Shown here piece by piece: positions 1 to 64,000 of a stretch of DNA of 64,000 bases; within the stretch, counting starts at the first letter, position 1, and every line of letters starts with the position of its first letter. Made by a program: the position numbers and the translations under genes. Where the stretch lies: assembly GCA_021604505.1 (NCBI GenBank), contig BQJC01000001.1:1323501-1387500 (forward strand), given 5' to 3'. Under the pieces are notes generated by a model. That model was not told the origin of the DNA. It was given only the letters and a program-made list of their open reading frames with translations, and searched no databases. The stretch comes from Nitrospinaceae bacterium. GTDB lineage: Bacteria; Nitrospinota; Nitrospinia; Nitrospinales; VA-1.

Positions 1-1
1 A

Positions 2-343
2 AAACGTTTTCTTGAAAATAAAAATTTTCAGGTGATCGTTGCGGGCGATGGAAAAGAGGCCTTGGTAAAGTTGGACGCTTTCAACCCCCAATGTGTTCTG
101 CTCGATATTCAAATGCCTTTTTTAAACGGCGCGGATACTTTGAAAATGATCAAAGACCGTAAAGAGGAAGTCGAAGTGATCATGGTGACAGCCGTTACCA
201 GCTTGAAAATTGCCGAAGGATGCCTCAATGACGGAGCATTTTCTGTTATAGAAAAACCGGTGAACCTGGAATATCTCCACGGAAAAATCGTCGAGGCTTT
301 GGAGAAGCGGGAAGAAAAAATCCGCAAAAGAACCAGAAGGTAG
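2..343 (+). CDS. Response regulator receiver domain, 5' end outside window
   Basis: This is the C-terminal 113 residues of a CheY-like receiver domain. The reading frame is open from base 2, so the gene starts left of the window, and the GTG at 32 is an internal valine codon. Visible landmarks are the phosphoacceptor Asp in VLLDIQMP, the Thr of VIMVTA and the conserved Lys of EKPV. The protein ends in a charged tail (REEKIRKRTRR) with no output domain, so it is either a stand-alone receiver or a receiver at the end of a larger protein. The partner kinase is not in the window. The following genes are convergent. Confidence 0.85.
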   Translation, partial: KRFLENKNFQVIVAGDGKEALVKLDAFNPQCVLLDIQMPFLNGADTLKMIKDRKEEVEVIMVTAVTSLKIAEGCLNDGAFSVIEKPVNLEYLHGKIVEALEKREEKIRKRTRR

Positions 344-382
344 AAATTTTGGGAATTCCGGATTGCCCGGCGCAGGTGCAAA

Positions 383-775
383 TCAGCCCTGGTCCCATAA
401 TTGAACGATTCCGTGGAGAGAAACCATGCCGATCACCGTATTATTTTCCTGCACCATGGCATAAGAAACATTAAAGTTGGTCAAGTGCCTTGCGGCGTAG
501 GGAAGGGGCATATTGGGCGAGACGCAGAGAACCGGCTTGGTCATGATTTCATAAACGTGGGTTTCATGTAATTTTCGCCTCTGTGCGATTACTTTTCTGG
601 CAATATCCTTAAGGGTCACAATTCCGTAAACGTCTGCTTCAGATCTCGGTGCAATGAGAACCGCATTGATGTTTTCCGTCTTCATCATAGCCAAGGCCTC
701 TGAAACTTTCGTGACTCCGTCGATTTTTTTGAAATCACGCATCATGATGTCTTGAACCGATTTAGAATTCGGCAT
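383..775 (-). CDS. CBS-domain pair protein
   Basis: A 130-residue protein made almost entirely of two CBS motifs, with VYGIVTLKDIARKVI in the first and VIGMVSLHGIVQLW in the second. CBS pairs usually bind adenosine nucleotides and act as energy or ligand sensors for transporters and enzymes. It is the last gene of a minus-strand cassette, 9 bases after the P-II-like gene and behind two DUF1538 membrane proteins. It is probably a second sensor for the same membrane system. The ligand cannot be read from the sequence. Confidence 0.8.
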   Translation of the reverse strand: MPNSKSVQDIMMRDFKKIDGVTKVSEALAMMKTENINAVLIAPRSEADVYGIVTLKDIARKVIAQRRKLHETHVYEIMTKPVLCVSPNMPLPYAARHLTNFNVSYAMVQENNTVIGMVSLHGIVQLWDQG

Positions 776-784
776 CCAGATCTC

Positions 785-1132
785 CTAAAAATAATGTTCC
801 TTTATTTCTTTTTCGATACGAGGGAGTTGGCTTTCCAGACCGATCGCACGGTCGACCGTCCAGGAAAAAGCGATCCCGTTTCCATGTTCCTTTAATTGGC
901 CTGCGTCATAAATGGCTTCCATAATTGCGTCGGAATTGAAATCCTCAACCAGAAAAAGCAGCATGTCCTTCTGCACTTCCATCGTCAGCCCGAAAAAGGA
1001 TTTGTGCTTGTGAATGCCTTCTCCGCGGGCATTCAAAATCGTGACCCCAGTGGCGCCCGCATCCTTTGCGGCTTTAATGACTTCATCCTGATAATCGTCA
1101 TTGACTAAAGCGAGAATAACTTTAAATCGCAT
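785..1132 (-). CDS. P-II-like signalling protein
   Basis: A 115-residue protein with P-II family order: beta1 (KVILALVND), helix, beta2 ending GVTILNARGEG as in GlnB, a shortened T-loop region (HKHKSFFG), then a B-loop-like stretch EHGNGIAFSWTVDRAIGL. The T-loop lacks the uridylylated Tyr of classical GlnB/GlnK, so canonical GlnD control is unlikely. P-II proteins typically bind nucleotides and gate transporters or enzymes. Its position between DUF1538 membrane proteins and a CBS protein suggests it controls that transporter. The family assignment is good; the ligand is unknown. Confidence 0.75.
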   Translation of the reverse strand: MRFKVILALVNDDYQDEVIKAAKDAGATGVTILNARGEGIHKHKSFFGLTMEVQKDMLLFLVEDFNSDAIMEAIYDAGQLKEHGNGIAFSWTVDRAIGLESQLPRIEKEIKEHYF

Positions 1133-1171
1133 TGGAAATTATTCCTTAAAAGAAGGCTGCATTATAGAGTT

Positions 1172-1969
1172 TCACGTTGATTTTGCAAGCGCTTGGCTGA
1201 TCATAGCATAGGCCAAAACGGCGATGATAGGGAAAAGGGAAGCGAACGCAATAAGTCCAAACCCATCCACAATCGGCGAGCGCCCCGGAACATTGGAAGC
1301 CAGTCCAATCCCCAATGCAGCCAATACCGGAACCGTTACCGTAGAAGTCGTTACGCCTCCGCTGTCATAGGCCAGGGGAATGATCATTTTGGGCGCAAAG
1401 AACGTTTGAATGAGCAGGACCAGATAACCCGCCACTATATAGAGGTATAAGGGGGTTCCCATGACAATACGGTAGGTCCCCAAAGCTACGCCAACAGCCA
1501 CTCCCAGAGCAACGGCGATTCTAAGTCCCATTTCCGTTATGGCACCGGTAGAAATTTCTTTTGCCTTGATGGCCACTGCAATCAAAGCCGGTTCGGCAAA
1601 GGTGGTGGAAAATCCGATCAGAAATGCGAACAAATAGGTCCAGGCATAAAGCCAGGGATCTATTTCTTTCGCTGTAAAAAATGCTTTCAAACTTTCATCG
1701 TTGCCCTTTGTCAGGAATTGCGGATGGGTCAATTGATCCGCCATTCGGCTTCCGATGGGAAAAACGCATTGCTCCAGGCCGACGATAAAAATCGCGAGGC
1801 CGACAATCACTAAAACAAGTCCAATTAAAATCCGCTTTAAGTTGGGGATTTTTTTTCTAAGAATCACGCCCTGGAAAAACAAAAGAACCAACAGGATGGG
1901 AAGAATATCGATCAGCGTGCCTTTGAGGGAATTTTCTATCAGCGCGACCAAATCAGTCTCTTTCCCCAT
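1172..1969 (-). CDS. DUF1538 integral membrane protein (second copy)
   Basis: A 265-residue multi-span membrane protein of the DUF1538 family. It has the characteristic GFSTTFAEPALIAVA segment and a glycine-rich stretch with YDSGGVTTSTVTVPVLAALGIG. The frame runs open further upstream, but the ATG at 1969 (MGKETDL) is preferred because it overlaps the stop of the preceding homologue as TAATG, implying translational coupling. It is clearly paralogous to the upstream gene. DUF1538 proteins are predicted transporters of unknown substrate. The pairing suggests a heterodimer or an inverted-repeat style assembly split over two polypeptides; this is inference. Confidence 0.82.
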   Translation of the reverse strand: MGKETDLVALIENSLKGTLIDILPILLVLLFFQGVILRKKIPNLKRILIGLVLVIVGLAIFIVGLEQCVFPIGSRMADQLTHPQFLTKGNDESLKAFFTAKEIDPWLYAWTYLFAFLIGFSTTFAEPALIAVAIKAKEISTGAITEMGLRIAVALGVAVGVALGTYRIVMGTPLYLYIVAGYLVLLIQTFFAPKMIIPLAYDSGGVTTSTVTVPVLAALGIGLASNVPGRSPIVDGFGLIAFASLFPIIAVLAYAMISQALAKST

Positions 1970-2712
1970 TATTGAACTCCCAGTGTGATCATTCCAAAAA
2001 TCATTACGAACAAAATGGGAGTCAGACTCGCCAGCGCGATCAGGCCGAAGCCATCGATCATCGGATTCCGGCCGCGGATCGAGACAGACAATCCGATTCC
2101 CAATGCTGTCACCAGAGGGACCGTGACCGTTGAGGTGGTGATGCCTCCGGAATCGTAGGCGATTCCGATTATTTGTTTTGGCGCGAACAAAGTAGCGATC
2201 ACGATCAAACCATACCCTGCGACAATAAACCAAACCAGAGGCCATCCACGGATGATCCGAATGACGCCCAGAGCGGTGGCCAGCCCCACGGAAAAAGCTA
2301 CGGAAAGCCTGAGGCCATAGACAAATGATGAAATGGTGGAAATATCGTTGACGATAGCCCCCGAATCAGCCACGATGCGGCCGGCTTTTTTAGCGATCAC
2401 GGTCAGGGCGGGTTCAGCGATGGTCGTCGAAAATCCTAATAAAAAACCAAAAAGGATGACCCAGCCAACATTTCCCTTTTGGGTGAATTGGGCAGCGATT
2501 TTTTCCCCCATGGGGAATAAGGCGTTTTCCAAGCCGAGAATGAACAAAAATAGACCCATCACCACAAATACAATCCCCAGAAGGGTTTGCTCAAGGTGAG
2601 GAAACGGTTTTTGAATGACAAATGTTTGGAAAAAAAAGATAACAGCTAATAAAGGGAGGATGTCGAGGCAGACAGACAGCAATTTGTGAAAAAAAACTTT
2701 TATATGGCTCAC
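1969..2712 (-). CDS. DUF1538 integral membrane protein (first copy)
   Basis: A 247-residue hydrophobic protein with about seven to eight predicted membrane segments. It shares with its downstream paralogue the motifs GFSTTIAEPALTVIA and YDSGGITTSTVTVP, and the ending where a conserved GRNPMIDGFGLIALASL precedes the last helix. It is the first gene of the cassette DUF1538-DUF1538-P-II-CBS. No enzyme motif is visible and the conserved Glu/Ser/Thr motifs lie inside hydrophobic segments, as expected for a transport pathway. Membrane location is certain from composition. The substrate is unknown. Confidence 0.82.
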   Translation of the reverse strand: MSHIKVFFHKLLSVCLDILPLLAVIFFFQTFVIQKPFPHLEQTLLGIVFVVMGLFLFILGLENALFPMGEKIAAQFTQKGNVGWVILFGFLLGFSTTIAEPALTVIAKKAGRIVADSGAIVNDISTISSFVYGLRLSVAFSVGLATALGVIRIIRGWPLVWFIVAGYGLIVIATLFAPKQIIGIAYDSGGITTSTVTVPLVTALGIGLSVSIRGRNPMIDGFGLIALASLTPILFVMIFGMITLGVQ

Positions 2713-2897
2713 AAAAACATCCCGTGTCTGGATGATAAAAGAGGAGTTATAAAACAGGGATCGTGGAACGGCGTTTTAAATTTGTCAGGAAATCGGTCCG
2801 CTGAAGAGGCGGTGTCAATTCCATCCGCTACCGTGGGGAAAACACATCTTCAAGGGTATCAAGTTGCTTGAGGTTTGATCCTAAGCTCTCGGAGCGG

Positions 2898-3185
2898 TTA
2901 TTTCTCAGGTTTGGATGCGGAAGAATCATCAGGATCCTGGTGGTTTTCTGAGTGCGAAGACTCTGAGGTTTCGGGTACCGCTTTTAAAGCATCGGCATTT
3001 TCGCTTTTAATTTGAGAAATTTCTTCCACAGAAGCTTCCGGCTCATCGGTTTCCTTCATCGACCGCTTAAAGTTTCGGATGGTGTTTCCAAAGGCGCTGC
3101 CGATGCCGGGAATCTTTCCTGCGCCGAATATTATCATGATGATAACCAGTACAATCAATAGTTCGGGCAATCCGATTCCGCCCAT
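2898..3185 (-). CDS. tatA: Sec-independent protein translocase TatA-family subunit
   Basis: A 95-residue protein with the TatA/TatE plan: a short N-terminus (MGGIGLPELL), one membrane helix (residues about 5-21), the hinge GAGKIPGIG, an amphipathic helix (FGNTIRNFKRSMKE), and an acidic, Ser/Pro-rich soluble tail. It forms the pore-like assembly that moves folded twin-arginine proteins across the inner membrane with TatB and TatC, neither of which is nearby. A well-spaced promoter lies upstream. TatB is a possible alternative, but the short tail and FG-containing hinge favour TatA. Confidence 0.88.
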   Translation of the reverse strand: MGGIGLPELLIVLVIIMIIFGAGKIPGIGSAFGNTIRNFKRSMKETDEPEASVEEISQIKSENADALKAVPETSESSHSENHQDPDDSSASKPEK

Positions 3186-3230
3186 ATCCCGTCTCCAAAT
3201 TTAAATATTCCAATCAGTTACAAAATGTGG

Positions 3231-3259
3231 AGTATACCTAAACGAATTTTAAAAACCAA
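3231..3259 (-). promoter_or_regulatory. Promoter for tatA
   Basis: On the minus strand TTGGTT (3259-3254) and TATACT (3236-3231) are separated by 17 bases, about 45 bases upstream of the tatA start. On the plus strand a perfect TATAAT at 3262-3267 touches the same interval and may serve the divergent leucine-rich-repeat gene, though its -35 is poor. Confidence 0.5.
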
Positions 3260-3337
3260 GCTATAATAGCAATGCAGGTAAAAGAACGTTGAACGGGACT
3301 GACAAGTTATTTCGAACGGCTGGAGAGCGAAACAAAC

Positions 3338-3850
3338 ATGGACAACGAAGACGATAATAAGGAAAAGCTCATTGATATTTTCTATTCCACTAAGGGAAGT
3401 ATCGATAAGGTCAATGCGGCCATTGATGCCAAGTTTAATACCAATCCGTTGCGCACGATTTCGATGTTTGAAAAATACATTCAAGCCCGCCTGCAATTAA
3501 ATCCCAAGGTTCTCAAAATGTCCGGCATGGAGGTCACTCCAATGGAGGTGGCTTATTTAAGCCAGCATCTCGACCTCGTGCAACTTGAGGCCCTGGATTT
3601 AAGAAAAAACGGATTTGGGGACGAGGGGTTGAATGCCATCGCTCACTCCGCAATATTTGTTAATTTAAAGAAACTGGACTTAAGGAACAATCAAATCACC
3701 AGAGTCGGAATGGAGTCTTTAGCCAAATCAAAAACCTTAGGTAATCTGGAAAAACTGGATCTCAGAATCAATAAGCTTGGAAAACGGTGGGAAGACAAAC
3801 TCAAGGAGACAGGAAAATTTCCGAAACTGACCGAACTGAGGATTGTCTAA
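3338..3850 (+). CDS. Leucine-rich-repeat protein
   Basis: A 170-residue soluble protein without a signal peptide. After an N-terminal helical region (residues 1-55) it carries three to four leucine-rich repeats of the ribonuclease-inhibitor spacing: LEALDLRKNGFGDEGLNAIA, then LKKLDLRNNQITRVGMESLA, then LEKLDLRINKLG. Such repeats form a curved protein-binding surface; the partner is unknown. It is transcribed divergently from tatA and is not part of an obvious operon. The function is not recognisable. Confidence 0.75.
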   Translation: MDNEDDNKEKLIDIFYSTKGSIDKVNAAIDAKFNTNPLRTISMFEKYIQARLQLNPKVLKMSGMEVTPMEVAYLSQHLDLVQLEALDLRKNGFGDEGLNAIAHSAIFVNLKKLDLRNNQITRVGMESLAKSKTLGNLEKLDLRINKLGKRWEDKLKETGKFPKLTELRIV

Positions 3851-3881
3851 AAATACGCTGTATCTGCAAAATAACGCGGAA

Positions 3882-4178
3882 TTAAATAATGGTCCGGTTT
3901 TTTTGCTCGCGAATTTTTTGAACCATCTTGTCGGCAATTTCGTTGGCTTTCACCTTGTAGGTGCCTTGTTCAAGAATATCGCGAAACTTACTGACCAATT
4001 GATGACGGATCTCCCCCGAGGTCCTGGGTTTTGCAGTTTCAGGCTTATGGGACAAGGTCACCCGGTCGATAGTTTCTGCGCTCTGTGAAGCCTCAGTCTG
4101 CGCTGCGACATACCGCTTGGGTGAATTGTTGACCGGGTTGCTTCGTGCTACTTTTGTTGCTGGGTCAAATTCGGTCAT
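3882..4178 (-). CDS. flgM: Anti-sigma-28 factor FlgM-like
   Basis: A 98-residue protein. Its N-terminal half is polar and probably disordered; the C-terminal part (VSKFRDILEQGTYKVKANE, then IADKMVQKIRE) matches the sigma-28-binding helices of FlgM, including the GTYKV signature. FlgM holds the flagellar sigma factor FliA inactive until it is exported through the finished hook-basal body. I chose the ATG at 4178, which overlaps the stop of the upstream small gene as ATGA; an upstream in-frame ATG at 4211 is less likely. Other flagellar genes in the window are about 50 kb away. Confidence 0.78.
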   Translation of the reverse strand: MTEFDPATKVARSNPVNNSPKRYVAAQTEASQSAETIDRVTLSHKPETAKPRTSGEIRHQLVSKFRDILEQGTYKVKANEIADKMVQKIREQKNRTII

Positions 4179-4315
4179 TTTAGAGAAAGCCAAGGCTGAG
4201 TGAATTCGCACAGGGCGTCAAGACGGTGAACCCTGACTTTCTGCAAAGACTTTTTCCGTTCTTCCGAGTATCGTTTTTGGGGGTCGTAATAGGTGGGACG
4301 GCGTGGCAGATCCAT
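4175..4315 (-). CDS. Small basic protein translationally coupled to flgM
   Basis: A 46-residue ORF (MDLPRRPTYYDPQKRYSEER at its N-terminus, ending FTQPWLSLK). It is supported by a strong ribosome-binding site, GGGAGGAAA, about 7 bases before the ATG at 4315, and by its four-base ATGA overlap with flgM. It is rich in Arg, Lys and Tyr with no membrane segment. I do not recognise the family. The coupling suggests a role in flagellar regulation or simply a device for initiating flgM translation. Confidence 0.55.
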   Translation of the reverse strand: MDLPRRPTYYDPQKRYSEERKKSLQKVRVHRLDALCEFTQPWLSLK

Positions 4316-4594
4316 AAAAATTTCCTCCCTGAAATCCAAATCCTTCGAGACAGCATCCATCCAAAAAATAGAAAGCCAATCTCATTGCGTCAATCATCCT
4401 TGTTGACACCTATATAGATTTTCGGTTTAAATGCAGGATTCTTGAGTTTTTTCGGAAAAGAAATCTTGGAAAAATTAAAAATTTCAAGAGATTAGCCTGT
4501 AACTGCGAAAACACCTCATTTCACTTTGGGAAAATCGATCTTGTATCGATTGAAAGCGATCATTTTTTTGTCTGAATCAATTTAAGCCGCGGAA

Positions 4595-4651
4595 TTTCAA
4601 AAGTTTTGAAAAACTTATAATATTGCCTTTCGGATAATATTATAGTATCAT
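4595..4651 (+). promoter_or_regulatory. Palindromic operator and promoter of candidate small RNA
   Basis: A perfect 17-base dyad, TTTCAAAAgTTTTGAAA (4595-4611), lies four bases before a consensus -10 TATAAT (4616-4621), in the position of the -35 region. This is the classic placement of a repressor or activator site. A second promoter-like pair, TTGCCT (4623-4628) and TATCAT (4646-4651) with a 17-base spacer, follows immediately. Either would start a transcript that runs into the terminator at 4681-4731. Confidence 0.5.
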
Positions 4652-4731
4652 AATAAACAACGAGTTACCTCCCGTTAGCGGACCCGCTTGTGAGCATGGA
4701 CTCCCCCGACTCCCAAGCGGGTCTTTTTTTT
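4628..4731 (+). ncRNA. Candidate small RNA with C-rich anti-Shine-Dalgarno motifs
   Basis: The transcript would be about 75-105 nt. Its 3' end is an intrinsic terminator: GACCCGCTTG (4681-4690) pairs perfectly with CAAGCGGGTC (4714-4723), followed by eight T. No protein gene on this strand reads into it; the nearest plus-strand gene ends at 3850. The unpaired parts carry CCUCCC (near 4668) and, in the terminator loop, CUCCCCC and CUCCC, all complementary to ribosome-binding sites. C-rich single-stranded loops are typical targeting sites of trans-acting small RNAs. It has no similarity to 6S, tmRNA, SRP or RNase P RNA that I can see. Confidence 0.5.
4681..4731 (+). terminator. Rho-independent terminator
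   Basis: A ten-base-pair perfect stem (4681-4690 with 4714-4723), a 23-nt loop, then T8 (4724-4731). It ends the candidate small RNA. Confidence 0.85.
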
Positions 4732-5100
4732 GCCCGCTTTCCAAAGCAATTTTCCCAAGTCAAACCCGGACCATTCGTTGGCGGTTTAATAATCCTATGA
4801 CAATTTAGGCGGTATTCGTTTTCAGAGGGGAACGATGAGATGAGTCTGGGATGGGGCAGGGGACTGCCAAAAATAAGAGATCTTCCTGTTTAAGTATTGT
4901 CTGCATCGTCCAAAACTTCACGCCTGCATCACCCGCCTTTAATCGGGCTTTATTTACGCGGCCCTTTTAATTACAATCAGTGCAGGGTGGTCAGGAGTCC
5001 ATACCAGCGGTTATCTGACCGAATCAGCTGGAATCCGGCCCGGTAACAACGTGCAGCGGAACGATTTATTCTCCAGATAAAATCTTAAACCCGGAGCCTT

Positions 5101-5316
5101 TTAGTGGTCTCCGTATCTGTATTCAGATCCATCCGGAAACTGTGCGTCCAGGGTTTCCTTGACCCATTGCGGAACTTTACGCCGATCCGAGGTTTGCAGA
5201 GACATGGACTCTTCTGCTTTCCGGAAATTATCCCAATGCGTTTTTTTAAGATCGTCACTGGACACCACTTTTTTCATCGTACCGTCTGGATTCAATACTT
5301 TTACTTCATAAAACAT
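5101..5316 (-). CDS. Small hypothetical protein
   Basis: A 71-residue soluble, charged protein beginning MFYEVKVLNPDGTMKKVVSS and ending GSEYRYGDH. The start at 5316 is chosen because GAGGAGG lies six bases upstream; an in-frame ATG at 5337 would place that site inside the gene. The N-terminus predicts a short beta hairpin followed by helices. It stands alone between the small-RNA region and a divergent metallochaperone gene. I do not recognise the family. Confidence 0.6.
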   Translation of the reverse strand: MFYEVKVLNPDGTMKKVVSSDDLKKTHWDNFRKAEESMSLQTSDRRKVPQWVKETLDAQFPDGSEYRYGDH

Positions 5317-5516
5317 GACCGCCTCCTCAGTTGTCATTGAATTTCAACAACTTATAAGGCAAGGTTTATGCCAAAACGTATAAAGTGTTTAAAACCAATT
5401 AGTTATACTGAAAAAACCGATTTTTTGAGTGACGCCAGATTTTGAAATATCATACAATTTATGCCAAATGTGACTTAAATTGTCACCCGAGCACTGAAAA
5501 ATGGGAGGTTAATGCG

Positions 5517-5726
5517 ATGGGGAGCTTGAAAATGCAAGTGAAGGGGATGAGTTGCGGACACTGTGTCGAAACGATTGAGAATGCCGTTGGGGAAATTACG
5601 GGAGTACGGAAGTTTGTGGTGGATTTGGAAAAGAACGAGGTCTCGGTGGATATTGAAGAGAATCAAACCAGCCTGGAGATCATTTCTTCTAAAATAAGTG
5701 AGGTGGGTTTCGAAGTGGTGGAATAA
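5517..5726 (+). CDS. Heavy-metal-associated (CopZ-like) metallochaperone
   Basis: A 69-residue single HMA domain with the metal-binding motif GMSCGHC (Cys13 and Cys16) and the ferredoxin-like beta-alpha-beta-beta-alpha-beta length of CopZ and Atx1. It would carry Cu(I), or another soft metal, to a P-type ATPase or regulator; none is adjacent. The start at 5517 follows GGGAGG by 11 bases; the frame is open further upstream, but that region has no ribosome-binding site. A GTGAC/GTCAC inverted repeat (5470-5486), about 30 bases upstream, could be an operator. Confidence 0.82.
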   Translation: MGSLKMQVKGMSCGHCVETIENAVGEITGVRKFVVDLEKNEVSVDIEENQTSLEIISSKISEVGFEVVE

Positions 5727-5763
5727 CGAGGTAAGTTTCTTTGAAAAATTCAAAGAAATGGAA

Positions 5764-6948
5764 TCAGGACTCCAGGCGCCCGATTTTTACTTGCAGAATT
5801 TTTTCCGTGCCGTTTCTAATTATTTTTATGGGGACGGTTTTTCCAACTTCTGTATCAGCCACCATTTGCTGAAGCTTTGTGGAACCCGCAACATTGAGTC
5901 CGTTAAATTGGACGATGATATCGCCTCTTATGATGCCCCCGCTCTCAGCCGGGGTTTTCTTGTCGACGCTGTTCACCAAAACCCCGCCTTTGGGTGATTT
6001 CAAGTTAAACGAGGACGCCAGGTCCGGCGTTAAGGATTGAATGCCGATCCCCAGCCAGCCGCGTTCCACTTCACCGTGTTCAATGAGCTGGGCGGCTATT
6101 TTGATGGCCATTTCAATGGGAATGGCAAACCCCACTCCGGAGCCGATTTTTGCAACGGCGGTATTGATGCCGATGACCTCACCTTTTAGGTTGATCAAGG
6201 GACCTCCGCTGTTTCCAGGGTTGATGGAAGCATCGGTTTGAATAAAATCTTCATAGGTGGTGATTCCCAGATTTGACCTTCCTTTGCCGCTGATCACGCC
6301 GACCGTAACCGTTCCCTCAAGTCCGTACGGATTACCAATGGCCATCACCCATTCGCCAACGCCCAGTTCGTCGGATTTCCCAAAAGCAGGGGAGGGCAGG
6401 CGGCGGAAGGTTGAGATTTTTAATACCGCAAGATCCGATAAAGGATCGGTTCCCACCAGCTTGGCGTAATGATCTGAGCCCTGAGGCAACCCGACCAGAA
6501 TTTTGGAAATATCTTTCACGACATGGTGGTTGGTCAGGATATAACCCTTGGAATTGAGGAGCATGCCCGATCCGACATTTTCAACCTGATAACGTTTTTT
6601 AACGAAGGAACTTGCTACCCAGTCCTTCAGGGATGAGTACCAGGGCCGGGAGGGGGAGGGGTGCGGTTCGGACCTGGAAGCGTTGTGAATGCTGTCCGAG
6701 ACCTTGTTGATGCTGACCACAGTGGGTTTGATGAGTTTGGCATTTTGAACAAACGCATCCTGTAATTCAAGAATATCCTTGAAATCCTGCCGGTCGGCAA
6801 ATTCACTGTCCACGGTGGTGTTTATTTTTGGAAGGGCACTGTCAAAAATGGGAAACCGGTCAAGGACCAGTGTTGTGCCGATATAAATCAAGGCGACGAC
6901 AAACAGCGCCTGAATGGTAAATTTGAATTGATTGAATGGCTCAGGCAT
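5764..6948 (-). CDS. htrA: HtrA/DegS-like periplasmic serine protease
   Basis: A 394-residue trypsin-fold protease with an N-terminal membrane anchor (residues about 9-30), the catalytic triad His142 (TNHHVV), Asp172 (SDLAVLK) and Ser247 (GNSGGPL), and one C-terminal PDZ domain (about 300-390). One PDZ plus an uncleaved anchor is the DegS/HtrA-type layout rather than DegP. Its role is degrading or sensing misfolded envelope proteins. The start at 6948 has GAGGTG seven bases upstream and overlaps the end of ubiE by 8 bases, so the two are cotranscribed. Confidence 0.93.
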   Translation of the reverse strand: MPEPFNQFKFTIQALFVVALIYIGTTLVLDRFPIFDSALPKINTTVDSEFADRQDFKDILELQDAFVQNAKLIKPTVVSINKVSDSIHNASRSEPHPSPSRPWYSSLKDWVASSFVKKRYQVENVGSGMLLNSKGYILTNHHVVKDISKILVGLPQGSDHYAKLVGTDPLSDLAVLKISTFRRLPSPAFGKSDELGVGEWVMAIGNPYGLEGTVTVGVISGKGRSNLGITTYEDFIQTDASINPGNSGGPLINLKGEVIGINTAVAKIGSGVGFAIPIEMAIKIAAQLIEHGEVERGWLGIGIQSLTPDLASSFNLKSPKGGVLVNSVDKKTPAESGGIIRGDIIVQFNGLNVAGSTKLQQMVADTEVGKTVPIKIIRNGTEKILQVKIGRLES

Positions 6949-7666
6949 TTTTTTCACCTCGATACAAAGTGACAATTCCAAATGTCAGATCGCGGTAAGA
7001 AACGCCCCTGAACCCCGCTTTTTCCATAAGACAGGCGAACTCGCCCCGCATGGGAAAATGTGAAACCGATTGGGGAAGATATTGATAGGCGCTATTGTGC
7101 CGTGAAATGGTCTTTCCCACCTGAGGCAGTAGACGGTGAAAATAAAACCGGTACAGAGATCCAAGGACTGCGTTGGTGGGATGAGAAAACTCAAGAATCA
7201 CCATTCGGCCGTTCTTTTTGAGCACACGGTGCATTTCACCCAGAGAGCGTTCGGGATCGGAAAAATTACGAATGCCAAAGGCGGTGATTGCGCCATGAAA
7301 ACTGGCGTCGGCAAAGGGTAAGTCTTCTCCGCAACCTTTCTGCAGGCAGATGGAATTTGTAAACCCTCTCGCTGCAATTTTTCCCTTGCCCAGATTCAGC
7401 ATCGGTCCGCTAAAATCCATTCCCATCACTTTGATGCGGGAGGGGTGGCGGGAGGCGATTTCCAGAGCGATGTCGCTGGTTCCGGTAGCGATATCAAGAA
7501 ACTGTTCTCCCTGGTTGGGGGAGAGCAGGTCAACGGCAACTTTTCTCCAATACTGATCGCGCCCGGCGCTGAGCAACCGATTGATAAAATCATATCGTGG
7601 CGCGACGGCGCCGAACATGGATTGAATTTGACGCGAAAAATCCGGTGTTTTTTCCAGGGTCTGCAT
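6941..7666 (-). CDS. ubiE: Menaquinone/ubiquinone C-methyltransferase UbiE/MenG
   Basis: A 241-residue class I methyltransferase with the UbiE N-terminal signature (MFGAVAPRYDFINRLLS, residues 17-33), SAM motif LDIATGTSDIAL (57-68) and the family motif FGIRNFSDPERSL. It methylates demethylmenaquinone or the ubiquinone precursor in respiratory quinone synthesis. Sequence alone does not say which quinone. Its 3' end overlaps htrA, an unusual pairing that probably reflects only cotranscription. Confidence 0.92.
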   Translation of the reverse strand: MQTLEKTPDFSRQIQSMFGAVAPRYDFINRLLSAGRDQYWRKVAVDLLSPNQGEQFLDIATGTSDIALEIASRHPSRIKVMGMDFSGPMLNLGKGKIAARGFTNSICLQKGCGEDLPFADASFHGAITAFGIRNFSDPERSLGEMHRVLKKNGRMVILEFSHPTNAVLGSLYRFYFHRLLPQVGKTISRHNSAYQYLPQSVSHFPMRGEFACLMEKAGFRGVSYRDLTFGIVTLYRGEKNA

Positions 7667-7881
7667 GGTGTTATTTTCTTAAAATCGAATCGTGATCGCT
7701 CAAATAAATTTTATCACCAGAGAAAAACCTAAACAAGGCGGATTGTATTTATTCCACAACCCATCCTCATTGATTTTGAGCAGATTACTTGCCGCCTTGT
7801 CATTCATTTTTACCAGTAGTACTATCGGGTTCGGTTCCGGGAAGGATTTCAAGTAATAATGATCTGCTAAAGGATTATCCC

Positions 7882-8430
7882 ATGAAAAAGGTATTGGTGC
7901 CGCTGGCTCCGGGATTTGAGGAAATTGAAACCGTGACCATCGTCGATATTCTTCGCCGTGCGGGGGCCAGAGTAACACTCGCGGGAACAGAAGAGGGTGT
8001 GCTTCAGGGGTCGCGGGGAATCAACCTGGTGGCCGATAGCCGTCTGAATGAGGTCGATCCGGAAGAATTCGATTTGGTGGTTTTGCCGGGCGGACAGCCG
8101 GGAACCTCGAACCTGCAAAAGGACGAAAGGGTGGCGGAAATTCTAAAAGCAATGGCCCGAAGCGGGAAAACCATTGCCGCCATTTGCGCGGCTCCCCTGG
8201 TTTTGCAGTCGGCTGGTCTTTTGAAGGATAAAACCACAACCAGCCACCCTTCGATTAAAGATGAGTTGAAGGAGATTCAGTATTCCGAAGACCGGGTTGC
8301 GGTCGATGGAAACCTGGTCACCAGCCGGGGGCCGGGCACAGCCATGGAGTTTGCCATGAAACTGGTTGAAATATTGTTTGATAAAGATCGCATGGAAACT
8401 GTAAATAAAGGCGTCATGGCCAAACTCTGA
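7882..8430 (+). CDS. DJ-1/ThiJ/PfpI-family protein
   Basis: A 182-residue Rossmann-like protein of the DJ-1 subfamily. It has the conserved Glu near residue 13-16 (GFEEIE), the nucleophile elbow Cys102 in AAICAAP, and SHPSIKDEL and SRGPGTAMEFA as in DJ-1/YajL. Members act in oxidative-stress protection or deglycation/glyoxalase chemistry; the exact activity is debated. Start at 7882: MKKVLVPLAPGFEE aligns with the family N-terminus, whereas upstream in-frame sequence does not. It is monocistronic. Confidence 0.9.
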   Translation: MKKVLVPLAPGFEEIETVTIVDILRRAGARVTLAGTEEGVLQGSRGINLVADSRLNEVDPEEFDLVVLPGGQPGTSNLQKDERVAEILKAMARSGKTIAAICAAPLVLQSAGLLKDKTTTSHPSIKDELKEIQYSEDRVAVDGNLVTSRGPGTAMEFAMKLVEILFDKDRMETVNKGVMAKL

Positions 8431-8647
8431 TCCCGCCCTGTCAGAATCTCCTATTTTCACCCGCCACGTTTCTCCCCATTTAAAGTGAATTCAACAGAAA
8501 TTTGCAAAATTTAGAAACTTTTTGAATTTTGGAACATCGTACGAATTAGAAGCCGCCGAAATAAAGGCAATTCTTTTGATTTAATTGATTTTCACTAAAC
8601 AAGAAAGAATACAATTCTTTCATTAGAGATATCCCCGAGGTGATGGA

Positions 8648-8884
8648 ATGTACGTGAATATTTCCAGAAGCAAACTGTTAATCAACAATCGGCGTCATCA
8701 CGTCAGGAAACCGAAAAAAAGCCAGGCCAGTTCCGCAGTTAATTGCAACCACTGCGGCGGGGCGATTCGGCCAAATGGCGAGCTTGAAACTTGCATTATG
8801 TGCGCGCGCGAAGCGAGTCATCTTTGCGATAACTGTTCGAATGTCAGGGCCCAAGTCGCCGATACCACCGGCAAGAGTGCCTGA
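8648..8884 (+). CDS. Small zinc-ribbon protein
   Basis: A 78-residue protein with a basic N-terminus (VRKPKKSQ) and three CxxC pairs: Cys33/36, Cys49/52 and Cys60/63. Two pairs could form one zinc ribbon, leaving a third for a second site or redox use. GAGGTG lies seven bases before the ATG. A strong terminator follows directly, so this is a one-gene unit. The function is unknown; the basic tail suggests nucleic-acid or ribosome contact. Confidence 0.72.
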   Translation: MYVNISRSKLLINNRRHHVRKPKKSQASSAVNCNHCGGAIRPNGELETCIMCAREASHLCDNCSNVRAQVADTTGKSA

Positions 8885-8898
8885 AATTTTCCAAAGGG

Positions 8899-8956
8899 AG
8901 CCTGTAAGTAAACCAGCCTCTGTGAAGGGATGGGTTTGCTCACAGGCTTTTTTTTT
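8899..8956 (+). terminator. Strong rho-independent terminator
   Basis: AGCCTGT (8899-8905) pairs with ACAGGCT (8942-8948). After one mismatch, AGTAAACC pairs with GGTTTGCT (one G-T wobble), giving a 15-pair stem followed by T9. It ends the zinc-ribbon gene. The far arm contains the stop codon of the convergent asnB gene. Confidence 0.88.
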
Positions 8957-10874
8957 CCGTGCTGTTTGGTGAATTGAGAAGAAACCATTTTTTTAAGATA
9001 TAAAGTGCCCAGGGCCTGGACCAGCTGACCTGGCCGTTCAAAAATCCCCTCCAAACCCCGGCGACTGCCGTTTCCGAAATAAAATCGGAAAGAGTTGGCA
9101 CCGGATTCAACAGCACCGATTCCACTTCAGTTTTCAAATCATTCCGCATCCAGTTTTCAAACGGCAGGGTGAACCCCATTTTTTTTCTTTGAACCAGTTG
9201 CGAAGAAAGCTTGACCGGCAGTGAATCCACCAGCAGGGATTTTGCCGGTGGCCGTGCGAATTGAATTTTGGCCGCAAGGGAAAACATCAATTCCACCAGC
9301 CGGTGATCGATCAAGGGAACCCGGATTTCCAGGCCGTGCGCCATGCTCATCATGTCCGCATCCCTGAGCAGAGTGTTGGGCAGATAATGGGTTAACTCCA
9401 GAAAGGAAACTTGTTTCAAGGGATCGATAGCGCTTAAAGATTCGGTCAGCGTTTGAGTCCGCTCCAAATGTTTTTGTTTTTCCCCTGCGGCATGAATTTT
9501 ATCCGTGAACAAATCGTTGACCTGATCTTCGCAGAACAGCGTGCGCATCAAATAATAGGGATGGCTTCCCGATTTTTGCCCGCTTACGAAATGGCCCAAT
9601 TTGATGTTTGCGTCGGAAGCAGGCAGATGACGTTTCAACCAGGCGCCGGCAGATCTGAGCCAGGAGGAGGGCAGGACGCCTAAAACTTTCTCCAGCCCGA
9701 GCAATCGCGGAACCAGCCGAAAAGAGTCATAGCCGCCAAAAAGTTCATCCCCCCCTATTCCCGAAATGGCCACCTTCCAGCCGGTTTCGCGCGCACATTT
9801 GGAGATGAGGAAGGTGTTGATCCCATCGACGGTCGGTTGATCCATTGCGCCAATGGCTTGCGAGAGGGCGTCGATGAGGGCGGATTCGTCCAGTTCCAGG
9901 GTATGATGCTGAGTGCCCATCTGTTCAGCCACTTCATTGGAATACCTCGATTCATCGAATTCACTTTCCCTGAAAACCACCGAAAGCGTTTCCACAGGAC
10001 GATCCGTTTTCTGGTCCATGAGAGCGACCACAGCGCTGGAATCGATGCCGCCACTCAAGAAAGCTCCGAGAGAAACATCGCTGACCTGCCGAACCCTTAC
10101 CGATTCCTTCAATGTTTCTGCCACCAACTCTTTTTTGGAATCAGAAGGAAAATCCAGGCCAGAATTTTTGGAGATTTGCAGAGGGTCCCAGTATCTTTGT
10201 TGCGTCACGGATTCCGGGCTGACAAGCATATAATGGGCAGGCGGTAATTCCTTTATGGTTTTCCAAAACGTATCAGGACCGGACACACTGCCAAAAGTCA
10301 AAAAATGAAACAGGCCGGTTTCATTGACGGTGAGGTCGATAAAGCCCGTGGAAGCCAGGGCGCGCACCTCGGATGCGAACAGAAAACATTCGGGGCTGGA
10401 ATAATAATAAAGCGGTTTGATTCCCAACCGGTCTCTGGCTAAAAACAAAACCCTGGTGCGGGAATCCCAGATGCCAAAAGCAAACATGCCCCGCAGTTTT
10501 TCCAGACAATCCACACCCCATTCTTCGTAAGCCTTCAGCAACACCTCGGTGTCGGAATTGGAGAAAAAATGGTGATTTTTAGCTCGGAGTTCTTCTCTTA
10601 ATTCACGGTAGTTGTAGATTTCGCTGTTGGTGGAGATCCAGATGCTATGCGATTCATTGGCCATGGGTTGATGGCCGTTTGAAGAAAGGTCGATGATGGA
10701 AAGCCGTTGATGCCCGAGGTAAACCGTGGGCCCGTCCTCGTGTTCCAATCGTTCTTCACCCCGGTCATCGGGTCCACGGTGACGCAAGCGGTCCAGCATG
10801 ATTCGCAGGACTTTTCCCGGCGGCTCCGGCAGTTGGCCGTCAGTGAAATCGATTAGACCCGCGATTCCGCACAT
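8940..10874 (-). CDS. asnB: Asparagine synthetase (glutamine-hydrolysing), AsnB-type
   Basis: A 644-residue two-domain enzyme. The N-terminal Ntn glutaminase domain begins MCGIAG, with Cys2 as nucleophile, plus RHRGPDD and GHQRLSIIDLS. The C-terminal synthetase has the ATP PP-loop SGGIDSS (274-280). It converts Asp, Gln and ATP to Asn, or amidates a related acid. The usual oxyanion-loop NGEIYN reads NSEIYN (Asn83-Ser84). It is longer than E. coli AsnB (about 554), like the AsnB/exosortase-associated and polysaccharide-associated forms. A CATAA/TTATG dyad (10931-10946) lies upstream. Confidence 0.93.
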   Translation of the reverse strand: MCGIAGLIDFTDGQLPEPPGKVLRIMLDRLRHRGPDDRGEERLEHEDGPTVYLGHQRLSIIDLSSNGHQPMANESHSIWISTNSEIYNYRELREELRAKNHHFFSNSDTEVLLKAYEEWGVDCLEKLRGMFAFGIWDSRTRVLFLARDRLGIKPLYYYSSPECFLFASEVRALASTGFIDLTVNETGLFHFLTFGSVSGPDTFWKTIKELPPAHYMLVSPESVTQQRYWDPLQISKNSGLDFPSDSKKELVAETLKESVRVRQVSDVSLGAFLSGGIDSSAVVALMDQKTDRPVETLSVVFRESEFDESRYSNEVAEQMGTQHHTLELDESALIDALSQAIGAMDQPTVDGINTFLISKCARETGWKVAISGIGGDELFGGYDSFRLVPRLLGLEKVLGVLPSSWLRSAGAWLKRHLPASDANIKLGHFVSGQKSGSHPYYLMRTLFCEDQVNDLFTDKIHAAGEKQKHLERTQTLTESLSAIDPLKQVSFLELTHYLPNTLLRDADMMSMAHGLEIRVPLIDHRLVELMFSLAAKIQFARPPAKSLLVDSLPVKLSSQLVQRKKMGFTLPFENWMRNDLKTEVESVLLNPVPTLSDFISETAVAGVWRGFLNGQVSWSRPWALYILKKWFLLNSPNSTEKKSL

Positions 10875-11092
10875 AGACAGTCGCTCTTATTAATAATCCG
10901 AGGGGATATTTTTTTCTTATAGTGAGTTCCCATAACATATATTATGTCAACTAACGTGGAGAGCGCATTTTTTTCTTCGGGAGAACCAGTCAAAACGCTG
11001 ATGGCGCAAAGGGTTTGAAGGGAGATGCGGGTCTTCATGAATGGATCGGCACGCCCCCTTTTGGAGAATAGAAGGGAAATTTTGGAAGGGTT

Positions 11093-12034
11093 CTAGGTTG
11101 TCTTTTGCAGGAGGATTTCGCGGACGGTGCCGGCCACATGATTGGAAGACAGACCGTATTTTTCGAATAATTGCGCCGCTGTTCCGGTTTCAGCAAACTG
11201 ATCTTTCACGGCAATTTTTTTCACCGGGACATGAATGTTATTTTCCAGAAGAACTTCTCCAACGGCATCTCCCAATCCGCCGATTCGGTTGTGATCTTCA
11301 GCGGTGATTATGGCCTCGTGTTCTTTAGCCAACTTTACGATCAGGTCCGAATCGATGGGTTTGATCGTGGAAATGTTTACCAATGTCGGTGTGATGTTTT
11401 CTTTTTTCAGATCGTCGATGGCCTTGAGGCTTTCCTGAATCAGGATTCCCGTGGCGAAAATGACGACATCTTTTCCTTTTTGAATAACATCCCCCTTGCC
11501 GATCTGGAACTTGTGGGATGCATCGTAAATCCCCTTGACCTTGGCTCTTCCCAGTCTCAGGTAGACCGGTCCCTTGTGATTTGCTACGGCATGTGTTGCC
11601 TGTCGGGCTTCTTCCCAGTCCGCCGGTTGAATCACCATTAAATTGGGAATGGCTCGCGTGTACGCCATGTCCACGATCATTTGCGCTGACGGGCCGTCTT
11701 CTCCAACGGCCATCCCGGCGTGGGTTCCCGCCAGCTTGACATTGGTATTGGAGTAAGCGACGCTCACCAGAATCTGGTCCATGGAGCGGCCTAAAAGAAA
11801 ACAGGCGAACGTCGTGGCAAACGGTATCTTCCCGGTTGTTGCCAGTCCCGCGGCAGTGCACACCATGTCCCCTTCGCTGATTCCCATATTGAAAAAGCGG
11901 TCGGGAAATTGTTTTCCGAACGGCTGGGTCCGGGAACTGTCGCTCACTCCGGAATCCAGGACCACCACGTCCGGGTTGTCGCCCAGTTCTATAAGTGCCG
12001 CGCCGTATCCGTCTCTGGTGGCTCCGTCTTTCAT
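11093..12034 (-). CDS. Transketolase, C-terminal subunit
   Basis: A 313-residue protein covering the pyrimidine-binding and C-terminal transketolase domains. It has the ThDP-activating Glu in GISEGDMV, the region FACFLLGRSMDQI, and a C-terminal domain with VIFATG and EDHNRIGGLG. With the N-terminal subunit encoded just upstream it forms the split transketolase seen in archaea and many bacteria, in the non-oxidative pentose phosphate or Calvin pathway. Its ATG overlaps the stop of the partner as ATGA. Confidence 0.92.
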   Translation of the reverse strand: MKDGATRDGYGAALIELGDNPDVVVLDSGVSDSSRTQPFGKQFPDRFFNMGISEGDMVCTAAGLATTGKIPFATTFACFLLGRSMDQILVSVAYSNTNVKLAGTHAGMAVGEDGPSAQMIVDMAYTRAIPNLMVIQPADWEEARQATHAVANHKGPVYLRLGRAKVKGIYDASHKFQIGKGDVIQKGKDVVIFATGILIQESLKAIDDLKKENITPTLVNISTIKPIDSDLIVKLAKEHEAIITAEDHNRIGGLGDAVGEVLLENNIHVPVKKIAVKDQFAETGTAAQLFEKYGLSSNHVAGTVREILLQKTT

Positions 12035-12876
12035 TGCAACTCCTTCAATGCTTTTTCCAGATCTTCATCCGATGGCGCAACCCCATGCCACGCCGTCTGC
12101 CCTTCCATGAAACTGACCCCCTTGCCTTTAATCGTATCCGCAATGATGACACGCGGTTTCTCCGCATGCGGGGGAATTTTCAGGGTTTGAATAATTTCCT
12201 GCATATTGTGACCGTCGATGCGGTACGTGTCCCAGCCGAAGGACCGCCACTTGTCTTCCAGCGGCTCCAGGTCTTTCAATTCTTTCGTGACGCTGTCCTG
12301 GCACACTTTATTGAAGTCGACGATTGCCGTCAGATTCGTGGATTTAAATTTTGCTGCCGACATGGCCGCTTCCCAGATTTGCCCTTCCTGAAGCTCCCCA
12401 TCCCCCAGGATCACATAAACCCTGCACTTGCGGTTGTCCAGGCGCGTTCCCAAAGCAATTCCGTTCGCGACGCTCAGGCCCTGCCCCAGACTTCCCGAAG
12501 CGATTTCCACGCCAGGGGTTTTGGGATGCGCGTGTCCGGAAAGAAACAGCGGGCTGTTGATTTTCCGGTAACTCGCCAGTTCTTTTTCCGGGAAATACCC
12601 GGCTTTGGCCAGAGTGACGTAATACAGCGCCGAGGCGTGGCCTTTACTGAGGAGGAAACGGTCCCGGTCCGGGTCTTTTGGATTGTTGGGGTCGTATTTC
12701 AGGATTCCGCCAAAAAACAGTGCGGTGGCAAGATCCGCGGCCGACAGGCTTCCACCGGGGTGCCCCGACCCTGCCCCGTGAATCGTCACCAGACTCGTGC
12801 GTCTGATTTCCCTGGCAATTTGTTCCAGATCATTGATGGTCGGAGTTGCCGACTGAGTGCTTTCCATACTTTCCAT
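12031..12876 (-). CDS. Transketolase, N-terminal subunit
   Basis: The 281-residue thiamine-diphosphate (pyrophosphate-binding) half of transketolase. Landmarks are GAGSGHPGGSLS, SKGHASALYY, and the ThDP/Mg motif GDGELQEGQIWEA followed by VDFNK. The start is uncertain: ATGs at 12876 and 12867 and a TTG at 12891 are in frame and none has a good ribosome-binding site. An extended -10 (TGATATAAG) lies about 45 bases upstream. It is coupled to the C-terminal subunit gene. Confidence 0.9.
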   Translation of the reverse strand: MESMESTQSATPTINDLEQIAREIRRTSLVTIHGAGSGHPGGSLSAADLATALFFGGILKYDPNNPKDPDRDRFLLSKGHASALYYVTLAKAGYFPEKELASYRKINSPLFLSGHAHPKTPGVEIASGSLGQGLSVANGIALGTRLDNRKCRVYVILGDGELQEGQIWEAAMSAAKFKSTNLTAIVDFNKVCQDSVTKELKDLEPLEDKWRSFGWDTYRIDGHNMQEIIQTLKIPPHAEKPRVIIADTIKGKGVSFMEGQTAWHGVAPSDEDLEKALKELQ

Positions 12877-13034
12877 AAGGGATGAATACAAAAGAGGATT
12901 GGCAATAAAACTTATCCAAGCCTTATATCACAATAATTTATTTTTAGGAATTCAATTCTGGGATAAACCTTCGGAGTGATCGGGGCAGGAAACCTTCGTT
13001 AACGGGAGCGGAAAACCATTACCAAACGGCAGGT

Positions 13035-13661
13035 TCAACTCTGTCCCGGTCCCCCGACAAAATCGTTGCAGACATTGAGTAAGGTTTCGAAATCCACCGG
13101 TTTGGTGAAGTATATATCCGCACCGGCATCAAGAATGACTTTTTCTGAATGGCGCAGATCGCCGGAAATGGCGACAATTTTAATGTTCCCGGTTTTCGGG
13201 TTTGATTTGAGATTTTTGCAAACCTCCATGCCGTTGATTCCCGGCAGAGCGATATCGAGAATAATGATCGAAGGCATAAACTGAGCCGCTTTCAAGCCTG
13301 CGTCCCAACCGTCAAAGGCCAGCTCAATCACGTAATTGTTTTTCTCAAAAAACTTTTTCAACAGGCTGGAAAATTTCTTTTCGTCATCGACTATTAAAAT
13401 TTTGCGGACCGATTGCTTTTCCTCCTCCTGCTGGAGGATTTCCTTGATCATGCTGATGGTATAACCCTTCTTTTGCAAAGCGTATATTTTTTCACAGCGC
13501 TCCTGCACCCATTCCGGATAATAACCGACGATCCCCTTCCCTCCTGGATGCGCTTCCTTGACCGGGTCTGGGAAGAATCCGTATTTTTTTTGCCACAACC
13601 AAAGAGTTTTTCTTGTGATGGGCACAACTTTTAAAATGTCAGCGGCTGTTACTCTGGACAT
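13035..13661 (-). CDS. MerR-type HTH fused to a C-terminal receiver domain
   Basis: A 208-residue regulator. Residues 1-75 are a MerR-like winged helix (TAADILKVVPITRKTLWLWQ, then WVQERCEKIYALQKKGYTI). Residues 86-208 are a complete receiver domain with acidic pair Asp92/93, phosphoacceptor Asp136 (IILDIALP), Ser166 and Lys187 (FTKPVD). The order is reversed relative to ordinary response regulators, which have the receiver first. The helix between them (ILQQEEEKQ) would transmit phosphorylation to the DNA-binding dimer. No histidine kinase is adjacent. Confidence 0.85.
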   Translation of the reverse strand: MSRVTAADILKVVPITRKTLWLWQKKYGFFPDPVKEAHPGGKGIVGYYPEWVQERCEKIYALQKKGYTISMIKEILQQEEEKQSVRKILIVDDEKKFSSLLKKFFEKNNYVIELAFDGWDAGLKAAQFMPSIIILDIALPGINGMEVCKNLKSNPKTGNIKIVAISGDLRHSEKVILDAGADIYFTKPVDFETLLNVCNDFVGGPGQS

Positions 13662-14227
13662 GATTTTTCCTTGGAATTCGTTAGGTTATTGTTGAATAAA
13701 GTTAAATGAAAAATTGCATCCGGCCAATATTAAAAAAGGTTTCACGCAAGGTGCGCCAAAATGGATGAGGCGCCCTGCCCTTTTTATTTTTGATGCTCTA
13801 TAAAATTACACTGTTAATGTAATTTTATCAACCTAAATTTTCACTTTTTCTCAATTTTCTGCCGGTGGACTCAAAATAATTGAAAAATAGGACTTTATCT
13901 TAAATTAAAATTTGTATACAATTGCTCATATAGATAAATCCGAACAGTGAAGTTATTCATCGGGCTTCCGTTTCTACCCTGACCGTGGCAGCGCGTTCGC
14001 CCGTTTTGACGGGACGTGTTCCGCATCGGCTTGCACCCGGTTTTCCTCAGGAAAAGGCGAAACGGAAGAGATCGAGGAACAAATATCTTCCTGATTTCAA
14101 AGTGGAATCGCGGTCTTTAGCCTGGTTTCGGGCGGAAGAAAATTGTCGTGAAGCAGTTTCGAATGTGTTTATCTGAAGGTGCACAAACTCATAATCAAAT
14201 TTTTTTGAAGATGGAGATCCAAGTGCC
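13662..14227. other. 566-base divergent intergenic region with operator-like dyads
   Basis: This lies between the MerR/receiver gene and the divergent tolC-macA-tam cluster. It contains a perfect 11-bp inverted repeat ATAAAATTACA/TGTAATTTTAT with a 7-base spacer (13800-13828), a perfect 10-base palindrome TTGTATACAA (13912-13921) in AT-rich sequence, and TTTTCCTcAGGAAAA (14041-14055). No convincing coding frame is present; a 63-codon frame at 13985 lacks support. It probably holds promoters for both directions. Confidence 0.5.
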
Positions 14228-15823
14228 ATGTTACGTAATATCCCTGCATTGATCTTTTTCGGAATCATTTCCATTTGCGCCATTGGCTTCCCACCTGCTT
14301 TGTGGGCGTTGGAATCTGAATCCAACCCGTCATCTACGGGCGATTCGAAGGTTCTCACTCTGCGGGATGCTGTTCAGCAGACCTTGAAAAATAATGTTTC
14401 CATAGCGGTTGAAGAGTTCAATTCGCAAATCAGAGAGCAGGACATTACCGACAGGAAGTCCGAGTTTGACCCCAGCGTCAATATTGAGTTGTCGACGGGT
14501 GAAGACAAACGGCAGGTTTCCGGCGCTTTTACTTCCCCCGACGTCAGTCAAAACCGGGACCATCTTTGGGACATGTCCCTGAGTCAAAAGGTGATCACCG
14601 GGGGTGACTATGAAATCAGCTTTAATAATTCCAGGAGGAAGACCAACTCCAGCTTTGCGGGTTTGAATCCGCAATATTCTTCGGAACTGATTGTGTCGGC
14701 CACTCAGCCCCTGCTCAAAAACTTTGGTATCGACAATAATAAAAGAAACATTTACATCGCCAATAATGACCTGGATATTTCCGATTTTGAATTTGAAAGT
14801 AAGGTGATCGATACCGTCACCGAGGTGGAAAACGTTTATTGGGACCTGGTGTTCAGCATCGAAGACCTGAATGTCAAAAAGAAGTCTTTAGCGCGAGCTC
14901 AGGACCTCGAAAAGCGGGTGCGCGCCCAGGTGGAAGTGGGCACCGTCGCCCCGCTTGAAATTCTTCAGGCTCAGTCAGAGGTGGCTTCCCGCGAGGAACT
15001 ATTGCTTCAGGCGGAAGATCTGATTCAGGACAACGAAGACAACCTGAAAAATATTTTGAATATCACCTTTGATTCACCCGAGGGGCTGAAAAAAGTGATT
15101 CCGGCGGACAAGCCGCAATTCAAGCCGGATCAGGCAATGGCTTTAGGCGAGGCGATCAAAAAAGCTCTGGCAAACCGTCCCGATTTTTTGTCACGCAAAA
15201 CTGAACTGGCAAACGAAAATATACTGGTCAAATACAATGAAAACCAGATTTACCCTTCCGTCGACTTGTTTGGCAGTCTGGGCTTAAACGGAATCAGCGG
15301 AAACGCGGTGCCGATCACCAGTGGAACGGTCACCGGAACCAGCCGTTTCGGAGGAGGTTACGATGACGCTCTCAACAACACCATTTCCAGGGATTTTTAC
15401 CAATGGGAATTTGGAGTTCGTCTCAACTATCCGCTCGGCAACCGCTCGGCAAAGAGCCGATTGACAGCCTCCCGGCTGAAGGTCGCCCAGACCCTGCTGG
15501 ACATCAAGGATCTTGAGAAAAAGATTGTTGTGGAAGTCAGAGAGGCGGTCCGGCAGATCAAAACCGAAGCCAAGCGGGTGCAGGCCACGCGCGTCGCACG
15601 AAAACTTGCCGAAGAAAAACTGAATGCTGAGGAAAAAAAGTTTGAGGTGGGTTTGTCGACCAGTTTCGAAGTTCTGGAATTCCAGGAAGACCTGGTAGAA
15701 GAGCAGAGCAATGAGATCGGGGCGCTCATCGATTTTCATAAAGCAAAAATCAGATTGCGCCAGGTGCTGGCCACCACGCTCGAGACTCATAATATTCAAA
15801 TGTCGTCCCAAGAAGATTCATGA
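14228..15823 (+). CDS. TolC-family outer membrane efflux protein
   Basis: A 531-residue protein with a signal peptide (residues 1-27, cleavage near ALWA) and two repeated OEP halves rich in long helices and short beta strands. The second half contains NYPLGNRSAKSRLTASRLK, typical of TolC-like channels. It forms the outer-membrane exit duct of tripartite efflux. The next gene, a MacA/HlyD-type adaptor, starts within its stop (ATGA), so the two are coupled. The MacB-type ABC components lie 8 kb downstream in the same orientation. Confidence 0.92.
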   Translation: MLRNIPALIFFGIISICAIGFPPALWALESESNPSSTGDSKVLTLRDAVQQTLKNNVSIAVEEFNSQIREQDITDRKSEFDPSVNIELSTGEDKRQVSGAFTSPDVSQNRDHLWDMSLSQKVITGGDYEISFNNSRRKTNSSFAGLNPQYSSELIVSATQPLLKNFGIDNNKRNIYIANNDLDISDFEFESKVIDTVTEVENVYWDLVFSIEDLNVKKKSLARAQDLEKRVRAQVEVGTVAPLEILQAQSEVASREELLLQAEDLIQDNEDNLKNILNITFDSPEGLKKVIPADKPQFKPDQAMALGEAIKKALANRPDFLSRKTELANENILVKYNENQIYPSVDLFGSLGLNGISGNAVPITSGTVTGTSRFGGGYDDALNNTISRDFYQWEFGVRLNYPLGNRSAKSRLTASRLKVAQTLLDIKDLEKKIVVEVREAVRQIKTEAKRVQATRVARKLAEEKLNAEEKKFEVGLSTSFEVLEFQEDLVEEQSNEIGALIDFHKAKIRLRQVLATTLETHNIQMSSQEDS

Positions 15824-17148
15824 AAAAAGGCCTGATTTATTTAGGGGCTCCCGTTCTGTTACTTGCGATTTATTTACTTTCATCCAGTTCCAACAGTAAT
15901 GATTCGGAGCCAACAGTCGGATTCAAAACCACGGAGGTTTTGAAGGGCGACCTTGCCGTTAAAATCTCCGCGACCGGAGTTGTCGAGCCGAACTTCAAAG
16001 TGGAAGTGAAGTCCAAAGCCAGCGGAGAGGTTTTAAAGTTCCCTTTTGAGGAAGGTGACAAAGTTAAAAAAGGCGCTTTGCTCCTGCAACTGGATAAATC
16101 CGACGAACAACGGAATGTCGCCAAAGCAAATGCGGAAAAGTCCAGCAGCCTTGCCAAATTGCACAAGGCGGAAACCGCCCTCCTCCTGCAGGAGACTAAA
16201 TACGAGACCGATTTGCAAAAGGCCCGGTCCGGAGTGCAGGCCGCCGCCGCCAACTTGCAGGAGTCCGAAGACAAGCTGAATCGGCAGAAGGATCTTTTCG
16301 AGAAAAAATTTGCATCTCAGGAGACACTGGATGCCGCACAAACCGCTTACACGGTTAATAAGGAAAATTTGATTCAAGCCGAGGCGCAATTGCAGGTGGC
16401 GATCGATTCTGTTTACGACATCACCATGAAGAAAAATGAGATTGAACTCGCCAGGGCGGATGTGGAGCGCTCCGAAATTGCCCTGGACGAAGCTCAGGAG
16501 CGGCTGGATGAAACCGAGATCTTTGCTCCCATCTCCGGGGTGATCATGCAAAAACTGGTGGAAGAGGGGCAGATCATCGCTTCGGGAATTTCCAATGTCA
16601 GCGGCGGAACGCCTCTGGCGACCATCGCGGACATGTCCCGTCTGTTCATCATCGCCGATGTGGACGAGACCGACGTCGGCGTGGTGAAGCTCGATCAAAA
16701 CGTGACCTTATCCGCGGACGCATTCCCTGAGCAGACCTTTCAAGGTAAGGTTCGGCGCATCGCTCCCCAGGGAATTGTTGAAAACAGCATCACCATATTT
16801 AAAGTCAAGATCGAAGTCCTGGGGTCTGGAAAAAATATATTAAAACCCATGATGTCAGCCAATATTGAAATTGTCACCGAATCGGTCAAGGACGCTCTTT
16901 ATATTTCAAGAGGGGCGGTTCGAAAAGAGGATGGTGTGTCCTTTGTTGTGATTTCAGAAAACGGAGTCCCGCGAAAGGTCCCGATCGAAACCGGAATAGA
17001 AAATGCCATTTACACCGAGGTGATCTCCGGTCTGGAGCCAGGCCAGGAAGCCATATTGGGGGATTGGGAAAAAATTCTGGCGGAAGCCAGCGGTAAGAAA
17101 AAAGGATCGTCCTTGCGAAAAATTCTTTGGTTGATCCAGTCCAAATAG
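15820..17148 (+). CDS. Periplasmic adaptor (MacA/HlyD-like membrane fusion protein)
   Basis: A 442-residue adaptor. It has an N-terminal membrane anchor (residues 4-21), a lipoyl/barrel half (VVEPNFKVEVKSKASGEV), a long coiled-coil hairpin (about 90-225), the second lipoyl half (APISGVIMQKLVEEGQI), and beta-barrel and membrane-proximal domains. Its length and motifs fit MacA of MacAB-TolC. It would link the ABC permease encoded downstream with the TolC-like protein encoded just upstream. Confidence 0.92.
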   Translation: MKKGLIYLGAPVLLLAIYLLSSSSNSNDSEPTVGFKTTEVLKGDLAVKISATGVVEPNFKVEVKSKASGEVLKFPFEEGDKVKKGALLLQLDKSDEQRNVAKANAEKSSSLAKLHKAETALLLQETKYETDLQKARSGVQAAAANLQESEDKLNRQKDLFEKKFASQETLDAAQTAYTVNKENLIQAEAQLQVAIDSVYDITMKKNEIELARADVERSEIALDEAQERLDETEIFAPISGVIMQKLVEEGQIIASGISNVSGGTPLATIADMSRLFIIADVDETDVGVVKLDQNVTLSADAFPEQTFQGKVRRIAPQGIVENSITIFKVKIEVLGSGKNILKPMMSANIEIVTESVKDALYISRGAVRKEDGVSFVVISENGVPRKVPIETGIENAIYTEVISGLEPGQEAILGDWEKILAEASGKKKGSSLRKILWLIQSK

Positions 17149-17208
17149 TGGTGGTGTTTCGGGGTTATTTGCGCGGTATTGTGGTGAAAATACGAATGAA
17201 CAGCGAGT

Positions 17209-19098
17209 ATGAATTTGAAAGCAAGTTCAAGCCTGAAAAAGGTAAGGTGGTGGCAGGTAGATTTTCGAATATCCCAGTCTATTGTATGGGCGATGGCTTT
17301 TTTGTGTTTTCTGTCATTCCCCTCTCCTTCTTACGGTAAGGAGCTTTCTTATAAGGTCAATATCAAAGGCGTTGAAGACGATGATTTGAAAATAGCCCTG
17401 CAGGATTCCTCGAATCTCATCCAGTTAAAAGAAAAGCCGCTTTCCAGTCCTTCAGGTTTGATTTTACGCGCCCGCGACGATAAAAACCGGTTGCTGAATG
17501 TATTGAAGTCGTATGGTTTTTATTCCGGGAAGATGGATATAAAAATCGAAGAACAATCCGTCTTTTCCATGTTACCCAGTGGACTCCCGGATAAAGATCC
17601 TCTCGAGATCACCATCGAAATTGAAACCGGCCCTGTCTACAGTTTCGGTCAAATTCAAGTAAAGGGATTGGATCAATCCGGCTTGCAAGGTTTAAAGGTT
17701 GAGTTGCAACCTGGAGACCCGGCCAGAGGCCAATCGGTCCTCGACGCCGAGCGGGGATTGGTTTCCCGCATCAAGCTTGCCGGTTACCCCTATGTGCGTT
17801 CAGGCAAAAGGAAAGTGCGAGTCAACCATCAAAAGAAAACCATGGATGTCTTGTATGAAATAGATCCCGGTCCTTCGGCAACACTGGGGGACCTCTCTAT
17901 CAGCGGGTTGCAGGCGGTGAAAGAGAATTTCATATATAACCGGGCTCCCTGGGAAGAAGGCGATGAGTACGATCCTCGAATTTTGGAGAGATTTCGTTCG
18001 GACCTTACCGGGTTGGGGGTTTTCTCTTCGGTTAAATTGCGGATTCCTGAAAAATTGGATTTGAAGGGGGAGGAGATATCTCAACCTCTTCCGGTTCAAT
18101 TGGATGTTGAGGAGAGAGAGCCTCGGTTTTTTGGAGTCGGCGGCGATTTTTCGACCAATGAAGGCATTGGCTTGAACGCCTTCTGGGGACACCGGAATTT
18201 TTTTGGCGAGGCGGAAAAAGTAAGAATTAAAGCCCGGCTGGCCCGTATCGGGGAAAACGATTTCGACAGAATTGATCAAAAGCTGGGATTGGATTTTCAA
18301 AAGCCGGATTTTTTAGTCCGCAGGCAGAACCTTTTATTCAACGCTGAACTGGCGAATGAACACCCCGATGCATTTGAACGTCAAAGCATATCCTCCACTT
18401 TGGGGTTGAACCGTCCACTGAGTAAAACACTTTCGGTCAATGGGGGTATCGGTTGGGAGTTTTCATCCATTGAAGATGCGGACGGCAAAGGTGAGTTCGC
18501 CCTGTTCAGTTTTCCCATGGGTCTCAAGCACGACACCACAAAAAATTTGCTGGACCCGAAGTCGGGATTTCGCAACGAATTGAGCGTTACTCCTTTTACC
18601 GTTGCGGCTGGGACGGGTACTGCGTTCACCAAGTTCAGGGCTGGCAGTCGCGCTTATTATAAGGCCGCAAAAGATGGTTCCGTCGTATTGGCGGCAAGGT
18701 TTCTTCTGGGAAGCATCGTGGGGCCGGCGACGGATCAAATCCCGGCGGACAAACGATTTTTCGCAGGCGGCGGCGGTTCGGTCCGGGGTTACCAGTTTCA
18801 GAACGTCGGGCCGCTGGATAATTCCAACAACCCTTTGGGAGGAAGGAGTCTCATTGAGGTGGGGGTGGAAGCGCGGTTTCGATACAAGGATTTTGGTTTT
18901 GTTCCCTTTATTGACGGCGGCAATGTTTTTGATTCTCAGTTGCCGCAATTTGATGAAGATTTGCGATGGGGTGCGGGTTTGGGTCTTCGTTATTACACAA
19001 CGATCGGTCCTCTGCGGGTTGATTTGGCGGCTCCACTGAACCGCCGTGCAAACGACGATCCGGTCGCATTTTACATCAGCATCGGTCAATCGTTTTAA
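17209..19098 (+). CDS. tamA: Omp85-family assembly factor TamA
   Basis: A 629-residue outer-membrane protein. It has an N-terminal signal region (residues 27-43, ending PSYG), three POTRA repeats (about 45-310; GQIQVKGLDQSGLQGLKV is in the second) and a C-terminal 16-strand barrel. The barrel has the Omp85 lid-loop motif GGSVRGY and the terminal Phe recognised by Bam. The tamB-like gene begins 9 bases downstream. Together they form the TAM complex, which inserts outer-membrane proteins or carries lipids across the periplasm. Three POTRAs and the tamB neighbour distinguish it from BamA. Confidence 0.92.
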   Translation: MNLKASSSLKKVRWWQVDFRISQSIVWAMAFLCFLSFPSPSYGKELSYKVNIKGVEDDDLKIALQDSSNLIQLKEKPLSSPSGLILRARDDKNRLLNVLKSYGFYSGKMDIKIEEQSVFSMLPSGLPDKDPLEITIEIETGPVYSFGQIQVKGLDQSGLQGLKVELQPGDPARGQSVLDAERGLVSRIKLAGYPYVRSGKRKVRVNHQKKTMDVLYEIDPGPSATLGDLSISGLQAVKENFIYNRAPWEEGDEYDPRILERFRSDLTGLGVFSSVKLRIPEKLDLKGEEISQPLPVQLDVEEREPRFFGVGGDFSTNEGIGLNAFWGHRNFFGEAEKVRIKARLARIGENDFDRIDQKLGLDFQKPDFLVRRQNLLFNAELANEHPDAFERQSISSTLGLNRPLSKTLSVNGGIGWEFSSIEDADGKGEFALFSFPMGLKHDTTKNLLDPKSGFRNELSVTPFTVAAGTGTAFTKFRAGSRAYYKAAKDGSVVLAARFLLGSIVGPATDQIPADKRFFAGGGGSVRGYQFQNVGPLDNSNNPLGGRSLIEVGVEARFRYKDFGFVPFIDGGNVFDSQLPQFDEDLRWGAGLGLRYYTTIGPLRVDLAAPLNRRANDDPVAFYISIGQSF

Positions 19099-19107
19099 GT
19101 GAGACAT

Positions 19108-22100
19108 ATGTCATCAGTTTTAAAGAAAATAGCATTGACGGTCTGCCTTGTTTTGGCTCTTTTAGCATTCGCAGTGTTTAGCGCTCATGAATTGTTGCAA
19201 ACGGACTTTGGCAGGCAAAAATTAGTGCGTCTGATAGAGGACGCATCTTCCTCCCAAGGTCGACAATTAGACATTGAGTCTCTGGAAGGCGATATTTTTT
19301 CTTCAATGGCGCTCACGGGCATCATGGTTTCAGATTCACAGGGGCCCTGGCTGAAGGTGGATCGATTGGAGTACCGCTGGAATCCGTGGGGTTTGTGGCA
19401 AGGAAAACTCTGGATCTCGGAGTTCACCCTGAAAACCGTCGATCTTTTGCGGAAGCCCCAAGTGCAGGAACCGGAAGCACGCTCTAATGAGAAAAGTCAA
19501 TCACCGGCAATTTTACCGGCATCGGTCGTCGTCAACCATCTGGGAGCGGAAACGATTCGCGTCGGCGAGGATGTTTTGGGGCAGGAGTTTCAGTTTTCAG
19601 TGAACAGCCGCATGGCTTATATGGGGCTGTCAAAAGGCTTATCGTTGAATCTCACCCTGCAGCGGACCGACGAAATTCCCGGCAAAGTGAATTTGGAAGT
19701 TTCATTCATGCCGTTGGTTAAGGGGCTGGTGGTGGATCTCAAAGCCGAGGAACCCCCCGGAGGAATTCTAGTGCGCGCCTTTAAGGTTCCAGAATTGCCG
19801 GAGATGTCCGCCACCATTAAAGGGGACGGTACGCTGGATGACTGGAAAGGACAATTCGATTTTCATGCCGGTCCTTCCCTCGGCGCCGGGGGAGAAGCGG
19901 CGTTTCAAACGATTGCCAGTGAGCAATACGCCCTCGATCTCACGATGAATGCCAGGCTCGCGCCCTTTCTGCCTCCAGAAATTAAAGACGCCTGGAAGGA
20001 TTCCGTAGATTTTGAAACCCGCGTGATTTCGGAAGCGTTTCAAAAAATTAAAATTGAACGACTGAGCGTATCGCATCCTGCCGTCCGGTTGGACGCGGGG
20101 GGGGATGTGAGTATAGACGGCGGTGAAATGGCATGGCATTACACCCTGGTTGCCGGAAAAGATAAATTGTTTGCCACCCTGGCTCCTGGTTTTCACTGGA
20201 AGTCATTAAAGGTTTCCGGAACGGCGGAGGGGTTGACCACTCATCCGAATATTGATTTGACGCTAGATGCGGAAGGCGTGAAAGGCAAGGATTTTTCCGC
20301 TTCTCTGACCAATGCCCGGTTTCAAATCGCGCCCGACCGGCCGGTGGACCAGAGTGGGATGTTATTGGCTATTAAAGGTGAGGGGGTAATCGTTGAACCG
20401 GGCCTGGCCGACTCGGCGTTGCAGGAAATCATTCCCAGAAAGGTAACCTGGGGAATTCAGGGAAATCTTGACTTGGATCAAAGGCAATTCAATTTCGAAC
20501 GATTGCAATCCTCAAGTCAAATCGCCAAGGTGAATATGAAGGGCTTGTTGACAGAGTGGGGACAACAAGCGCAGGTAAAGGGAAATATCACCCTGCCCGA
20601 TTTATCGCAATTCTCACAAATTGCCAAAACGAAATTAGCCGGCAATTTAAAACTGGACCTGGATGTTGAATCCCAAAAATCCGGAAAAGCGGTTCAGGCT
20701 AATTTCGCGTCGCTGATCGAAAAAATGGAGTCCGGTTTTCCTGAAGTCCAGGCCCTGATAGGAGATCAGCTTGCCATCGGAGGCAGGGTCAGTTTGAATC
20801 CACAAGGTGTGATAACGGTCCAGACATTGGACTTTAAAGGCCAAGCCGTTTCCGGCGAGCTCAAGGCCTCCTTGACACAGGAGCAAAAAGTCGATGCCGA
20901 CTGGTCCGTCGTTTTCCCCAGTCTCGCCGCATTGTCCGCAACAGTGAATAAAAACCTTTCCGGTCAGTTGCATGTCCAGGGAAATGCCAGGGGCGTTCTC
21001 CCCTCTCCCACCGTCACGGCGAAGATTGAAGGCAAGAATCTGACGGTCGATGGGGCGTCCGTAGAAAAAGGACAAATCGATCTGACCGTGGATAATTTAC
21101 AGGCATCGCCATCGGGGACATTGGCAGTTCATGCGAAAGTGGATGGATTGGAGGCCGCCACTTCCACCCAGTTTGCTCTCAAACCGGACGATCGCCTGGC
21201 GCTCAAGAACATCAAGGTCGCAGGGCTGGGGACAGAAATCATTGGAGACCTGTTGGTGAATCTAAAGTCCCTTTCGGCAGTTGGAACCTTGAATGGCCGG
21301 ATACTTGATTATGCGGCGATCAATAATCTCGCTGAGCAGGAAATTTCCGGCAATACGACCTTCAAAGTGGACTTGTCCGCTGACAATGAACAAACGGTGA
21401 AGTTTTTAACGACCGTGGATGATTTCAACCTGAAGGGAGAGTCACCGGTCGCAATCAAGTACGTTGCTTTGTCCGGAAAAGTGACACACGCCTTGAAGGA
21501 ACCGGTGATCGAAAGTCAGTTACAGATTTCGGGAGTGACACACCAGGCGGCAACAGTGGAGAAAATGGTTTTGACGGTGGAAGGGTCGGTGAACAAAGTG
21601 GACTTCAAACTGACAGCGGACGCGGCTCCGACCGAGGGACCGAATGGGAACGTGAAAGCTTCGGGCCGTTTGAATTTGGAAGGCCCCGCTCAGGAATTGC
21701 AGTTAACCACAATGGCCGGAAATGTGGGTCAATTTCCTTTTCAAATGACCGAACCCGCCCTTCTTAAAGTGGCCGGGCAAAACATCGAATTGAACAAACT
21801 TGCCTTGAATATTAAGGATGGCAGTGTGTCCTCCAGCTTTAAAAAGAATGCCAGCGGAATCTTTGGCGATTTTACCGTGGAGCATTTTCCTCTGGATATG
21901 GTGAATCAATTGGTTCCCGGTTTTGGTGTTAAAGGAAATTTCCATGGAAAAGCCGTTCTCGATGGCAACTTTGAAAATCCCAAAGGACAATTGAAATTTT
22001 CCGTTGCCGATTTAACCGTTGATCAGGCCTCGACAAAAGGACTGCCGCCGGCCACCGTTAATTTGCAGGGCGATTGGAAGGCGGGTCAATCAAAAATTAA

Positions 22101-23505
22101 TATTGTTTTGAATCAACCTTCCGTAGGGGAATTGAAAGTAAACGGGGAGATTCCATTGCGGATGGCAAAAGACCCTATAGGGTTCATCGTGCCTGACAAG
22201 GCATCGATAAAAGCCAACGCGGAAGGTCAGGTGGGGCTGGATATTTTAAACGATATTCTAGTGGCGAGCGGTAGTCAGGTTGGAGGCAAGGTGGACCTTG
22301 CGGTTAAGGTCGATGGAACCGTGGATGATCCGCAAGTCGCCGGAACCGTCAAGTATCAGGATGGAAGCTATGAAAACCTGAAACTGGGAACGTCCCTCAC
22401 TGCCATTGAAGTGCTCACCACTTTCGATAGGAATCAAGTCAAACTGGAAAAATTGATCGCCCGCACCCCTAAAGAAGGCCTCATCTCGGGAAGTGGAACG
22501 GTGAAAAGATCGGGGGAAAAAGATTTTATTGCCGATTTGAAGCTGAGCACGAAATCCGCTCAGCTGGTGGCCATCGATACGGTGACGGCCCAGGTGACAA
22601 GCGACCTGCATTTAACGGGTCCAGTGAATGCCGCGTCCGTGATCGGTGAAGTCAAAATTGATCGTGCGGATATTTACGTTCCTAACCACATGCCGGCAAG
22701 TGTAGTGGTATTGGAAGTCGAGGAAACGAATGGACAGGAGACCGAAGGAACAATTCGAATCGAAAGCGAAACCGGCAAGAAAGAGGCACCGAAAATGGAC
22801 CTGGGGTTGAATGTGAAAATCAAGGCCCCCGATCAGGTTTTTGTGCGGGGCCGAGGGCTGGATGTGGAACTCATAGGTGATTTGCTGGTTACCGGGTCAA
22901 TTGCCAAACCCAAGGTGGATGGCTTTTTAAAGCTCCGCCGGGGGGGGCTGGAACTGCTGAGCCGCAAAGTTAAATTCAAGCAAGGTGTCGTCGGATTCGA
23001 CGGAGTGCCCGAGCGCGAGCCGGTCCTCAACTTCCAGGCCGAAGTCCCTTCAAAAAACATGACCATACTGGTCGCAGTGCTGGGGTCCGTTTCCAATCCC
23101 AGGTTTCAACTGAGCGCCGATCCCGAAATGCCGCAGGACGAAATCCTGTCCAATTTTTTATTCGATAAAAGCGCCGGTTCCATCACTCCGATAGAAGCGG
23201 TGCAGTTGGCCAATTCCGCCGCCAAACTCGCCGGGCTGGGCGGCCAGGGTCCGGGATTGATGGATACAGTGCGCGGGTCGCTGGGTTTGGACACCTTAAA
23301 ATTTTCAGAAGGCGATTCCGGGCCAGGCGTCGAGGCTGGGCGGTACGTCGCCGAAGGGGTTTATTTAGGCGTGAAGCAGGGGTTGGGAGAGGATTCCAGC
23401 GGCGCGGTTCTTGAGTATGAGGTCACCCCCAATATCACGGTGGAGAGCGATATCGGGGCGGATGCCAATTCCCGCGTGGGTGTTTCCATGGAATGGGATT
23501 ATTAA
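19108..23505 (+). CDS. tamB: Translocation and assembly module protein TamB
   Basis: A 1465-residue protein with an N-terminal signal anchor (residues about 6-27), followed by more than 1000 residues of repetitive beta strands typical of the AsmA/TamB lipid-conducting taco fold. The C-terminal TamB domain (last roughly 350 residues) includes VFVRGRGLDVELIGDLLVTG and DEILSNFLFDKS. It spans the periplasm and contacts TamA. The ATG at 19108 is preferred over the GTG at 19099, because AAGTGAG precedes it. Confidence 0.93.
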   Translation: MSSVLKKIALTVCLVLALLAFAVFSAHELLQTDFGRQKLVRLIEDASSSQGRQLDIESLEGDIFSSMALTGIMVSDSQGPWLKVDRLEYRWNPWGLWQGKLWISEFTLKTVDLLRKPQVQEPEARSNEKSQSPAILPASVVVNHLGAETIRVGEDVLGQEFQFSVNSRMAYMGLSKGLSLNLTLQRTDEIPGKVNLEVSFMPLVKGLVVDLKAEEPPGGILVRAFKVPELPEMSATIKGDGTLDDWKGQFDFHAGPSLGAGGEAAFQTIASEQYALDLTMNARLAPFLPPEIKDAWKDSVDFETRVISEAFQKIKIERLSVSHPAVRLDAGGDVSIDGGEMAWHYTLVAGKDKLFATLAPGFHWKSLKVSGTAEGLTTHPNIDLTLDAEGVKGKDFSASLTNARFQIAPDRPVDQSGMLLAIKGEGVIVEPGLADSALQEIIPRKVTWGIQGNLDLDQRQFNFERLQSSSQIAKVNMKGLLTEWGQQAQVKGNITLPDLSQFSQIAKTKLAGNLKLDLDVESQKSGKAVQANFASLIEKMESGFPEVQALIGDQLAIGGRVSLNPQGVITVQTLDFKGQAVSGELKASLTQEQKVDADWSVVFPSLAALSATVNKNLSGQLHVQGNARGVLPSPTVTAKIEGKNLTVDGASVEKGQIDLTVDNLQASPSGTLAVHAKVDGLEAATSTQFALKPDDRLALKNIKVAGLGTEIIGDLLVNLKSLSAVGTLNGRILDYAAINNLAEQEISGNTTFKVDLSADNEQTVKFLTTVDDFNLKGESPVAIKYVALSGKVTHALKEPVIESQLQISGVTHQAATVEKMVLTVEGSVNKVDFKLTADAAPTEGPNGNVKASGRLNLEGPAQELQLTTMAGNVGQFPFQMTEPALLKVAGQNIELNKLALNIKDGSVSSSFKKNASGIFGDFTVEHFPLDMVNQLVPGFGVKGNFHGKAVLDGNFENPKGQLKFSVADLTVDQASTKGLPPATVNLQGDWKAGQSKINIVLNQPSVGELKVNGEIPLRMAKDPIGFIVPDKASIKANAEGQVGLDILNDILVASGSQVGGKVDLAVKVDGTVDDPQVAGTVKYQDGSYENLKLGTSLTAIEVLTTFDRNQVKLEKLIARTPKEGLISGSGTVKRSGEKDFIADLKLSTKSAQLVAIDTVTAQVTSDLHLTGPVNAASVIGEVKIDRADIYVPNHMPASVVVLEVEETNGQETEGTIRIESETGKKEAPKMDLGLNVKIKAPDQVFVRGRGLDVELIGDLLVTGSIAKPKVDGFLKLRRGGLELLSRKVKFKQGVVGFDGVPEREPVLNFQAEVPSKNMTILVAVLGSVSNPRFQLSADPEMPQDEILSNFLFDKSAGSITPIEAVQLANSAAKLAGLGGQGPGLMDTVRGSLGLDTLKFSEGDSGPGVEAGRYVAEGVYLGVKQGLGEDSSGAVLEYEVTPNITVESDIGADANSRVGVSMEWDY

Positions 23506-23610
23506 TGTCCTTTTATCCCGAAAGGGAATGGTTTATTTCCTGCTTGCCTCTTCCGTCCGCCCATTGAGATAATCAATGCAAACACGGTATTTATTGAAAG
23601 AGAACCTGCG

Positions 23611-24294
23611 GTGATTGAAGTTATAGATCTATGCAAAACCTATCAACTGGGCAATGTGGAAGTCCCGGCTCTTGTGGATGCCAGCTTCCGCTTTGACCAG
23701 GGCGAATTCATCGCCATCATGGGTCCGTCCGGGAGCGGGAAGTCCACCCTGATGAACCTGCTTGGATGTCTCGACCTGCCGACATCCGGCATTTACCGCC
23801 TGGATGGTTATGACATTCAGGACATGACGCCCAACCAGCTTGCGGAAATAAGAAATCGTCGTATCGGGTTCGTGTTCCAGAGTTTCAACCTTCTGCCGCG
23901 CGCGTCGTCCCTGGAAAACATCGAACTGCCCCTGCTTTACGGCAGAGTCCCCAATTCATCTAAAATAGCGATGGATGCTTTGACCCGCGTGGGTCTGGCT
24001 CCGCGCGCCGGGCACAAGCCTGCGGAACTGTCCGGTGGAGAAAGACAGCGGGTGGCCATCGCACGCGCCATCGTGAATAACCCGTCCATCATCCTTGCGG
24101 ATGAGCCCACCGGAAATCTCGATTCCAAAACCGGTGAGGAAATCATGAACATCTTTACCCGGCTGAACCAGGAAGGAGTGATGGTCATTCTGGTCACGCA
24201 CGAACAGGAAGTCGCCCGATACGCCCGCCACGTGATCAATATGCGGGATGGAAAAATATTGAACCCGCAAATGAAAACGGAGACGATTTTCTGA
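23611..24294 (+). CDS. ABC transporter ATPase, MacB/LolD type
   Basis: A 227-residue ATPase with Walker A GPSGSGKST (residues 38-46), Q-loop FVFQSFNLLPR, signature LSGGERQRVAIARA, Walker B IILADEPTGNLDSKTG and the H-loop His in VTHE. The GTG start is at 23611. It belongs to the MacB/LolD/FtsE group. The permease gene follows with a one-base TGATG overlap, so the two polypeptides correspond to a split MacB. Confidence 0.93.
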   Translation: MIEVIDLCKTYQLGNVEVPALVDASFRFDQGEFIAIMGPSGSGKSTLMNLLGCLDLPTSGIYRLDGYDIQDMTPNQLAEIRNRRIGFVFQSFNLLPRASSLENIELPLLYGRVPNSSKIAMDALTRVGLAPRAGHKPAELSGGERQRVAIARAIVNNPSIILADEPTGNLDSKTGEEIMNIFTRLNQEGVMVILVTHEQEVARYARHVINMRDGKILNPQMKTETIF

Positions 24295-25502
24295 TGTTGA
24301 TCTGGGACCTGATAAAAATGGCCTTGCGCAGTCTGGTGGCTAACAAACTGCGCACCTTCCTGACGACGCTGGGAATCATCATTGGCGTGGCTTCCGTGAT
24401 CTCCATGATCGCTATCGGCGAAGGGGCCAAACAGCAGACCCTGAGCACTATTTCCAAGTTCGGGACCAATATCATCACCGTCAAGCCGGGCCGCAAAAAA
24501 ACCCGGCATGTTTCCAGCGACAAGGTGGTGACCCTGACACTGGAAGATGCGAACGCCATTGAGACCAGTGTGCCTCTGATAACCGGAGTCGCGGCCCAGG
24601 TGTACCGGCCGGCGCAGTTGAAGTTTGCCAATAAAAACACCAACACCACGGTTCGCGGCACTGGAAAAGAATACCGCCGGCTGGCCAATTTCGAAATTGA
24701 CCGGGGCCGGTATTTCAACGCCGACGAAATCAGAACTTCCCGGCAGATAGCCGTTCTGGGAACCACAGTGGTCAAAAATCTGTTCGAAAATGTGGACCCT
24801 GTCGGGCAAACCTTAAAGGTCGATGGCAAAAACTACCTGGTCATTGGAATCATGGAAGAAAAGGGAGCACTGAGCTGGTACGATCCCGACGATCAGATTT
24901 TCATCCCGGTGACCACGGCGCAGAAGCGGTTGTTCGGGATGGATTATGTGCAATCCATCGACGTTCAGGCGGCGAATATCGAGGATCTGGAAATCATCAA
25001 GTCCGACATCGACCGCCTGTTACGCTTGCGGCACAACATGCGGGAGGGGGAGGAAAGCGATTTCCACGTGCAGAACTCATCGCAATGGCTGAACAGCTGG
25101 GGCGACGCCGCGAAAACCTTCACTTACCTGTTGGGTGGCATCGCGGCAATCTCGCTGATGGTAGGGGGCATCGGCATCATGAACATCATGCTGGTCTCAG
25201 TGACTGAACGCACGCGGGAAATAGGGATTCGCAAAGCCATCGGCGCAAAAAAGCGCGAGATCATGGAACAATTTTTGATCGAATCGGTGCTGATGAGTTT
25301 TCTGGGCGGCGGCATCGGCATCCTGATCGGATTGATGATTTCCAAATTCGTTTCCAAATTGGGTGGATGGGAAACGGTGGTGTCTCCTGGGTCTATTCTG
25401 TTGGCGTTCGGGTTTTCAGTCGGCATCGGCGTTTTCTTCGGTTACTACCCAGCCAATAAAGCCGCCAATCTCAATCCGATCGAAGCCTTGCGGTATGAGT
25501 AA
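24294..25502 (+). CDS. MacB-type ABC transporter permease
   Basis: A 402-residue permease with one N-terminal membrane helix (NKLRTFLTTLGIIIGVASVI), a large periplasmic MacB_PCD domain (about 45-270) and three C-terminal helices. These contain the FtsX motif GIGIMNIMLVSVTERTREIG and end in ANLNPIEALRYE. It acts by mechanotransmission, pushing substrate through the adaptor and TolC rather than transporting across the inner membrane. It completes the tripartite system begun at 14228. Confidence 0.93.
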   Translation: MLIWDLIKMALRSLVANKLRTFLTTLGIIIGVASVISMIAIGEGAKQQTLSTISKFGTNIITVKPGRKKTRHVSSDKVVTLTLEDANAIETSVPLITGVAAQVYRPAQLKFANKNTNTTVRGTGKEYRRLANFEIDRGRYFNADEIRTSRQIAVLGTTVVKNLFENVDPVGQTLKVDGKNYLVIGIMEEKGALSWYDPDDQIFIPVTTAQKRLFGMDYVQSIDVQAANIEDLEIIKSDIDRLLRLRHNMREGEESDFHVQNSSQWLNSWGDAAKTFTYLLGGIAAISLMVGGIGIMNIMLVSVTERTREIGIRKAIGAKKREIMEQFLIESVLMSFLGGGIGILIGLMISKFVSKLGGWETVVSPGSILLAFGFSVGIGVFFGYYPANKAANLNPIEALRYE

Positions 25503-25605
25503 AACCCTTTCCTTTCAGAGAAGACTTTGCGAAAGAGGGTTTTTGAAAAAAGAAAAATGTCTAAAAGTAGATGCCATTGGTTTTTGATAGCAAAGAATTC
25601 TCAAG

Positions 25606-25680
25606 AAAATCCCCCTGGCCTCCTTTTAAAACGGGGGATCAGCTTCTCCCCCTTCCGTGAAAGGGGGCGGGGGGATTTTT
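25606..25680 (+). terminator. Nested GC-rich inverted repeat, probable terminator after macB
   Basis: AAAATCCCCC (25606-25615) pairs perfectly with GGGGGATTTT (25670-25679). Inside, CCCCCTT (25648-25654) pairs with AAGGGGG (25661-25667), and ATCCCCC can alternatively pair with GGGGGAT (25633-25639). It ends in T5. The C5/G5 modules resemble dispersed intergenic palindromic repeats found in many genomes. I see only this one copy in the window. Confidence 0.6.
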
Positions 25681-25750
25681 ATCCTCCTAACTTCAGCAAG
25701 GACGGCTCTACTTATGCAAATGTCTCTTTGCCTGGCAGAGATTGAATTCT

Positions 25751-27262
25751 ATGCATATCGAACCCAGTCGAACTGAATACTCCGAATTGATTCGCAATTC
25801 CAAGCGCGTCCCTGTTTGCGGCCAAAAGTGCGTTCCCAACCTGTCGCCTTCCCTGCTCTACAGGGAATTATTTAAAGACCGCGATGATTCGTTTCTGCTG
25901 GAAAGCGGCAAAGGGCCCGAGGCCACCGCCCGGTATTCCCTTCTTGGTGCATCCAATGGCCGCTCGATAAAAATTCAGGGAGAAGAAGCCCGCCTGCAAG
26001 ACCGAGGTCTTTCCCTTGACAGCCAACGGGACCCCATGGAAGTTCTCGATGATTTGAATTTCGATGATGAGATTCAGCAGGCAGACCACCTGCCGCATTT
26101 TTGGGGAGGCTGGGTGGGGGTCATCGGCTATGAACTGGCGGGACTGTTTGAAAATCTACCCACCCGTAAATCCGGCGAACGTGAAATTCCCGACCTCTAC
26201 ATGGTTCAGGTAGACCGTCTGCTCGTCTACGATCATAAAAAGGAGACGCTGAAGGTCATTGTTTCGCGCGAATCCGGCGGCGGATTGAAAGATTACGATG
26301 CCATGGTGAATGACATTCAAACATCCTGGACCCGGATAGAAAACGTTCTCGACCACATGGAAGCAACTCCCGAACAAGTTAATGAGCAGGCGATGACCTT
26401 CCATGGAAATAACGCGAATGCTTTGAACGGGCTGCAATCCGACATGACGCGCGGAGAATATTTGGAATCCGTTGAGAAGGCAAAAAAGTACATTGAAGAA
26501 GGCGATATCTATCAGGCCAACCTGTCGCAACGGTTTGCCACCGCCTATAAAGGCGATCCCTTTGATTTGTTTCTCCATCTCCGGTCGTTGAACCCCTCCC
26601 CTTTCTCGGGGTTTTTAAAATTTAAGGACTTTTCTATCGTCAGTTCTTCCCCCGAACGGCTGGTCAAAGTGAATAACTTCAACGTGGAAACCCGGCCCAT
26701 CGCCGGAACGCGCCCGCGAAGCGATGACCCGGTGAAGGACCAGTCGCTGTCCACGGAGTTATTGCTCAACGAGAAAGAACGTGCCGAACATTTGATGCTG
26801 GTCGATCTGGAGCGCAATGACCTGGGCAGAATCTGCAAAACCGGAAGCGTACACGTATCCGATTTGATGTTCCTGGAACAATATTCCCACGTGAGCCACA
26901 TCGTGTCCAACATCAGAGGGGAATTGCTTCCACAAGTCTCCGTTAAAGACATTCTGCGGGCGGTATTCCCCGGTGGAACCATTACGGGATGCCCGAAAGT
27001 CCGCTGTATGGAAATCATCAACGAACTTGAACCCAGAAGCCGCGGTCTCTATTGCGGTTCATTTGGTTATATCGGGTTTTCCCGGACGCTGGATTTGAAT
27101 ATCATCATCCGCTCTATAGTTTTGAAAAACGGTCAGGCCTGTTTCCATGTCGGCGCTGGAATTGTATCGGACTCGTCCCCGGAGAGAGAATACGTGGAGA
27201 CTCTCGACAAAGCCGCGGCGATGGTTCAGGTGCTTTCTGGGCGAATCAACGGAGGCCGGTGA
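25751..27262 (+). CDS. pabB: Chorismate-utilising synthase component I (PabB/TrpE family)
   Basis: A 503-residue TrpE/PabB-family enzyme with the N-terminal region FLLES (48-52) and the chorismate-binding C-terminal domain (GDIYQANLSQRF, FPGGTITGCPKV, YCGSFGYIGF). It aminates chorismate using ammonia from a glutaminase partner. The coupled downstream gene looks like aminodeoxychorismate lyase, pointing to p-aminobenzoate and folate synthesis. However, PIAGTRPR (from residue 316) has Ala where typical PabB has Lys, as in anthranilate synthase, so TrpE activity is possible. ATG 25751 is preferred to TTG 25742. Confidence 0.82.
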   Translation: MHIEPSRTEYSELIRNSKRVPVCGQKCVPNLSPSLLYRELFKDRDDSFLLESGKGPEATARYSLLGASNGRSIKIQGEEARLQDRGLSLDSQRDPMEVLDDLNFDDEIQQADHLPHFWGGWVGVIGYELAGLFENLPTRKSGEREIPDLYMVQVDRLLVYDHKKETLKVIVSRESGGGLKDYDAMVNDIQTSWTRIENVLDHMEATPEQVNEQAMTFHGNNANALNGLQSDMTRGEYLESVEKAKKYIEEGDIYQANLSQRFATAYKGDPFDLFLHLRSLNPSPFSGFLKFKDFSIVSSSPERLVKVNNFNVETRPIAGTRPRSDDPVKDQSLSTELLLNEKERAEHLMLVDLERNDLGRICKTGSVHVSDLMFLEQYSHVSHIVSNIRGELLPQVSVKDILRAVFPGGTITGCPKVRCMEIINELEPRSRGLYCGSFGYIGFSRTLDLNIIIRSIVLKNGQACFHVGAGIVSDSSPEREYVETLDKAAAMVQVLSGRINGGR

Positions 27263-28137
27263 TGGGGGAGAGGATTGTTTTTCTCAACGGGCTTTTTATG
27301 GCTCAGTCTTCAGCCACCGTGTCGGTTCTGGACCGGGGGTTTTGTTATGGAGACGGCTTGTTTGAAACCATGCGTTGCTACGGCAATCGGGTTTTTTGCC
27401 TTGATGAACACCTGGAAAGGCTTTATCAGTCGCTGGATCTCATTTATCTTGACGTTCCCATGACGCGCGAGGAAATGCGGTCGGCCCTTTATGAAACCAT
27501 AAAGAGAAACCAGGTTCCCGACAGCATGGTGCGTTTGACAATTTCCAGAGGGGAGCAAAGTACCGGTTTTCATATCGATCCCGAGACTTCTCCCACTTTT
27601 GTTATCGTTGTGAGAGAACTGGAACCTTTGCCTGCTGAATGGTATGAGAAAGGAATCGATATTTCCTTGTTCCCGGAAACAGCGAATAGAATCGGCGGCC
27701 TGGCGCGGCAAATCAAGTCCTGCAATTTTCTGACTTATATCATCGTGCGCGAAATGGCGCATAGCAAAAAATCGGTGGAAGGAATATTGCTCGACGATAA
27801 CAACCGGGTCACCGAAGGAACCACCAGCAATGTTTTTATGGTCAAAGACGGTGTCTTAAAAACACCGGATTTGAATCCGCATATATTGCCGGGGATCACC
27901 CGGCAGGTGGTATTGAAGGTTGCGGAAAAGAATGGAATCCCTGTTTCCCTCAATACGATCCACGCCGAAGATATCTATCACGCAGATGAGGTATTCGTCA
28001 CCAATTCCCGGATTGAAGTCATGCCTGTACGGAATGCCGATGGCAAAACGATCGGGTCGGGTCGGCCCGGCGAGGTGACCCGGCTCCTGCATGCGGAGTT
28101 TTTAAAAAGCGTTGAAGGGTTCTTTCAAAAATGCTAA
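27262..28137 (+). CDS. pabC: Class IV aminotransferase, probable aminodeoxychorismate lyase
   Basis: A 291-residue PLP enzyme of fold type IV, with DRGFCYGDGLFETMRCY near the N-terminus, the PLP Lys in QIKSCNFL and the EGTTSNVF phosphate-binding segment. Such proteins are 4-amino-4-deoxychorismate lyase, branched-chain aminotransferase or D-amino-acid aminotransferase. The TGATG overlap with a pabB-like gene favours PabC, which releases pyruvate to give p-aminobenzoate. A second class IV enzyme is encoded at 60073-60930. Confidence 0.82.
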   Translation: MGERIVFLNGLFMAQSSATVSVLDRGFCYGDGLFETMRCYGNRVFCLDEHLERLYQSLDLIYLDVPMTREEMRSALYETIKRNQVPDSMVRLTISRGEQSTGFHIDPETSPTFVIVVRELEPLPAEWYEKGIDISLFPETANRIGGLARQIKSCNFLTYIIVREMAHSKKSVEGILLDDNNRVTEGTTSNVFMVKDGVLKTPDLNPHILPGITRQVVLKVAEKNGIPVSLNTIHAEDIYHADEVFVTNSRIEVMPVRNADGKTIGSGRPGEVTRLLHAEFLKSVEGFFQKC

Positions 28138-28179
28138 CCTTGCCAGTTAAAATTTCACTCACTAATATTCTAATAAATA

Positions 28180-28608
28180 ATGACCTCGAACAACCGTTTT
28201 CACGATAATCCCAGTGGTGTCATTTCGGACACTCAGAATCAAATCGAGTGGCTCCCGAAAGATTCCTACCTTGATCTGGGTTGCTGGCGTACCTGGAAGG
28301 ACGCAAATGCATATAAACTGCTGATGAACCAGGTTTATGCCGGAGGGCACAATGACTGGCGTCTGCCCAGCGAGGAAGAAGCATTGACGTTATTTGACCC
28401 GCAATTGAAATCGATCGACTGGGAAGGAGAAGAAATCCACATTCACCCGGTCTTTGTCCAAAAATGCGGAAACAACATTTGGACCCTTGATGTCAACGAG
28501 GACGATCAGGCTTTAACGGTGGATCTGCGGGATGGCTCCACAACTTATACAGCCAAGTCGGAAGAAGAGTTTCAAGCGACAAGGCTGGTCCGCAATATTA
28601 AGAATTAA
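28180..28608 (+). CDS. DUF1566 (Lcl-like) domain protein
   Basis: A 142-residue protein with the DUF1566/Lcl C-terminal pattern: NQIEWLPKDSY at the front, a Trp-rich centre with GGHNDWRLPSEEEALTLFD, and IWTLDVNEDDQALTVDLRDG at the back. The fold is related to the C-type-lectin/SUMF1 group and is usually found in surface proteins, but no signal peptide is visible here. The biochemical role is unknown. It is convergent with the next gene, overlapping by four bases. Confidence 0.75.
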   Translation: MTSNNRFHDNPSGVISDTQNQIEWLPKDSYLDLGCWRTWKDANAYKLLMNQVYAGGHNDWRLPSEEEALTLFDPQLKSIDWEGEEIHIHPVFVQKCGNNIWTLDVNEDDQALTVDLRDGSTTYTAKSEEEFQATRLVRNIKN

Positions 28609-29018
28609 CCGGCCGGATCTTCTTTTCGCAGAACGCCAGCGAACCGCTGAAAGAAGGATTCCGAATCCATAGACGCGATAGAGTCGGTCCTGTAAGAATC
28701 CCCCGCCACGATAGTTTCCTCCACGCCCGAATCTTTGTAGGTCACGACTTGAACATCCGCATGTTTGGTGTTTTCAAATCCGTTGAACAAAGTGGCCGCG
28801 GTGGTTGCCGGCAGATCGAGAGAAAATCGTCTCAAGGTTCGCTTCTCTTTTTTTTGGTCGTGCAAATCGACGATCAAGAAGTTTTCCTCCACCCGGCAGT
28901 CGATGCTGTGATCTGCCTCTTTTCCGGGAACGAAGACCTTGTCTTCCACTCTCAGAGCGTATTCAGGGCCGAAGGCCCCAGGAAACCATACTTTACCCGT
29001 ATCTTTAATATCCGCCAT
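28605..29018 (-). CDS. Hypothetical protein
   Basis: A 137-residue soluble protein, acidic and rich in beta strands by appearance (EYALRVEDKVFVPG, NFLIVDLHDQ), with no Cys motif or membrane segment. It is divergent from bioF and ends convergently with the DUF1566 gene. The codon pattern looks like the neighbours and the frame is open throughout, so I regard it as a real gene. I do not recognise the family. Confidence 0.6.
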   Translation of the reverse strand: MADIKDTGKVWFPGAFGPEYALRVEDKVFVPGKEADHSIDCRVEENFLIVDLHDQKKEKRTLRRFSLDLPATTAATLFNGFENTKHADVQVVTYKDSGVEETIVAGDSYRTDSIASMDSESFFQRFAGVLRKEDPAG

Positions 29019-29072
29019 ACGATTACAATAACGAGGGTTGATTTTGACTTGACCCTGATTTTATAACATAAT

Positions 29073-30260
29073 TTGGGAAAATTGAATGCCAACCGACCTT
29101 ATGTGTTTTCAAATCCCTTGACCCACTCATTTCATCAGCGGTTAGAAAAACAGGTACAGCACCTAAAAGACGAGAATCTGTTCCGGGAGGTTCGTGAATT
29201 CCAAAATTACCGGCTCAACCTGTCGGGCAACGATTACTTCCAATTGCGTTTTCATCCGCAGGTTTTGGCGGGAGCGCGGCAAGCGGCGGAAAATTTCGGA
29301 AGCGGAAGCGGCGCTTCCCCTCTGCTGTCGGGATTCCTTCCCTGTCACCGGAAACTTCTTGAAACCCTGTGTGAGTGGAAGCACAAACCTTGCGGAATGT
29401 TGTTTAATACGGGGTTCCTCGCAAATCAGGCGGTGTTGAAACACCTGCCGGGAAAAAACGATCTGGTTCTTGCCGACAAGCTGATTCATCATTCCATCGC
29501 CCAGGCTCTCGTTCAGGGGCAAGCCCGGTTCAAACGCTACCATCACCTCGATCTGGATCACCTGCGGGAATTGCTGGAAAAATATAAAAGTGAATATGAA
29601 ACCATTTTCGTGGTGACCGAAAGCGTGTTCAGCATGGATGGGGATCATCCGGACCTCGACCGTCTTGTGGAACTGAAACATAAAGTCCCTTTTATTCTGG
29701 TGCTGGACGAAGCACATGGTACAGGAGCTTACGGGCCGGCGGGCGGCGGCCTGGCCGAGGAAATGAATGTCCTGGATGAGATCGACATTCTGGTCGGGAC
29801 GCTTGGAAAGGCGCTGGCCAGCGCAGGAGCTTATGTGCTGGCTGCATCGCAAACGGTTGTGGATTATCTGACCAATCATGCCGGCGAATACATTTATTCG
29901 ACTTTTTTATCCCCTGCCCAGGTAGGAGCCGCAACTTCAGCAATTGAAATTCTCCGGCAGGGCACGGACAAGCGCCAGGCATTGAGGGCGATGTCCAGAA
30001 AGTTTCGTTGCCAGCTAGACGAATCAAGGTGGGAAACCAATGACTTTGACTCTCCGATCGTCCCTGTTGTGGTCGGCGAAGCGGACGAGACACTAAAACT
30101 TAGGGATCACCTGTTGAAACACGGCTATCTTGTGGGCGCCGTGCGTCCTCCCACGGTTCCGCGCGGGACCTCGCGGCTGCGGGTTTCACTGCATTCTGAA
30201 GTGACAGAGTCTGAATTAAACGATCTTCTTACGGCAATGAATCAATGGAAAAAAAATTGA
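29073..30260 (+). CDS. bioF: 8-amino-7-oxononanoate synthase
   Basis: About 395 residues of the PLP-dependent alpha-oxoamine synthase family. It has LNLSGNDYFQL at the start, GSGSGASPLLSG, the DEAHGTGAYGPAGGG motif and the PLP Lys (246 counting from 29073) in LGTLGKALASAGAYV. It condenses pimeloyl-ACP with alanine in biotin synthesis. The start codon is unclear: only TTG codons (29073, 29082 and a later one) are available in frame, none with a ribosome-binding site, and an ATG at 29086 is out of frame. bioH-like and bioC genes follow. Confidence 0.93.
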   Translation: MGKLNANRPYVFSNPLTHSFHQRLEKQVQHLKDENLFREVREFQNYRLNLSGNDYFQLRFHPQVLAGARQAAENFGSGSGASPLLSGFLPCHRKLLETLCEWKHKPCGMLFNTGFLANQAVLKHLPGKNDLVLADKLIHHSIAQALVQGQARFKRYHHLDLDHLRELLEKYKSEYETIFVVTESVFSMDGDHPDLDRLVELKHKVPFILVLDEAHGTGAYGPAGGGLAEEMNVLDEIDILVGTLGKALASAGAYVLAASQTVVDYLTNHAGEYIYSTFLSPAQVGAATSAIEILRQGTDKRQALRAMSRKFRCQLDESRWETNDFDSPIVPVVVGEADETLKLRDHLLKHGYLVGAVRPPTVPRGTSRLRVSLHSEVTESELNDLLTAMNQWKKN

Positions 30261-30889
30261 AAATCACAGCCGTCTGCGGGTGGGCCCTGCCGCCACAATG
30301 GTTCAAGGAACAGATCGAAAGAGCGTTTCCGGGAACCCACGTTAACGTGTTCTACCCTTCCCTCCCTGGGGATGTTTTGGAAGCCGGGGATCTGCTGGGA
30401 GAATCGAAGGCGGATCTGTACATCGGTTATTCCCTGGGAAGCCTCTGGCTCATGACGCACCAGGAAATGCTTCCGAAGGAATCCACCAAAGCGGTATTGG
30501 CGCCAATCCTGGCATTCACCCGTGAACGGAATAGAGGTGGCAAAACACCGGAAACCCAACTAAAATACCTCGGTAAACAATTGCAGAGAAACCCAAAAGA
30601 CGTTTCTCCATTATTAAAATTTTATGCCGACTGTGGAATTCATTTTCCTGAATCACGGATTAAAGAAGTCCCGGAAACGGGAATATTATTGAACGGCCTG
30701 GAATTCCTGCAAAGCGCGCCAATTCCAGAACAGGGGTTGGATAAATTTATAGCGCTCATCGGTGAAAATGATCCGTTATTGGACGGGATACAATTGAAGC
30801 CGCATCTACCAAAACTGGAAATCGTCCGGGACGCGGGGCACGCCCCCGGTCAATTGTTAAATCATCTGGCTCAAGTTTCGAGTCTTTAA
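30245..30889 (+). CDS. Alpha/beta hydrolase, probable pimeloyl-ACP methyl ester esterase
   Basis: A 214-residue small alpha/beta hydrolase. The nucleophile elbow is GYSLGS (Ser63), the likely acid is Asp176 (GENDPLL), and the catalytic His199 is in DAGHAPGQL. It overlaps the end of bioF by 16 bases and is followed by bioC. This is the position of BioH/BioG-type esterases that remove the methyl ester from pimeloyl-ACP. Overall sequence is divergent from E. coli BioH, and it lacks a clear cap region, so the assignment rests mostly on context and the triad. Confidence 0.72.
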   Translation: MEKKLKITAVCGWALPPQWFKEQIERAFPGTHVNVFYPSLPGDVLEAGDLLGESKADLYIGYSLGSLWLMTHQEMLPKESTKAVLAPILAFTRERNRGGKTPETQLKYLGKQLQRNPKDVSPLLKFYADCGIHFPESRIKEVPETGILLNGLEFLQSAPIPEQGLDKFIALIGENDPLLDGIQLKPHLPKLEIVRDAGHAPGQLLNHLAQVSSL

Positions 30890-30907
30890 TATCCAGAAGA
30901 ATTTCAT

Positions 30908-31690
30908 ATGAAAACCTCGGTCATGGATATAGAAATTTTGAAAAGCGCCCCGGATATTGAAGATAATATCGTTAAGAGTTTTTCAAAATACGCCAAAAGC
31001 TATGACCGCCACGCGCAATTGCAAAAATCAATGGCCGAACGGCTGGCTGCCATGCTTCCCGGACAACTCCCCGATTGTGTGACCGAAATAGGCTGTGGAA
31101 CAGGCGTGTTCACCCGCCATCTGCTGGAGCATCCCGTCAAGGAATTGGTTCTCAACGATATTTCCCCGACGATGATAGAGGTTCTTAAAGAACGAATGAC
31201 TCTCCCTGAAAACACAAAATGGATTCTTGGCAATGCCGAGCGTGCCGAATTGCTTCCGACGGATTTGATGGTCGCCAACGCTGTCTTCCAGTGGTTTACC
31301 AACCCGCAAGAGACTTTAAAACATCTGGTCGAACACATGAATGCCGGTGGGACTCTGATTTTCAGCACGTTTGGTCCTGCCACCTTAAAAGAATTCCGGG
31401 AAACTGCTTCCATGCAAAGCCCAAGCACGCTTTGTTCCCAGCATCAATGGCAAACCATGATCGAACAGGCCGGCTTGAAGGTGAAAGAATCTCACATTGA
31501 AACCAGAAAAAGTTTCTTTCCCGATACGCGGGCTTTGATCCGCAACCTGCAACAGATTGGCGCCGCACCGCATCGACTGCTGAAACCCGGAGGGTTGCGA
31601 AAATTGATCCGGGATTACGATAAAGATTATTTTGTGGAACAAGGAGTGTATGTCACCTGGGAATTGCTGTACTTTTCAGCGCACCGCTGA
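30908..31690 (+). CDS. bioC: Malonyl-ACP O-methyltransferase
   Basis: A 260-residue class I SAM methyltransferase with the BioC layout: an N-terminal helix with VKSFSKYAKSYDRHAQLQ, SAM motif EIGCGTG (60-66), NDISPTMI, and ANAVFQWF, the BioC-specific segment after motif II. It methylates malonyl-ACP so that fatty-acid synthesis can extend it to the pimeloyl ester. It is third in a bioF-esterase-bioC operon. Confidence 0.9.
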   Translation: MKTSVMDIEILKSAPDIEDNIVKSFSKYAKSYDRHAQLQKSMAERLAAMLPGQLPDCVTEIGCGTGVFTRHLLEHPVKELVLNDISPTMIEVLKERMTLPENTKWILGNAERAELLPTDLMVANAVFQWFTNPQETLKHLVEHMNAGGTLIFSTFGPATLKEFRETASMQSPSTLCSQHQWQTMIEQAGLKVKESHIETRKSFFPDTRALIRNLQQIGAAPHRLLKPGGLRKLIRDYDKDYFVEQGVYVTWELLYFSAHR

Positions 31691-31737
31691 GACAGGAGAA
31701 TATCCTCCAATTTCGAAATCCTTCCGTTAACCTTTCA

Positions 31738-33621
31738 ATGTTGGTTCCCCGTCAAATAAATTCAGACCTGTTCACAAAGAACCTCAATTTATTGAAAAAA
31801 AAAGATCCGGGTTTAGCGGCAACCCTGAATTCGTTTTGTCCAGGAGGGCCCTATGTTGTGACTGCTTCACAAAAAGGTCCGCCGAGTCTTGCAAAAATCC
31901 GGGCGGATGGAAAACAGATCACCCTGCACAGTTCATACGATCCTGTTAAGGAAGCCCAGAGGTTAATTGATTCGGAGGATGCTGAAAACCGCACCCGCTT
32001 TCTGGTTCTCGGCCTCGGTCTGGGTTATCACCTTCAGGAGCTGGTCAGGCGAGTACCGCGTTCCAGCAGAATCATGGTTTTTGAAAAGGATGCGGAGATT
32101 TTATTTCATTGTCTGGCGAACAATGATTTTTCATCCGTGCTTGTCCACCCCGGAGTCTGTTTTCAGGTTGCAAAAGATGTCTCTTCCCTGGAAGCGGTTT
32201 TGGAACCTGACCGGACAGGGTTTGCATTAAACGGATATTCGGTCGTCAAATTGCAGGCTCTGGTGAGTTCGGAATTTGACTACTATTCCAGCCTGCTTAA
32301 AAAAATAGATTCTGTATTTACTGAAACGCAGATTGATTTAAAAACCCAGGCGGCATTTTCCAAATTATTTTATCGCAATATTTTTGATAACTGGAAAAGC
32401 ATTTTAAATAGTACGGGGGTTCGTTCCCTGGAGAATAAATGCTCTGGTATCCCGGCCATAATTGTATCCGCAGGCCCATCACTGGATAAGAATATTTCCA
32501 TTTTAAAAAAATCGTCGCATCGAGCTGTGGTGATAGCTGTGGCCACAGCTCTAAGGCCGTTGATAGAGAATGGAATCCGAGTTGACTTTGTCGTGGTCAT
32601 CGATCCCGATGAAGCGACCGTCCAATTTTTTGAATTTGATAAAATTCCGAAGAATGTTTGTCTCATTTTCGATCCCTGCGCCCCGGCTTCCATCATAGAA
32701 AATTATCCGCACCGGAAAATACGAATTGATTCAGAGGTGTATCTTTCCCAGTGGCTGGCTTCAAAGCAAGAGGAAAATAATTTTTTAGGCAAGACGTTGT
32801 CGGTGGCCCATACCGCCTTTTCCCTTGCCGGTCACCTGGGTTGCGAGCCAATAATTTTGACGGGCCAGGATTTATCCTTTCATCGTAACCGATTGCATTG
32901 TGCCGGCTCTTATTATGATCTGGATAGAAAAGATAAAATTGGCCGGTTGAAATCTCTGAAAAACCTTGAGGAAGCAAGATACGCTGGGTTCTCGCCTTCC
33001 TTTAAATCAGTCGAGGATATTTTTGAAAAGGAAATCGTCACGACTTCCGCACTCAATTCCTATAAAGATATTTTTGCCGAAAAAATGAACGGCAAAGGGT
33101 CTGTTTATAATGCGACGGAAGGAGGTCTTCCTATTCCCGGCGTTCCCAGTATTTCTCTTAAGGAAGCCGTGAATGAATTATGCCTGACAGGAAAATGGTC
33201 TCAAACAACAAACGTTGATGTCCTGCCAATGAAGTCTTTTCAAAAGGTAAAATCCGAAGTGATGGCGCAGGGAAGGCGATTCGGTACGGTGGTTAATGAA
33301 ATTGCAACAATAAAGTCTAATTACTTAAATTCATCCGAATGCTCCGCTGGCTTACAAGAGGAATTTGTCATGAGGATGGAGAAATTGTACCGAGCGCTTC
33401 TTGATGATTCGGAAACCCTGCAACTGATGCAAGGTTATTCGTATGGGGGATTCATCGAATGGAAACAAGAAAGCGAAAAAAATGTTATCCAGGAAGAAAT
33501 GGCTTCCAAAGAAGTCCTTGCCAGCAAGTTTCAGCGGGATATTAAATTTGTTGAAGTTTTGCAGGAGTCCGCAGAAACTTTAAGGAACGAATTTAATAAA
33601 ATGGCGGAAGAAATGAATTGA
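31738..33621 (+). CDS. DUF115/MAF (motility accessory factor-like) protein
   Basis: A 627-residue cytoplasmic protein with the DUF115 (6-hydroxymethylpterin pyrophosphokinase MptE-like) core: an N-terminal Rossmann-like part (FLVLGLGLGYHLQELV), then PAIIVSAGPSLDKN and DFVVVIDPDEATVQFF, and the conserved GQDLSFHRNRLHC region. In flagellated bacteria such proteins transfer nonulosonic acids to flagellin. The flagellar genes elsewhere in the window are consistent. No sugar-biosynthesis genes or flagellin gene are adjacent, so the substrate is unknown. Confidence 0.82.
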   Translation: MLVPRQINSDLFTKNLNLLKKKDPGLAATLNSFCPGGPYVVTASQKGPPSLAKIRADGKQITLHSSYDPVKEAQRLIDSEDAENRTRFLVLGLGLGYHLQELVRRVPRSSRIMVFEKDAEILFHCLANNDFSSVLVHPGVCFQVAKDVSSLEAVLEPDRTGFALNGYSVVKLQALVSSEFDYYSSLLKKIDSVFTETQIDLKTQAAFSKLFYRNIFDNWKSILNSTGVRSLENKCSGIPAIIVSAGPSLDKNISILKKSSHRAVVIAVATALRPLIENGIRVDFVVVIDPDEATVQFFEFDKIPKNVCLIFDPCAPASIIENYPHRKIRIDSEVYLSQWLASKQEENNFLGKTLSVAHTAFSLAGHLGCEPIILTGQDLSFHRNRLHCAGSYYDLDRKDKIGRLKSLKNLEEARYAGFSPSFKSVEDIFEKEIVTTSALNSYKDIFAEKMNGKGSVYNATEGGLPIPGVPSISLKEAVNELCLTGKWSQTTNVDVLPMKSFQKVKSEVMAQGRRFGTVVNEIATIKSNYLNSSECSAGLQEEFVMRMEKLYRALLDDSETLQLMQGYSYGGFIEWKQESEKNVIQEEMASKEVLASKFQRDIKFVEVLQESAETLRNEFNKMAEEMN

Positions 33622-33633
33622 ATTTAAGACCTG

Positions 33634-34614
33634 TTATTTCTTCACCGCTTCCATCAGGCTCGATCCACCTTCCAGGGCAAATTTCCTGATGGAACCGAAT
33701 CCCGACTTTTTAAGCAGTGCTTCGGTCTCCTGAAAGGTATACGTCTTCCCCGTTGCCGTGAACATCAGCATGGTCAGAGAAAATAAAGCCGCGTCATAAG
33801 GTTCCGTCTTGTTTTTCTTTAAGAAAAGGTCTACGAGAATGAACCGCCCTCCGCTTTTTAATGAACGGTGGATTTTTTTAAACAATAATTTATTTTCCTG
33901 CGGATTGTAAATGTGCAGAATGTTGGAGTATAGGATGGTGTCGAATTGCCTGCCGTAATCTGTTTCGAACAGATCGCCTTCAACAAACTCGAATCTGGAA
34001 AAGGTCGCCGAGGTTTTTAAAATTTCCTTCGCTACCTTTATGGTGACCGGCCGGTCGAGCAACGTTGCGGTTGCCTTCTTATCCTTTTTAAGGATCGCGG
34101 CACTGTAAGAACCCGGCCCGCCTCCCAGGTCGAGCAAACGCCCGACCTGTTTTCGAGCGATGCAATCTGAAACTTTCCCGGAATAAAACGCGCTTCTCTC
34201 GTGCATGGCGTGAGTGAAAAACCATCTGGACTCCGGGTCATCTTCCGCGTCGTGTTGAGCCGGGTCCCGCCCCTCGCGAATCGTCTCTAATAACTGCGAC
34301 CATTCCTCGCGGTTTTCCGAGCGCAGTTTTACCAGACCCTTTTTGTAGTGAGGGCTGGATTCGCAAAAATGCTTGTAGGTTTCAGAAGTGTTCTTAAAAC
34401 GTCCGGTTTTTTTGACGAGGGCTCCCATCGCCGCCAGCGCGTTTAACAGCATTTCCGTTTCCAAAGGTTGGGCGTTCGCTTGTCTGGCGATGGCACCAGA
34501 GGAAAGAGTCTTGTCGTCCAGGATGGAGAAGATCCGCAGTTGTAATGCCGCTAGAAGAATATTGGCTTCTTCCAGTTGATCAATTTTTTCTATGATTTGC
34601 TTATAGGTGAGCAT
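33634..34614 (-). CDS. SAM-dependent O-methyltransferase with winged-helix dimerisation domain
   Basis: A 326-residue protein. Residues 1-90 form the dimerisation winged helix of COMT/HIOMT-like enzymes (LQLRIFSILDDKTLSSGAI). The SAM domain follows, with LLDLGGGPGSYS, LLDRPVT and the late motif GGRFILVDLFL. The family methylates hydroxyls of small aromatic or polyketide-like molecules; the substrate is unknown. ATG 34614 is preferred over the TTG at 34638, which lies in the terminator U-tract. Confidence 0.85.
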   Translation of the reverse strand: MLTYKQIIEKIDQLEEANILLAALQLRIFSILDDKTLSSGAIARQANAQPLETEMLLNALAAMGALVKKTGRFKNTSETYKHFCESSPHYKKGLVKLRSENREEWSQLLETIREGRDPAQHDAEDDPESRWFFTHAMHERSAFYSGKVSDCIARKQVGRLLDLGGGPGSYSAAILKKDKKATATLLDRPVTIKVAKEILKTSATFSRFEFVEGDLFETDYGRQFDTILYSNILHIYNPQENKLLFKKIHRSLKSGGRFILVDLFLKKNKTEPYDAALFSLTMLMFTATGKTYTFQETEALLKKSGFGSIRKFALEGGSSLMEAVKK

Positions 34615-34636
34615 GGCCGCTTGATAAAAAAATTCC

Positions 34637-34670
34637 AAAAAAATACCGGGTCCTCATGAAGGGCCCGGTA
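34637..34670 (-). terminator. Rho-independent terminator or attenuator upstream of the O-methyltransferase
   Basis: Read on the minus strand, TACCGGG (34670-34664) pairs with CCCGGTA (34650-34644), extended by four inner pairs including one G-U, with a 5-base loop, then T7. It ends the redoxin transcript or, given a TTGACA at 34763-34758 and two preceding hairpins, may be an attenuator in the leader of the O-methyltransferase gene. Confidence 0.8.
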
Positions 34671-34772
34671 CTTCTTTGGTTGCCACCAAGATTCAGGAAC
34701 CGAATTTCGAGCTCCTGCAAATTTTTCAATACTAAATTACAATTTTATTGCATAGCTTGTCAACCCAAAGGA

Positions 34773-35429
34773 TTACTCTGCAAGTAAAAGTTTTATATTT
34801 TCTTCCAGACCCTGCTCCGAACCAAAAAGTTTATACCTGAAAATTCCCTTCTTATCGATGAGGATAGACGATGGCGTTCCCCTCAAGCCGTAAGCTTCAA
34901 AAGTTTGTGCGTCGTAGATTTTCTGCCGCAGGTAGGCTTTGACCTGATTGATGATCATCTCCTGGGTTTTTTCAGGAAGGGAATTGAATTGATCTATGTC
35001 GCGTTGGACGATGGTCTGAACTCTGTCTGTGGAAATTTCCGAAGGATTTTTTTTTAATTGATCCCAGGCGATCGGGAATGGGATCAGATACTGTAGTTTA
35101 TTAAAATTTAACAAGTTCGCACGGCTGAGCGCGGCGTAGGTTTCTCCTGTGACTTCCCCGGTGGACACAAGTTTGTTCAAATTCTCCAGATTATTTTTAT
35201 CGAAATCTTCAAACGCAGTTGCCAGACCCCAAACGGTCAGCGGCTGATCACGGTAGCGGTTATAAATTTCGATGACTTCCGGCAATCCGTATATGAAGCA
35301 ACCGGGACAATTGACCTGAAACACTTCGATCAAAACAACTTTGCCTTTTTCATTTTCGATGGTGGAAGGTTCTCCCTGGACCCAGGATTCCACCATCAAC
35401 TCCGGAGCCTTTTCGTTAACTTGTGACAT
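34773..35429 (-). CDS. Thioredoxin-fold (TlpA/redoxin-like) protein
   Basis: A 218-residue thioredoxin-like protein with active site CPGC (Cys41 and Cys44, in VNCPGCFIYGLPE) and the cis-Pro loop in YGLRGTPSSILID. An insertion of about 75 mostly helical residues sits between the two. There is no signal peptide, so it appears cytoplasmic unless a membrane anchor is missing. Peroxiredoxin or disulfide-reductase activity is plausible. It overlaps the TPR lipoprotein gene by 14 bases, so the two are coexpressed. Confidence 0.82.
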   Translation of the reverse strand: MSQVNEKAPELMVESWVQGEPSTIENEKGKVVLIEVFQVNCPGCFIYGLPEVIEIYNRYRDQPLTVWGLATAFEDFDKNNLENLNKLVSTGEVTGETYAALSRANLLNFNKLQYLIPFPIAWDQLKKNPSEISTDRVQTIVQRDIDQFNSLPEKTQEMIINQVKAYLRQKIYDAQTFEAYGLRGTPSSILIDKKGIFRYKLFGSEQGLEENIKLLLAE

Positions 35430-36249
35430 TCCCCTCTTCTTCCTGAATTTTGTTCATCATAAGATCGATCGTTCGCTTAATGGATTCTGGAGGGTTTTTC
35501 TCCAGAGCTTGATTCAATATATAAAGCGCCCGGCTCTTCTCGCCCTTTGTATTGTGAATGATCCCCAGCATAACATGGGACATGTACCACTTGTCTCCCT
35601 TGGGAAAGTTTTTGCGAATGGCTTCCAGGTGTTTGATGGCTTTGGAATATTTTCTTAACTTATAATAAACGCTTGCCAGTCCGAAATGAATATTATCCTT
35701 CAATATCACCGGAGGGTTGCTGTGCAGAGCGACGTTGAATTTATGCATGCTTTGTTTTAACTTGCCGTCTTTCAAATACTGAATGGCCGCCGTGTAATCC
35801 CGTTTAGAAAACTTTTTTGAGGAGGGGGCCCGCATGGCTTCGAGAGTATGAAGTCTGGTTTTCAAGAAATTATGCGAGAGGTTCAGTTCATCCAGCGAAC
35901 GTTTCAATTGCATTTGCTGCTTTTGGTGAAATAGAATTCTCGTGTGCAATTCGTTTTCCATCGCTTCCGTTTTTAGAAGAGACTGTTTTAGATTGCTGTT
36001 GAAATTATAAGTTTGCTGGTCGAGGCCATTTTGCTTTAAATGAAGAATATCCATTTCCCTGGAAATGGAATCCAAATCAGCCTGGCGTTTTTTCCGTGAA
36101 TCCAGCTCAAAGTCTTCCGGGGGACTCCAGACATACATTTCGATGGGTTTCCTGGGACGATCCTGAACGGCTGGAGAAGGAGTACTGGAACAACTGGCAA
36201 TCAAAAGTGGTAAAATGCCCAGAAGGGAGATATGGAAATATCTTTTCAT
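35416..36249 (-). CDS. TPR-containing lipoprotein
   Basis: A 277-residue lipoprotein. The N-terminus MKRYFHISLLGILPLLIASC is a lipoprotein signal with the lipobox Cys at residue 20. A helical coiled-coil segment (about 55-140) and at least two tetratricopeptide-like repeats follow (YTAAIQYLKDGKLKQSMHKF; YKLRKYSKAIKHLEAIRKNF). It would be a membrane-attached scaffold, probably in the outer membrane. The start at 36249 is chosen for the signal peptide; in-frame codons up to 36315 lack one. Confidence 0.78.
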   Translation of the reverse strand: MKRYFHISLLGILPLLIASCSSTPSPAVQDRPRKPIEMYVWSPPEDFELDSRKKRQADLDSISREMDILHLKQNGLDQQTYNFNSNLKQSLLKTEAMENELHTRILFHQKQQMQLKRSLDELNLSHNFLKTRLHTLEAMRAPSSKKFSKRDYTAAIQYLKDGKLKQSMHKFNVALHSNPPVILKDNIHFGLASVYYKLRKYSKAIKHLEAIRKNFPKGDKWYMSHVMLGIIHNTKGEKSRALYILNQALEKNPPESIKRTIDLMMNKIQEEEGNVTS

Positions 36250-36329
36250 TTCGGTTAAATTGTTCCCTAAAGTCACGGTTAATTCCATTCTAATAGAAAA
36301 CCCTTTAAAATTCAACTAGTTATACAATT

Positions 36330-37265
36330 ATGGACGATTATTACACTCTTTTGGAAATCGATCGCAAAGCGTCTGAGGACGAGATCAAGAAGGCCTACAG
36401 AAAAATGGCGATGAAATACCATCCCGACCGAAATAAGGACAACCCCGAGGCCGAAGATCAGTTTAAAAAGATCTCCGAGGCTTATGCGGTTTTGAGCGAT
36501 AAGAAAAAGAAACAGCAGTACGACAGTTTTGGCGCCGAAGGATTCCGTCAAAAATTTTCCCAGGAAGATATTTTCCGTGACTTTGATGCCAACGAAATGT
36601 TCAGAAATTTTGGCGTCCGGTTTGGCGGAAGCGATCCGTTTCAGGGAATCCACGAAATGTTTTCCGGCGGCGGTCGGTTTGGCAACTCCTTCGAGGATAT
36701 TTTAGGAGGACAGGGCTTTGGTGCAGGCGGGAGACCGCAGTCCCGTAATGGAGGAGATCTGGAGTCCAACCTCACCATAACGCTGGAAGATGCCGTTCTT
36801 GGAACGGAAAAGAGAATCACCATCCAAAAGAATGACGTCCGGGAAGAAACCGTGATCAAAATTCCTCCTGGCATCGAGGACGGAAAGAAATTGCGCTTGA
36901 AAGGCAAGGGAAGCCCGAGCCAATTCGGAGGGTCACCGGGAGATTTGTATATTAAGATCGATGTTGAACCTCACCCCATTTTCCAGCGCAAGGGGAATGA
37001 CATCGAGATGGATTTGGAAATCAATATTAGCGATACCCTGCTGGGAACGACCAGGGAAGTTCCCACCCTGACCGGTCCCAAAAACCTCAAAATTCCCCCC
37101 CGGACCCACAGCCATTCCAAACTGAGAATGAAGGGGTTTGGTGCTCCTAAAGGCTCCAAAGGGGGTAAAGGCGACCAATTGGTGCGAATTCTTATAAAAT
37201 TTCCCAAAGAATTGACCGATGAACAGCGAGAATGCGTTGAGACCTTAAAAAGTCTGGGTTTATAA
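36330..37265 (+). CDS. J-domain co-chaperone, CbpA type
   Basis: A 311-residue DnaJ-family protein: J domain (1-70) with His31-Pro32-Asp33, a Gly/Phe-rich linker (about 100-140), then the two C-terminal client-binding domains (SNLTITLEDAVLGTEKRITI; DISDTLLGTTREVPTLTG-like). The four CxxCxGxG zinc repeats of DnaJ are absent, giving the CbpA layout. It stimulates DnaK. It is divergent from the TPR lipoprotein gene. Confidence 0.92.
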   Translation: MDDYYTLLEIDRKASEDEIKKAYRKMAMKYHPDRNKDNPEAEDQFKKISEAYAVLSDKKKKQQYDSFGAEGFRQKFSQEDIFRDFDANEMFRNFGVRFGGSDPFQGIHEMFSGGGRFGNSFEDILGGQGFGAGGRPQSRNGGDLESNLTITLEDAVLGTEKRITIQKNDVREETVIKIPPGIEDGKKLRLKGKGSPSQFGGSPGDLYIKIDVEPHPIFQRKGNDIEMDLEINISDTLLGTTREVPTLTGPKNLKIPPRTHSHSKLRMKGFGAPKGSKGGKGDQLVRILIKFPKELTDEQRECVETLKSLGL

Positions 37266-37335
37266 TAATTCATTAATCATTAAATCAATATGAGGGAACT
37301 CCAGCCGGGTTCCCTTAGAGGAGATAGAATTAAAT

Positions 37336-37632
37336 ATGGCACGTATTGTATTTAAACCCGACAACGTCACTCATGAAGTGGAGGATGGCTCTCCTCTCAT
37401 CGAATGTTGTGATGAACTGGATATTTCCCTGTCATTCGGATGCACCGAGGGAACCTGCGGGGTCTGCGAACTGACTGTATTGCAGGGAATGGAAAATCTT
37501 TCCCGCGTGAACGAAGAAGAAAAGGATTATCTTTTAGAGGAAGACCTGGAAGCGGGCATGCGCCTCGGCTGTCAGTTGAAGGTCCGTAAGGGAGAAGTGG
37601 TCCTCACCTGGAAAGGCAACCGGGCGAAGTAG
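37336..37632 (+). CDS. Plant-type [2Fe-2S] ferredoxin
   Basis: A 98-residue ferredoxin with cluster ligands Cys36, Cys41, Cys44 (FGCTEGTCGVC) and Cys79 (LGCQL). It transfers single electrons to an unidentified partner. A 7-bp hairpin AGGGAAC/GTTCCCT (37293-37315) sits in its leader, without a U-tract, and AGAGGAGA precedes the ATG. A diverged copy of its last dozen codons is found at 38175-38210. Confidence 0.9.
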   Translation: MARIVFKPDNVTHEVEDGSPLIECCDELDISLSFGCTEGTCGVCELTVLQGMENLSRVNEEEKDYLLEEDLEAGMRLGCQLKVRKGEVVLTWKGNRAK

Positions 37633-37678
37633 GCAAACCCGACCTGGCTGTTTCAATTCGAAAAGGTAAGATTTTATT

Positions 37679-38161
37679 GTGAAGTTCCTGACACTATCCC
37701 TATGTATGTTTTTCCTTTTTTTCGCGGGCGCAGGTCATGCCCAGACAGCATCCAAAAACCGGGGGTTGGGTGACATTTTTGCTTCCATGCTTAAAGAAAG
37801 TATGGAGAACGCCGATCTGGTCGCCCATGTCGAAGTCACCGGTTTTCAATATGAAAAAAAGAACGCAGGGTCCACTCTGTTTCGTGTTGAATCGAAGATA
37901 CTCGAAAGCTTTAAAGGACCTTCCGTGGAAGCGCTTGTGTTTTACCAGAAAGTTGAAAAAGGTTTTAGAGAGGAAGAATTCAAAGACGATGTTACCGGCA
38001 GTCGTATCATTGTCACATTCAGAAAAAATGATCAGGACGGATAGTATTATATTCCTGAAAACGACCACAGTTTTCCGGTGAGCGAGGATTTACTGCGTGT
38101 GGCCGGGACAGTCTCCAAGAGCGAAACGCAGGAGCAGTCTGTTATATATTTTTTGGAATAA
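37679..38161 (+). pseudogene. Secreted hypothetical protein interrupted by an in-frame TAG
   Basis: The frame opens with a signal peptide (residues 1-21, cut near GHA) and runs 121 codons to a TAG at 38042-38044. The same frame then continues for 38 sense codons that look like the natural C-terminus (YYIPENDHSFPVSEDLLRVA, then SVIYFLE) before TAA at 38159. The junction DG-stop-YYIPEN suggests one nonsense change in a roughly 160-residue protein. Otherwise it is stop readthrough or a sequencing error. If the stop is genuine the functional product may be 37679-38044. The family is not recognised. Confidence 0.6.
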
Positions 38162-38174
38162 TCCCTTAAAGCCG

Positions 38175-38210
38175 GAAGTGGTTCTCACCTGCAAGGGCAG
38201 TCGGGCCAGG
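38175..38210 (+). repeat. Diverged duplicate of the ferredoxin gene tail
   Basis: This 36-base segment matches 37594-37629, the end of the ferredoxin gene, at roughly four out of five positions. The translations are EVVLTCKGSRAR here and EVVLTWKGNRAK in the intact gene. No upstream part of a second ferredoxin remains, so it is a relic of a tandem duplication or recombination between 37.6 and 38.2 kb. Confidence 0.6.
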
Positions 38211-38240
38211 GAGAATATTTTTAATGGAAAACAAAATCAC

Positions 38241-39335
38241 TTAACCTCCGCCGAAAGGCTCATCAAATTTTGTTTTCCTGAAAACCAATTGACCGTTATG
38301 GCGGGCTCGATTCAACCGCGCTCTCTCCCGGCCTTCTGAGGTCCTGTATATTTCAGGGATTTTATACGCATCACAATTGGAGCAGGTTGGGTTAAGCGTT
38401 GATTTTCCAAAACCATCTCTTATCTTTTTCAAGCGATGTCCTTCCCAAATATCCGCTAAATCTGAATCCAAAATATTTCCAATGCCAAGATCTTCCATCC
38501 CATCCATAGCGGCAACATTAATGCATGCCATCACGGTTCCATCTGAAAGAATCATAGGTCCATGGTATAGATTTGCACAGGTTTTACTTTTTTTTGGCAT
38601 TGGCTTCATTTTCATTGCTTCGGGTAATACGTCCCGGGAAATCCTTCCTCCCAATGATGAGAAAGACCAGGTAAAGTCGATTATTGGATTAAATTTTAAA
38701 ATGGGTTGAAAATCTGGATCCTTAAGGACATCTTTAAGGGATCTATCGCTTCTTAGGGCAATAACGATAGGAACGGGACTAGCAAGATCAGCATTTTTTT
38801 GAAATAACTCCAGAATATTCTGTCTTACCCTTTTATAAGAATTTGATCGGTAAACACGTTGATACATTTCTTCATCAAAACCAGCGGTGCTTAAGGTTAT
38901 TGAAGATAACCCGGATTTTAGAATATTATCGATCCCAAATTTATGGAGTAAAATTCCATTGGTAACGACATAAATCCTATCTATTTGAGGCAAAGAACGA
39001 AGGTGTTTTACCCGCTCTAGAAATTGCGGGTCCAAAAGAACATCTCCGACAATGGGAGACAAGGCAACGGATCCTCCTCCTATAGAAACAAAATCATTTA
39101 CGGATTTTAGAAAAACTTCATCTGACATAACTTCGGTTTTTCGTTTTTGAAATTGATAGCTACAGAAAATACAATCTGCATTGCACAAATTGGTCAATTC
39201 CAAACGTAATTCGTAAGGCCTGCTCTCCATAGCACTCAATGCTTTATTGGTGGAATAAAATACACTCCCCCAAAAAGCTCCCAATTTGCGTTTAATCACT
39301 CGTTGGGCTTTATACAGAAATACCTTGTTGGTCAT
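38241..39335 (-). CDS. Radical SAM/SPASM-domain protein
   Basis: A 364-residue radical SAM enzyme with the 4Fe-4S motif Cys51, Cys55, Cys58 (LTNLCNADCIFCSYQ), and a C-terminal SPASM-like region with further cysteines (SKTCANLYHGP, VMACINVA, PTCSNCDAYK). SPASM enzymes modify peptides, sugars or cofactors; the substrate is unknown. The start at 39335 follows GAAGGGG by about 8 bases. The gene and its upstream 150 bases are visibly more AT-rich than the neighbours, suggesting later acquisition. No precursor peptide gene is evident. Confidence 0.85.
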   Translation of the reverse strand: MTNKVFLYKAQRVIKRKLGAFWGSVFYSTNKALSAMESRPYELRLELTNLCNADCIFCSYQFQKRKTEVMSDEVFLKSVNDFVSIGGGSVALSPIVGDVLLDPQFLERVKHLRSLPQIDRIYVVTNGILLHKFGIDNILKSGLSSITLSTAGFDEEMYQRVYRSNSYKRVRQNILELFQKNADLASPVPIVIALRSDRSLKDVLKDPDFQPILKFNPIIDFTWSFSSLGGRISRDVLPEAMKMKPMPKKSKTCANLYHGPMILSDGTVMACINVAAMDGMEDLGIGNILDSDLADIWEGHRLKKIRDGFGKSTLNPTCSNCDAYKIPEIYRTSEGRERARLNRARHNGQLVFRKTKFDEPFGGG

Positions 39336-39522
39336 AATTGAGACCCCTTCTGTAACCTTTAGAACTTTCAAGCAGTTCAACCAGGCAAGTCGAATTCTTT
39401 CACGACTAGGGGATTTTGTTTAAATTTGATGGGATTAAATAGGATTTGATCGGGAATTTATCATTTTTGGGGGAATGGATCAATCAAAGAAGCCTATAAA
39501 CGAAGAACCATAGATAAATTTT

Positions 39523-40134
39523 TTATCTAGACCACCGCCAATCATCCGGGTCGTCTTGCCCCGGTTCCCATAGGAATTCCTTTTCGTTCATGGTAGATGC
39601 CGTCCAGCGGCTGAACACGAACAAGGCATCGGACAACCGGTTGATGTAAGCCATCAGGTTGGAATCGATTTCCTCGTCGCGGCTCAAACTCACGATGTCC
39701 CGTTCAGCCCGCCGGCAAACCGTCCGGCATTGATGCAAAAAGGCGTTGACGGGACTGCCCCCTGGCAGGACGAAACTGTTCAACGGCGTCAGCTCCTCGT
39801 TCATGGCATCGATCACCTCTTCCAGCCAGGCGACGTTTGCTTCAGTCACCGACGGTTTGCTTTTCGGAGCCGACTTCGCATCGGTCGCCAGAACGCTGCC
39901 GATATCGAACAACCTTTGCTGAATGGCTTGTAAAATGGTCTCCAGCTTGTCGCGGCGGATGGATTCGGGTTTTTCCAAATTGAAGCACCGGACGATGCCC
40001 ACCAGGCTGTTGAGTTCATCGACCGTTCCATAGGCCCGGACCCTTGGGTGGTCCTTGCCGATCTTCCCTCCGTAAGCCAGAGAAGTTTCCCCTTTATCGC
40101 CTTTTTTCGTGTAGACCTTGTTGATTCGAACCAT
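39523..40134 (-). CDS. Cob(I)alamin adenosyltransferase, PduO type
   Basis: A 203-residue trimeric PduO-type ATR. It has the N-terminal ATP loop TKKGDKGETSLAYGGKIGKD, then RVRAYGTVDELNSLVG and the C-terminal RRAERDIVSLSR, YINRLSDALFVFSRW and WEPGQDD. It transfers the adenosyl group of ATP to cobalamin to make coenzyme B12. It is a single gene; no B12-dependent enzyme is nearby. Confidence 0.92.
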   Translation of the reverse strand: MVRINKVYTKKGDKGETSLAYGGKIGKDHPRVRAYGTVDELNSLVGIVRCFNLEKPESIRRDKLETILQAIQQRLFDIGSVLATDAKSAPKSKPSVTEANVAWLEEVIDAMNEELTPLNSFVLPGGSPVNAFLHQCRTVCRRAERDIVSLSRDEEIDSNLMAYINRLSDALFVFSRWTASTMNEKEFLWEPGQDDPDDWRWSR

Positions 40135-40248
40135 TTTACCTCCCTGCGGGTTGCAAGACCCAGTGGTTTTCCCTTTGCGGTTAAATTGTAACTCCCCTCC
40201 CCCGTTAATTAAAACTATAATATTTCAGGCCTTAGGCCTTCATTTTTA

Positions 40249-40277
40249 TTGACAGGACCGAGGCTGTTTATTATTAT
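40249..40277 (+). promoter_or_regulatory. pyr operon promoter
   Basis: A perfect -35 TTGACA (40249-40254), a 17-base spacer and -10 TATTAT (40272-40277). The expected start is near 40284, giving a leader of about 170 bases before pyrR. Confidence 0.8.
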
Positions 40278-40293
40278 AATTAAAGAATGAAAA

Positions 40294-40324
40294 CCTTTAA
40301 AGCGGTCCAGTGAGGCTGCCAAGG
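40294..40324 (+). promoter_or_regulatory. PyrR-binding RNA hairpin
   Basis: The element contains GGTCCAGTGAGGCT, which fits the PyrR-binding consensus ARUCCNGNGAGGYU except for its first base. It folds as the known element: a lower stem CCTT (40294-40297) with AAGG (40321-40324), an internal loop, an upper stem GCGGTC/GGCTGC and the hexaloop CAGTGA. The lower 3' strand is part of the ribosome-binding site of the leader ORF at 40335. Confidence 0.85.
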
Positions 40325-40334
40325 GAGAATCCGG

Positions 40335-40379
40335 ATGAAAAACTTGCAGTTTGAGCGCACACCTCCTGAACGGGTTTAG
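40335..40379 (+). CDS. pyr leader peptide
   Basis: A 14-codon ORF, MKNLQFERTPPERV, with AAGGGAG seven bases before its ATG. Its codons run over the 5' arm of the terminator (40361-40366) and its TAG (40377-40379) lies in the terminator loop. A translating ribosome would therefore block terminator formation. Its ribosome-binding site overlaps the PyrR-binding stem. This fits translation-coupled attenuation as proposed for Thermus-type pyr leaders. Confidence 0.65.
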   Translation: MKNLQFERTPPERV

Positions 40380-40400
40380 ACCTGTGGGAGGTATTTTTTT
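40361..40400 (+). terminator. pyr attenuator terminator
   Basis: ACCTCC (40361-40366) pairs with GGAGGT (40387-40392), with an inner stem ACGGGT/ACCTGT (40370-40375 with 40380-40385) closed by a TTAG loop, followed by T7 (40394-40400). It lies 55 bases before pyrR. Confidence 0.85.
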
Positions 40401-40445
40401 ACCTTCCTTCCGTGATTCGTCCCTCCTTGCAGATTGTTTTCTTGA

Positions 40446-40991
<546 letters not shown>

Positions 40992-41004
40992 AGAGAGTTC
41001 ATCC

Positions 41005-41940
41005 ATGACCCTCAGTGCCAAGCACATTTTGGGGACCCGCGATCTACAGCGGGAGGACATTCAACTCATTCTGGACACAGCCGACTCGTTCAAAGAAATA
41101 TCTACCCGGCAAATCAAAAAAGTTCCCACCCTTCGCGGACGGACGGTGATCAACCTGTTCTTCGAACCCAGCACCCGGACCCGCACGTCCTTCGAAATCG
41201 CCGGCAAACGCTTGAGTGCGGACGTGATCAATATTTCCGGGTCGACGAGCAGTACGGTCAAGGGGGAAAACCTCATCGACAGCGCCCGCAACCTGGAAGC
41301 CATGAACCCGGACATTCTGGTCGTCCGTCATGCGAGTTCCGGTGCGTCGGCTCTATTGACGGATTTTGTGAAATGTCCGGTGATCAATGCCGGGGATGGA
41401 GCGCACGAGCACCCCACCCAGTCCCTGTTGGATCTTTTGACCATCCGCGAGCGCATAGGGTCGCTTGAGGGCTTGAAGGTTGCCATTGTGGGGGATATCA
41501 TGCACAGCCGGGTGGCGCGTTCCAATGTATTCGCCATGCAAACCATGGGAATGAAAGTGACCGTGGTCGGCCCGCCCACCATGATGCCCGTGGAAATGTG
41601 CCGTTTGGGGGTGGACGTTTCCTATGACCTGGAAAAATCCATCCGCGATGTGGATGTGATCATGATGTTGAGGATTCAAATGGAACGGCAGAACAAATAC
41701 AATATCGCCAGTCTCAGGGAATACTCCAACCTGTTTTGTCTGACCCTCGAAAAACTCAAAAAGGCCCGTGAGGATGTGTTGATCATTCATCCAGGCCCCG
41801 TCAACCGGGGAATTGAAATCGCCCTGGAAGTCATGGAAGGTCCGCATTCCCTGATTTTGAACCAGGTCACCAATGGCGTGGCGGTGAGAATGGCGCTCAT
41901 GTATCTACTTTTGGGAGGCACCGATGAAGACCTTAATTAA
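41005..41940 (+). CDS. pyrB: Aspartate carbamoyltransferase catalytic subunit
   Basis: A 311-residue enzyme with the carbamoyl-phosphate loop FFEPSTRTRTSFE (52-64), the SSTVKGENL Lys loop, HPTQSLLDLLTI, and HPGPVNRG near the end. It forms carbamoyl-aspartate, the first committed step of UMP synthesis. No pyrI regulatory subunit is adjacent, which matches operons where PyrR provides control. ATG 41005 is chosen, with GAGAG upstream. The gene overlaps pyrC by 17 bases. Confidence 0.95.
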   Translation: MTLSAKHILGTRDLQREDIQLILDTADSFKEISTRQIKKVPTLRGRTVINLFFEPSTRTRTSFEIAGKRLSADVINISGSTSSTVKGENLIDSARNLEAMNPDILVVRHASSGASALLTDFVKCPVINAGDGAHEHPTQSLLDLLTIRERIGSLEGLKVAIVGDIMHSRVARSNVFAMQTMGMKVTVVGPPTMMPVEMCRLGVDVSYDLEKSIRDVDVIMMLRIQMERQNKYNIASLREYSNLFCLTLEKLKKAREDVLIIHPGPVNRGIEIALEVMEGPHSLILNQVTNGVAVRMALMYLLLGGTDEDLN

Positions 41941-43219
41941 AGGGGGGAGGCTCATCGACCCGGCCAATGACCGCGACGGCCTATATGACCTCGTCATCGA
42001 TAAAAGAAAGGTTCTGGCGGTTGAGAAACCGGGAAAACTTTCCGAAAAGGATGTGAACGGCGCCGAAATCATCGATGCCAGGGGCTTTATCGTCGCGCCT
42101 GGATTCATCGACATGCACGTGCATTTTCGCGAGCCAGGCTTCGAATATAAAGAAACTATCGAGACCGGCTGTCAATCCGCCGCGGCGGGAGGCTTCACAT
42201 CCGTAGCCACGATGCCCAACACCGATCCGGTCAACGACAACCGCTCGGTCACCGAATTCATCCTGCGAAAAGCCAGGGAAAAGGGCATTGTCAATGTCTT
42301 TCCCATAGGGGCGATCAGCCAGGGCTTGAAGGGAGAGAAACTTTCGGAGATGGGCGACCTGAAAGACGCCGGAGTGGTGGCGTATTCCGATGACGGCCGT
42401 CCGGTGATGAACAGCGAACTGATGCGGCGGGCGTTTGAGTACAGCAAAATGTTCGGCCTGCCCTGCATCCAGCACAGCGAAATGCTGGACCTGACGGAAG
42501 GCGGATGCATGAACGAGGGGCTGGTCTCCACAGAGTTGGGTCTTAAGGGAATGCCCACCGAGGCGGAAGACATCATGGTCTACCGCGACATCGCCCTCTT
42601 ACTGAAAACCGGAGGCCGCCTGCATGTCGCTCATATCAGCAGCGGCAACTCCGTGGAATTGGTCCGCCTGGCTAAGGCAAAAGGTTTGCAGGTGACCTGC
42701 GAAGTGGCGCCGCATCATTTTGCCCTGACGGAGAATGCGGTAAAAGGTTATGATACCAATGCTAAAATGAGTCCTCCACTTCGAATCGACTCCGATTTGG
42801 AAGCCATCAAGGAAGGACTCAGGGACGATACCATCGATATCATCGCCACCGACCACGCGCCGCATGACGTGGTCGATAAACAGGTAGAATTCAACCGCGC
42901 GTGTTTCGGAATCGTGGGTCTGGAAACGGCCCTCCCTTTAAGCCTCCGGTTGGTGGAAGAAAAAATTCTCTCCCTCGGCAAGATGGTGGAAAAACTCACC
43001 TCCCGGCCCGCGGAAATCTTCAATCTGGATCGAGGCGCTTTGCGGGTGGGAGATATTGCGGATGTGGTTATTTTCGACCCGGACGCGGAATATGCGATCG
43101 ATATCAGCAAGTTTAAATCACGCAGTAAAAATTCGCCTTTCGACGGGTGGAACGTCAAAGGCAAAGTGATAAAAACTCTGGTTGCGGGCAAGACGGTATT
43201 TTCCGCCTCTTCAAATTAG
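41924..43219 (+). CDS. pyrC: Dihydroorotase, class I
   Basis: A 431-residue amidohydrolase with the metal site His65-X-His67 (DMHVHFREPG), the class I signature YSDDGRPV in place of a carboxylated lysine, further ligands in QHSE and AHISS, and ATDHAPH. It cyclises carbamoyl-aspartate to dihydroorotate. The residues needed for activity are present, so it is not a PyrX-type inactive paralogue. It starts inside the end of pyrB. Confidence 0.95.
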   Translation: MKTLIKGGRLIDPANDRDGLYDLVIDKRKVLAVEKPGKLSEKDVNGAEIIDARGFIVAPGFIDMHVHFREPGFEYKETIETGCQSAAAGGFTSVATMPNTDPVNDNRSVTEFILRKAREKGIVNVFPIGAISQGLKGEKLSEMGDLKDAGVVAYSDDGRPVMNSELMRRAFEYSKMFGLPCIQHSEMLDLTEGGCMNEGLVSTELGLKGMPTEAEDIMVYRDIALLLKTGGRLHVAHISSGNSVELVRLAKAKGLQVTCEVAPHHFALTENAVKGYDTNAKMSPPLRIDSDLEAIKEGLRDDTIDIIATDHAPHDVVDKQVEFNRACFGIVGLETALPLSLRLVEEKILSLGKMVEKLTSRPAEIFNLDRGALRVGDIADVVIFDPDAEYAIDISKFKSRSKNSPFDGWNVKGKVIKTLVAGKTVFSASSN

Positions 43220-43234
43220 TTAAGTAACAGGTAA

Positions 43235-44356
43235 ATGATGAAAGCGATTCTGGCGTTAGCGGATGGAAAATTTTTTGCGGGCGAAGCCTTCGGAGCCAGC
43301 GGCGAAGTCGAAGGCGAAGTGGTTTTCAACACCAGCATGTCCGGCTATCAGGAAGTTATCACCGACCCTTCCTATTGCGGGCAGATGGTGGTCATGACCT
43401 ACCCCCTCATTGGAAATTATGGCGTCAACCCGGAAGACTTCGAAGCATCCCGCCCCTTTTTAAAAGGTTTCATCATTAAGGAATTGAGCGGCATCCCCAG
43501 CAACTGGCGATCCAGCGGAACCTTGGATCAGTTTCTCAAGGATTACGGAGTCGTCGGAATCCAGGGCATCGATACCCGGGCGTTGACGCGCCACATTCGC
43601 GACGCCGGAGCCCAGCAGGCGGTGCTTTCCACGGTGGAGTCCGACCCGAAAGCGCTCATCGAAAAAGCAAAACGATCGGTCAGCATCGTTGGCCGCGACC
43701 TTGTGAAAGAGGTGAGCTGTAAAGAACCATATTTCTGGGAAAATGAAACCGGGGCTTTTGGAGACGACTCGCCTGGCGGGCATGTCGAAGAAAAATCGTA
43801 TTCTGTCATTGCCTATGATTTCGGGGTCAAGCGAAATATCCTGAGAAAGTTGACCCAGAATGGTTGCCGGGTGCGCGTGGTCCCCGCGTCCACTCCCGCT
43901 GAAGATGTGCTGGCGGAAAAACCGGACGGTGTGTTTTTATCCAATGGGCCCGGAGACCCTGCCGGGGTTCCTTATGCCATTGAGAATGTCAAACACCTTC
44001 TCGGTAAAGTTCCGATATTTGGAATTTGCCTGGGGCACCAGATTTTGACCCACGCATTGGGGGGCAAAACCTACAAGCTGAGATTCGGGCATCATGGCGG
44101 AAACCAGCCGGTGATGGATTTAAAAACCCGCAAGGTGGAAATCACCGCGCAAAACCATGGTTTTGCCGCCGATGACAAATCGTCGATGAACGATGTCGAG
44201 GTGACTTCCATCAATCTGAACGACAACACCATCGAAGGAATGCGGCACAAAAAATTTCCAGTATTTTCGGTGCAATACCATCCGGAGGCCGCACCGGGAC
44301 CCCACGATTCCGATTATCTGTTTCAGGAATTTCTCGAACTCATGAAAGGAAAATAA
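43235..44356 (+). CDS. carA: Carbamoyl-phosphate synthase small (glutaminase) subunit
   Basis: A 373-residue protein with the N-terminal CarA domain ([17 protein letters not shown]) and a class I glutamine amidotransferase domain: nucleophile Cys in GICLGHQ, and His/Glu in [10 protein letters not shown]. It delivers ammonia to CarB. Two adjacent ATG codons (43235 and 43238) are possible. It is separated from carB by one unrelated gene. Confidence 0.95.
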
Positions 44357-44357
44357 T

Positions 44358-45230
44358 TTGAAGGAAAAACTGGATCAACTGATCGAAAAAATCACACGAG
44401 ACCAATATTCAACCGATATCTATGAAGCCCGCCAGGATTACCAAAAACTGGCAGGAGAAATATACGAAGACGACAAATCCTATGAAACCCGCATGGGATT
44501 GTTTCTTGAGTGGTATATGTTCGATCGAGTGGTTCCGGAGAAACAATTGACGCCGCTGGAAACCCTGATCATGGATCATGTCAAGGGTGAAATTCCGGAG
44601 GGACTGAAAAATATTGAGGAGTTCACCGATAATATCCACGGCCTTTTTGTTATTAAAAAAATACGCGATCATGAGGTCGTGGCGCTAAACCTTTTGGATG
44701 ATAAAAAGTACACGGTGCGTGAATCCGAGGGAAAAATGGTTTTCCAGAAAAATGAACTCTTCGAAGCAAGAATCGTTTTAAACAACGGAGCCTATTGTTT
44801 TACGGGAAACTTTTGCTTTCACCCCAAAGAGGCCATGAAATTCATCAAAAGCGAGGTGAAAAGAATCGTCGTCTTGCGGGAGAAATATTTGAAGGAACTG
44901 AAAAAAGTCATTTCCCGGTTAAAAGGCTTAAATTCCAAGCTGGAAAAAAACGGCAAGGAAATAGAAAAAATAAATGCCAAGATTCAAAACTCCAAATCGG
45001 TGGAAAAAACCAGAGCCTTGAATGACCAGTTGGAAAGTTCCAAAAAGTTCCGCGCCGATTTGATGCAGGAGATTTCTCTGGTGGAAGTTGAGAAATCCGA
45101 TCTGGAAGTCCAGAAACTGAAAATTGAAATCAACCAAATATCCAATTGTCTGATCCAGAGATTGAATTACATGAATTTGAAATGGGAGCGTTCCCGTCAA
45201 ATCGATCTTGAGGATATCTACCGCAACTGA
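44358..45230 (+). CDS. Coiled-coil hypothetical protein between carA and carB
   Basis: A 290-residue soluble protein. The N-terminal half is globular ([26 protein letters not shown]). The C-terminal half (about 165-270) is a long, charged coiled coil. A TTG start at 44358 sits two bases after the carA stop, with AAAGGAAA upstream, and its TGA overlaps the carB ATG. It is therefore a true member of the operon. I recognise no domain and no metal or nucleotide motif. It could organise the CarA-CarB complex, but that is speculation. Confidence 0.72.
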
Positions 45231-48200
45231 TGCCAAAACGCACCGATATAAAAAGAATATTACTCATTGGCGCCGGTCCCATCATCATCGGCCAGGCCTG
45301 CGAATTTGACTATTCAGGCACCCAGGCCTGTAAAGCGTTGAAGGAGGAAGGCTATGAAGTCATCCTCGTCAACAGCAATCCGGCCACGATCATGACCGAT
45401 CCCGAGTTTGCCGACCGCACCTATGTCGAGCCGGTCACCCCAGAGGTGGTCGAGATGATCATCGAACGCGACCGTCCGGACGCGCTTCTGCCGACCATGG
45501 GAGGACAAACGGGTTTGAACACGGCATTGGCGGTTGCCGAAAACGGGGTTCTGGAAAAATACGGGGTGGAATTGATTGGCGCCAACGTAGAGACCATTAA
45601 AAAAGCCGAAGACCGGAGTCTCTTCAAGGAGGCCATGAGCCATATTGGATTGAGCGTTCCCCCGAGCGGCCACGCCACGGATTTAAAGACCGCGTGGGAG
45701 CTGGTCGGCGAAACCGGGTTTCCGGCGATCATCCGCCCTTCGTTCACTTTGGGGGGAACCGGAGGAAGCATCGCCTATTCGGAAAAAGATTTTGAACGCC
45801 TGATCAAATCGGGCTTGCACGCCAGCCCGAATAAACAGGTGCTGATCGAAAAGTCCCTGCTCGGCTGGAAGGAATATGAACTGGAAGTGATGCGCGACGT
45901 CAAAGACAACGTGGTGATCGTCTGTTCCATCGAGAACTTCGATCCGATGGGTATCCATACCGGCGACAGCATCACGGTGGCCCCCGCTCAAACGCTAACC
46001 GACCGGGAATATCAGATCATGCGCAACGCGGCGATCGACATCATCCGCGAGATCGGCGTGGAAACCGGAGGGTCAAATATTCAGTTCGCCCTCGATCCCA
46101 AAAACGGCGACATGATCGTGATCGAAATGAACCCCAGGGTTTCAAGAAGTTCAGCGTTGGCGTCCAAGGCGACGGGATTTCCCATTGCAAAAATCGCCGC
46201 CAAACTTGCAGTCGGTTACACGCTGGATGAAATCAAAAACGATATCACCAAAGTCACGCCGGTCTCCTTCGAGCCGACTCTGGATTACTGTGTGGTGAAG
46301 GTGCCGAGATTCACCTTTGAAAAGTTTTTTGAAGCCGAGCCGGTTTTAACCACGCAGATGAAATCGGTAGGCGAAGCGATGTCCATCGGACGAACGTTCA
46401 AAGAGGCTCTGCAAAAATCCCTGCGCTCCCTTGAAATCGGAGTGTCCGGTTTGGAAGAAAATTTTCATTTTGATTTGAGCCCGGAAAGTCTTTCTCTCGA
46501 ACAGCAGAGGGATGAACTGGAAAAAATTCTCCACTTTCCTTATTGGGACCGCATCTGGCATGTGTTTGCCGCCTTGAGAAGAGGTGTGAGTTTAGAACGG
46601 ATCAATCAATTGACCGGAATCGATCCGTGGTTTCTTTACAATATGAAAGAAATTATCGACCAGGAACATGAACTCAAGAAAACCGCGTCATTGGATAAAG
46701 TCGACGACGAGTTATTGAAAAAAGTCAAAAAAACCGGTTTCTCCGACAAATACCTGGCGTTGTTATTGGGATGCAAAGAAGCGGATGTCGCCGAACGGCG
46801 AAAAAAGGCCCGGATATTTCCCGTGTATAAACGGGTGGATACCTGCGGCGCTGAATTTGAAGCCCACACACCCTATTTGTATTCCACTTACGAAGACGAA
46901 TGCGAGTCGAACCCGACCGATAAAAAGAAGATCGTTATTTTGGGCGGCGGACCAAACCGCATCGGCCAGGGGATCGAGTTTGATTATTGCTGTGTGCACG
47001 CTTCGTTCGCCTTGAGAGAAGATGGTTTCGAGACCATCATGGTCAACTGCAACCCGGAAACGGTCAGCACCGATTACGACACCTCGGACCGGCTGTATTT
47101 TGAGCCTTTAACGTTTGAGGATGTGATGCACATCATGCGGGTGGAAAAACCCGATGGAGTCATCGTGCAGTTTGGCGGCCAGACCCCTTTGCGGTTGTCA
47201 TTGGCTTTGATGGAGGCAGGGGTTCCCATCATCGGCACCAGCCCGGAAGATATCGACCGCGCGGAAGATCGCAAACTGTTCAAGGAAGTGGTGGAAAAAC
47301 TGGGACTTAAACAACCGCCCAACGACACGGCAACATCTGTTCCTGAGGCAATCACCAGCGCAGCCAAAATTGGATATCCGGTTGTTGTCAGGCCTTCCTA
47401 TGTCCTTGGCGGGAGAGCCATGGAAATAGTCCACGATGAGAATCAACTAAACCACTATATGTGGCACGCGGTCAAGGCTTCGCCGGAGCATCCGATTTTG
47501 ATCGATGATTTTCTCGAAAATGCCGTGGAAATCGATGTCGATGCCATTTCCGACGGCACCGATGTGGTGATCGGCGGATTGATGGAGCATATTGAAGAAG
47601 CCGGTATTCATTCCGGAGACAGCGCCTGTTCCCTGCCGGCGTATTCTCTGGAGGCGTCGATCGTTGCGGAAATAAAAGAGCAGACCAAGGCTTTGGCAAA
47701 AGAGTTGAGAGTCAAGGGTTTGGTCAATATTCAATTTGCCGTCAAGGACCGAGATATTTACGTGATCGAAGTCAATCCACGGGCTTCCCGGAGCGTCCCT
47801 TTCGTGAGCAAGACCATGGGAGTTCCCCTTGCGAAACTGGCCGCCCGGGTGATGGCCGGAAAGACTCTGAAGGAATTGGGTTTTTTAAAAGAAAAAACCA
47901 TTTCGCATATCGCGGTCAAGGAGTCCGTATTTCCGTTTAATAAATTCACCGACGTGGACGTGCTTCTGGGACCGGAAATGAAATCCACCGGAGAGGTGAT
48001 GGGGATCGACTCCACCTTTGGCCTGGCGTTCGCCAAATCTCAAATTGCCACCGGAATCTGCCTGCCTAAAAAGGGAACCGTTTTCATCAGCGTTAAAGAA
48101 CCCGACTGGCCTGCGGCCCTTAAAATAGCCAGGGCGTTTGAGGAAATGGGTTACCATGTTCTGGGCACGCCGAAAACAATGGATTACATAAGAGACAATG

Positions 48201-48469
48201 GCCTGCACGGGCTAGCCATTCGGACCACGGAAAATGGATTCGTGGGCATGGTGGAAGTCATCGAAAGCAACAAAGTGCAGTTTATAATCAATACCGTTTT
48301 TGGCGAAGAAGCGATTAAAGAATCCTTTGCTCTCCGCCGCGCTTCGCTGAACCACAACCTGCCTTATTGCACGACCATAGCGGGCGCTTTTGCCCTGGTC
48401 GATGCCTTAAAATCCCTGCAAGAAAACGACCTTAAGGTGTCTTCGATTCAGGAATATGGAGTGAAATAA
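45230..48469 (+). CDS. carB: Carbamoyl-phosphate synthase large subunit
   Basis: A 1079-residue full-length CarB: two homologous ATP-grasp halves (each starting with an [18 protein letters not shown]- or [17 protein letters not shown]-like motif), the oligomerisation domain between them, and a C-terminal MGS-like allosteric domain ([23 protein letters not shown]). It makes carbamoyl phosphate for pyrimidines and arginine. It is the last gene of the operon. Confidence 0.96.
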
Positions 48470-48487
48470 CCACAGGAAACCCCGGGA

Positions 48488-49429
48488 TCAGGGAGAGTCG
48501 CGGACAAATCGGACCGTGTTGGTTTTTCGCGACCTTACGAGTTCTCCCTTTTCAATCCCCTCGCCCGCCACGATAGCGGCGATTGAAAAACCCTCCTGGA
48601 CATCTTTCACCCGGACCACCGCCCGACGCCAGAATTTATTTCCAAGGTCTAACTGAGTGAAGGGATCCTTGTATTGCAGGGTCACAGAATACACGTTGAA
48701 AAAATCGCCAAAGTCGATGCCGTGAACCTGACCCACATTAATAATGATCTCCTTCTTTTCCGCGTTCACGGATATGACCTCCCCCTCAAGAGGAAGGGGA
48801 TGCAGGGCGGTCATCAAAAATTCATTGACCTGTTGAGCCAGATGGCCCAGCGCTTTGCCTATTGAGCTTTTTTGAAACTTCGCAGAATTTAAATCAACTT
48901 CCGCGGCATCGAGATCAAATGGAACCGTCCCGGCGCTGGATGCGATTTTAAAAACTTTTTTCTCGACGGTTTTTTTCAGGTGATGATTGATGAGTTGCAG
49001 TTCCACCTCCATTTCCGCTTTTTGTTTCATGGCATTTCCAATGTTTAAAATCAACTGTGCCCGGGAAGGTGGTTTTCCCGCTGTGAAATTCAAAACCCGT
49101 CCTTTTAAAATGAACTGGGAGGGATGATTGATCTGAGCCGGAGAAGATGGGAGGGTACCGGCCTTTTCAATCTGCTTCGACTTTTTGGGTTTTCCCTGGT
49201 TGGGAAAGGATGGAGGGGGTGCAAGGTAAAAATTATTCTTCTCGGCGATGGAACGTTTGAGCAGGGTTGTGACCAGATCTCCCGGATCGTAGGGTGCGGC
49301 CCAGCCAACGGGATTTTCAATCGGTAAAACGGAAAGCCGGTTTTTATATTCGGTTGCTGCAACATCACCGGAAAGTAGCAGGAAGAAGGTGGTGAGGCTT
49401 ATGCAAAAGTTGATGGCATTTGGTTTCAT
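48488..49429 (-). CDS. Secreted CsgG/FlgT-like hypothetical protein
   Basis: A 313-residue periplasmic protein. It has a signal peptide (residues 1-25, ending VAA), an N-terminal domain resembling CsgG/LpoB-type proteins (LSVLPIENPVG; FILKGRVLNFTAG), and a C-terminal beta domain, GEVISVNAEKKEIIINVGQV with HGIDFGDFFNVYSV. The C-terminal pattern recalls FlgT and related flagellar or envelope proteins. No lipobox is present. The assignment is tentative. It is convergent with carB. Confidence 0.55.
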   Translation of the reverse strand: MKPNAINFCISLTTFFLLLSGDVAATEYKNRLSVLPIENPVGWAAPYDPGDLVTTLLKRSIAEKNNFYLAPPPSFPNQGKPKKSKQIEKAGTLPSSPAQINHPSQFILKGRVLNFTAGKPPSRAQLILNIGNAMKQKAEMEVELQLINHHLKKTVEKKVFKIASSAGTVPFDLDAAEVDLNSAKFQKSSIGKALGHLAQQVNEFLMTALHPLPLEGEVISVNAEKKEIIINVGQVHGIDFGDFFNVYSVTLQYKDPFTQLDLGNKFWRRAVVRVKDVQEGFSIAAIVAGEGIEKGELVRSRKTNTVRFVRDSP

Positions 49430-49568
49430 GGGTTCCTTGGCTCTATAGTTTTCCTGATATAGTTATCGACCAAAAGAGGTAAATCTTCATGATGAATGAT
49501 GAGATTGCTATAAAATATGGAAAAAAAATTTGGAGGGGCGAACTTTTGGTTGTGAGATTATTGAATGC

Positions 49569-49597
49569 TTGACCCTGCCATTTTGGAAAAGTAGAAT
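49569..49597 (+). promoter_or_regulatory. Promoter immediately before the SUMF1-fold gene
   Basis: TTGACC (49569-49574), a 17-base spacer and TAGAAT (49592-49597). The expected transcription start coincides with the ATG at 49605, so the message would be leaderless or nearly so. Confidence 0.45.
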
Positions 49598-49604
49598 CAG
49601 GGCT

Positions 49605-50360
49605 ATGAAAAATTTTATCTTTATTTTGCTGGGTTTTTGGGTGATATGCGCTTGTCCGCCTTCCTCTTTCGCCGCTGAGGAGCGGGGCGAAATGGTGAAG
49701 GTGCCCAAGGGATGTTTTATGATGGGGACCGATAAAGAGTTTCCTTATAAATTGGGCTGGAAAAATGAGAGGGAACGACCGGCACATAAAGTGTGTCTGG
49801 ACAGTTTTTACCTGGGCAAGTATGAAGTGACCCAAAAAAACTGGGAAGCCGTGATGGGCTATAACAACAGTCCGATAAAAGGCCCTGATCTCCCTGTTTC
49901 CGAAATCGACTGGCCGGAAGCGTCGGATTATTGCTCCAGGATTGGCCGGCGACTGCCCACGGAAGCCGAATGGGAGTACGCCGCGCGGGCTGGAAGTCAG
50001 ACGGACAACCCGTGGGGAAATAAAATTGATCGGGACTACCTTTGGTATGGAGGCAACTCGTTTCGCAAACTTTCGCCGGTGGGAAAAAAGAAACCCAACG
50101 CCTGGGGATTGCACGACATGATGGGAAGCGTCTGGGAATGGGTCGCTGACTGGTACTCGGAGGATTATTACGGTAAAAGTCCGGTGAATAATCCGCCTGG
50201 CCCCAAAAGGCAAAGTTGGCGGGTGATCCGTGGCGGGTCGTGGATTGACGAGGAAGAATATATTCGTGTGACCATTCGCGACCAGGGCATGTCGGACCCT
50301 ACGGAAGACTTTTGGGTGGGAGTCCGTTGCGCCAGGTCAATTTCCCCAAAGGCCAAATAA
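49605..50360 (+). CDS. Secreted SUMF1/FGE-fold protein lacking catalytic cysteines
   Basis: A 251-residue protein with a signal peptide (residues 1-24, ending SFAA) and a complete formylglycine-generating-enzyme sulfatase domain: FMMGTDKE, YEVTQKNWEAVMG, RLPTEAEWEYAARAG, GLHDMMGSVWEWVADWYSED and RGGSW. The segment after RGGSW carries no Cys, whereas true FGEs have their copper-binding Cys pair there. It is therefore probably a binding or structural member of the family. The start at 49605 is chosen for the signal peptide. Confidence 0.85.
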   Translation: MKNFIFILLGFWVICACPPSSFAAEERGEMVKVPKGCFMMGTDKEFPYKLGWKNERERPAHKVCLDSFYLGKYEVTQKNWEAVMGYNNSPIKGPDLPVSEIDWPEASDYCSRIGRRLPTEAEWEYAARAGSQTDNPWGNKIDRDYLWYGGNSFRKLSPVGKKKPNAWGLHDMMGSVWEWVADWYSEDYYGKSPVNNPPGPKRQSWRVIRGGSWIDEEEYIRVTIRDQGMSDPTEDFWVGVRCARSISPKAK

Positions 50361-50406
50361 TTTTAAAATCGTTTTTTAGAAACCATTCAATTTCTAAATA
50401 CCTCCC

Positions 50407-51039
50407 TTGAATGCCGCGACCATCAACCGCATATATAAGAAGTTAAGCCAAAGCCTGCCCAATGCCAGGTCGGAGCTGGATTTTAAAAATAATTTCGAAC
50501 TTTTAATTTCCGTAATTCTAAGCGCTCAGGCCACCGATAAATCCGTAAACGCCGTCACCGGAAAACTCTTTTCCCTCTACCCCACCCCGGAAAAAATTTT
50601 ACAGTGCGGCGAGGCGCGTCTGAAAACTCTGATCAAAACCATAGGTCTGGCGCCCACAAAGGCGAGGAATATTATCCGCGCCTGTCAAATTCTGTTGGAT
50701 GAATACGGAGGAACGGTTCCTGGAAACCGAGAGTCGCTTGAAAAATTGCCCGGTGTGGGGAGGAAAACGGCCAACGTTGTTTTGAATGAAGGATTCGGCC
50801 AACCGACGATCGCTGTAGACACGCATGTGTTCCGGGTTTCACAGCGTACGGGACTGGCGCCGGGAAAAACCGTGCTTGAAACGGAGGATAGACTTCTAAA
50901 AATAACACCGGAAAAATGGAAAAAACAAGCGCACCACTACCTGATCCTGCATGGCCGTTATGTGTGTAAAGCAAAAAACTTCAACTGCGGTCAATGCGTG
51001 ATCGTTAAAGAGTGCCAGTACCCTGATAAAATATTTTAA
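50407..51039 (+). CDS. nth: Endonuclease III (DNA glycosylase/AP lyase)
   Basis: A 210-residue HhH-GPD enzyme with catalytic Lys120 (LPGVGRKTANVV) and Asp138 (AVDTHVFRV), the same numbering as in E. coli Nth, and the 4Fe-4S ligands Cys187, Cys194, Cys197 and Cys203. It removes oxidised pyrimidines and nicks abasic sites. The start is the TTG at 50407; no ATG is in frame, and one at 50411 is out of frame. Confidence 0.95.
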   Translation: MNAATINRIYKKLSQSLPNARSELDFKNNFELLISVILSAQATDKSVNAVTGKLFSLYPTPEKILQCGEARLKTLIKTIGLAPTKARNIIRACQILLDEYGGTVPGNRESLEKLPGVGRKTANVVLNEGFGQPTIAVDTHVFRVSQRTGLAPGKTVLETEDRLLKITPEKWKKQAHHYLILHGRYVCKAKNFNCGQCVIVKECQYPDKIF

Positions 51040-51080
51040 GAAACGGTTGTTGTCCCCTGCCCTTCCCCGGTTATTTAGTC

Positions 51081-51851
51081 ATGCGAGAAAATCAAATTCA
51101 CAAATACTCCGAGATTTTGTCCAGACTCACGTCATCTCTGGATGGAGCCGGAACGCGGCTTTTATTGGGAACGATTGAAGACCGGTCCGTATCCCACCCT
51201 ATTGAGAAAATAGTTTTGGGCCATGGAAACTCAAAACGGGTATTGATCTCAGCGGGAATTCATGGAGATGAGCCGGCAGGGGTGGAGACCATTTGTTCTT
51301 TCATTGAAGGCAGGGAGTTTTTAAAGTTTGTGCAAAGCTGGGAAATAACCCTGATCCCCTGCATCAACCCATTTGGCTATGAAAATGGCACCCGGTTCAA
51401 TCATGAAGGGGTGGACCTCAACCGGAAATTTAAATGTCCCTCACCTCCAAGGGAAGTGACCCTGGTGCAATCGGTTTTTCAAGTTCCTTTTGATCTGACG
51501 ATGGAACTCCACGAGGATGAGGACAGTTCAGGATATTATTTATACCACTCCGGCGTCTCAGAATTAAAAACCGATCTGCCCCGGCGTATTCTGGATGAAG
51601 TCCAAACGGTGATGCCGATCAACACGGATTCGGAAATCGATGGATCGTCCGCCAACCAAGGCGTTATTGATAGACTGCCTGATCCTGAATCGATGGAGTG
51701 GTGGCCGATGGCGCTTTATTCCTGGTCCAAAGGGACTCATACCTGCATGACTCTGGAAACCGCGCCGCAGTTTGCTATGGAGAAACGCATCAATGCCCAT
51801 TTAAAAGCGATAAGGACAGCCCTGGAGGCGTTTCCCGGTCGGAGGATCTGA
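51081..51851 (+). CDS. M14-family deacylase (succinylglutamate desuccinylase/aspartoacylase-like)
   Basis: A 256-residue zinc metalloprotein of the AstE/aspartoacylase group of M14. It has ligands His and Glu in AGIHGDEPAG, substrate-binding NHEGVDLNRKF, the third ligand His in MELHEDED, and a late catalytic Glu in MTLETAP. It hydrolyses an N-acyl amino acid or a peptide-like amide; the substrate is unknown. It is convergent with the transglycosylase gene, two bases apart. Confidence 0.85.
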   Translation: MRENQIHKYSEILSRLTSSLDGAGTRLLLGTIEDRSVSHPIEKIVLGHGNSKRVLISAGIHGDEPAGVETICSFIEGREFLKFVQSWEITLIPCINPFGYENGTRFNHEGVDLNRKFKCPSPPREVTLVQSVFQVPFDLTMELHEDEDSSGYYLYHSGVSELKTDLPRRILDEVQTVMPINTDSEIDGSSANQGVIDRLPDPESMEWWPMALYSWSKGTHTCMTLETAPQFAMEKRINAHLKAIRTALEAFPGRRI

Positions 51852-51853
51852 TT

Positions 51854-54124
51854 TCAGGATTCTTCTTTGGGCTTGATCGGAGCGATGATGGGAATGACGA
51901 TGGGCTCGCCGAGAGAAAGAGAGTTGATGTCCTTGTCGGGGTTGTAACTGCTCAACAGCCAAAAGGGAATAAAGTTCATGTCGTTACATATTTCCCACAG
52001 GGTTTCTCCCTTTTTGACCTTCCGCACCACCAGTTTGCCGACCTGATAATTGCTGAAAAAGTCGTCCTGAATGGCTTTATGAAACTCCTGCCGGCGTTCC
52101 ATAAATTTTTCCGGATCTGTCTTGGTGAAAGGAACCTTAATTCGGGTGTGCACGGGGATGCGTGAATTCCTGCGAAGCTTGTTGGCCTTTCGCACCTGGC
52201 GAACGGAGAGTTGCGCCCATTCCGCGTAATGGCTGAGGGTTTCGTCGAAATCAACCATGATTTCCCCCATGCGGGATTCTTCGTTGGCTTTGGTTTTGAA
52301 AGTCACCGGGAAAAAAGCAGGCCGGTTTTTGTTCATCTTGTAATTTTGCGCGGTCAGGCTCGCAAGTTGAACCTTGACCCCCGGTTCGACTTGAGATTTT
52401 GTCTCGGCCATTTGCACGAGTTTTTTCTCGGCCTGCGCTACCACTACGGGAGTCTTTTGTTTTAAATCCGGGTTGACCGGTTGTGCTTTGGAAGCGATGG
52501 TTTCTGCACTTGAGCTGCTCTGGGCATCAATGATGGTGTTGTTGGCTTCAGCGACGATGAAACTCTCGGGAACAATCAGCGTTTGACCTGGAAACAGGGA
52601 GTTTGGATTTTTCATCCTGTTTAACCGTGCCAATTCGGCGCTGCTGGTGTTGAATCGTTTGGCGATTTTGGTCAGATTGTCGTATTTCCGGACCCGGTAG
52701 GAGCCTGTATTAGTAGTCGTGATTTCCTTTTTTGGAGCGCTTGCCTTGGCCACCCGAAACGATTTTTTGTTTCGAGTTCTATGAGCGTCCGGCAATTTAA
52801 GAACTTTCCCGACGTAGATCCGGTTTTTTCTTCCAATGTTGTTTCGTTGCTTTAATTTTCGAACGGAGGTGCCAAAACGAAGGGCCAGCCCGGACAAAGT
52901 ATCGCCTCGCTGTACGGTGTACCATTTCGACCGAACCTGTTGCGCGTATTTTTCAGAGGCGGATATTTTTTGGTAAAAAGGGTTTAGATCGTTGAATTTT
53001 CCCGCGGGCGCCTTAAAAACAAATCCCCTGGGGATCCTTTTCTGACCGCTGATAACGGGTGTGCGAAGCGCGGGGTTGGCTTTCGCTATTTCTTGCCGGC
53101 CCATGCCGAAATGTTCCATCACCGTTGTGATGGGGACATAGTGGTCAAAACGCATGGACACATGCTTTACAGGTTTGTCCTTGGTGACATTCGGAAAATA
53201 TTTTTTTTCGTTTTGTGCGACATGCAGAGCCGCCAGAAACTCAGCGTAAAAGTTCCTCGAAGCGAATCCGAAGGTGCGGCTTTTGTATTTGTCGATGATG
53301 GTCACAATGTCGTCGCCAAATTTTCGTTTGGCCCGCATCATTCCCCGCGTCCCGTGGTTGTAGGCGGTGATGGCAAGCGGCCAGCTTTGCAATTGCTCAA
53401 AATTATGCTTCAGCAGTTTGGCCGCGGCATGGCTGGATATGATCGGGTCCCGCCGTTCATCCACATCGTAACGGACCCGCATAAAAATTCTGCCTGTGCC
53501 ACGAGTGAATTGCCAGATTCCGGCGGCTCCGGCGCTCGAATAGGCCCCTTCATGGAAAGACGATTCCACATGAGGAAGGGCGCTCAATTCCTCCGGAAGG
53601 TTGTTATCACGCAGAATTCTTCTGATCTCATCGATGTAACGGCCCGACCGAAACAGTCCCCGTTCAAACCGGTCTTTTTGCCCTATCTGGGAGCGGATGT
53701 TGCGCGTCGCCTGATAGAATCCATTTTTAACCATGCCATGAACCCGCTTTTCCTCTCCGGCGAGGATGGATTTATTCTTTTTTCGGGCCAGGCGGATGAG
53801 GATCTTTTTATACTTATTCTTAATCTTCCTCAGTTTTCTGTCTTTGGCCCGCCTCGAAACGGATTTGCCGCCCAGATAGACGACTTCGTAAATGACATCC
53901 AGATTTTTTATGTCATGGATAACGGCATAATCCGAAGAATACTCCGAGTAAATCTTTTTCCAGAAATTGACCTGCGGTTCCAGACCTGGAGGAATAGAAA
54001 AACCGTATTCACTCAGGGTATGAATATTTTTTGGAAGATTGGCCAGGGCGGGAGAAATCGACCCGGAAAAAGCAGAAATAACAAAAAGGCAAACGAGGGC
54101 CTTGAAACAGAGCGATTTAATCAA
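51854..54124 (-). CDS. Membrane-bound lytic transglycosylase D-like protein with LysM repeats
   Basis: A 756-residue protein. A signal peptide (1-28) is followed by a basic helical region and the SLT catalytic domain with Glu187 (ALPHVESSFHEGAYS). There are then two good LysM repeats (YTVQRGDTLSGLALRFGTS, about 400-445; YRVRKYDNLTKIAKRFNTS, about 475-520) and a degenerate one near the C-terminus (VKKGETLWEICNDMNF). It cleaves peptidoglycan glycan strands to anhydromuropeptides. It is longer than E. coli MltD (about 450). Confidence 0.92.
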   Translation of the reverse strand: MIKSLCFKALVCLFVISAFSGSISPALANLPKNIHTLSEYGFSIPPGLEPQVNFWKKIYSEYSSDYAVIHDIKNLDVIYEVVYLGGKSVSRRAKDRKLRKIKNKYKKILIRLARKKNKSILAGEEKRVHGMVKNGFYQATRNIRSQIGQKDRFERGLFRSGRYIDEIRRILRDNNLPEELSALPHVESSFHEGAYSSAGAAGIWQFTRGTGRIFMRVRYDVDERRDPIISSHAAAKLLKHNFEQLQSWPLAITAYNHGTRGMMRAKRKFGDDIVTIIDKYKSRTFGFASRNFYAEFLAALHVAQNEKKYFPNVTKDKPVKHVSMRFDHYVPITTVMEHFGMGRQEIAKANPALRTPVISGQKRIPRGFVFKAPAGKFNDLNPFYQKISASEKYAQQVRSKWYTVQRGDTLSGLALRFGTSVRKLKQRNNIGRKNRIYVGKVLKLPDAHRTRNKKSFRVAKASAPKKEITTTNTGSYRVRKYDNLTKIAKRFNTSSAELARLNRMKNPNSLFPGQTLIVPESFIVAEANNTIIDAQSSSSAETIASKAQPVNPDLKQKTPVVVAQAEKKLVQMAETKSQVEPGVKVQLASLTAQNYKMNKNRPAFFPVTFKTKANEESRMGEIMVDFDETLSHYAEWAQLSVRQVRKANKLRRNSRIPVHTRIKVPFTKTDPEKFMERRQEFHKAIQDDFFSNYQVGKLVVRKVKKGETLWEICNDMNFIPFWLLSSYNPDKDINSLSLGEPIVIPIIAPIKPKEES

Positions 54125-54277
54125 ATCAACCGTCCTTATTTTGAATGAAAATCAGGCGACAACCGGCCAGTAATTTTTTTCAAACCAAGGGCGGCAGGCA
54201 AAAAAAATGAGCCAGACTCAAAAATCATCCGCCCCTCCTCCAAGTACCCAAAAAGGAATAACTCCTTTAATTTTAAA

Positions 54278-54307
54278 AAGATAACAGACTTTAGACCCTG
54301 GAGTCAA
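54278..54307 (-). promoter_or_regulatory. Promoter for the MltD-like gene
   Basis: On the minus strand TTGACT (54307-54302), an 18-base spacer and TATCTT (54283-54278), about 155 bases before the start codon. The rest of the 54125-54379 gap shows nothing else convincing. Confidence 0.4.
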
Positions 54308-54379
54308 GTCAATTCTCGGCTTTCACGGGTTTCATATTAGGAACCTTTGAAATATCGCGATTTATTGATTTCAATTGGG

Positions 54380-54667
54380 TTATGAAGGTTTAGAGTACTC
54401 TTTGTTCATCTGGTAGATAAATGCCAGTAATTCCGCGACAACGTGGTAGACGGAAGGTGGAATTTCCTGGTCGACCTCCACCTGAGACAGGACTTCAATC
54501 AGATCCGGGTCTTCTTTTATCGGAATATTGTGCTCCTCGGCCAGAGCAATGATCTTTTCCGCCGCCAGGCCCTTGCCCTTGGAGGTGACCCGGGGGGCCG
54601 CATCGGCTTCTAAGTTATACCTTAAAGAAACCGCGGATTTTGGACGGTTGGGGACTTTTGGGTTCAT
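54380..54667 (-). CDS. Stand-alone FlhB C-terminal-like protein
   Basis: A 95-residue protein corresponding to the cytoplasmic FlhB/EscU domain after the autocleavage site: AVSLRYNLEADAAPRVTSKG, then GLAAEKIIALAEEHNIPI and DQEIPPSVYHVVAELLAFIY. The NPTH cleavage motif and the membrane part are absent. Similar short FlhB paralogues (FlhX) can assist substrate switching in flagellar export. Its ATG overlaps the stop of the FliK-like gene by four bases, linking it to hook-length control. Confidence 0.88.
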   Translation of the reverse strand: MNPKVPNRPKSAVSLRYNLEADAAPRVTSKGKGLAAEKIIALAEEHNIPIKEDPDLIEVLSQVEVDQEIPPSVYHVVAELLAFIYQMNKEYSKPS

Positions 54668-56166
54668 GTTGTCACATCGACCAGTCTAAATTCGTCTTTT
54701 GCCAGAATTTCAGGCAAATCATCTTCAAGTTTCAGGTCTTTTTCGTCTTGCACGCAACAGCTGAGGTCCGCCTGGAACCCCAACTCGGCTAACCGCCCCT
54801 CAAAACCCTCAGTCTGCGAGGCGATATAATCAGCAATGGATTGGTTTTGCGTTGTCATTTTTATCGATAAACTGGATTGCTTGACCTGGCTGTCGACCCG
54901 CAGGTTCCCCAGGTTGGAAAGGTCCAGAATAAACACCAGATTGAAATTTTGCCTGGATTTCCCCTTCTTTCCATCTTCATCCGTTGCCGAGCGAACGAAA
55001 AGCTTAATGCTTGAGTCCCCATGAGCGTAGGGATTGGGAATTTGCAGTAAAAGCGGCTGCCCTTCCTGCTTTGCCAGTTGATTGCTGAGTTGGTGCAGTT
55101 CGATATTGTCCGCCGCCTGGCGAAAAATCTGCATGATGTCTTTCACCGCTTGCGATGCCGGAGCGGGCAAACTCTTTTGAGCTCCCTGGGCTTCCATTTT
55201 TTGAATGATTTCTAACAGTAGTCCTTTCAGGTCGCGGCCAAGCTCCAGCCCTTTCCCGGAATTTGAACCTGTTTCGAGAAATTGTTTCACTTTGGCTTCA
55301 TAGTCGATTCCGGAGAGATGAATTTGTTCTTTAATAATTTGCGGAGTTGGCGATTTTTGGCTCCCGGCAGTCAGGGATTGCAGAGTTTGGGTCAATCGCG
55401 CCAGGACTTCTTTGCCGGCGGTTTTTGAAATTTCCGATCCTGGAGCCAATTCCCTGAGAACGCCGGCAAGTTTGTTGATCATCTCCCCAAATGGTTCCCG
55501 GGATGGAAGGTAGGGTTTGATCATTCCGGCGTCCACTTGAGTGATAACCGGACCCTTCGACTGAAGCAGGTGGTACGGCCCGCTGGCCGTTCGCTCGGCG
55601 GCAACAGGAATTTGATCGCCGGGTTTCAACGGCTTCGAGCCGTCCGTTTGCACTAAAAATTTTCTATCGTTCAGTTGAATGACCGCGGCTTCAGGGTCCA
55701 GGACCTGCTTCACTTGCCCCTGGTAAACCGTACCGGGAGAAAGCTTTAGAAACTCCAGATTGGGTTGTGAAAAAAATGAAATGGGTGTGCTTGGCTTTGA
55801 GGACAATTGCAGGGTCACTTCCTGCTTCACCCCACTTCCCGCAGGGTCATTGACGGCGGCTCCCGGGTTCGCTCGATTGGCCGAGCCTAGGCTGGGTGCG
55901 TTGACGATTTTCAGCACCGGGGCGGGTGCGAGTTGCTCTACCTGGGCTGTGAGGGTTTGGCCCACCCTGAAAGAAGAATTGCCTTCCACCAGAATTTTTT
56001 GACCGCCAAATTGGACCAGCGATTTTCCTTGGGAAAATATTTGGATCACCTGCCCCTTGAGGAACTGGCCTAGATTGAGCTGTTGGGTGAATTTCGCGGA
56101 GAGCGAAGAGGAACCTTCACTAGCAAGTAACTTAAGAATATTTGAGGGGTACTGGTCGATTTGCAA
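54664..56166 (-). CDS. FliK-like flagellar hook-length control protein
   Basis: A 500-residue protein. Residues 1-350 are low-complexity Gln/Pro/Ser-rich sequence with OB-like strands (GQVIQIFSQGKSLVQFGGQK). The C-terminal Flg_hook-type domain (about 365-470) has LLLQIPNPYAHGDSSIKLFV, FNLVFILDLSNLGNLRVDSQ and LRVDSQVKQSSLSIKMTT. FliK measures hook length and switches export specificity through FlhB, which fits the coupled FlhB-like gene. Confidence 0.82.
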   Translation of the reverse strand: MQIDQYPSNILKLLASEGSSSLSAKFTQQLNLGQFLKGQVIQIFSQGKSLVQFGGQKILVEGNSSFRVGQTLTAQVEQLAPAPVLKIVNAPSLGSANRANPGAAVNDPAGSGVKQEVTLQLSSKPSTPISFFSQPNLEFLKLSPGTVYQGQVKQVLDPEAAVIQLNDRKFLVQTDGSKPLKPGDQIPVAAERTASGPYHLLQSKGPVITQVDAGMIKPYLPSREPFGEMINKLAGVLRELAPGSEISKTAGKEVLARLTQTLQSLTAGSQKSPTPQIIKEQIHLSGIDYEAKVKQFLETGSNSGKGLELGRDLKGLLLEIIQKMEAQGAQKSLPAPASQAVKDIMQIFRQAADNIELHQLSNQLAKQEGQPLLLQIPNPYAHGDSSIKLFVRSATDEDGKKGKSRQNFNLVFILDLSNLGNLRVDSQVKQSSLSIKMTTQNQSIADYIASQTEGFEGRLAELGFQADLSCCVQDEKDLKLEDDLPEILAKDEFRLVDVTT

Positions 56167-56205
56167 GGAAAACTCCGTTTTTCCCTGAAATGAATAAAAA
56201 GCAAA

Positions 56206-56670
56206 CTACCTGCGTAAGCTGAGGACGAGCTCAATTTCTCCAATCGGAAGTTGGACCCGGTCTGCTATTTCCTGCGGACTGAAGCCTTCCGCGGACAATT
56301 TCAGCGCTTTGGCATACTTATCGTTGATCCAGGGCTCTTGAAATTTTTCCTTAACGAGAAGAGAAGAATATCCGGTGGATTTTACTTCCTCCAGAAGTTC
56401 CATGATGGAGCGTTTCTCGTTTTCGACCAACTGGTTGACCAGAGACAAAGTCTCTTGCCTGGATACGATATCCTCCACAATCCGGTCCGACACTCGGTGA
56501 CCTTCCGCAATGGTTTTTTCCAGAGAATCTTTTAATGCGGTCACCTTGCCAATATGTGACGTTTGATTCTTCGTCAATTGGTCTCCCGCTCTGAGTTTTA
56601 ATACACAGTAAATAACCGTGACGGCGAGAACGACGTTCAGGAGAATTTGCAGGAAAATCCAAATATTCAT
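56206..56670 (-). CDS. DUF2802 membrane-anchored protein
   Basis: A 154-residue protein with an N-terminal membrane helix (residues 3-25), a coiled-coil stretch (35-105) and a C-terminal DUF2802 helix-turn-helix-like motif (YAKALKLSAEGFSPQEIADR, then PIGEIELVLSL). DUF2802 genes are usually found in flagellar or chemotaxis loci. The molecular role is unknown. It lies between a small ORF and the fliK-like gene, all read as one unit. Confidence 0.75.
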   Translation of the reverse strand: MNIWIFLQILLNVVLAVTVIYCVLKLRAGDQLTKNQTSHIGKVTALKDSLEKTIAEGHRVSDRIVEDIVSRQETLSLVNQLVENEKRSIMELLEEVKSTGYSSLLVKEKFQEPWINDKYAKALKLSAEGFSPQEIADRVQLPIGEIELVLSLRR

Positions 56671-56677
56671 AGAAAGC

Positions 56678-57013
56678 TTATATCACAACGTCAATGGTTT
56701 TCCCTTGAAAAGCTTCCAGGGCGATGACTTTCTTTTTATAAGCTTCTTCTTCGGCATCCAAATCCGAAGGGTTGTCCTCGTTATCTTTTCGAGACTGATT
56801 TCCTTTGGAACCCTCGGGATTCACCGAGTTGGACTCGTTGGAGAGCTCCGGGTCCTGCACCGACGAGCGTTTTGCTTCATCGGCTATTTTTCTTTCTTCA
56901 TTTTGATGCTGGCCATGCGCCTGAGGGATATTTTGCAGGGTGTGTTGCAACTTTTCAGTCGCGGTTCCCATCTGCACGATGTGCTGAATATTGACTGGCG
57001 AAATACCGGACAT
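56678..57013 (-). CDS. Small hypothetical protein of the flagellar operon
   Basis: A 111-residue hydrophilic protein: a short N-terminal helix (IQHIVQMGTATEKLQHTLQN), a disordered Asn/Ser/Glu-rich middle, and the C-terminus EEEAYKKKVIALEAFQGKTI. It has no membrane segment. It is first in the unit with DUF2802, FliK-like and FlhB-like genes, behind a good promoter. I do not recognise a family; size and composition would suit an exported regulator or chaperone. Confidence 0.6.
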   Translation of the reverse strand: MSGISPVNIQHIVQMGTATEKLQHTLQNIPQAHGQHQNEERKIADEAKRSSVQDPELSNESNSVNPEGSKGNQSRKDNEDNPSDLDAEEEAYKKKVIALEAFQGKTIDVVI

Positions 57014-57458
57014 ATTCTGTAACCTGCTGTTTTAAAATCAATTATTTCAATATACCCGTTCCCGGAAATTTGTCAATATCGCAAGAAAAGGTTTTCACCA
57101 CAGACCCTTTCTTTTCGGGCTTTTTTGGCAATAACTTAACTGCTTCAAAATATCTTCATATTTTTCAATATATTAGGCTTCTATTTCAAGATAAAGGTTG
57201 ATAGGAAGTGGCTCCTGGGGGGATTTTTGAATAAAGGAGTCATTATTGATAACCCCGACATGGTTATTTAGTAAATTGCAGAACGCAGAATTGGCAAATT
57301 ATTTGTTCCTTATTCCATTGTGATTAAAATCAATGTGCTGACTGGGGGCAAGTTATTTTATTAAAAATAAATCAAATAGTTGGCTAGTAAAAGGGAATCC
57401 AAAAGAAATTTCTGGAACGCTATGGTCCCACTTTTGGCGAGAAAAAAAATTCGCAAGA
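57014..57458. other. AT-rich intergenic region upstream of the flagellar unit
   Basis: About 445 bases, with no convincing coding frame. It contains a promoter for the minus-strand flagellar unit (57049-57076, listed separately) and an FNR/CRP-like site GTGAT-TAAA-ATCAA (57320-57333, nine of ten conserved positions) about 310 bases from the flagellar start codon. The remainder is AT-rich sequence leading into the AT-rich methyltransferase gene. Confidence 0.5.
57049..57076 (-). promoter_or_regulatory. Promoter of the FliK/FlhB-like flagellar unit
   Basis: On the minus strand a perfect TTGACA (57076-57071), a 16-base spacer and TATATT (57054-57049). The predicted start near 57042 lies about 30 bases before the first start codon. 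It is a housekeeping-type promoter rather than sigma-28 or sigma-54. Confidence 0.65.
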
Positions 57459-58304
57459 TTATTTTTTTCTTAACTTAAAAATTAATGGGGTGTAAAAACC
57501 AGATCGCCCTAAGAATCGTAAAATACCTGACAAGCCGGTTTTCCGAAATAACCCTAGTAATTTAGAAGCAATAGGGGTTTCAGGATATTTACTGCCTCCG
57601 AGTACTCTTTGTTCCCATAAATTGAGACCATGAGATTCGCACTCTATAGGAAGCTCCTTAAAAATCTTCTCAAAGGACCAATGGGTTGTAAAATTCAACG
57701 TATCAAGAATAAAACATGATCTTCCGCGTAATTTCAAATACCAGTGAAGGCATTTTTTGGGTAAAAATACCGGTAAAAACATGGAGTAATGCGGTTCAAA
57801 TAACAGGGCATAATTAGGGTTAATGATGATAATCATACCGCCTTTTTTTAAAACTCGAAGGGTTTCCAAAAGAACAGGTTTTATATTTTGGACATGCTCA
57901 AGAACTGTAGAAAATATGGCTACATCAAATTCACCATCTGCAAATGGAATCGACTCCCCCCAGGCATTTTTTATTGTGTCTGGAGGGTAGCCAAGGGCTT
58001 TTATCCTAATTTGAGCCCCTTCATACATTACCTTGTCAGGCTCTACACCGTAAGTATCATACCCCTTTTGCCTGGCGGCAATAACCAGCTTTCCAAAACC
58101 CGCTCCTACATCCAGTACCCGCTTGCCTTTTAAAGGACAGATATCTGTCACATATGATAGCCAAATATTCCCCTGCTCCCGGTCAAAATATCCTTTTTTA
58201 AGTAATTCCTTCCCCCATCCAGGATCAACCACTCCCTTATACCAATGCTCAAAATAGTTCTCAAACAGTTCATCCAATTGAGGGTTAACAGTATTTTGAA
58301 ACAA
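57459..58304 (-). CDS. SAM-dependent methyltransferase, AT-rich
   Basis: A 281-residue class I methyltransferase of the sugar/lipid type: RVLDVGAGFGKLVIAARQKG, then YGVEPD, GESIPFADGEFDVAIFSTVL and VLKKGGMIIIINPN. A helical C-terminal region (180-281) may bind substrate or membrane. The TTG start at 58304 has GGAGG eight bases upstream. Codons are distinctly A/T-ending compared with neighbouring genes, suggesting recent acquisition. Similar genes often belong to surface-polysaccharide loci. Confidence 0.8.
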   Translation of the reverse strand: MFQNTVNPQLDELFENYFEHWYKGVVDPGWGKELLKKGYFDREQGNIWLSYVTDICPLKGKRVLDVGAGFGKLVIAARQKGYDTYGVEPDKVMYEGAQIRIKALGYPPDTIKNAWGESIPFADGEFDVAIFSTVLEHVQNIKPVLLETLRVLKKGGMIIIINPNYALLFEPHYSMFLPVFLPKKCLHWYLKLRGRSCFILDTLNFTTHWSFEKIFKELPIECESHGLNLWEQRVLGGSKYPETPIASKLLGLFRKTGLSGILRFLGRSGFYTPLIFKLRKK

Positions 58305-58744
58305 ATTTTAGCCTCCACACTCTTCTTTAAAATATTGCAGACCATTTATAGGTTATCACTTCAATGATATCAATGAATAAAATGGAAGAATTTTATCAGC
58401 ACAACACTATTCTAAGTAAAATTGTTACCGTTAAAACTAAAGGCTGTGTATTATAAAAACTTCTTGTTCTCTTGTTCTACTTTTAACTTGTTCATAAATT
58501 GGGGGAAGGTCATTTCAAGCATGAATTTGGGGACAAAAATTAAGTCTTCATTTAATCACCTCCCTCGGAACTGTCAAGGTTCCTATTGTGATCTTTTAAA
58601 CTGTGCTTACTAACTATGGAATCAGGTAAGTGCTGAAGAAGGTAAATGCTTTGCTCTTGAGGAGCTGATGATTTCAAAAGGTAAGTAGGTGGTTCATGAA
58701 AGGCATGAAACGGATGGATGTTTTGCGGGATACTCAGACAGGCG
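58305..58744. other. AT-rich intergenic region between fliL and the methyltransferase gene
   Basis: 440 bases with no supported gene. Three AGGTAA repeats (58625-58690 area) and a short inverted repeat TTCATG/CATGAA (near 58692-58708) are visible. The base composition of the left half matches the neighbouring methyltransferase gene, as if part of the same inserted segment. FliL is normally followed by fliM or other flagellar genes, which are missing here. Confidence 0.45.
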
Positions 58745-59407
58745 TTACTTGACGACAAACTGAGTGAAAACCACGTCGGTGATGGTGCCGGTGCCGGCAA
58801 GCAGGAGGGGGTTCACTGCGGTCAGGATTTCTTTTTTGATGGTTTCTTTAATGGCCCCTTTTCGTAAAAAATAATCTTTGGGGCTTTTGCGAATTAAAAT
58901 CGTATAAATATTTTTACGAATGCTGGGGAGGCTTTTCTCGATTTCTTTGTCGAGCGTGTTGTTGCTCATAACAAGATGCGGGGTGAAAGAGATAAAGCTT
59001 CCGGTTTCTTTATTTCCCGCCTTGAGGGGCAGGAAAAAAGGCTGCAGGGCATATATATCGACTTTATTAAAGGTGGGTTTGGTGGTTTCGATTGCGGTGG
59101 GAGCGGGACTGGGTTCTTCTCCCTCGAGCTCGGTCGAAGGAAGAAAGAAATAAGCTCCGACCGCCAATGCAACCAGTAAAAAGACTCCCCCCCCAACCAG
59201 GATCCAGAACTTTTTACTGAATAAAAAACGTTTACCTTCTTCAGGTGAGGATTCGTCTTTCCCACCCTCTCCCTCTTCATCAGGGTTTTGGGTGGCTTCA
59301 AGGAGCCTCTCCAGCTCTTCCGGCTCTTGACTGACATCCTCATCCAGATCTTCCGTTTCCTGTGCGGACGGATCGGGTTCTTCAACTATTTCTTCAGCCT
59401 GAGCCAT
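58745..59407 (-). CDS. fliL: Flagellar basal-body protein FliL
   Basis: A 220-residue protein. It has an acidic cytoplasmic N-terminus (1-60), one membrane helix (about 68-92; FWILVGGGVFLLVALAVGAY) and a periplasmic FliL domain (VDIYALQPFFLPLKAG; ISFTPHLVMSN; VFTQFVVK at the end). FliL surrounds the stator and supports torque. The acidic N-terminal extension is longer than in E. coli FliL. AGGAT precedes the ATG. Confidence 0.85.
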   Translation of the reverse strand: MAQAEEIVEEPDPSAQETEDLDEDVSQEPEELERLLEATQNPDEEGEGGKDESSPEEGKRFLFSKKFWILVGGGVFLLVALAVGAYFFLPSTELEGEEPSPAPTAIETTKPTFNKVDIYALQPFFLPLKAGNKETGSFISFTPHLVMSNNTLDKEIEKSLPSIRKNIYTILIRKSPKDYFLRKGAIKETIKKEILTAVNPLLLAGTGTITDVVFTQFVVK

Positions 59408-59452
59408 ATCCTAAAGTCCTTAGCATGACTTGCGATTCTCTATAAAATAGAT

Positions 59453-60058
59453 TCAGACAGCCGCCTTCAGTTCCATGCATAATTTTTCAACCTGGGTCTG
59501 AAAATCATCCCGGCTGCCATTATTTTCCAGAATAAAGTCTGCTTTTTTTACTTTTTCTTCCTGCGGCATTTGGTTCTGGATTCTCAATTGTGCTTCTTCA
59601 CGGGTCAAAGAACTGCGCTCCATGGCCCGGCGGACTAAGGTTTCCTGATCGCAGGTGACCACAATCACCTTGTCGACCTTTTTATAATTTCCCGATTCGA
59701 TCAGAAGCGCGGCGTCGATGACAATCAGCGCATGCGGATGCTCATTTAATATTTGCCTGCAAAGCCGCATCTCTTCCTCAATGACTTTTGGGTGGAGAAT
59801 ATTTTCAAGGAGGGTTTTCTTTTCCTTATCGTTAAAAACGACGTCGGCCAGTTTGGCTCGGTCGATGTTTTGGTCCTCCATTAAGATCGTTTTCCCAAAC
59901 GTCTCGACGATTTCCTCCCAGGCGGGCCGGTTCGGCAGAACCAGTTTCCGGCACAAGAGATCGGCGTCGATGATAAAGGCGCCCAGGTCCTTGAGCATGG
60001 AAGCGGCGGTTGTTTTACCGGAACCGATACTGCCTGTCAGACCGACGATCAAACCCAT
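59453..60058 (-). CDS. coaE: Dephospho-CoA kinase
   Basis: A 201-residue P-loop kinase: GLTGSIGSGKTTAA (5-18), the CoaE motif FIIDADLLCRKLV, HPKVIEEE, and the lid region with VVTCDQETLVRRAMER. It phosphorylates dephospho-CoA in the last step of CoA synthesis. It lies 14 bases after the aminotransferase gene and before fliL on the same strand. Confidence 0.94.
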   Translation of the reverse strand: MGLIVGLTGSIGSGKTTAASMLKDLGAFIIDADLLCRKLVLPNRPAWEEIVETFGKTILMEDQNIDRAKLADVVFNDKEKKTLLENILHPKVIEEEMRLCRQILNEHPHALIVIDAALLIESGNYKKVDKVIVVTCDQETLVRRAMERSSLTREEAQLRIQNQMPQEEKVKKADFILENNGSRDDFQTQVEKLCMELKAAV

Positions 60059-60072
60059 TGCAGTTTCACCTC

Positions 60073-60930
60073 TTATTCCACGGTTTTAAGAAGTTCGTCG
60101 TAAAGGCGGATCATTTTTTGCGTCACCGGTCCGGGGCTTCCATTCCCTATCGTCCTCCCGTCCAGTTTCGTGACGGGCATGACCTTCTTTAAGGTTCCCG
60201 TGAGAAACAGCTCGTTGGCTTTTTCAAGCGCTTCGGCGGGCCACCGGCCTTCTTCCACGGTGAGACCATTTTGCTGAGCCAGTTGGATCACCTTTTCACG
60301 GGTGATGCCGGCAAGAATCCCGCAGTCGATTGAAGGCGTCAGGATGCGTTCACCTTGAACAAAAAATATATTGCTGGTGGTGCATTCGGTCAAAAAGCCG
60401 GAAGGGCTCAGCATCAAAGCGTCTTTGGCGCCAAGCCGGTTGGCCTCAATTTTTGCAAGAACGTTGTTCAGGTAATTTCCGGTTTTTATGCCCGGATTCA
60501 AAGCTTCTTTCGGGTTTCTTTTGATGGAAACCAGGGCGATATGAATTCCCTCTTTATAGCTTTCCGGAGGGAAGACCTTGGTTGCCGTGACAAAGATAAT
60601 AACGTTAGGGTTTTGGCAGGACGAAGGATCGATGTCGATTTCTCCCACCCCGCGGGTGACGATGATACGAATGTAGGATTCTTCGTTGCCTGCCGCCTGC
60701 AGGGTTTTTTCAACTTCCTGAAAGAACCACTCGGGGTCATAGGGAATGGTTAGCGAGAGGCCTTTTGCAGAGTTCATCAATCGGTTGAGATGATCCTGCA
60801 GAAAAGCGGGTTTATTACGGTGCGTGGAAACCACTTCGTAGACGCTGTCACCAAATAAAAAGCCATGATCAAAAACGGAAATACAGGCATCCTCTTTGAT
60901 TGTGCCGTTTAAATTTATTTTTGTGGTCAT
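60073..60930 (-). CDS. Class IV aminotransferase (branched-chain or D-amino-acid type)
   Basis: A 285-residue fold-type IV PLP enzyme with FDHGFLFGDSVYEVV, PLP Lys in GIKTGNYLNNVL and the ECTTSNIFFV loop. It is the second such gene here; the first (27262) pairs with a pabB-like gene. Without PabB context this one is more likely IlvE-like or Dat-like, but the family is hard to resolve by eye. Confidence 0.85.
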   Translation of the reverse strand: MTTKINLNGTIKEDACISVFDHGFLFGDSVYEVVSTHRNKPAFLQDHLNRLMNSAKGLSLTIPYDPEWFFQEVEKTLQAAGNEESYIRIIVTRGVGEIDIDPSSCQNPNVIIFVTATKVFPPESYKEGIHIALVSIKRNPKEALNPGIKTGNYLNNVLAKIEANRLGAKDALMLSPSGFLTECTTSNIFFVQGERILTPSIDCGILAGITREKVIQLAQQNGLTVEEGRWPAEALEKANELFLTGTLKKVMPVTKLDGRTIGNGSPGPVTQKMIRLYDELLKTVE

Positions 60931-61028
60931 GGTTTTAAATTTTGGAATTTGAAATGTGACGGCAATGGTTGGATGCGATGCAGATGTTACTTGCGCCCTT
61001 GGGGTTTCAGAGCCTCTCTCAGACTTTC

Positions 61029-61703
61029 TTATTTTTTATCGAGGGATATCAGGATATCTTGCAGTTTTTTTTCATCCTCTTTGGTGTATTTATCCTGCGG
61101 CTCGCCCTGCAATTCATCAGGAGGATCGCTGTCTTTGCTTTTTAGGCCCTGTGTCAATTTATCGAAATCTTTCAGGTTTACAAAATTTTCCTTCACGCCG
61201 CTCAAGTCGATGCTGGGAAATTTTTCAATGAACCGATTGCCGCTCAACCCCTGCCCTAAAACCTGAGTGATGTTTTTTAAATGCGGAGCAAAATAAGAGT
61301 CTCGAGTGATATCGCCGTTCAAATTTGGAAAAAATTTTAGCGGAAACATGAGGATGATCAGGATGATGACTCCCTTAGCGAGGCCAAGGACGCCTCCGAA
61401 TACGCGATCGAGGCCGGACAAACCGGGAGCGGAATGAACCAGTTTTTGAATCCCCTTGCCCAGGAATGAAATGCCAACCACGCCGGCGATAAAAATAAGA
61501 CCAAAGCTGAGTATCTCGACAGCCGTTGGGTTGGAAATATACTGGCGTAAAGTGGACGAAAGGTCGCCGCGAAAATTCAGGGCCAGAAAATATCCGCCGA
61601 CATACGCCAGCAGTGAGAATATTTCCCGCACCATTCCCCGGACCATGGAATAGATCAGGCTCAGGGTGAGAACGATGACAGTCAGGGAGTCAAACAGGGA
61701 CAT
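61029..61703 (-). CDS. CvpA-family membrane protein
   Basis: A 224-residue protein with four membrane helices in the first 130 residues and CvpA motifs (FDSLTVIVLTLSLIYSMVRG; SGLDRVFGGVLGLAKGVII). A charged cytoplasmic tail follows. CvpA proteins affect envelope integrity and colicin V production; the precise mechanism is unknown. It sits between a Slt-type transglycosylase gene and the aminotransferase-coaE-fliL set. Confidence 0.85.
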   Translation of the reverse strand: MSLFDSLTVIVLTLSLIYSMVRGMVREIFSLLAYVGGYFLALNFRGDLSSTLRQYISNPTAVEILSFGLIFIAGVVGISFLGKGIQKLVHSAPGLSGLDRVFGGVLGLAKGVIILIILMFPLKFFPNLNGDITRDSYFAPHLKNITQVLGQGLSGNRFIEKFPSIDLSGVKENFVNLKDFDKLTQGLKSKDSDPPDELQGEPQDKYTKEDEKKLQDILISLDKK

Positions 61704-61742
61704 GAAAAGTTATCCTTAAAAAACAAGGACTTTAATTGTCAA

Positions 61743-64000
61743 TCAATTGGTTTGGATAGTCAATATTTCTTTGAACCGGGCGATTTCCTGGCCTTCGTAT
61801 AAGGTGAGGTAGATGGCGTAGTTCCGCAGTACTTTTTTTACATAGTTCCTGGTTTCAGAATAAGGGATGCTGTCGACAAATTCCAGGGGATGCAAGTTGG
61901 GGCGCAGTGTCATCCATTGTTTGACTTTGGTCGGGCCTGCATTATAAGCGGCCAAAGCGTATACCATATTGTTATTGAAGGAACCCATCAGGTAATTCAA
62001 GTAATCGATTCCCAGGCGAACATTGGTGACCGGGTTTTTTAAATCTTCTTCACTGGGGGTTTTTTGTTTCAAAGAGCGGGCCACCTCTTTTGCCGTTGCA
62101 GGCATCAATTGCATCAGCCCGATGGCGTTGGCTTTGGAAATAATTTTCGGATTGAAAGCGCTCTCCTGTCGCATGAGAGAAAGGACCAGTAAGGGGTCGA
62201 GGTTATAGTTTTTCAATATTTCACGTACTTCCCCATGAAAGGCTTTGGGAAACAGTCCTTCGGAAAGAGACCGGGTGAGCCGGTCGTGATTGCCCCTGCT
62301 GGTGATTTTCCATGAAAGGCGCATGGAGTCCTGAAAATTTCCTCCCAGTTTGAGCAAATGCACAATATAAAATGAAAATGCGGGATCGTCTTTCTTAAAG
62401 GACAGTTTTGCCAGTTCCTCAACGCCGTGACCGCGAAAGCCGACAGCGATCAACTGTTCCGCGCGGCTCAATCGCTTGCGGTCGATTTCTCCCAGGCCAA
62501 ACAATCGAAAGGCCACCTCCTGAGATGCATTCCGGGTCAGAAATTGTTTGAGGTCAAAACCGGATTCATCCTGAGTGAAAATGGTGTAGAAATGAAACGG
62601 ATGCTTTTCCGCCAGACTTTTAAGCCCTTTGATTTTTTCCTTCTGATTTCCTAGTGCTCCCTGAGTTTGGGCCAGCCAATACTGACCCTCGACCTGGTAG
62701 GAGGCATTCTTGTGAACTGCTTTTAAGCGCTTGTAAGCCGGAGAAGAATAAAATTCCTGAAGACGGATAAAATGCGCGCGTGCCAGATCGAATTTTTTCT
62801 CAAGCCTGTAAATCCAGGGAATTTTGAATAACGCGGCAGTCGTGAAGGGACCGAAATCGTACTTTTTAAGCAGTTCCTCATAATATTCCACCGCTTTTGC
62901 GTATTCTCCATTGTCCTCGGCAATACGCCCGAGATAAAACATGGCTTTGTGGCAAGCGGAGATTTCCAGGGGGTATTGTTTGATAATTTTTTCATAAAAG
63001 ACCGCCGCCCGGTCCGGAAACTCTTCTTTCCACAGAGCATACCCCAGGTCGTTGAGAGATCTGGCGGGATACAAACTGGTGATCTCGTCGATCAACCCAT
63101 TTCCATCATGATCTTTAAGGTAGGAAACCAGCAGGTGGTTCAATAATTTGGTCACTCCCTCCGCCTCTTGTATTCCGGGAACATTCTTGAGAACTTCGAG
63201 CCCTGATTTTAGGGTCGCTTCCTCATCGTCCTGATCGAGAGATTGATAGAAATTTCTCACCATCGGGTTTTGATAAGTAACTTTTTTCTTTTTCCGGGCG
63301 GTCCGGCGTTTATCGATTCGATCCGTTGCCGTGGGAGAAACAGGCGGCTTCAGCTTCAATCCCTTAAGATCAATTTTCCCTTTTTTTAGCCGGTCTTCAT
63401 AAACTCTGAAAAAATTGTAGGCTGGTTCCAGAGCTTCCGAGGACTCTGCATTAGTCAAAATAGAAGCGTAAATATCCGCCGCGCTTTTTAAATCGCCGGC
63501 GGATTGGTAATTTTTAGCCAGAGCGAGATTGACTTTCAACTTATGCTCATCATGATCCGGGAAATCCCGCATCAGGGACCGGCGAAAAGCCTGCCATGCC
63601 GCCCGGTAATTCAAGGCCTGAAAATAACCCTCGCCTAACAGATATTCGACTTCCGCAAGATCGCGGGAAACGTCAGTAAAAAAAGGGCTGTCCGGGTAGG
63701 AGTGGAAGATTTTCATCCGTAGTTTTTCGGATTTTTTGAATAAATCAATCGCCAGCGGATACTTCTTGTTTTCCAGTTCCTGCCGACCCTGTTCTTTGTA
63801 GGCCAATGCGAGGTAATGGATTCTAAAATCTTCCAAAATGAAATTTCCGACAATATTCTTTTCCAGGGTTTTACCGGCGGCCTGGTGATTTTTATTTAGA
63901 TAGTGAAGGTACCCGACCGCCAGGGCCAATAGATTTTTTTCATCCCGGGATTTTGTGTTGCTCCAGGTGTTTTCGTAGTGTTGAAGGGTTGTGGGAATTT
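61743..64000 (-). CDS. Soluble lytic murein transglycosylase (Slt70-like), 5' end outside window
   Basis: About 750 residues are visible. The frame is open to the right edge of the window, so the start lies outside. The long N-terminal part is made of TPR-like helical repeats (YNFFRVYEDRLKKGK; YLGRIAEDNGEYAKAVEYYE) and the C-terminus is an SLT domain: LMRQESAFNPKIISKANAIG with catalytic Glu, LMQLMPATAKEVA, YALAAYNAGPTKVKQW and PYSETRNYVKKVLRN. It cleaves peptidoglycan exolytically in the periplasm. Confidence 0.92.
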   Translation of the reverse strand, partial: IPTTLQHYENTWSNTKSRDEKNLLALAVGYLHYLNKNHQAAGKTLEKNIVGNFILEDFRIHYLALAYKEQGRQELENKKYPLAIDLFKKSEKLRMKIFHSYPDSPFFTDVSRDLAEVEYLLGEGYFQALNYRAAWQAFRRSLMRDFPDHDEHKLKVNLALAKNYQSAGDLKSAADIYASILTNAESSEALEPAYNFFRVYEDRLKKGKIDLKGLKLKPPVSPTATDRIDKRRTARKKKKVTYQNPMVRNFYQSLDQDDEEATLKSGLEVLKNVPGIQEAEGVTKLLNHLLVSYLKDHDGNGLIDEITSLYPARSLNDLGYALWKEEFPDRAAVFYEKIIKQYPLEISACHKAMFYLGRIAEDNGEYAKAVEYYEELLKKYDFGPFTTAALFKIPWIYRLEKKFDLARAHFIRLQEFYSSPAYKRLKAVHKNASYQVEGQYWLAQTQGALGNQKEKIKGLKSLAEKHPFHFYTIFTQDESGFDLKQFLTRNASQEVAFRLFGLGEIDRKRLSRAEQLIAVGFRGHGVEELAKLSFKKDDPAFSFYIVHLLKLGGNFQDSMRLSWKITSRGNHDRLTRSLSEGLFPKAFHGEVREILKNYNLDPLLVLSLMRQESAFNPKIISKANAIGLMQLMPATAKEVARSLKQKTPSEEDLKNPVTNVRLGIDYLNYLMGSFNNNMVYALAAYNAGPTKVKQWMTLRPNLHPLEFVDSIPYSETRNYVKKVLRNYAIYLTLYEGQEIARFKEILTIQTN

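Follow-up and report, generated by a model that had tools for sequence, protein, structure and literature searches.

A predicted, conserved small-RNA gene with exposed anti-Shine–Dalgarno motifs in Nitrospinota

Does the intergenic DNA between flgM and a small-ORF/CopZ-like (HMA) gene pair in a Nitrospinaceae genome encode a small RNA of its own, and which parts of such an RNA would do the work? The locus lies within a stretch of 64,000 nucleotides that was analysed as a whole (the window). A first-pass annotation had read it as a regulated small RNA that exposes three C-rich, anti-Shine–Dalgarno (anti-SD) motifs, preceded by a TATAAT promoter and a regulatory dyad. All of the letters that it cited are present, and its central claim, that a small RNA stands alone here and exposes C-rich anti-SD motifs, is supported by conservation, covariation and fold; its readings of the dyad, the promoter and the third motif fail. 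We place a small-RNA gene with a predicted transcript of about 75 nt at window positions 4657–4731 on the plus strand, with the start inferred from a −10 box and the end from a U tract, and find it conserved in Nitrospinota.

The case for a structured RNA comes from its relatives. A DNA search recovered the RNA in all four congeners (with two loci in the metagenome-assembled genome (MAG) G003) and in one other genus, and among these seven sequences four pairs had already changed on both sides. A covariance model built from the seven found distant copies across the order, and the refined model, R2, identified 23 places in 20 of the 77 phylum genomes (E ≤ 3e-8), 17 of which were used to build it; these fall in families f1–f4, with one candidate copy in f5 (G059). 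Most of the genomes are MAGs, and absences, such as those in genera g3, g7 and g8, are soft. In the 17-sequence alignment, which was fitted to the structure and is thus biased toward pairing, all 15 helix pairs have changed on both sides and 96.7% of cells are paired; none of 500 shuffles reached any of the measures used. Together, these two results indicate, from sequence comparison, that the structure is under selection, and RNAalifold on its own predicts 14 of the 15 pairs. Most distant copies also share the gene neighbourhood (TatA)–LRR–flgM–RNA–HMA–DegP, which is syntenic across families; being independent of the model, this synteny argues strongly against chance matches. The neighbouring LRR protein matches only MAGs of Nitrospinaceae/Nitrospinota, apart from a single record titled Nitrospirota. 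Two weak matches of model R1 (L029 and L030) were dropped as CCCCCTTGTCAGGGGG-type, repeat-like sequences. In its own genome the RNA is single-copy, with no paralogue above chance; its exact seed was not found in viral contigs, nor similar DNA in plasmids. In the G003 MAG the entire syntenic block is present twice in diverged form, on contigs C33 and C35 (L003 and L009), probably because the assembly mixes strains.

Conservation also delimits the gene. Promoter and RNA form a conserved island within diverged intergenic DNA: across five congeneric loci, identity is 0.73–0.95 over 4619–4718 (0.83 in the block 4619–4638 and 0.95 in 4659–4678) and drops to about 0.37 just upstream of 4619. The dyad, TTTCAAAAGTTTTGAAA (17 bp at 4595–4611, strandless, with 8-bp arms and a 1-nt centre), lies outside this unit, in blocks (4579–4618) whose identity of 0.36–0.37 in the same loci equals background. 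Scanning the 3.64-Mb genome for the dyad, the route proposed for finding its regulator, returned no second copy, and in Markov-1 simulations palindromes of this kind arise on average 0.8 times per 64 kb. Unique, unconserved and at chance level, the dyad is rejected as an operator. TATAAT is present at 4616–4621, but its position is not conserved, and it is rejected as the main promoter; most relatives instead keep TTGN-(16–18)-TAnnnT just 5′ of the RNA. In the window this element is a predicted sigma-70-type promoter, TTGCCT-17-TATCAT (4623–4651, plus strand; 9 of 12 matches), marked by congener identity and by similar elements in most relatives, with no clear −10 box in G047x and G045x. The conserved promoter would therefore set the RNA start near 4657 and the length at about 75 nt. 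A second conserved island, at 4379–4478 on the minus strand upstream of flgM, contains CTCAAG-N14-ACCGAAAA, which resembles a sigma-28 (FliA) promoter; family f2 has CTCAAG..GCCGAAAA just before flgM.

The RNA at 4657–4731 folds at −27.7 kcal/mol (z = −4.2 relative to shuffles). Fold, covariation and RNAalifold all support a terminator-type hairpin, GACCCGCUUGUGAG...CUCCCAAGCGGGUC, at 4681–4723 (plus strand), followed by a U8 tract (T8 in the DNA) at 4724–4731. The window has an unbroken tract, several relatives an interrupted one, and termination strength may therefore vary among copies. Judged by sequence and conservation, the gene carries a promoter and a terminator of its own and depends on its neighbours for neither. 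Its intrinsic-terminator shape, together with a convergent gene at 5101–5319 on the minus strand, would also be expected of a conserved terminator that yields no functional short transcript. We regard that as highly improbable, given that the upstream gene, flgM (minus strand), points away, that no U tract follows the hairpin on the minus strand, and that conservation extends to the promoter and the unpaired 5′ part, neither of which a terminator needs. The convergent gene, which adjoins the small RNA, encodes a small protein (MFYEVKVLNPDGTMKKV...) that is 69–81% identical within the genus and has no Pfam or NCBIfam match.

Upstream of the hairpin, the RNA has no conserved helix and carries a pyrimidine anti-SD motif. 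In the window this 5′ seed is CCUCCC (4668–4673, plus strand), set within GAGUUACCUCCC, a stretch that does not vary across genera g1 and g2. In these two genera ACCUCC may be presented in a loop by a weak 4-bp helix (AACG/CGUU or AAUG/CGUU), which has a one-sided change as its sole support. The second seed, CUCCCCC (4701–4707, plus strand), occupies the hairpin loop. Two of the three proposed C-rich motifs are thus exposed and complementary to SD sequences, one 5′ and one in the loop; the third, CUCCC at 4710–4714, belongs to the paired 3′ arm of the stem, not to the loop, and differs in relatives. A CUCC-type motif is found in the unpaired 5′ part of all 22 inspected copies, taking the form CCUCCC in g1 and g2, UUUUUCUCC in f2, UUAUCCUC or UCCCUC in f4 and UUAUCCUCCUUUU in f3, and a C-rich loop, mostly CUCCCC, is kept in 20 of the 22. 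An SD-complementary C-rich motif is therefore both exposed and conserved. Stem letters vary freely while the 5′ motif and the loop persist, a pattern suggesting that the unpaired C motifs do the work. A coding small ORF (ATGAGTTACCTCCC in congeners) was ruled out: the window and G005 both read ACG instead of ATG, and indels of 1 and 2 bases between relatives shift the candidate frame. These changes exclude a conserved reading frame, in line with the first-pass view that no ORF lies between promoter and terminator.

We also considered whether the region is a 5′ leader or attenuator of the downstream CopZ-like (HMA) gene rather than a trans-acting RNA. Genus g14 (f2), G005 and the syntenic copies in f4 fit this arrangement, with HMA about 100–270 nt downstream on the same strand. 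In the window's genus, however, HMA is 760–940 nt away, behind an antisense gene; it lies 2.2 kb off in G007 and 1.2 kb off in both G037 and G050, and for three copies the fetched locus contains no HMA. Even in f2 and f4, inspection by eye finds a separate HMA promoter after the hairpin, and no alternative antiterminator helix appears. The RNA is probably not an HMA leader, and we rate the leader reading as unlikely.

We favour, as the best explanation of the whole and a likely one, an autonomous trans-acting small RNA that acts independently of Hfq by blocking SD sites of mRNAs. Judging from sequence and conservation, its sigma-70-type promoter would drive the RNA and the hairpin would end the transcript. 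By analogy with known systems, the exposed CCUCCC-type seed and the C-rich terminator-loop seed would pair with GGAGG SD sites, blocking 30S loading and lowering translation. Hfq (PF17209) had no match in any of the 77 phylum genomes, with five control genomes positive.

Which mRNAs might be bound? With three mismatches allowed, the 17-nt seed region finds a single further complementary site in its own genome, ATAACAGGAGGTAATTC, which ends 3 nt (TTA) upstream of the ATG for a c-type cytochrome lipoprotein of 130 aa; the SD of that mRNA is the most complementary site. The predicted duplex with the cytochrome leader (contig C4, about 93040–93090) reaches −27.9 kcal/mol in this genome (G000) and is good in G001 (−18.6), yet weak or misplaced in G002–G005, and no target conserved in the genus was found. 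Complementary sites show no enrichment; a reversed control pattern matches at more places than the true pattern, and the cytochrome SD is therefore a candidate lead only. Neighbouring genes were rejected as targets on inconsistent duplex energies, and the very large flgM-leader energies in f2 represent the antisense strand of the RNA gene itself. A separate element, AUUUC-AGGGAG-GAAAU (4318–4338, minus strand), is conserved in the flgM leader, where it serves as the SD for a short ORF that encodes a non-conserved protein; it is complementary to the small-RNA seed and could form a small hairpin, making it a candidate regulatory site. Its duplex with the small RNA was no better than those of shuffled seeds. 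The lack of a conserved mRNA target would also suit an RNA whose C motifs serve as protein-binding or small-RNA sponge sites. This we consider improbable, because the motif varies (CCUCCC, UUUCUCC, UCCCUC) and yet always stays complementary to the SD.

Trans-acting SD blocking by C-rich RNAs has precedents. As the first-pass annotation had noted by eye, no known RNA family matches: in Rfam 15, neither the window RNA nor its relatives reached a gathering cut-off, the best weak matches being suhB (17.3 of 41 bits) and PyrR (18.6 of 54 bits). LhrC of Listeria binds the SD region of lapB mRNA, with Hfq dispensable (PMC4132741). That family is defined by three redundant CU-rich sites, two stem-loops and five copies, whereas the Nitrospinota RNA has two sites, one strong hairpin and, in this genome, one copy, which places it outside LhrC. 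RsaE of Staphylococcus (RoxS in Bacillus) resembles it in its C-rich seeds, two copies of UCCCC through which it pairs with SD sequences (PMC9217828); its structure differs, and the Nitrospinota RNA has no Rfam match. RepG of Helicobacter pylori pairs through a C/U-rich terminator loop (PMC8295292), and a C-rich terminator loop is seen here too; RepG, however, targets a homopolymeric G-repeat in the tlpB leader, whereas in the Nitrospinota RNA the main anti-SD element seems to be the 5′ seed. The rhizobial alpha-r14/NfeR1 RNAs conserve an anti-SD motif in unpaired regions while their stems vary (PMC10746234), as does the Nitrospinota RNA. They have three hairpins, each with CCUCCUCCC; the RNA described here has a 5′ seed and a single supported, covarying hairpin, and lacks CCUCCUCCC, so that it does not belong to that family. 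CJnc230 of Campylobacter, a 98-nt RNA, likewise has a single-stranded anti-SD stretch (PMC11187230) and differs in being RpoN-dependent, with a CCUU motif and two stem-loops flanking the stretch. By analogy, the Nitrospinota RNA looks as if it works like LhrC, RsaE, RepG and NfeR1. A search of the literature on small or noncoding RNA in Nitrospina and Nitrospinota found no description of such an RNA, nor a paper that reports any small RNA from this phylum. Because functional analogues are known, no Rfam model covers it, the defining features of LhrC and alpha-r14 are absent and no description was found, we conclude that it is a new family within the known C-rich anti-SD design.

Model R2 also caught a different, C-rich and small-RNA-like sequence of the same architecture, in which GGAAUU-n-AAUUCC-ACCCCUUUU precedes a hairpin, whose loop is UACCUCCC, and then a long U tract. 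A dedicated model, R3, found 23 strong places (E ≤ 7e-11) and a further one at 4e-9; they are spread over 23 f1 genomes, and none was found in the window's genome. This second family is located elsewhere in the genomes, adjoining an ankyrin-repeat gene in several, and the two loci scanned against Rfam (L120 and L125) gave no match. Its covariation is weaker than that of the window's family, three members of which R3 weakly matches; the families may have a common ancestor or no more than a common design. A broader idea, tentative and on balance doubtful, is that Nitrospinota, in which Hfq is undetected, rely on their own repertoire of two or more C-rich small-RNA families, specific to the phylum (the window's and the UUCCACCCC/UACCUCCC family), which would imitate the anti-SD tail of 16S rRNA and serve as Hfq-free global regulators of translation, for example of cytochrome and energy-metabolism genes.

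Nitrospinota include major marine nitrite oxidisers. The covariation-supported family and its alignment provide a direct handle on post-transcriptional control in this phylum, and add to the lineages with the C-rich anti-SD design one that lacks detectable Hfq.
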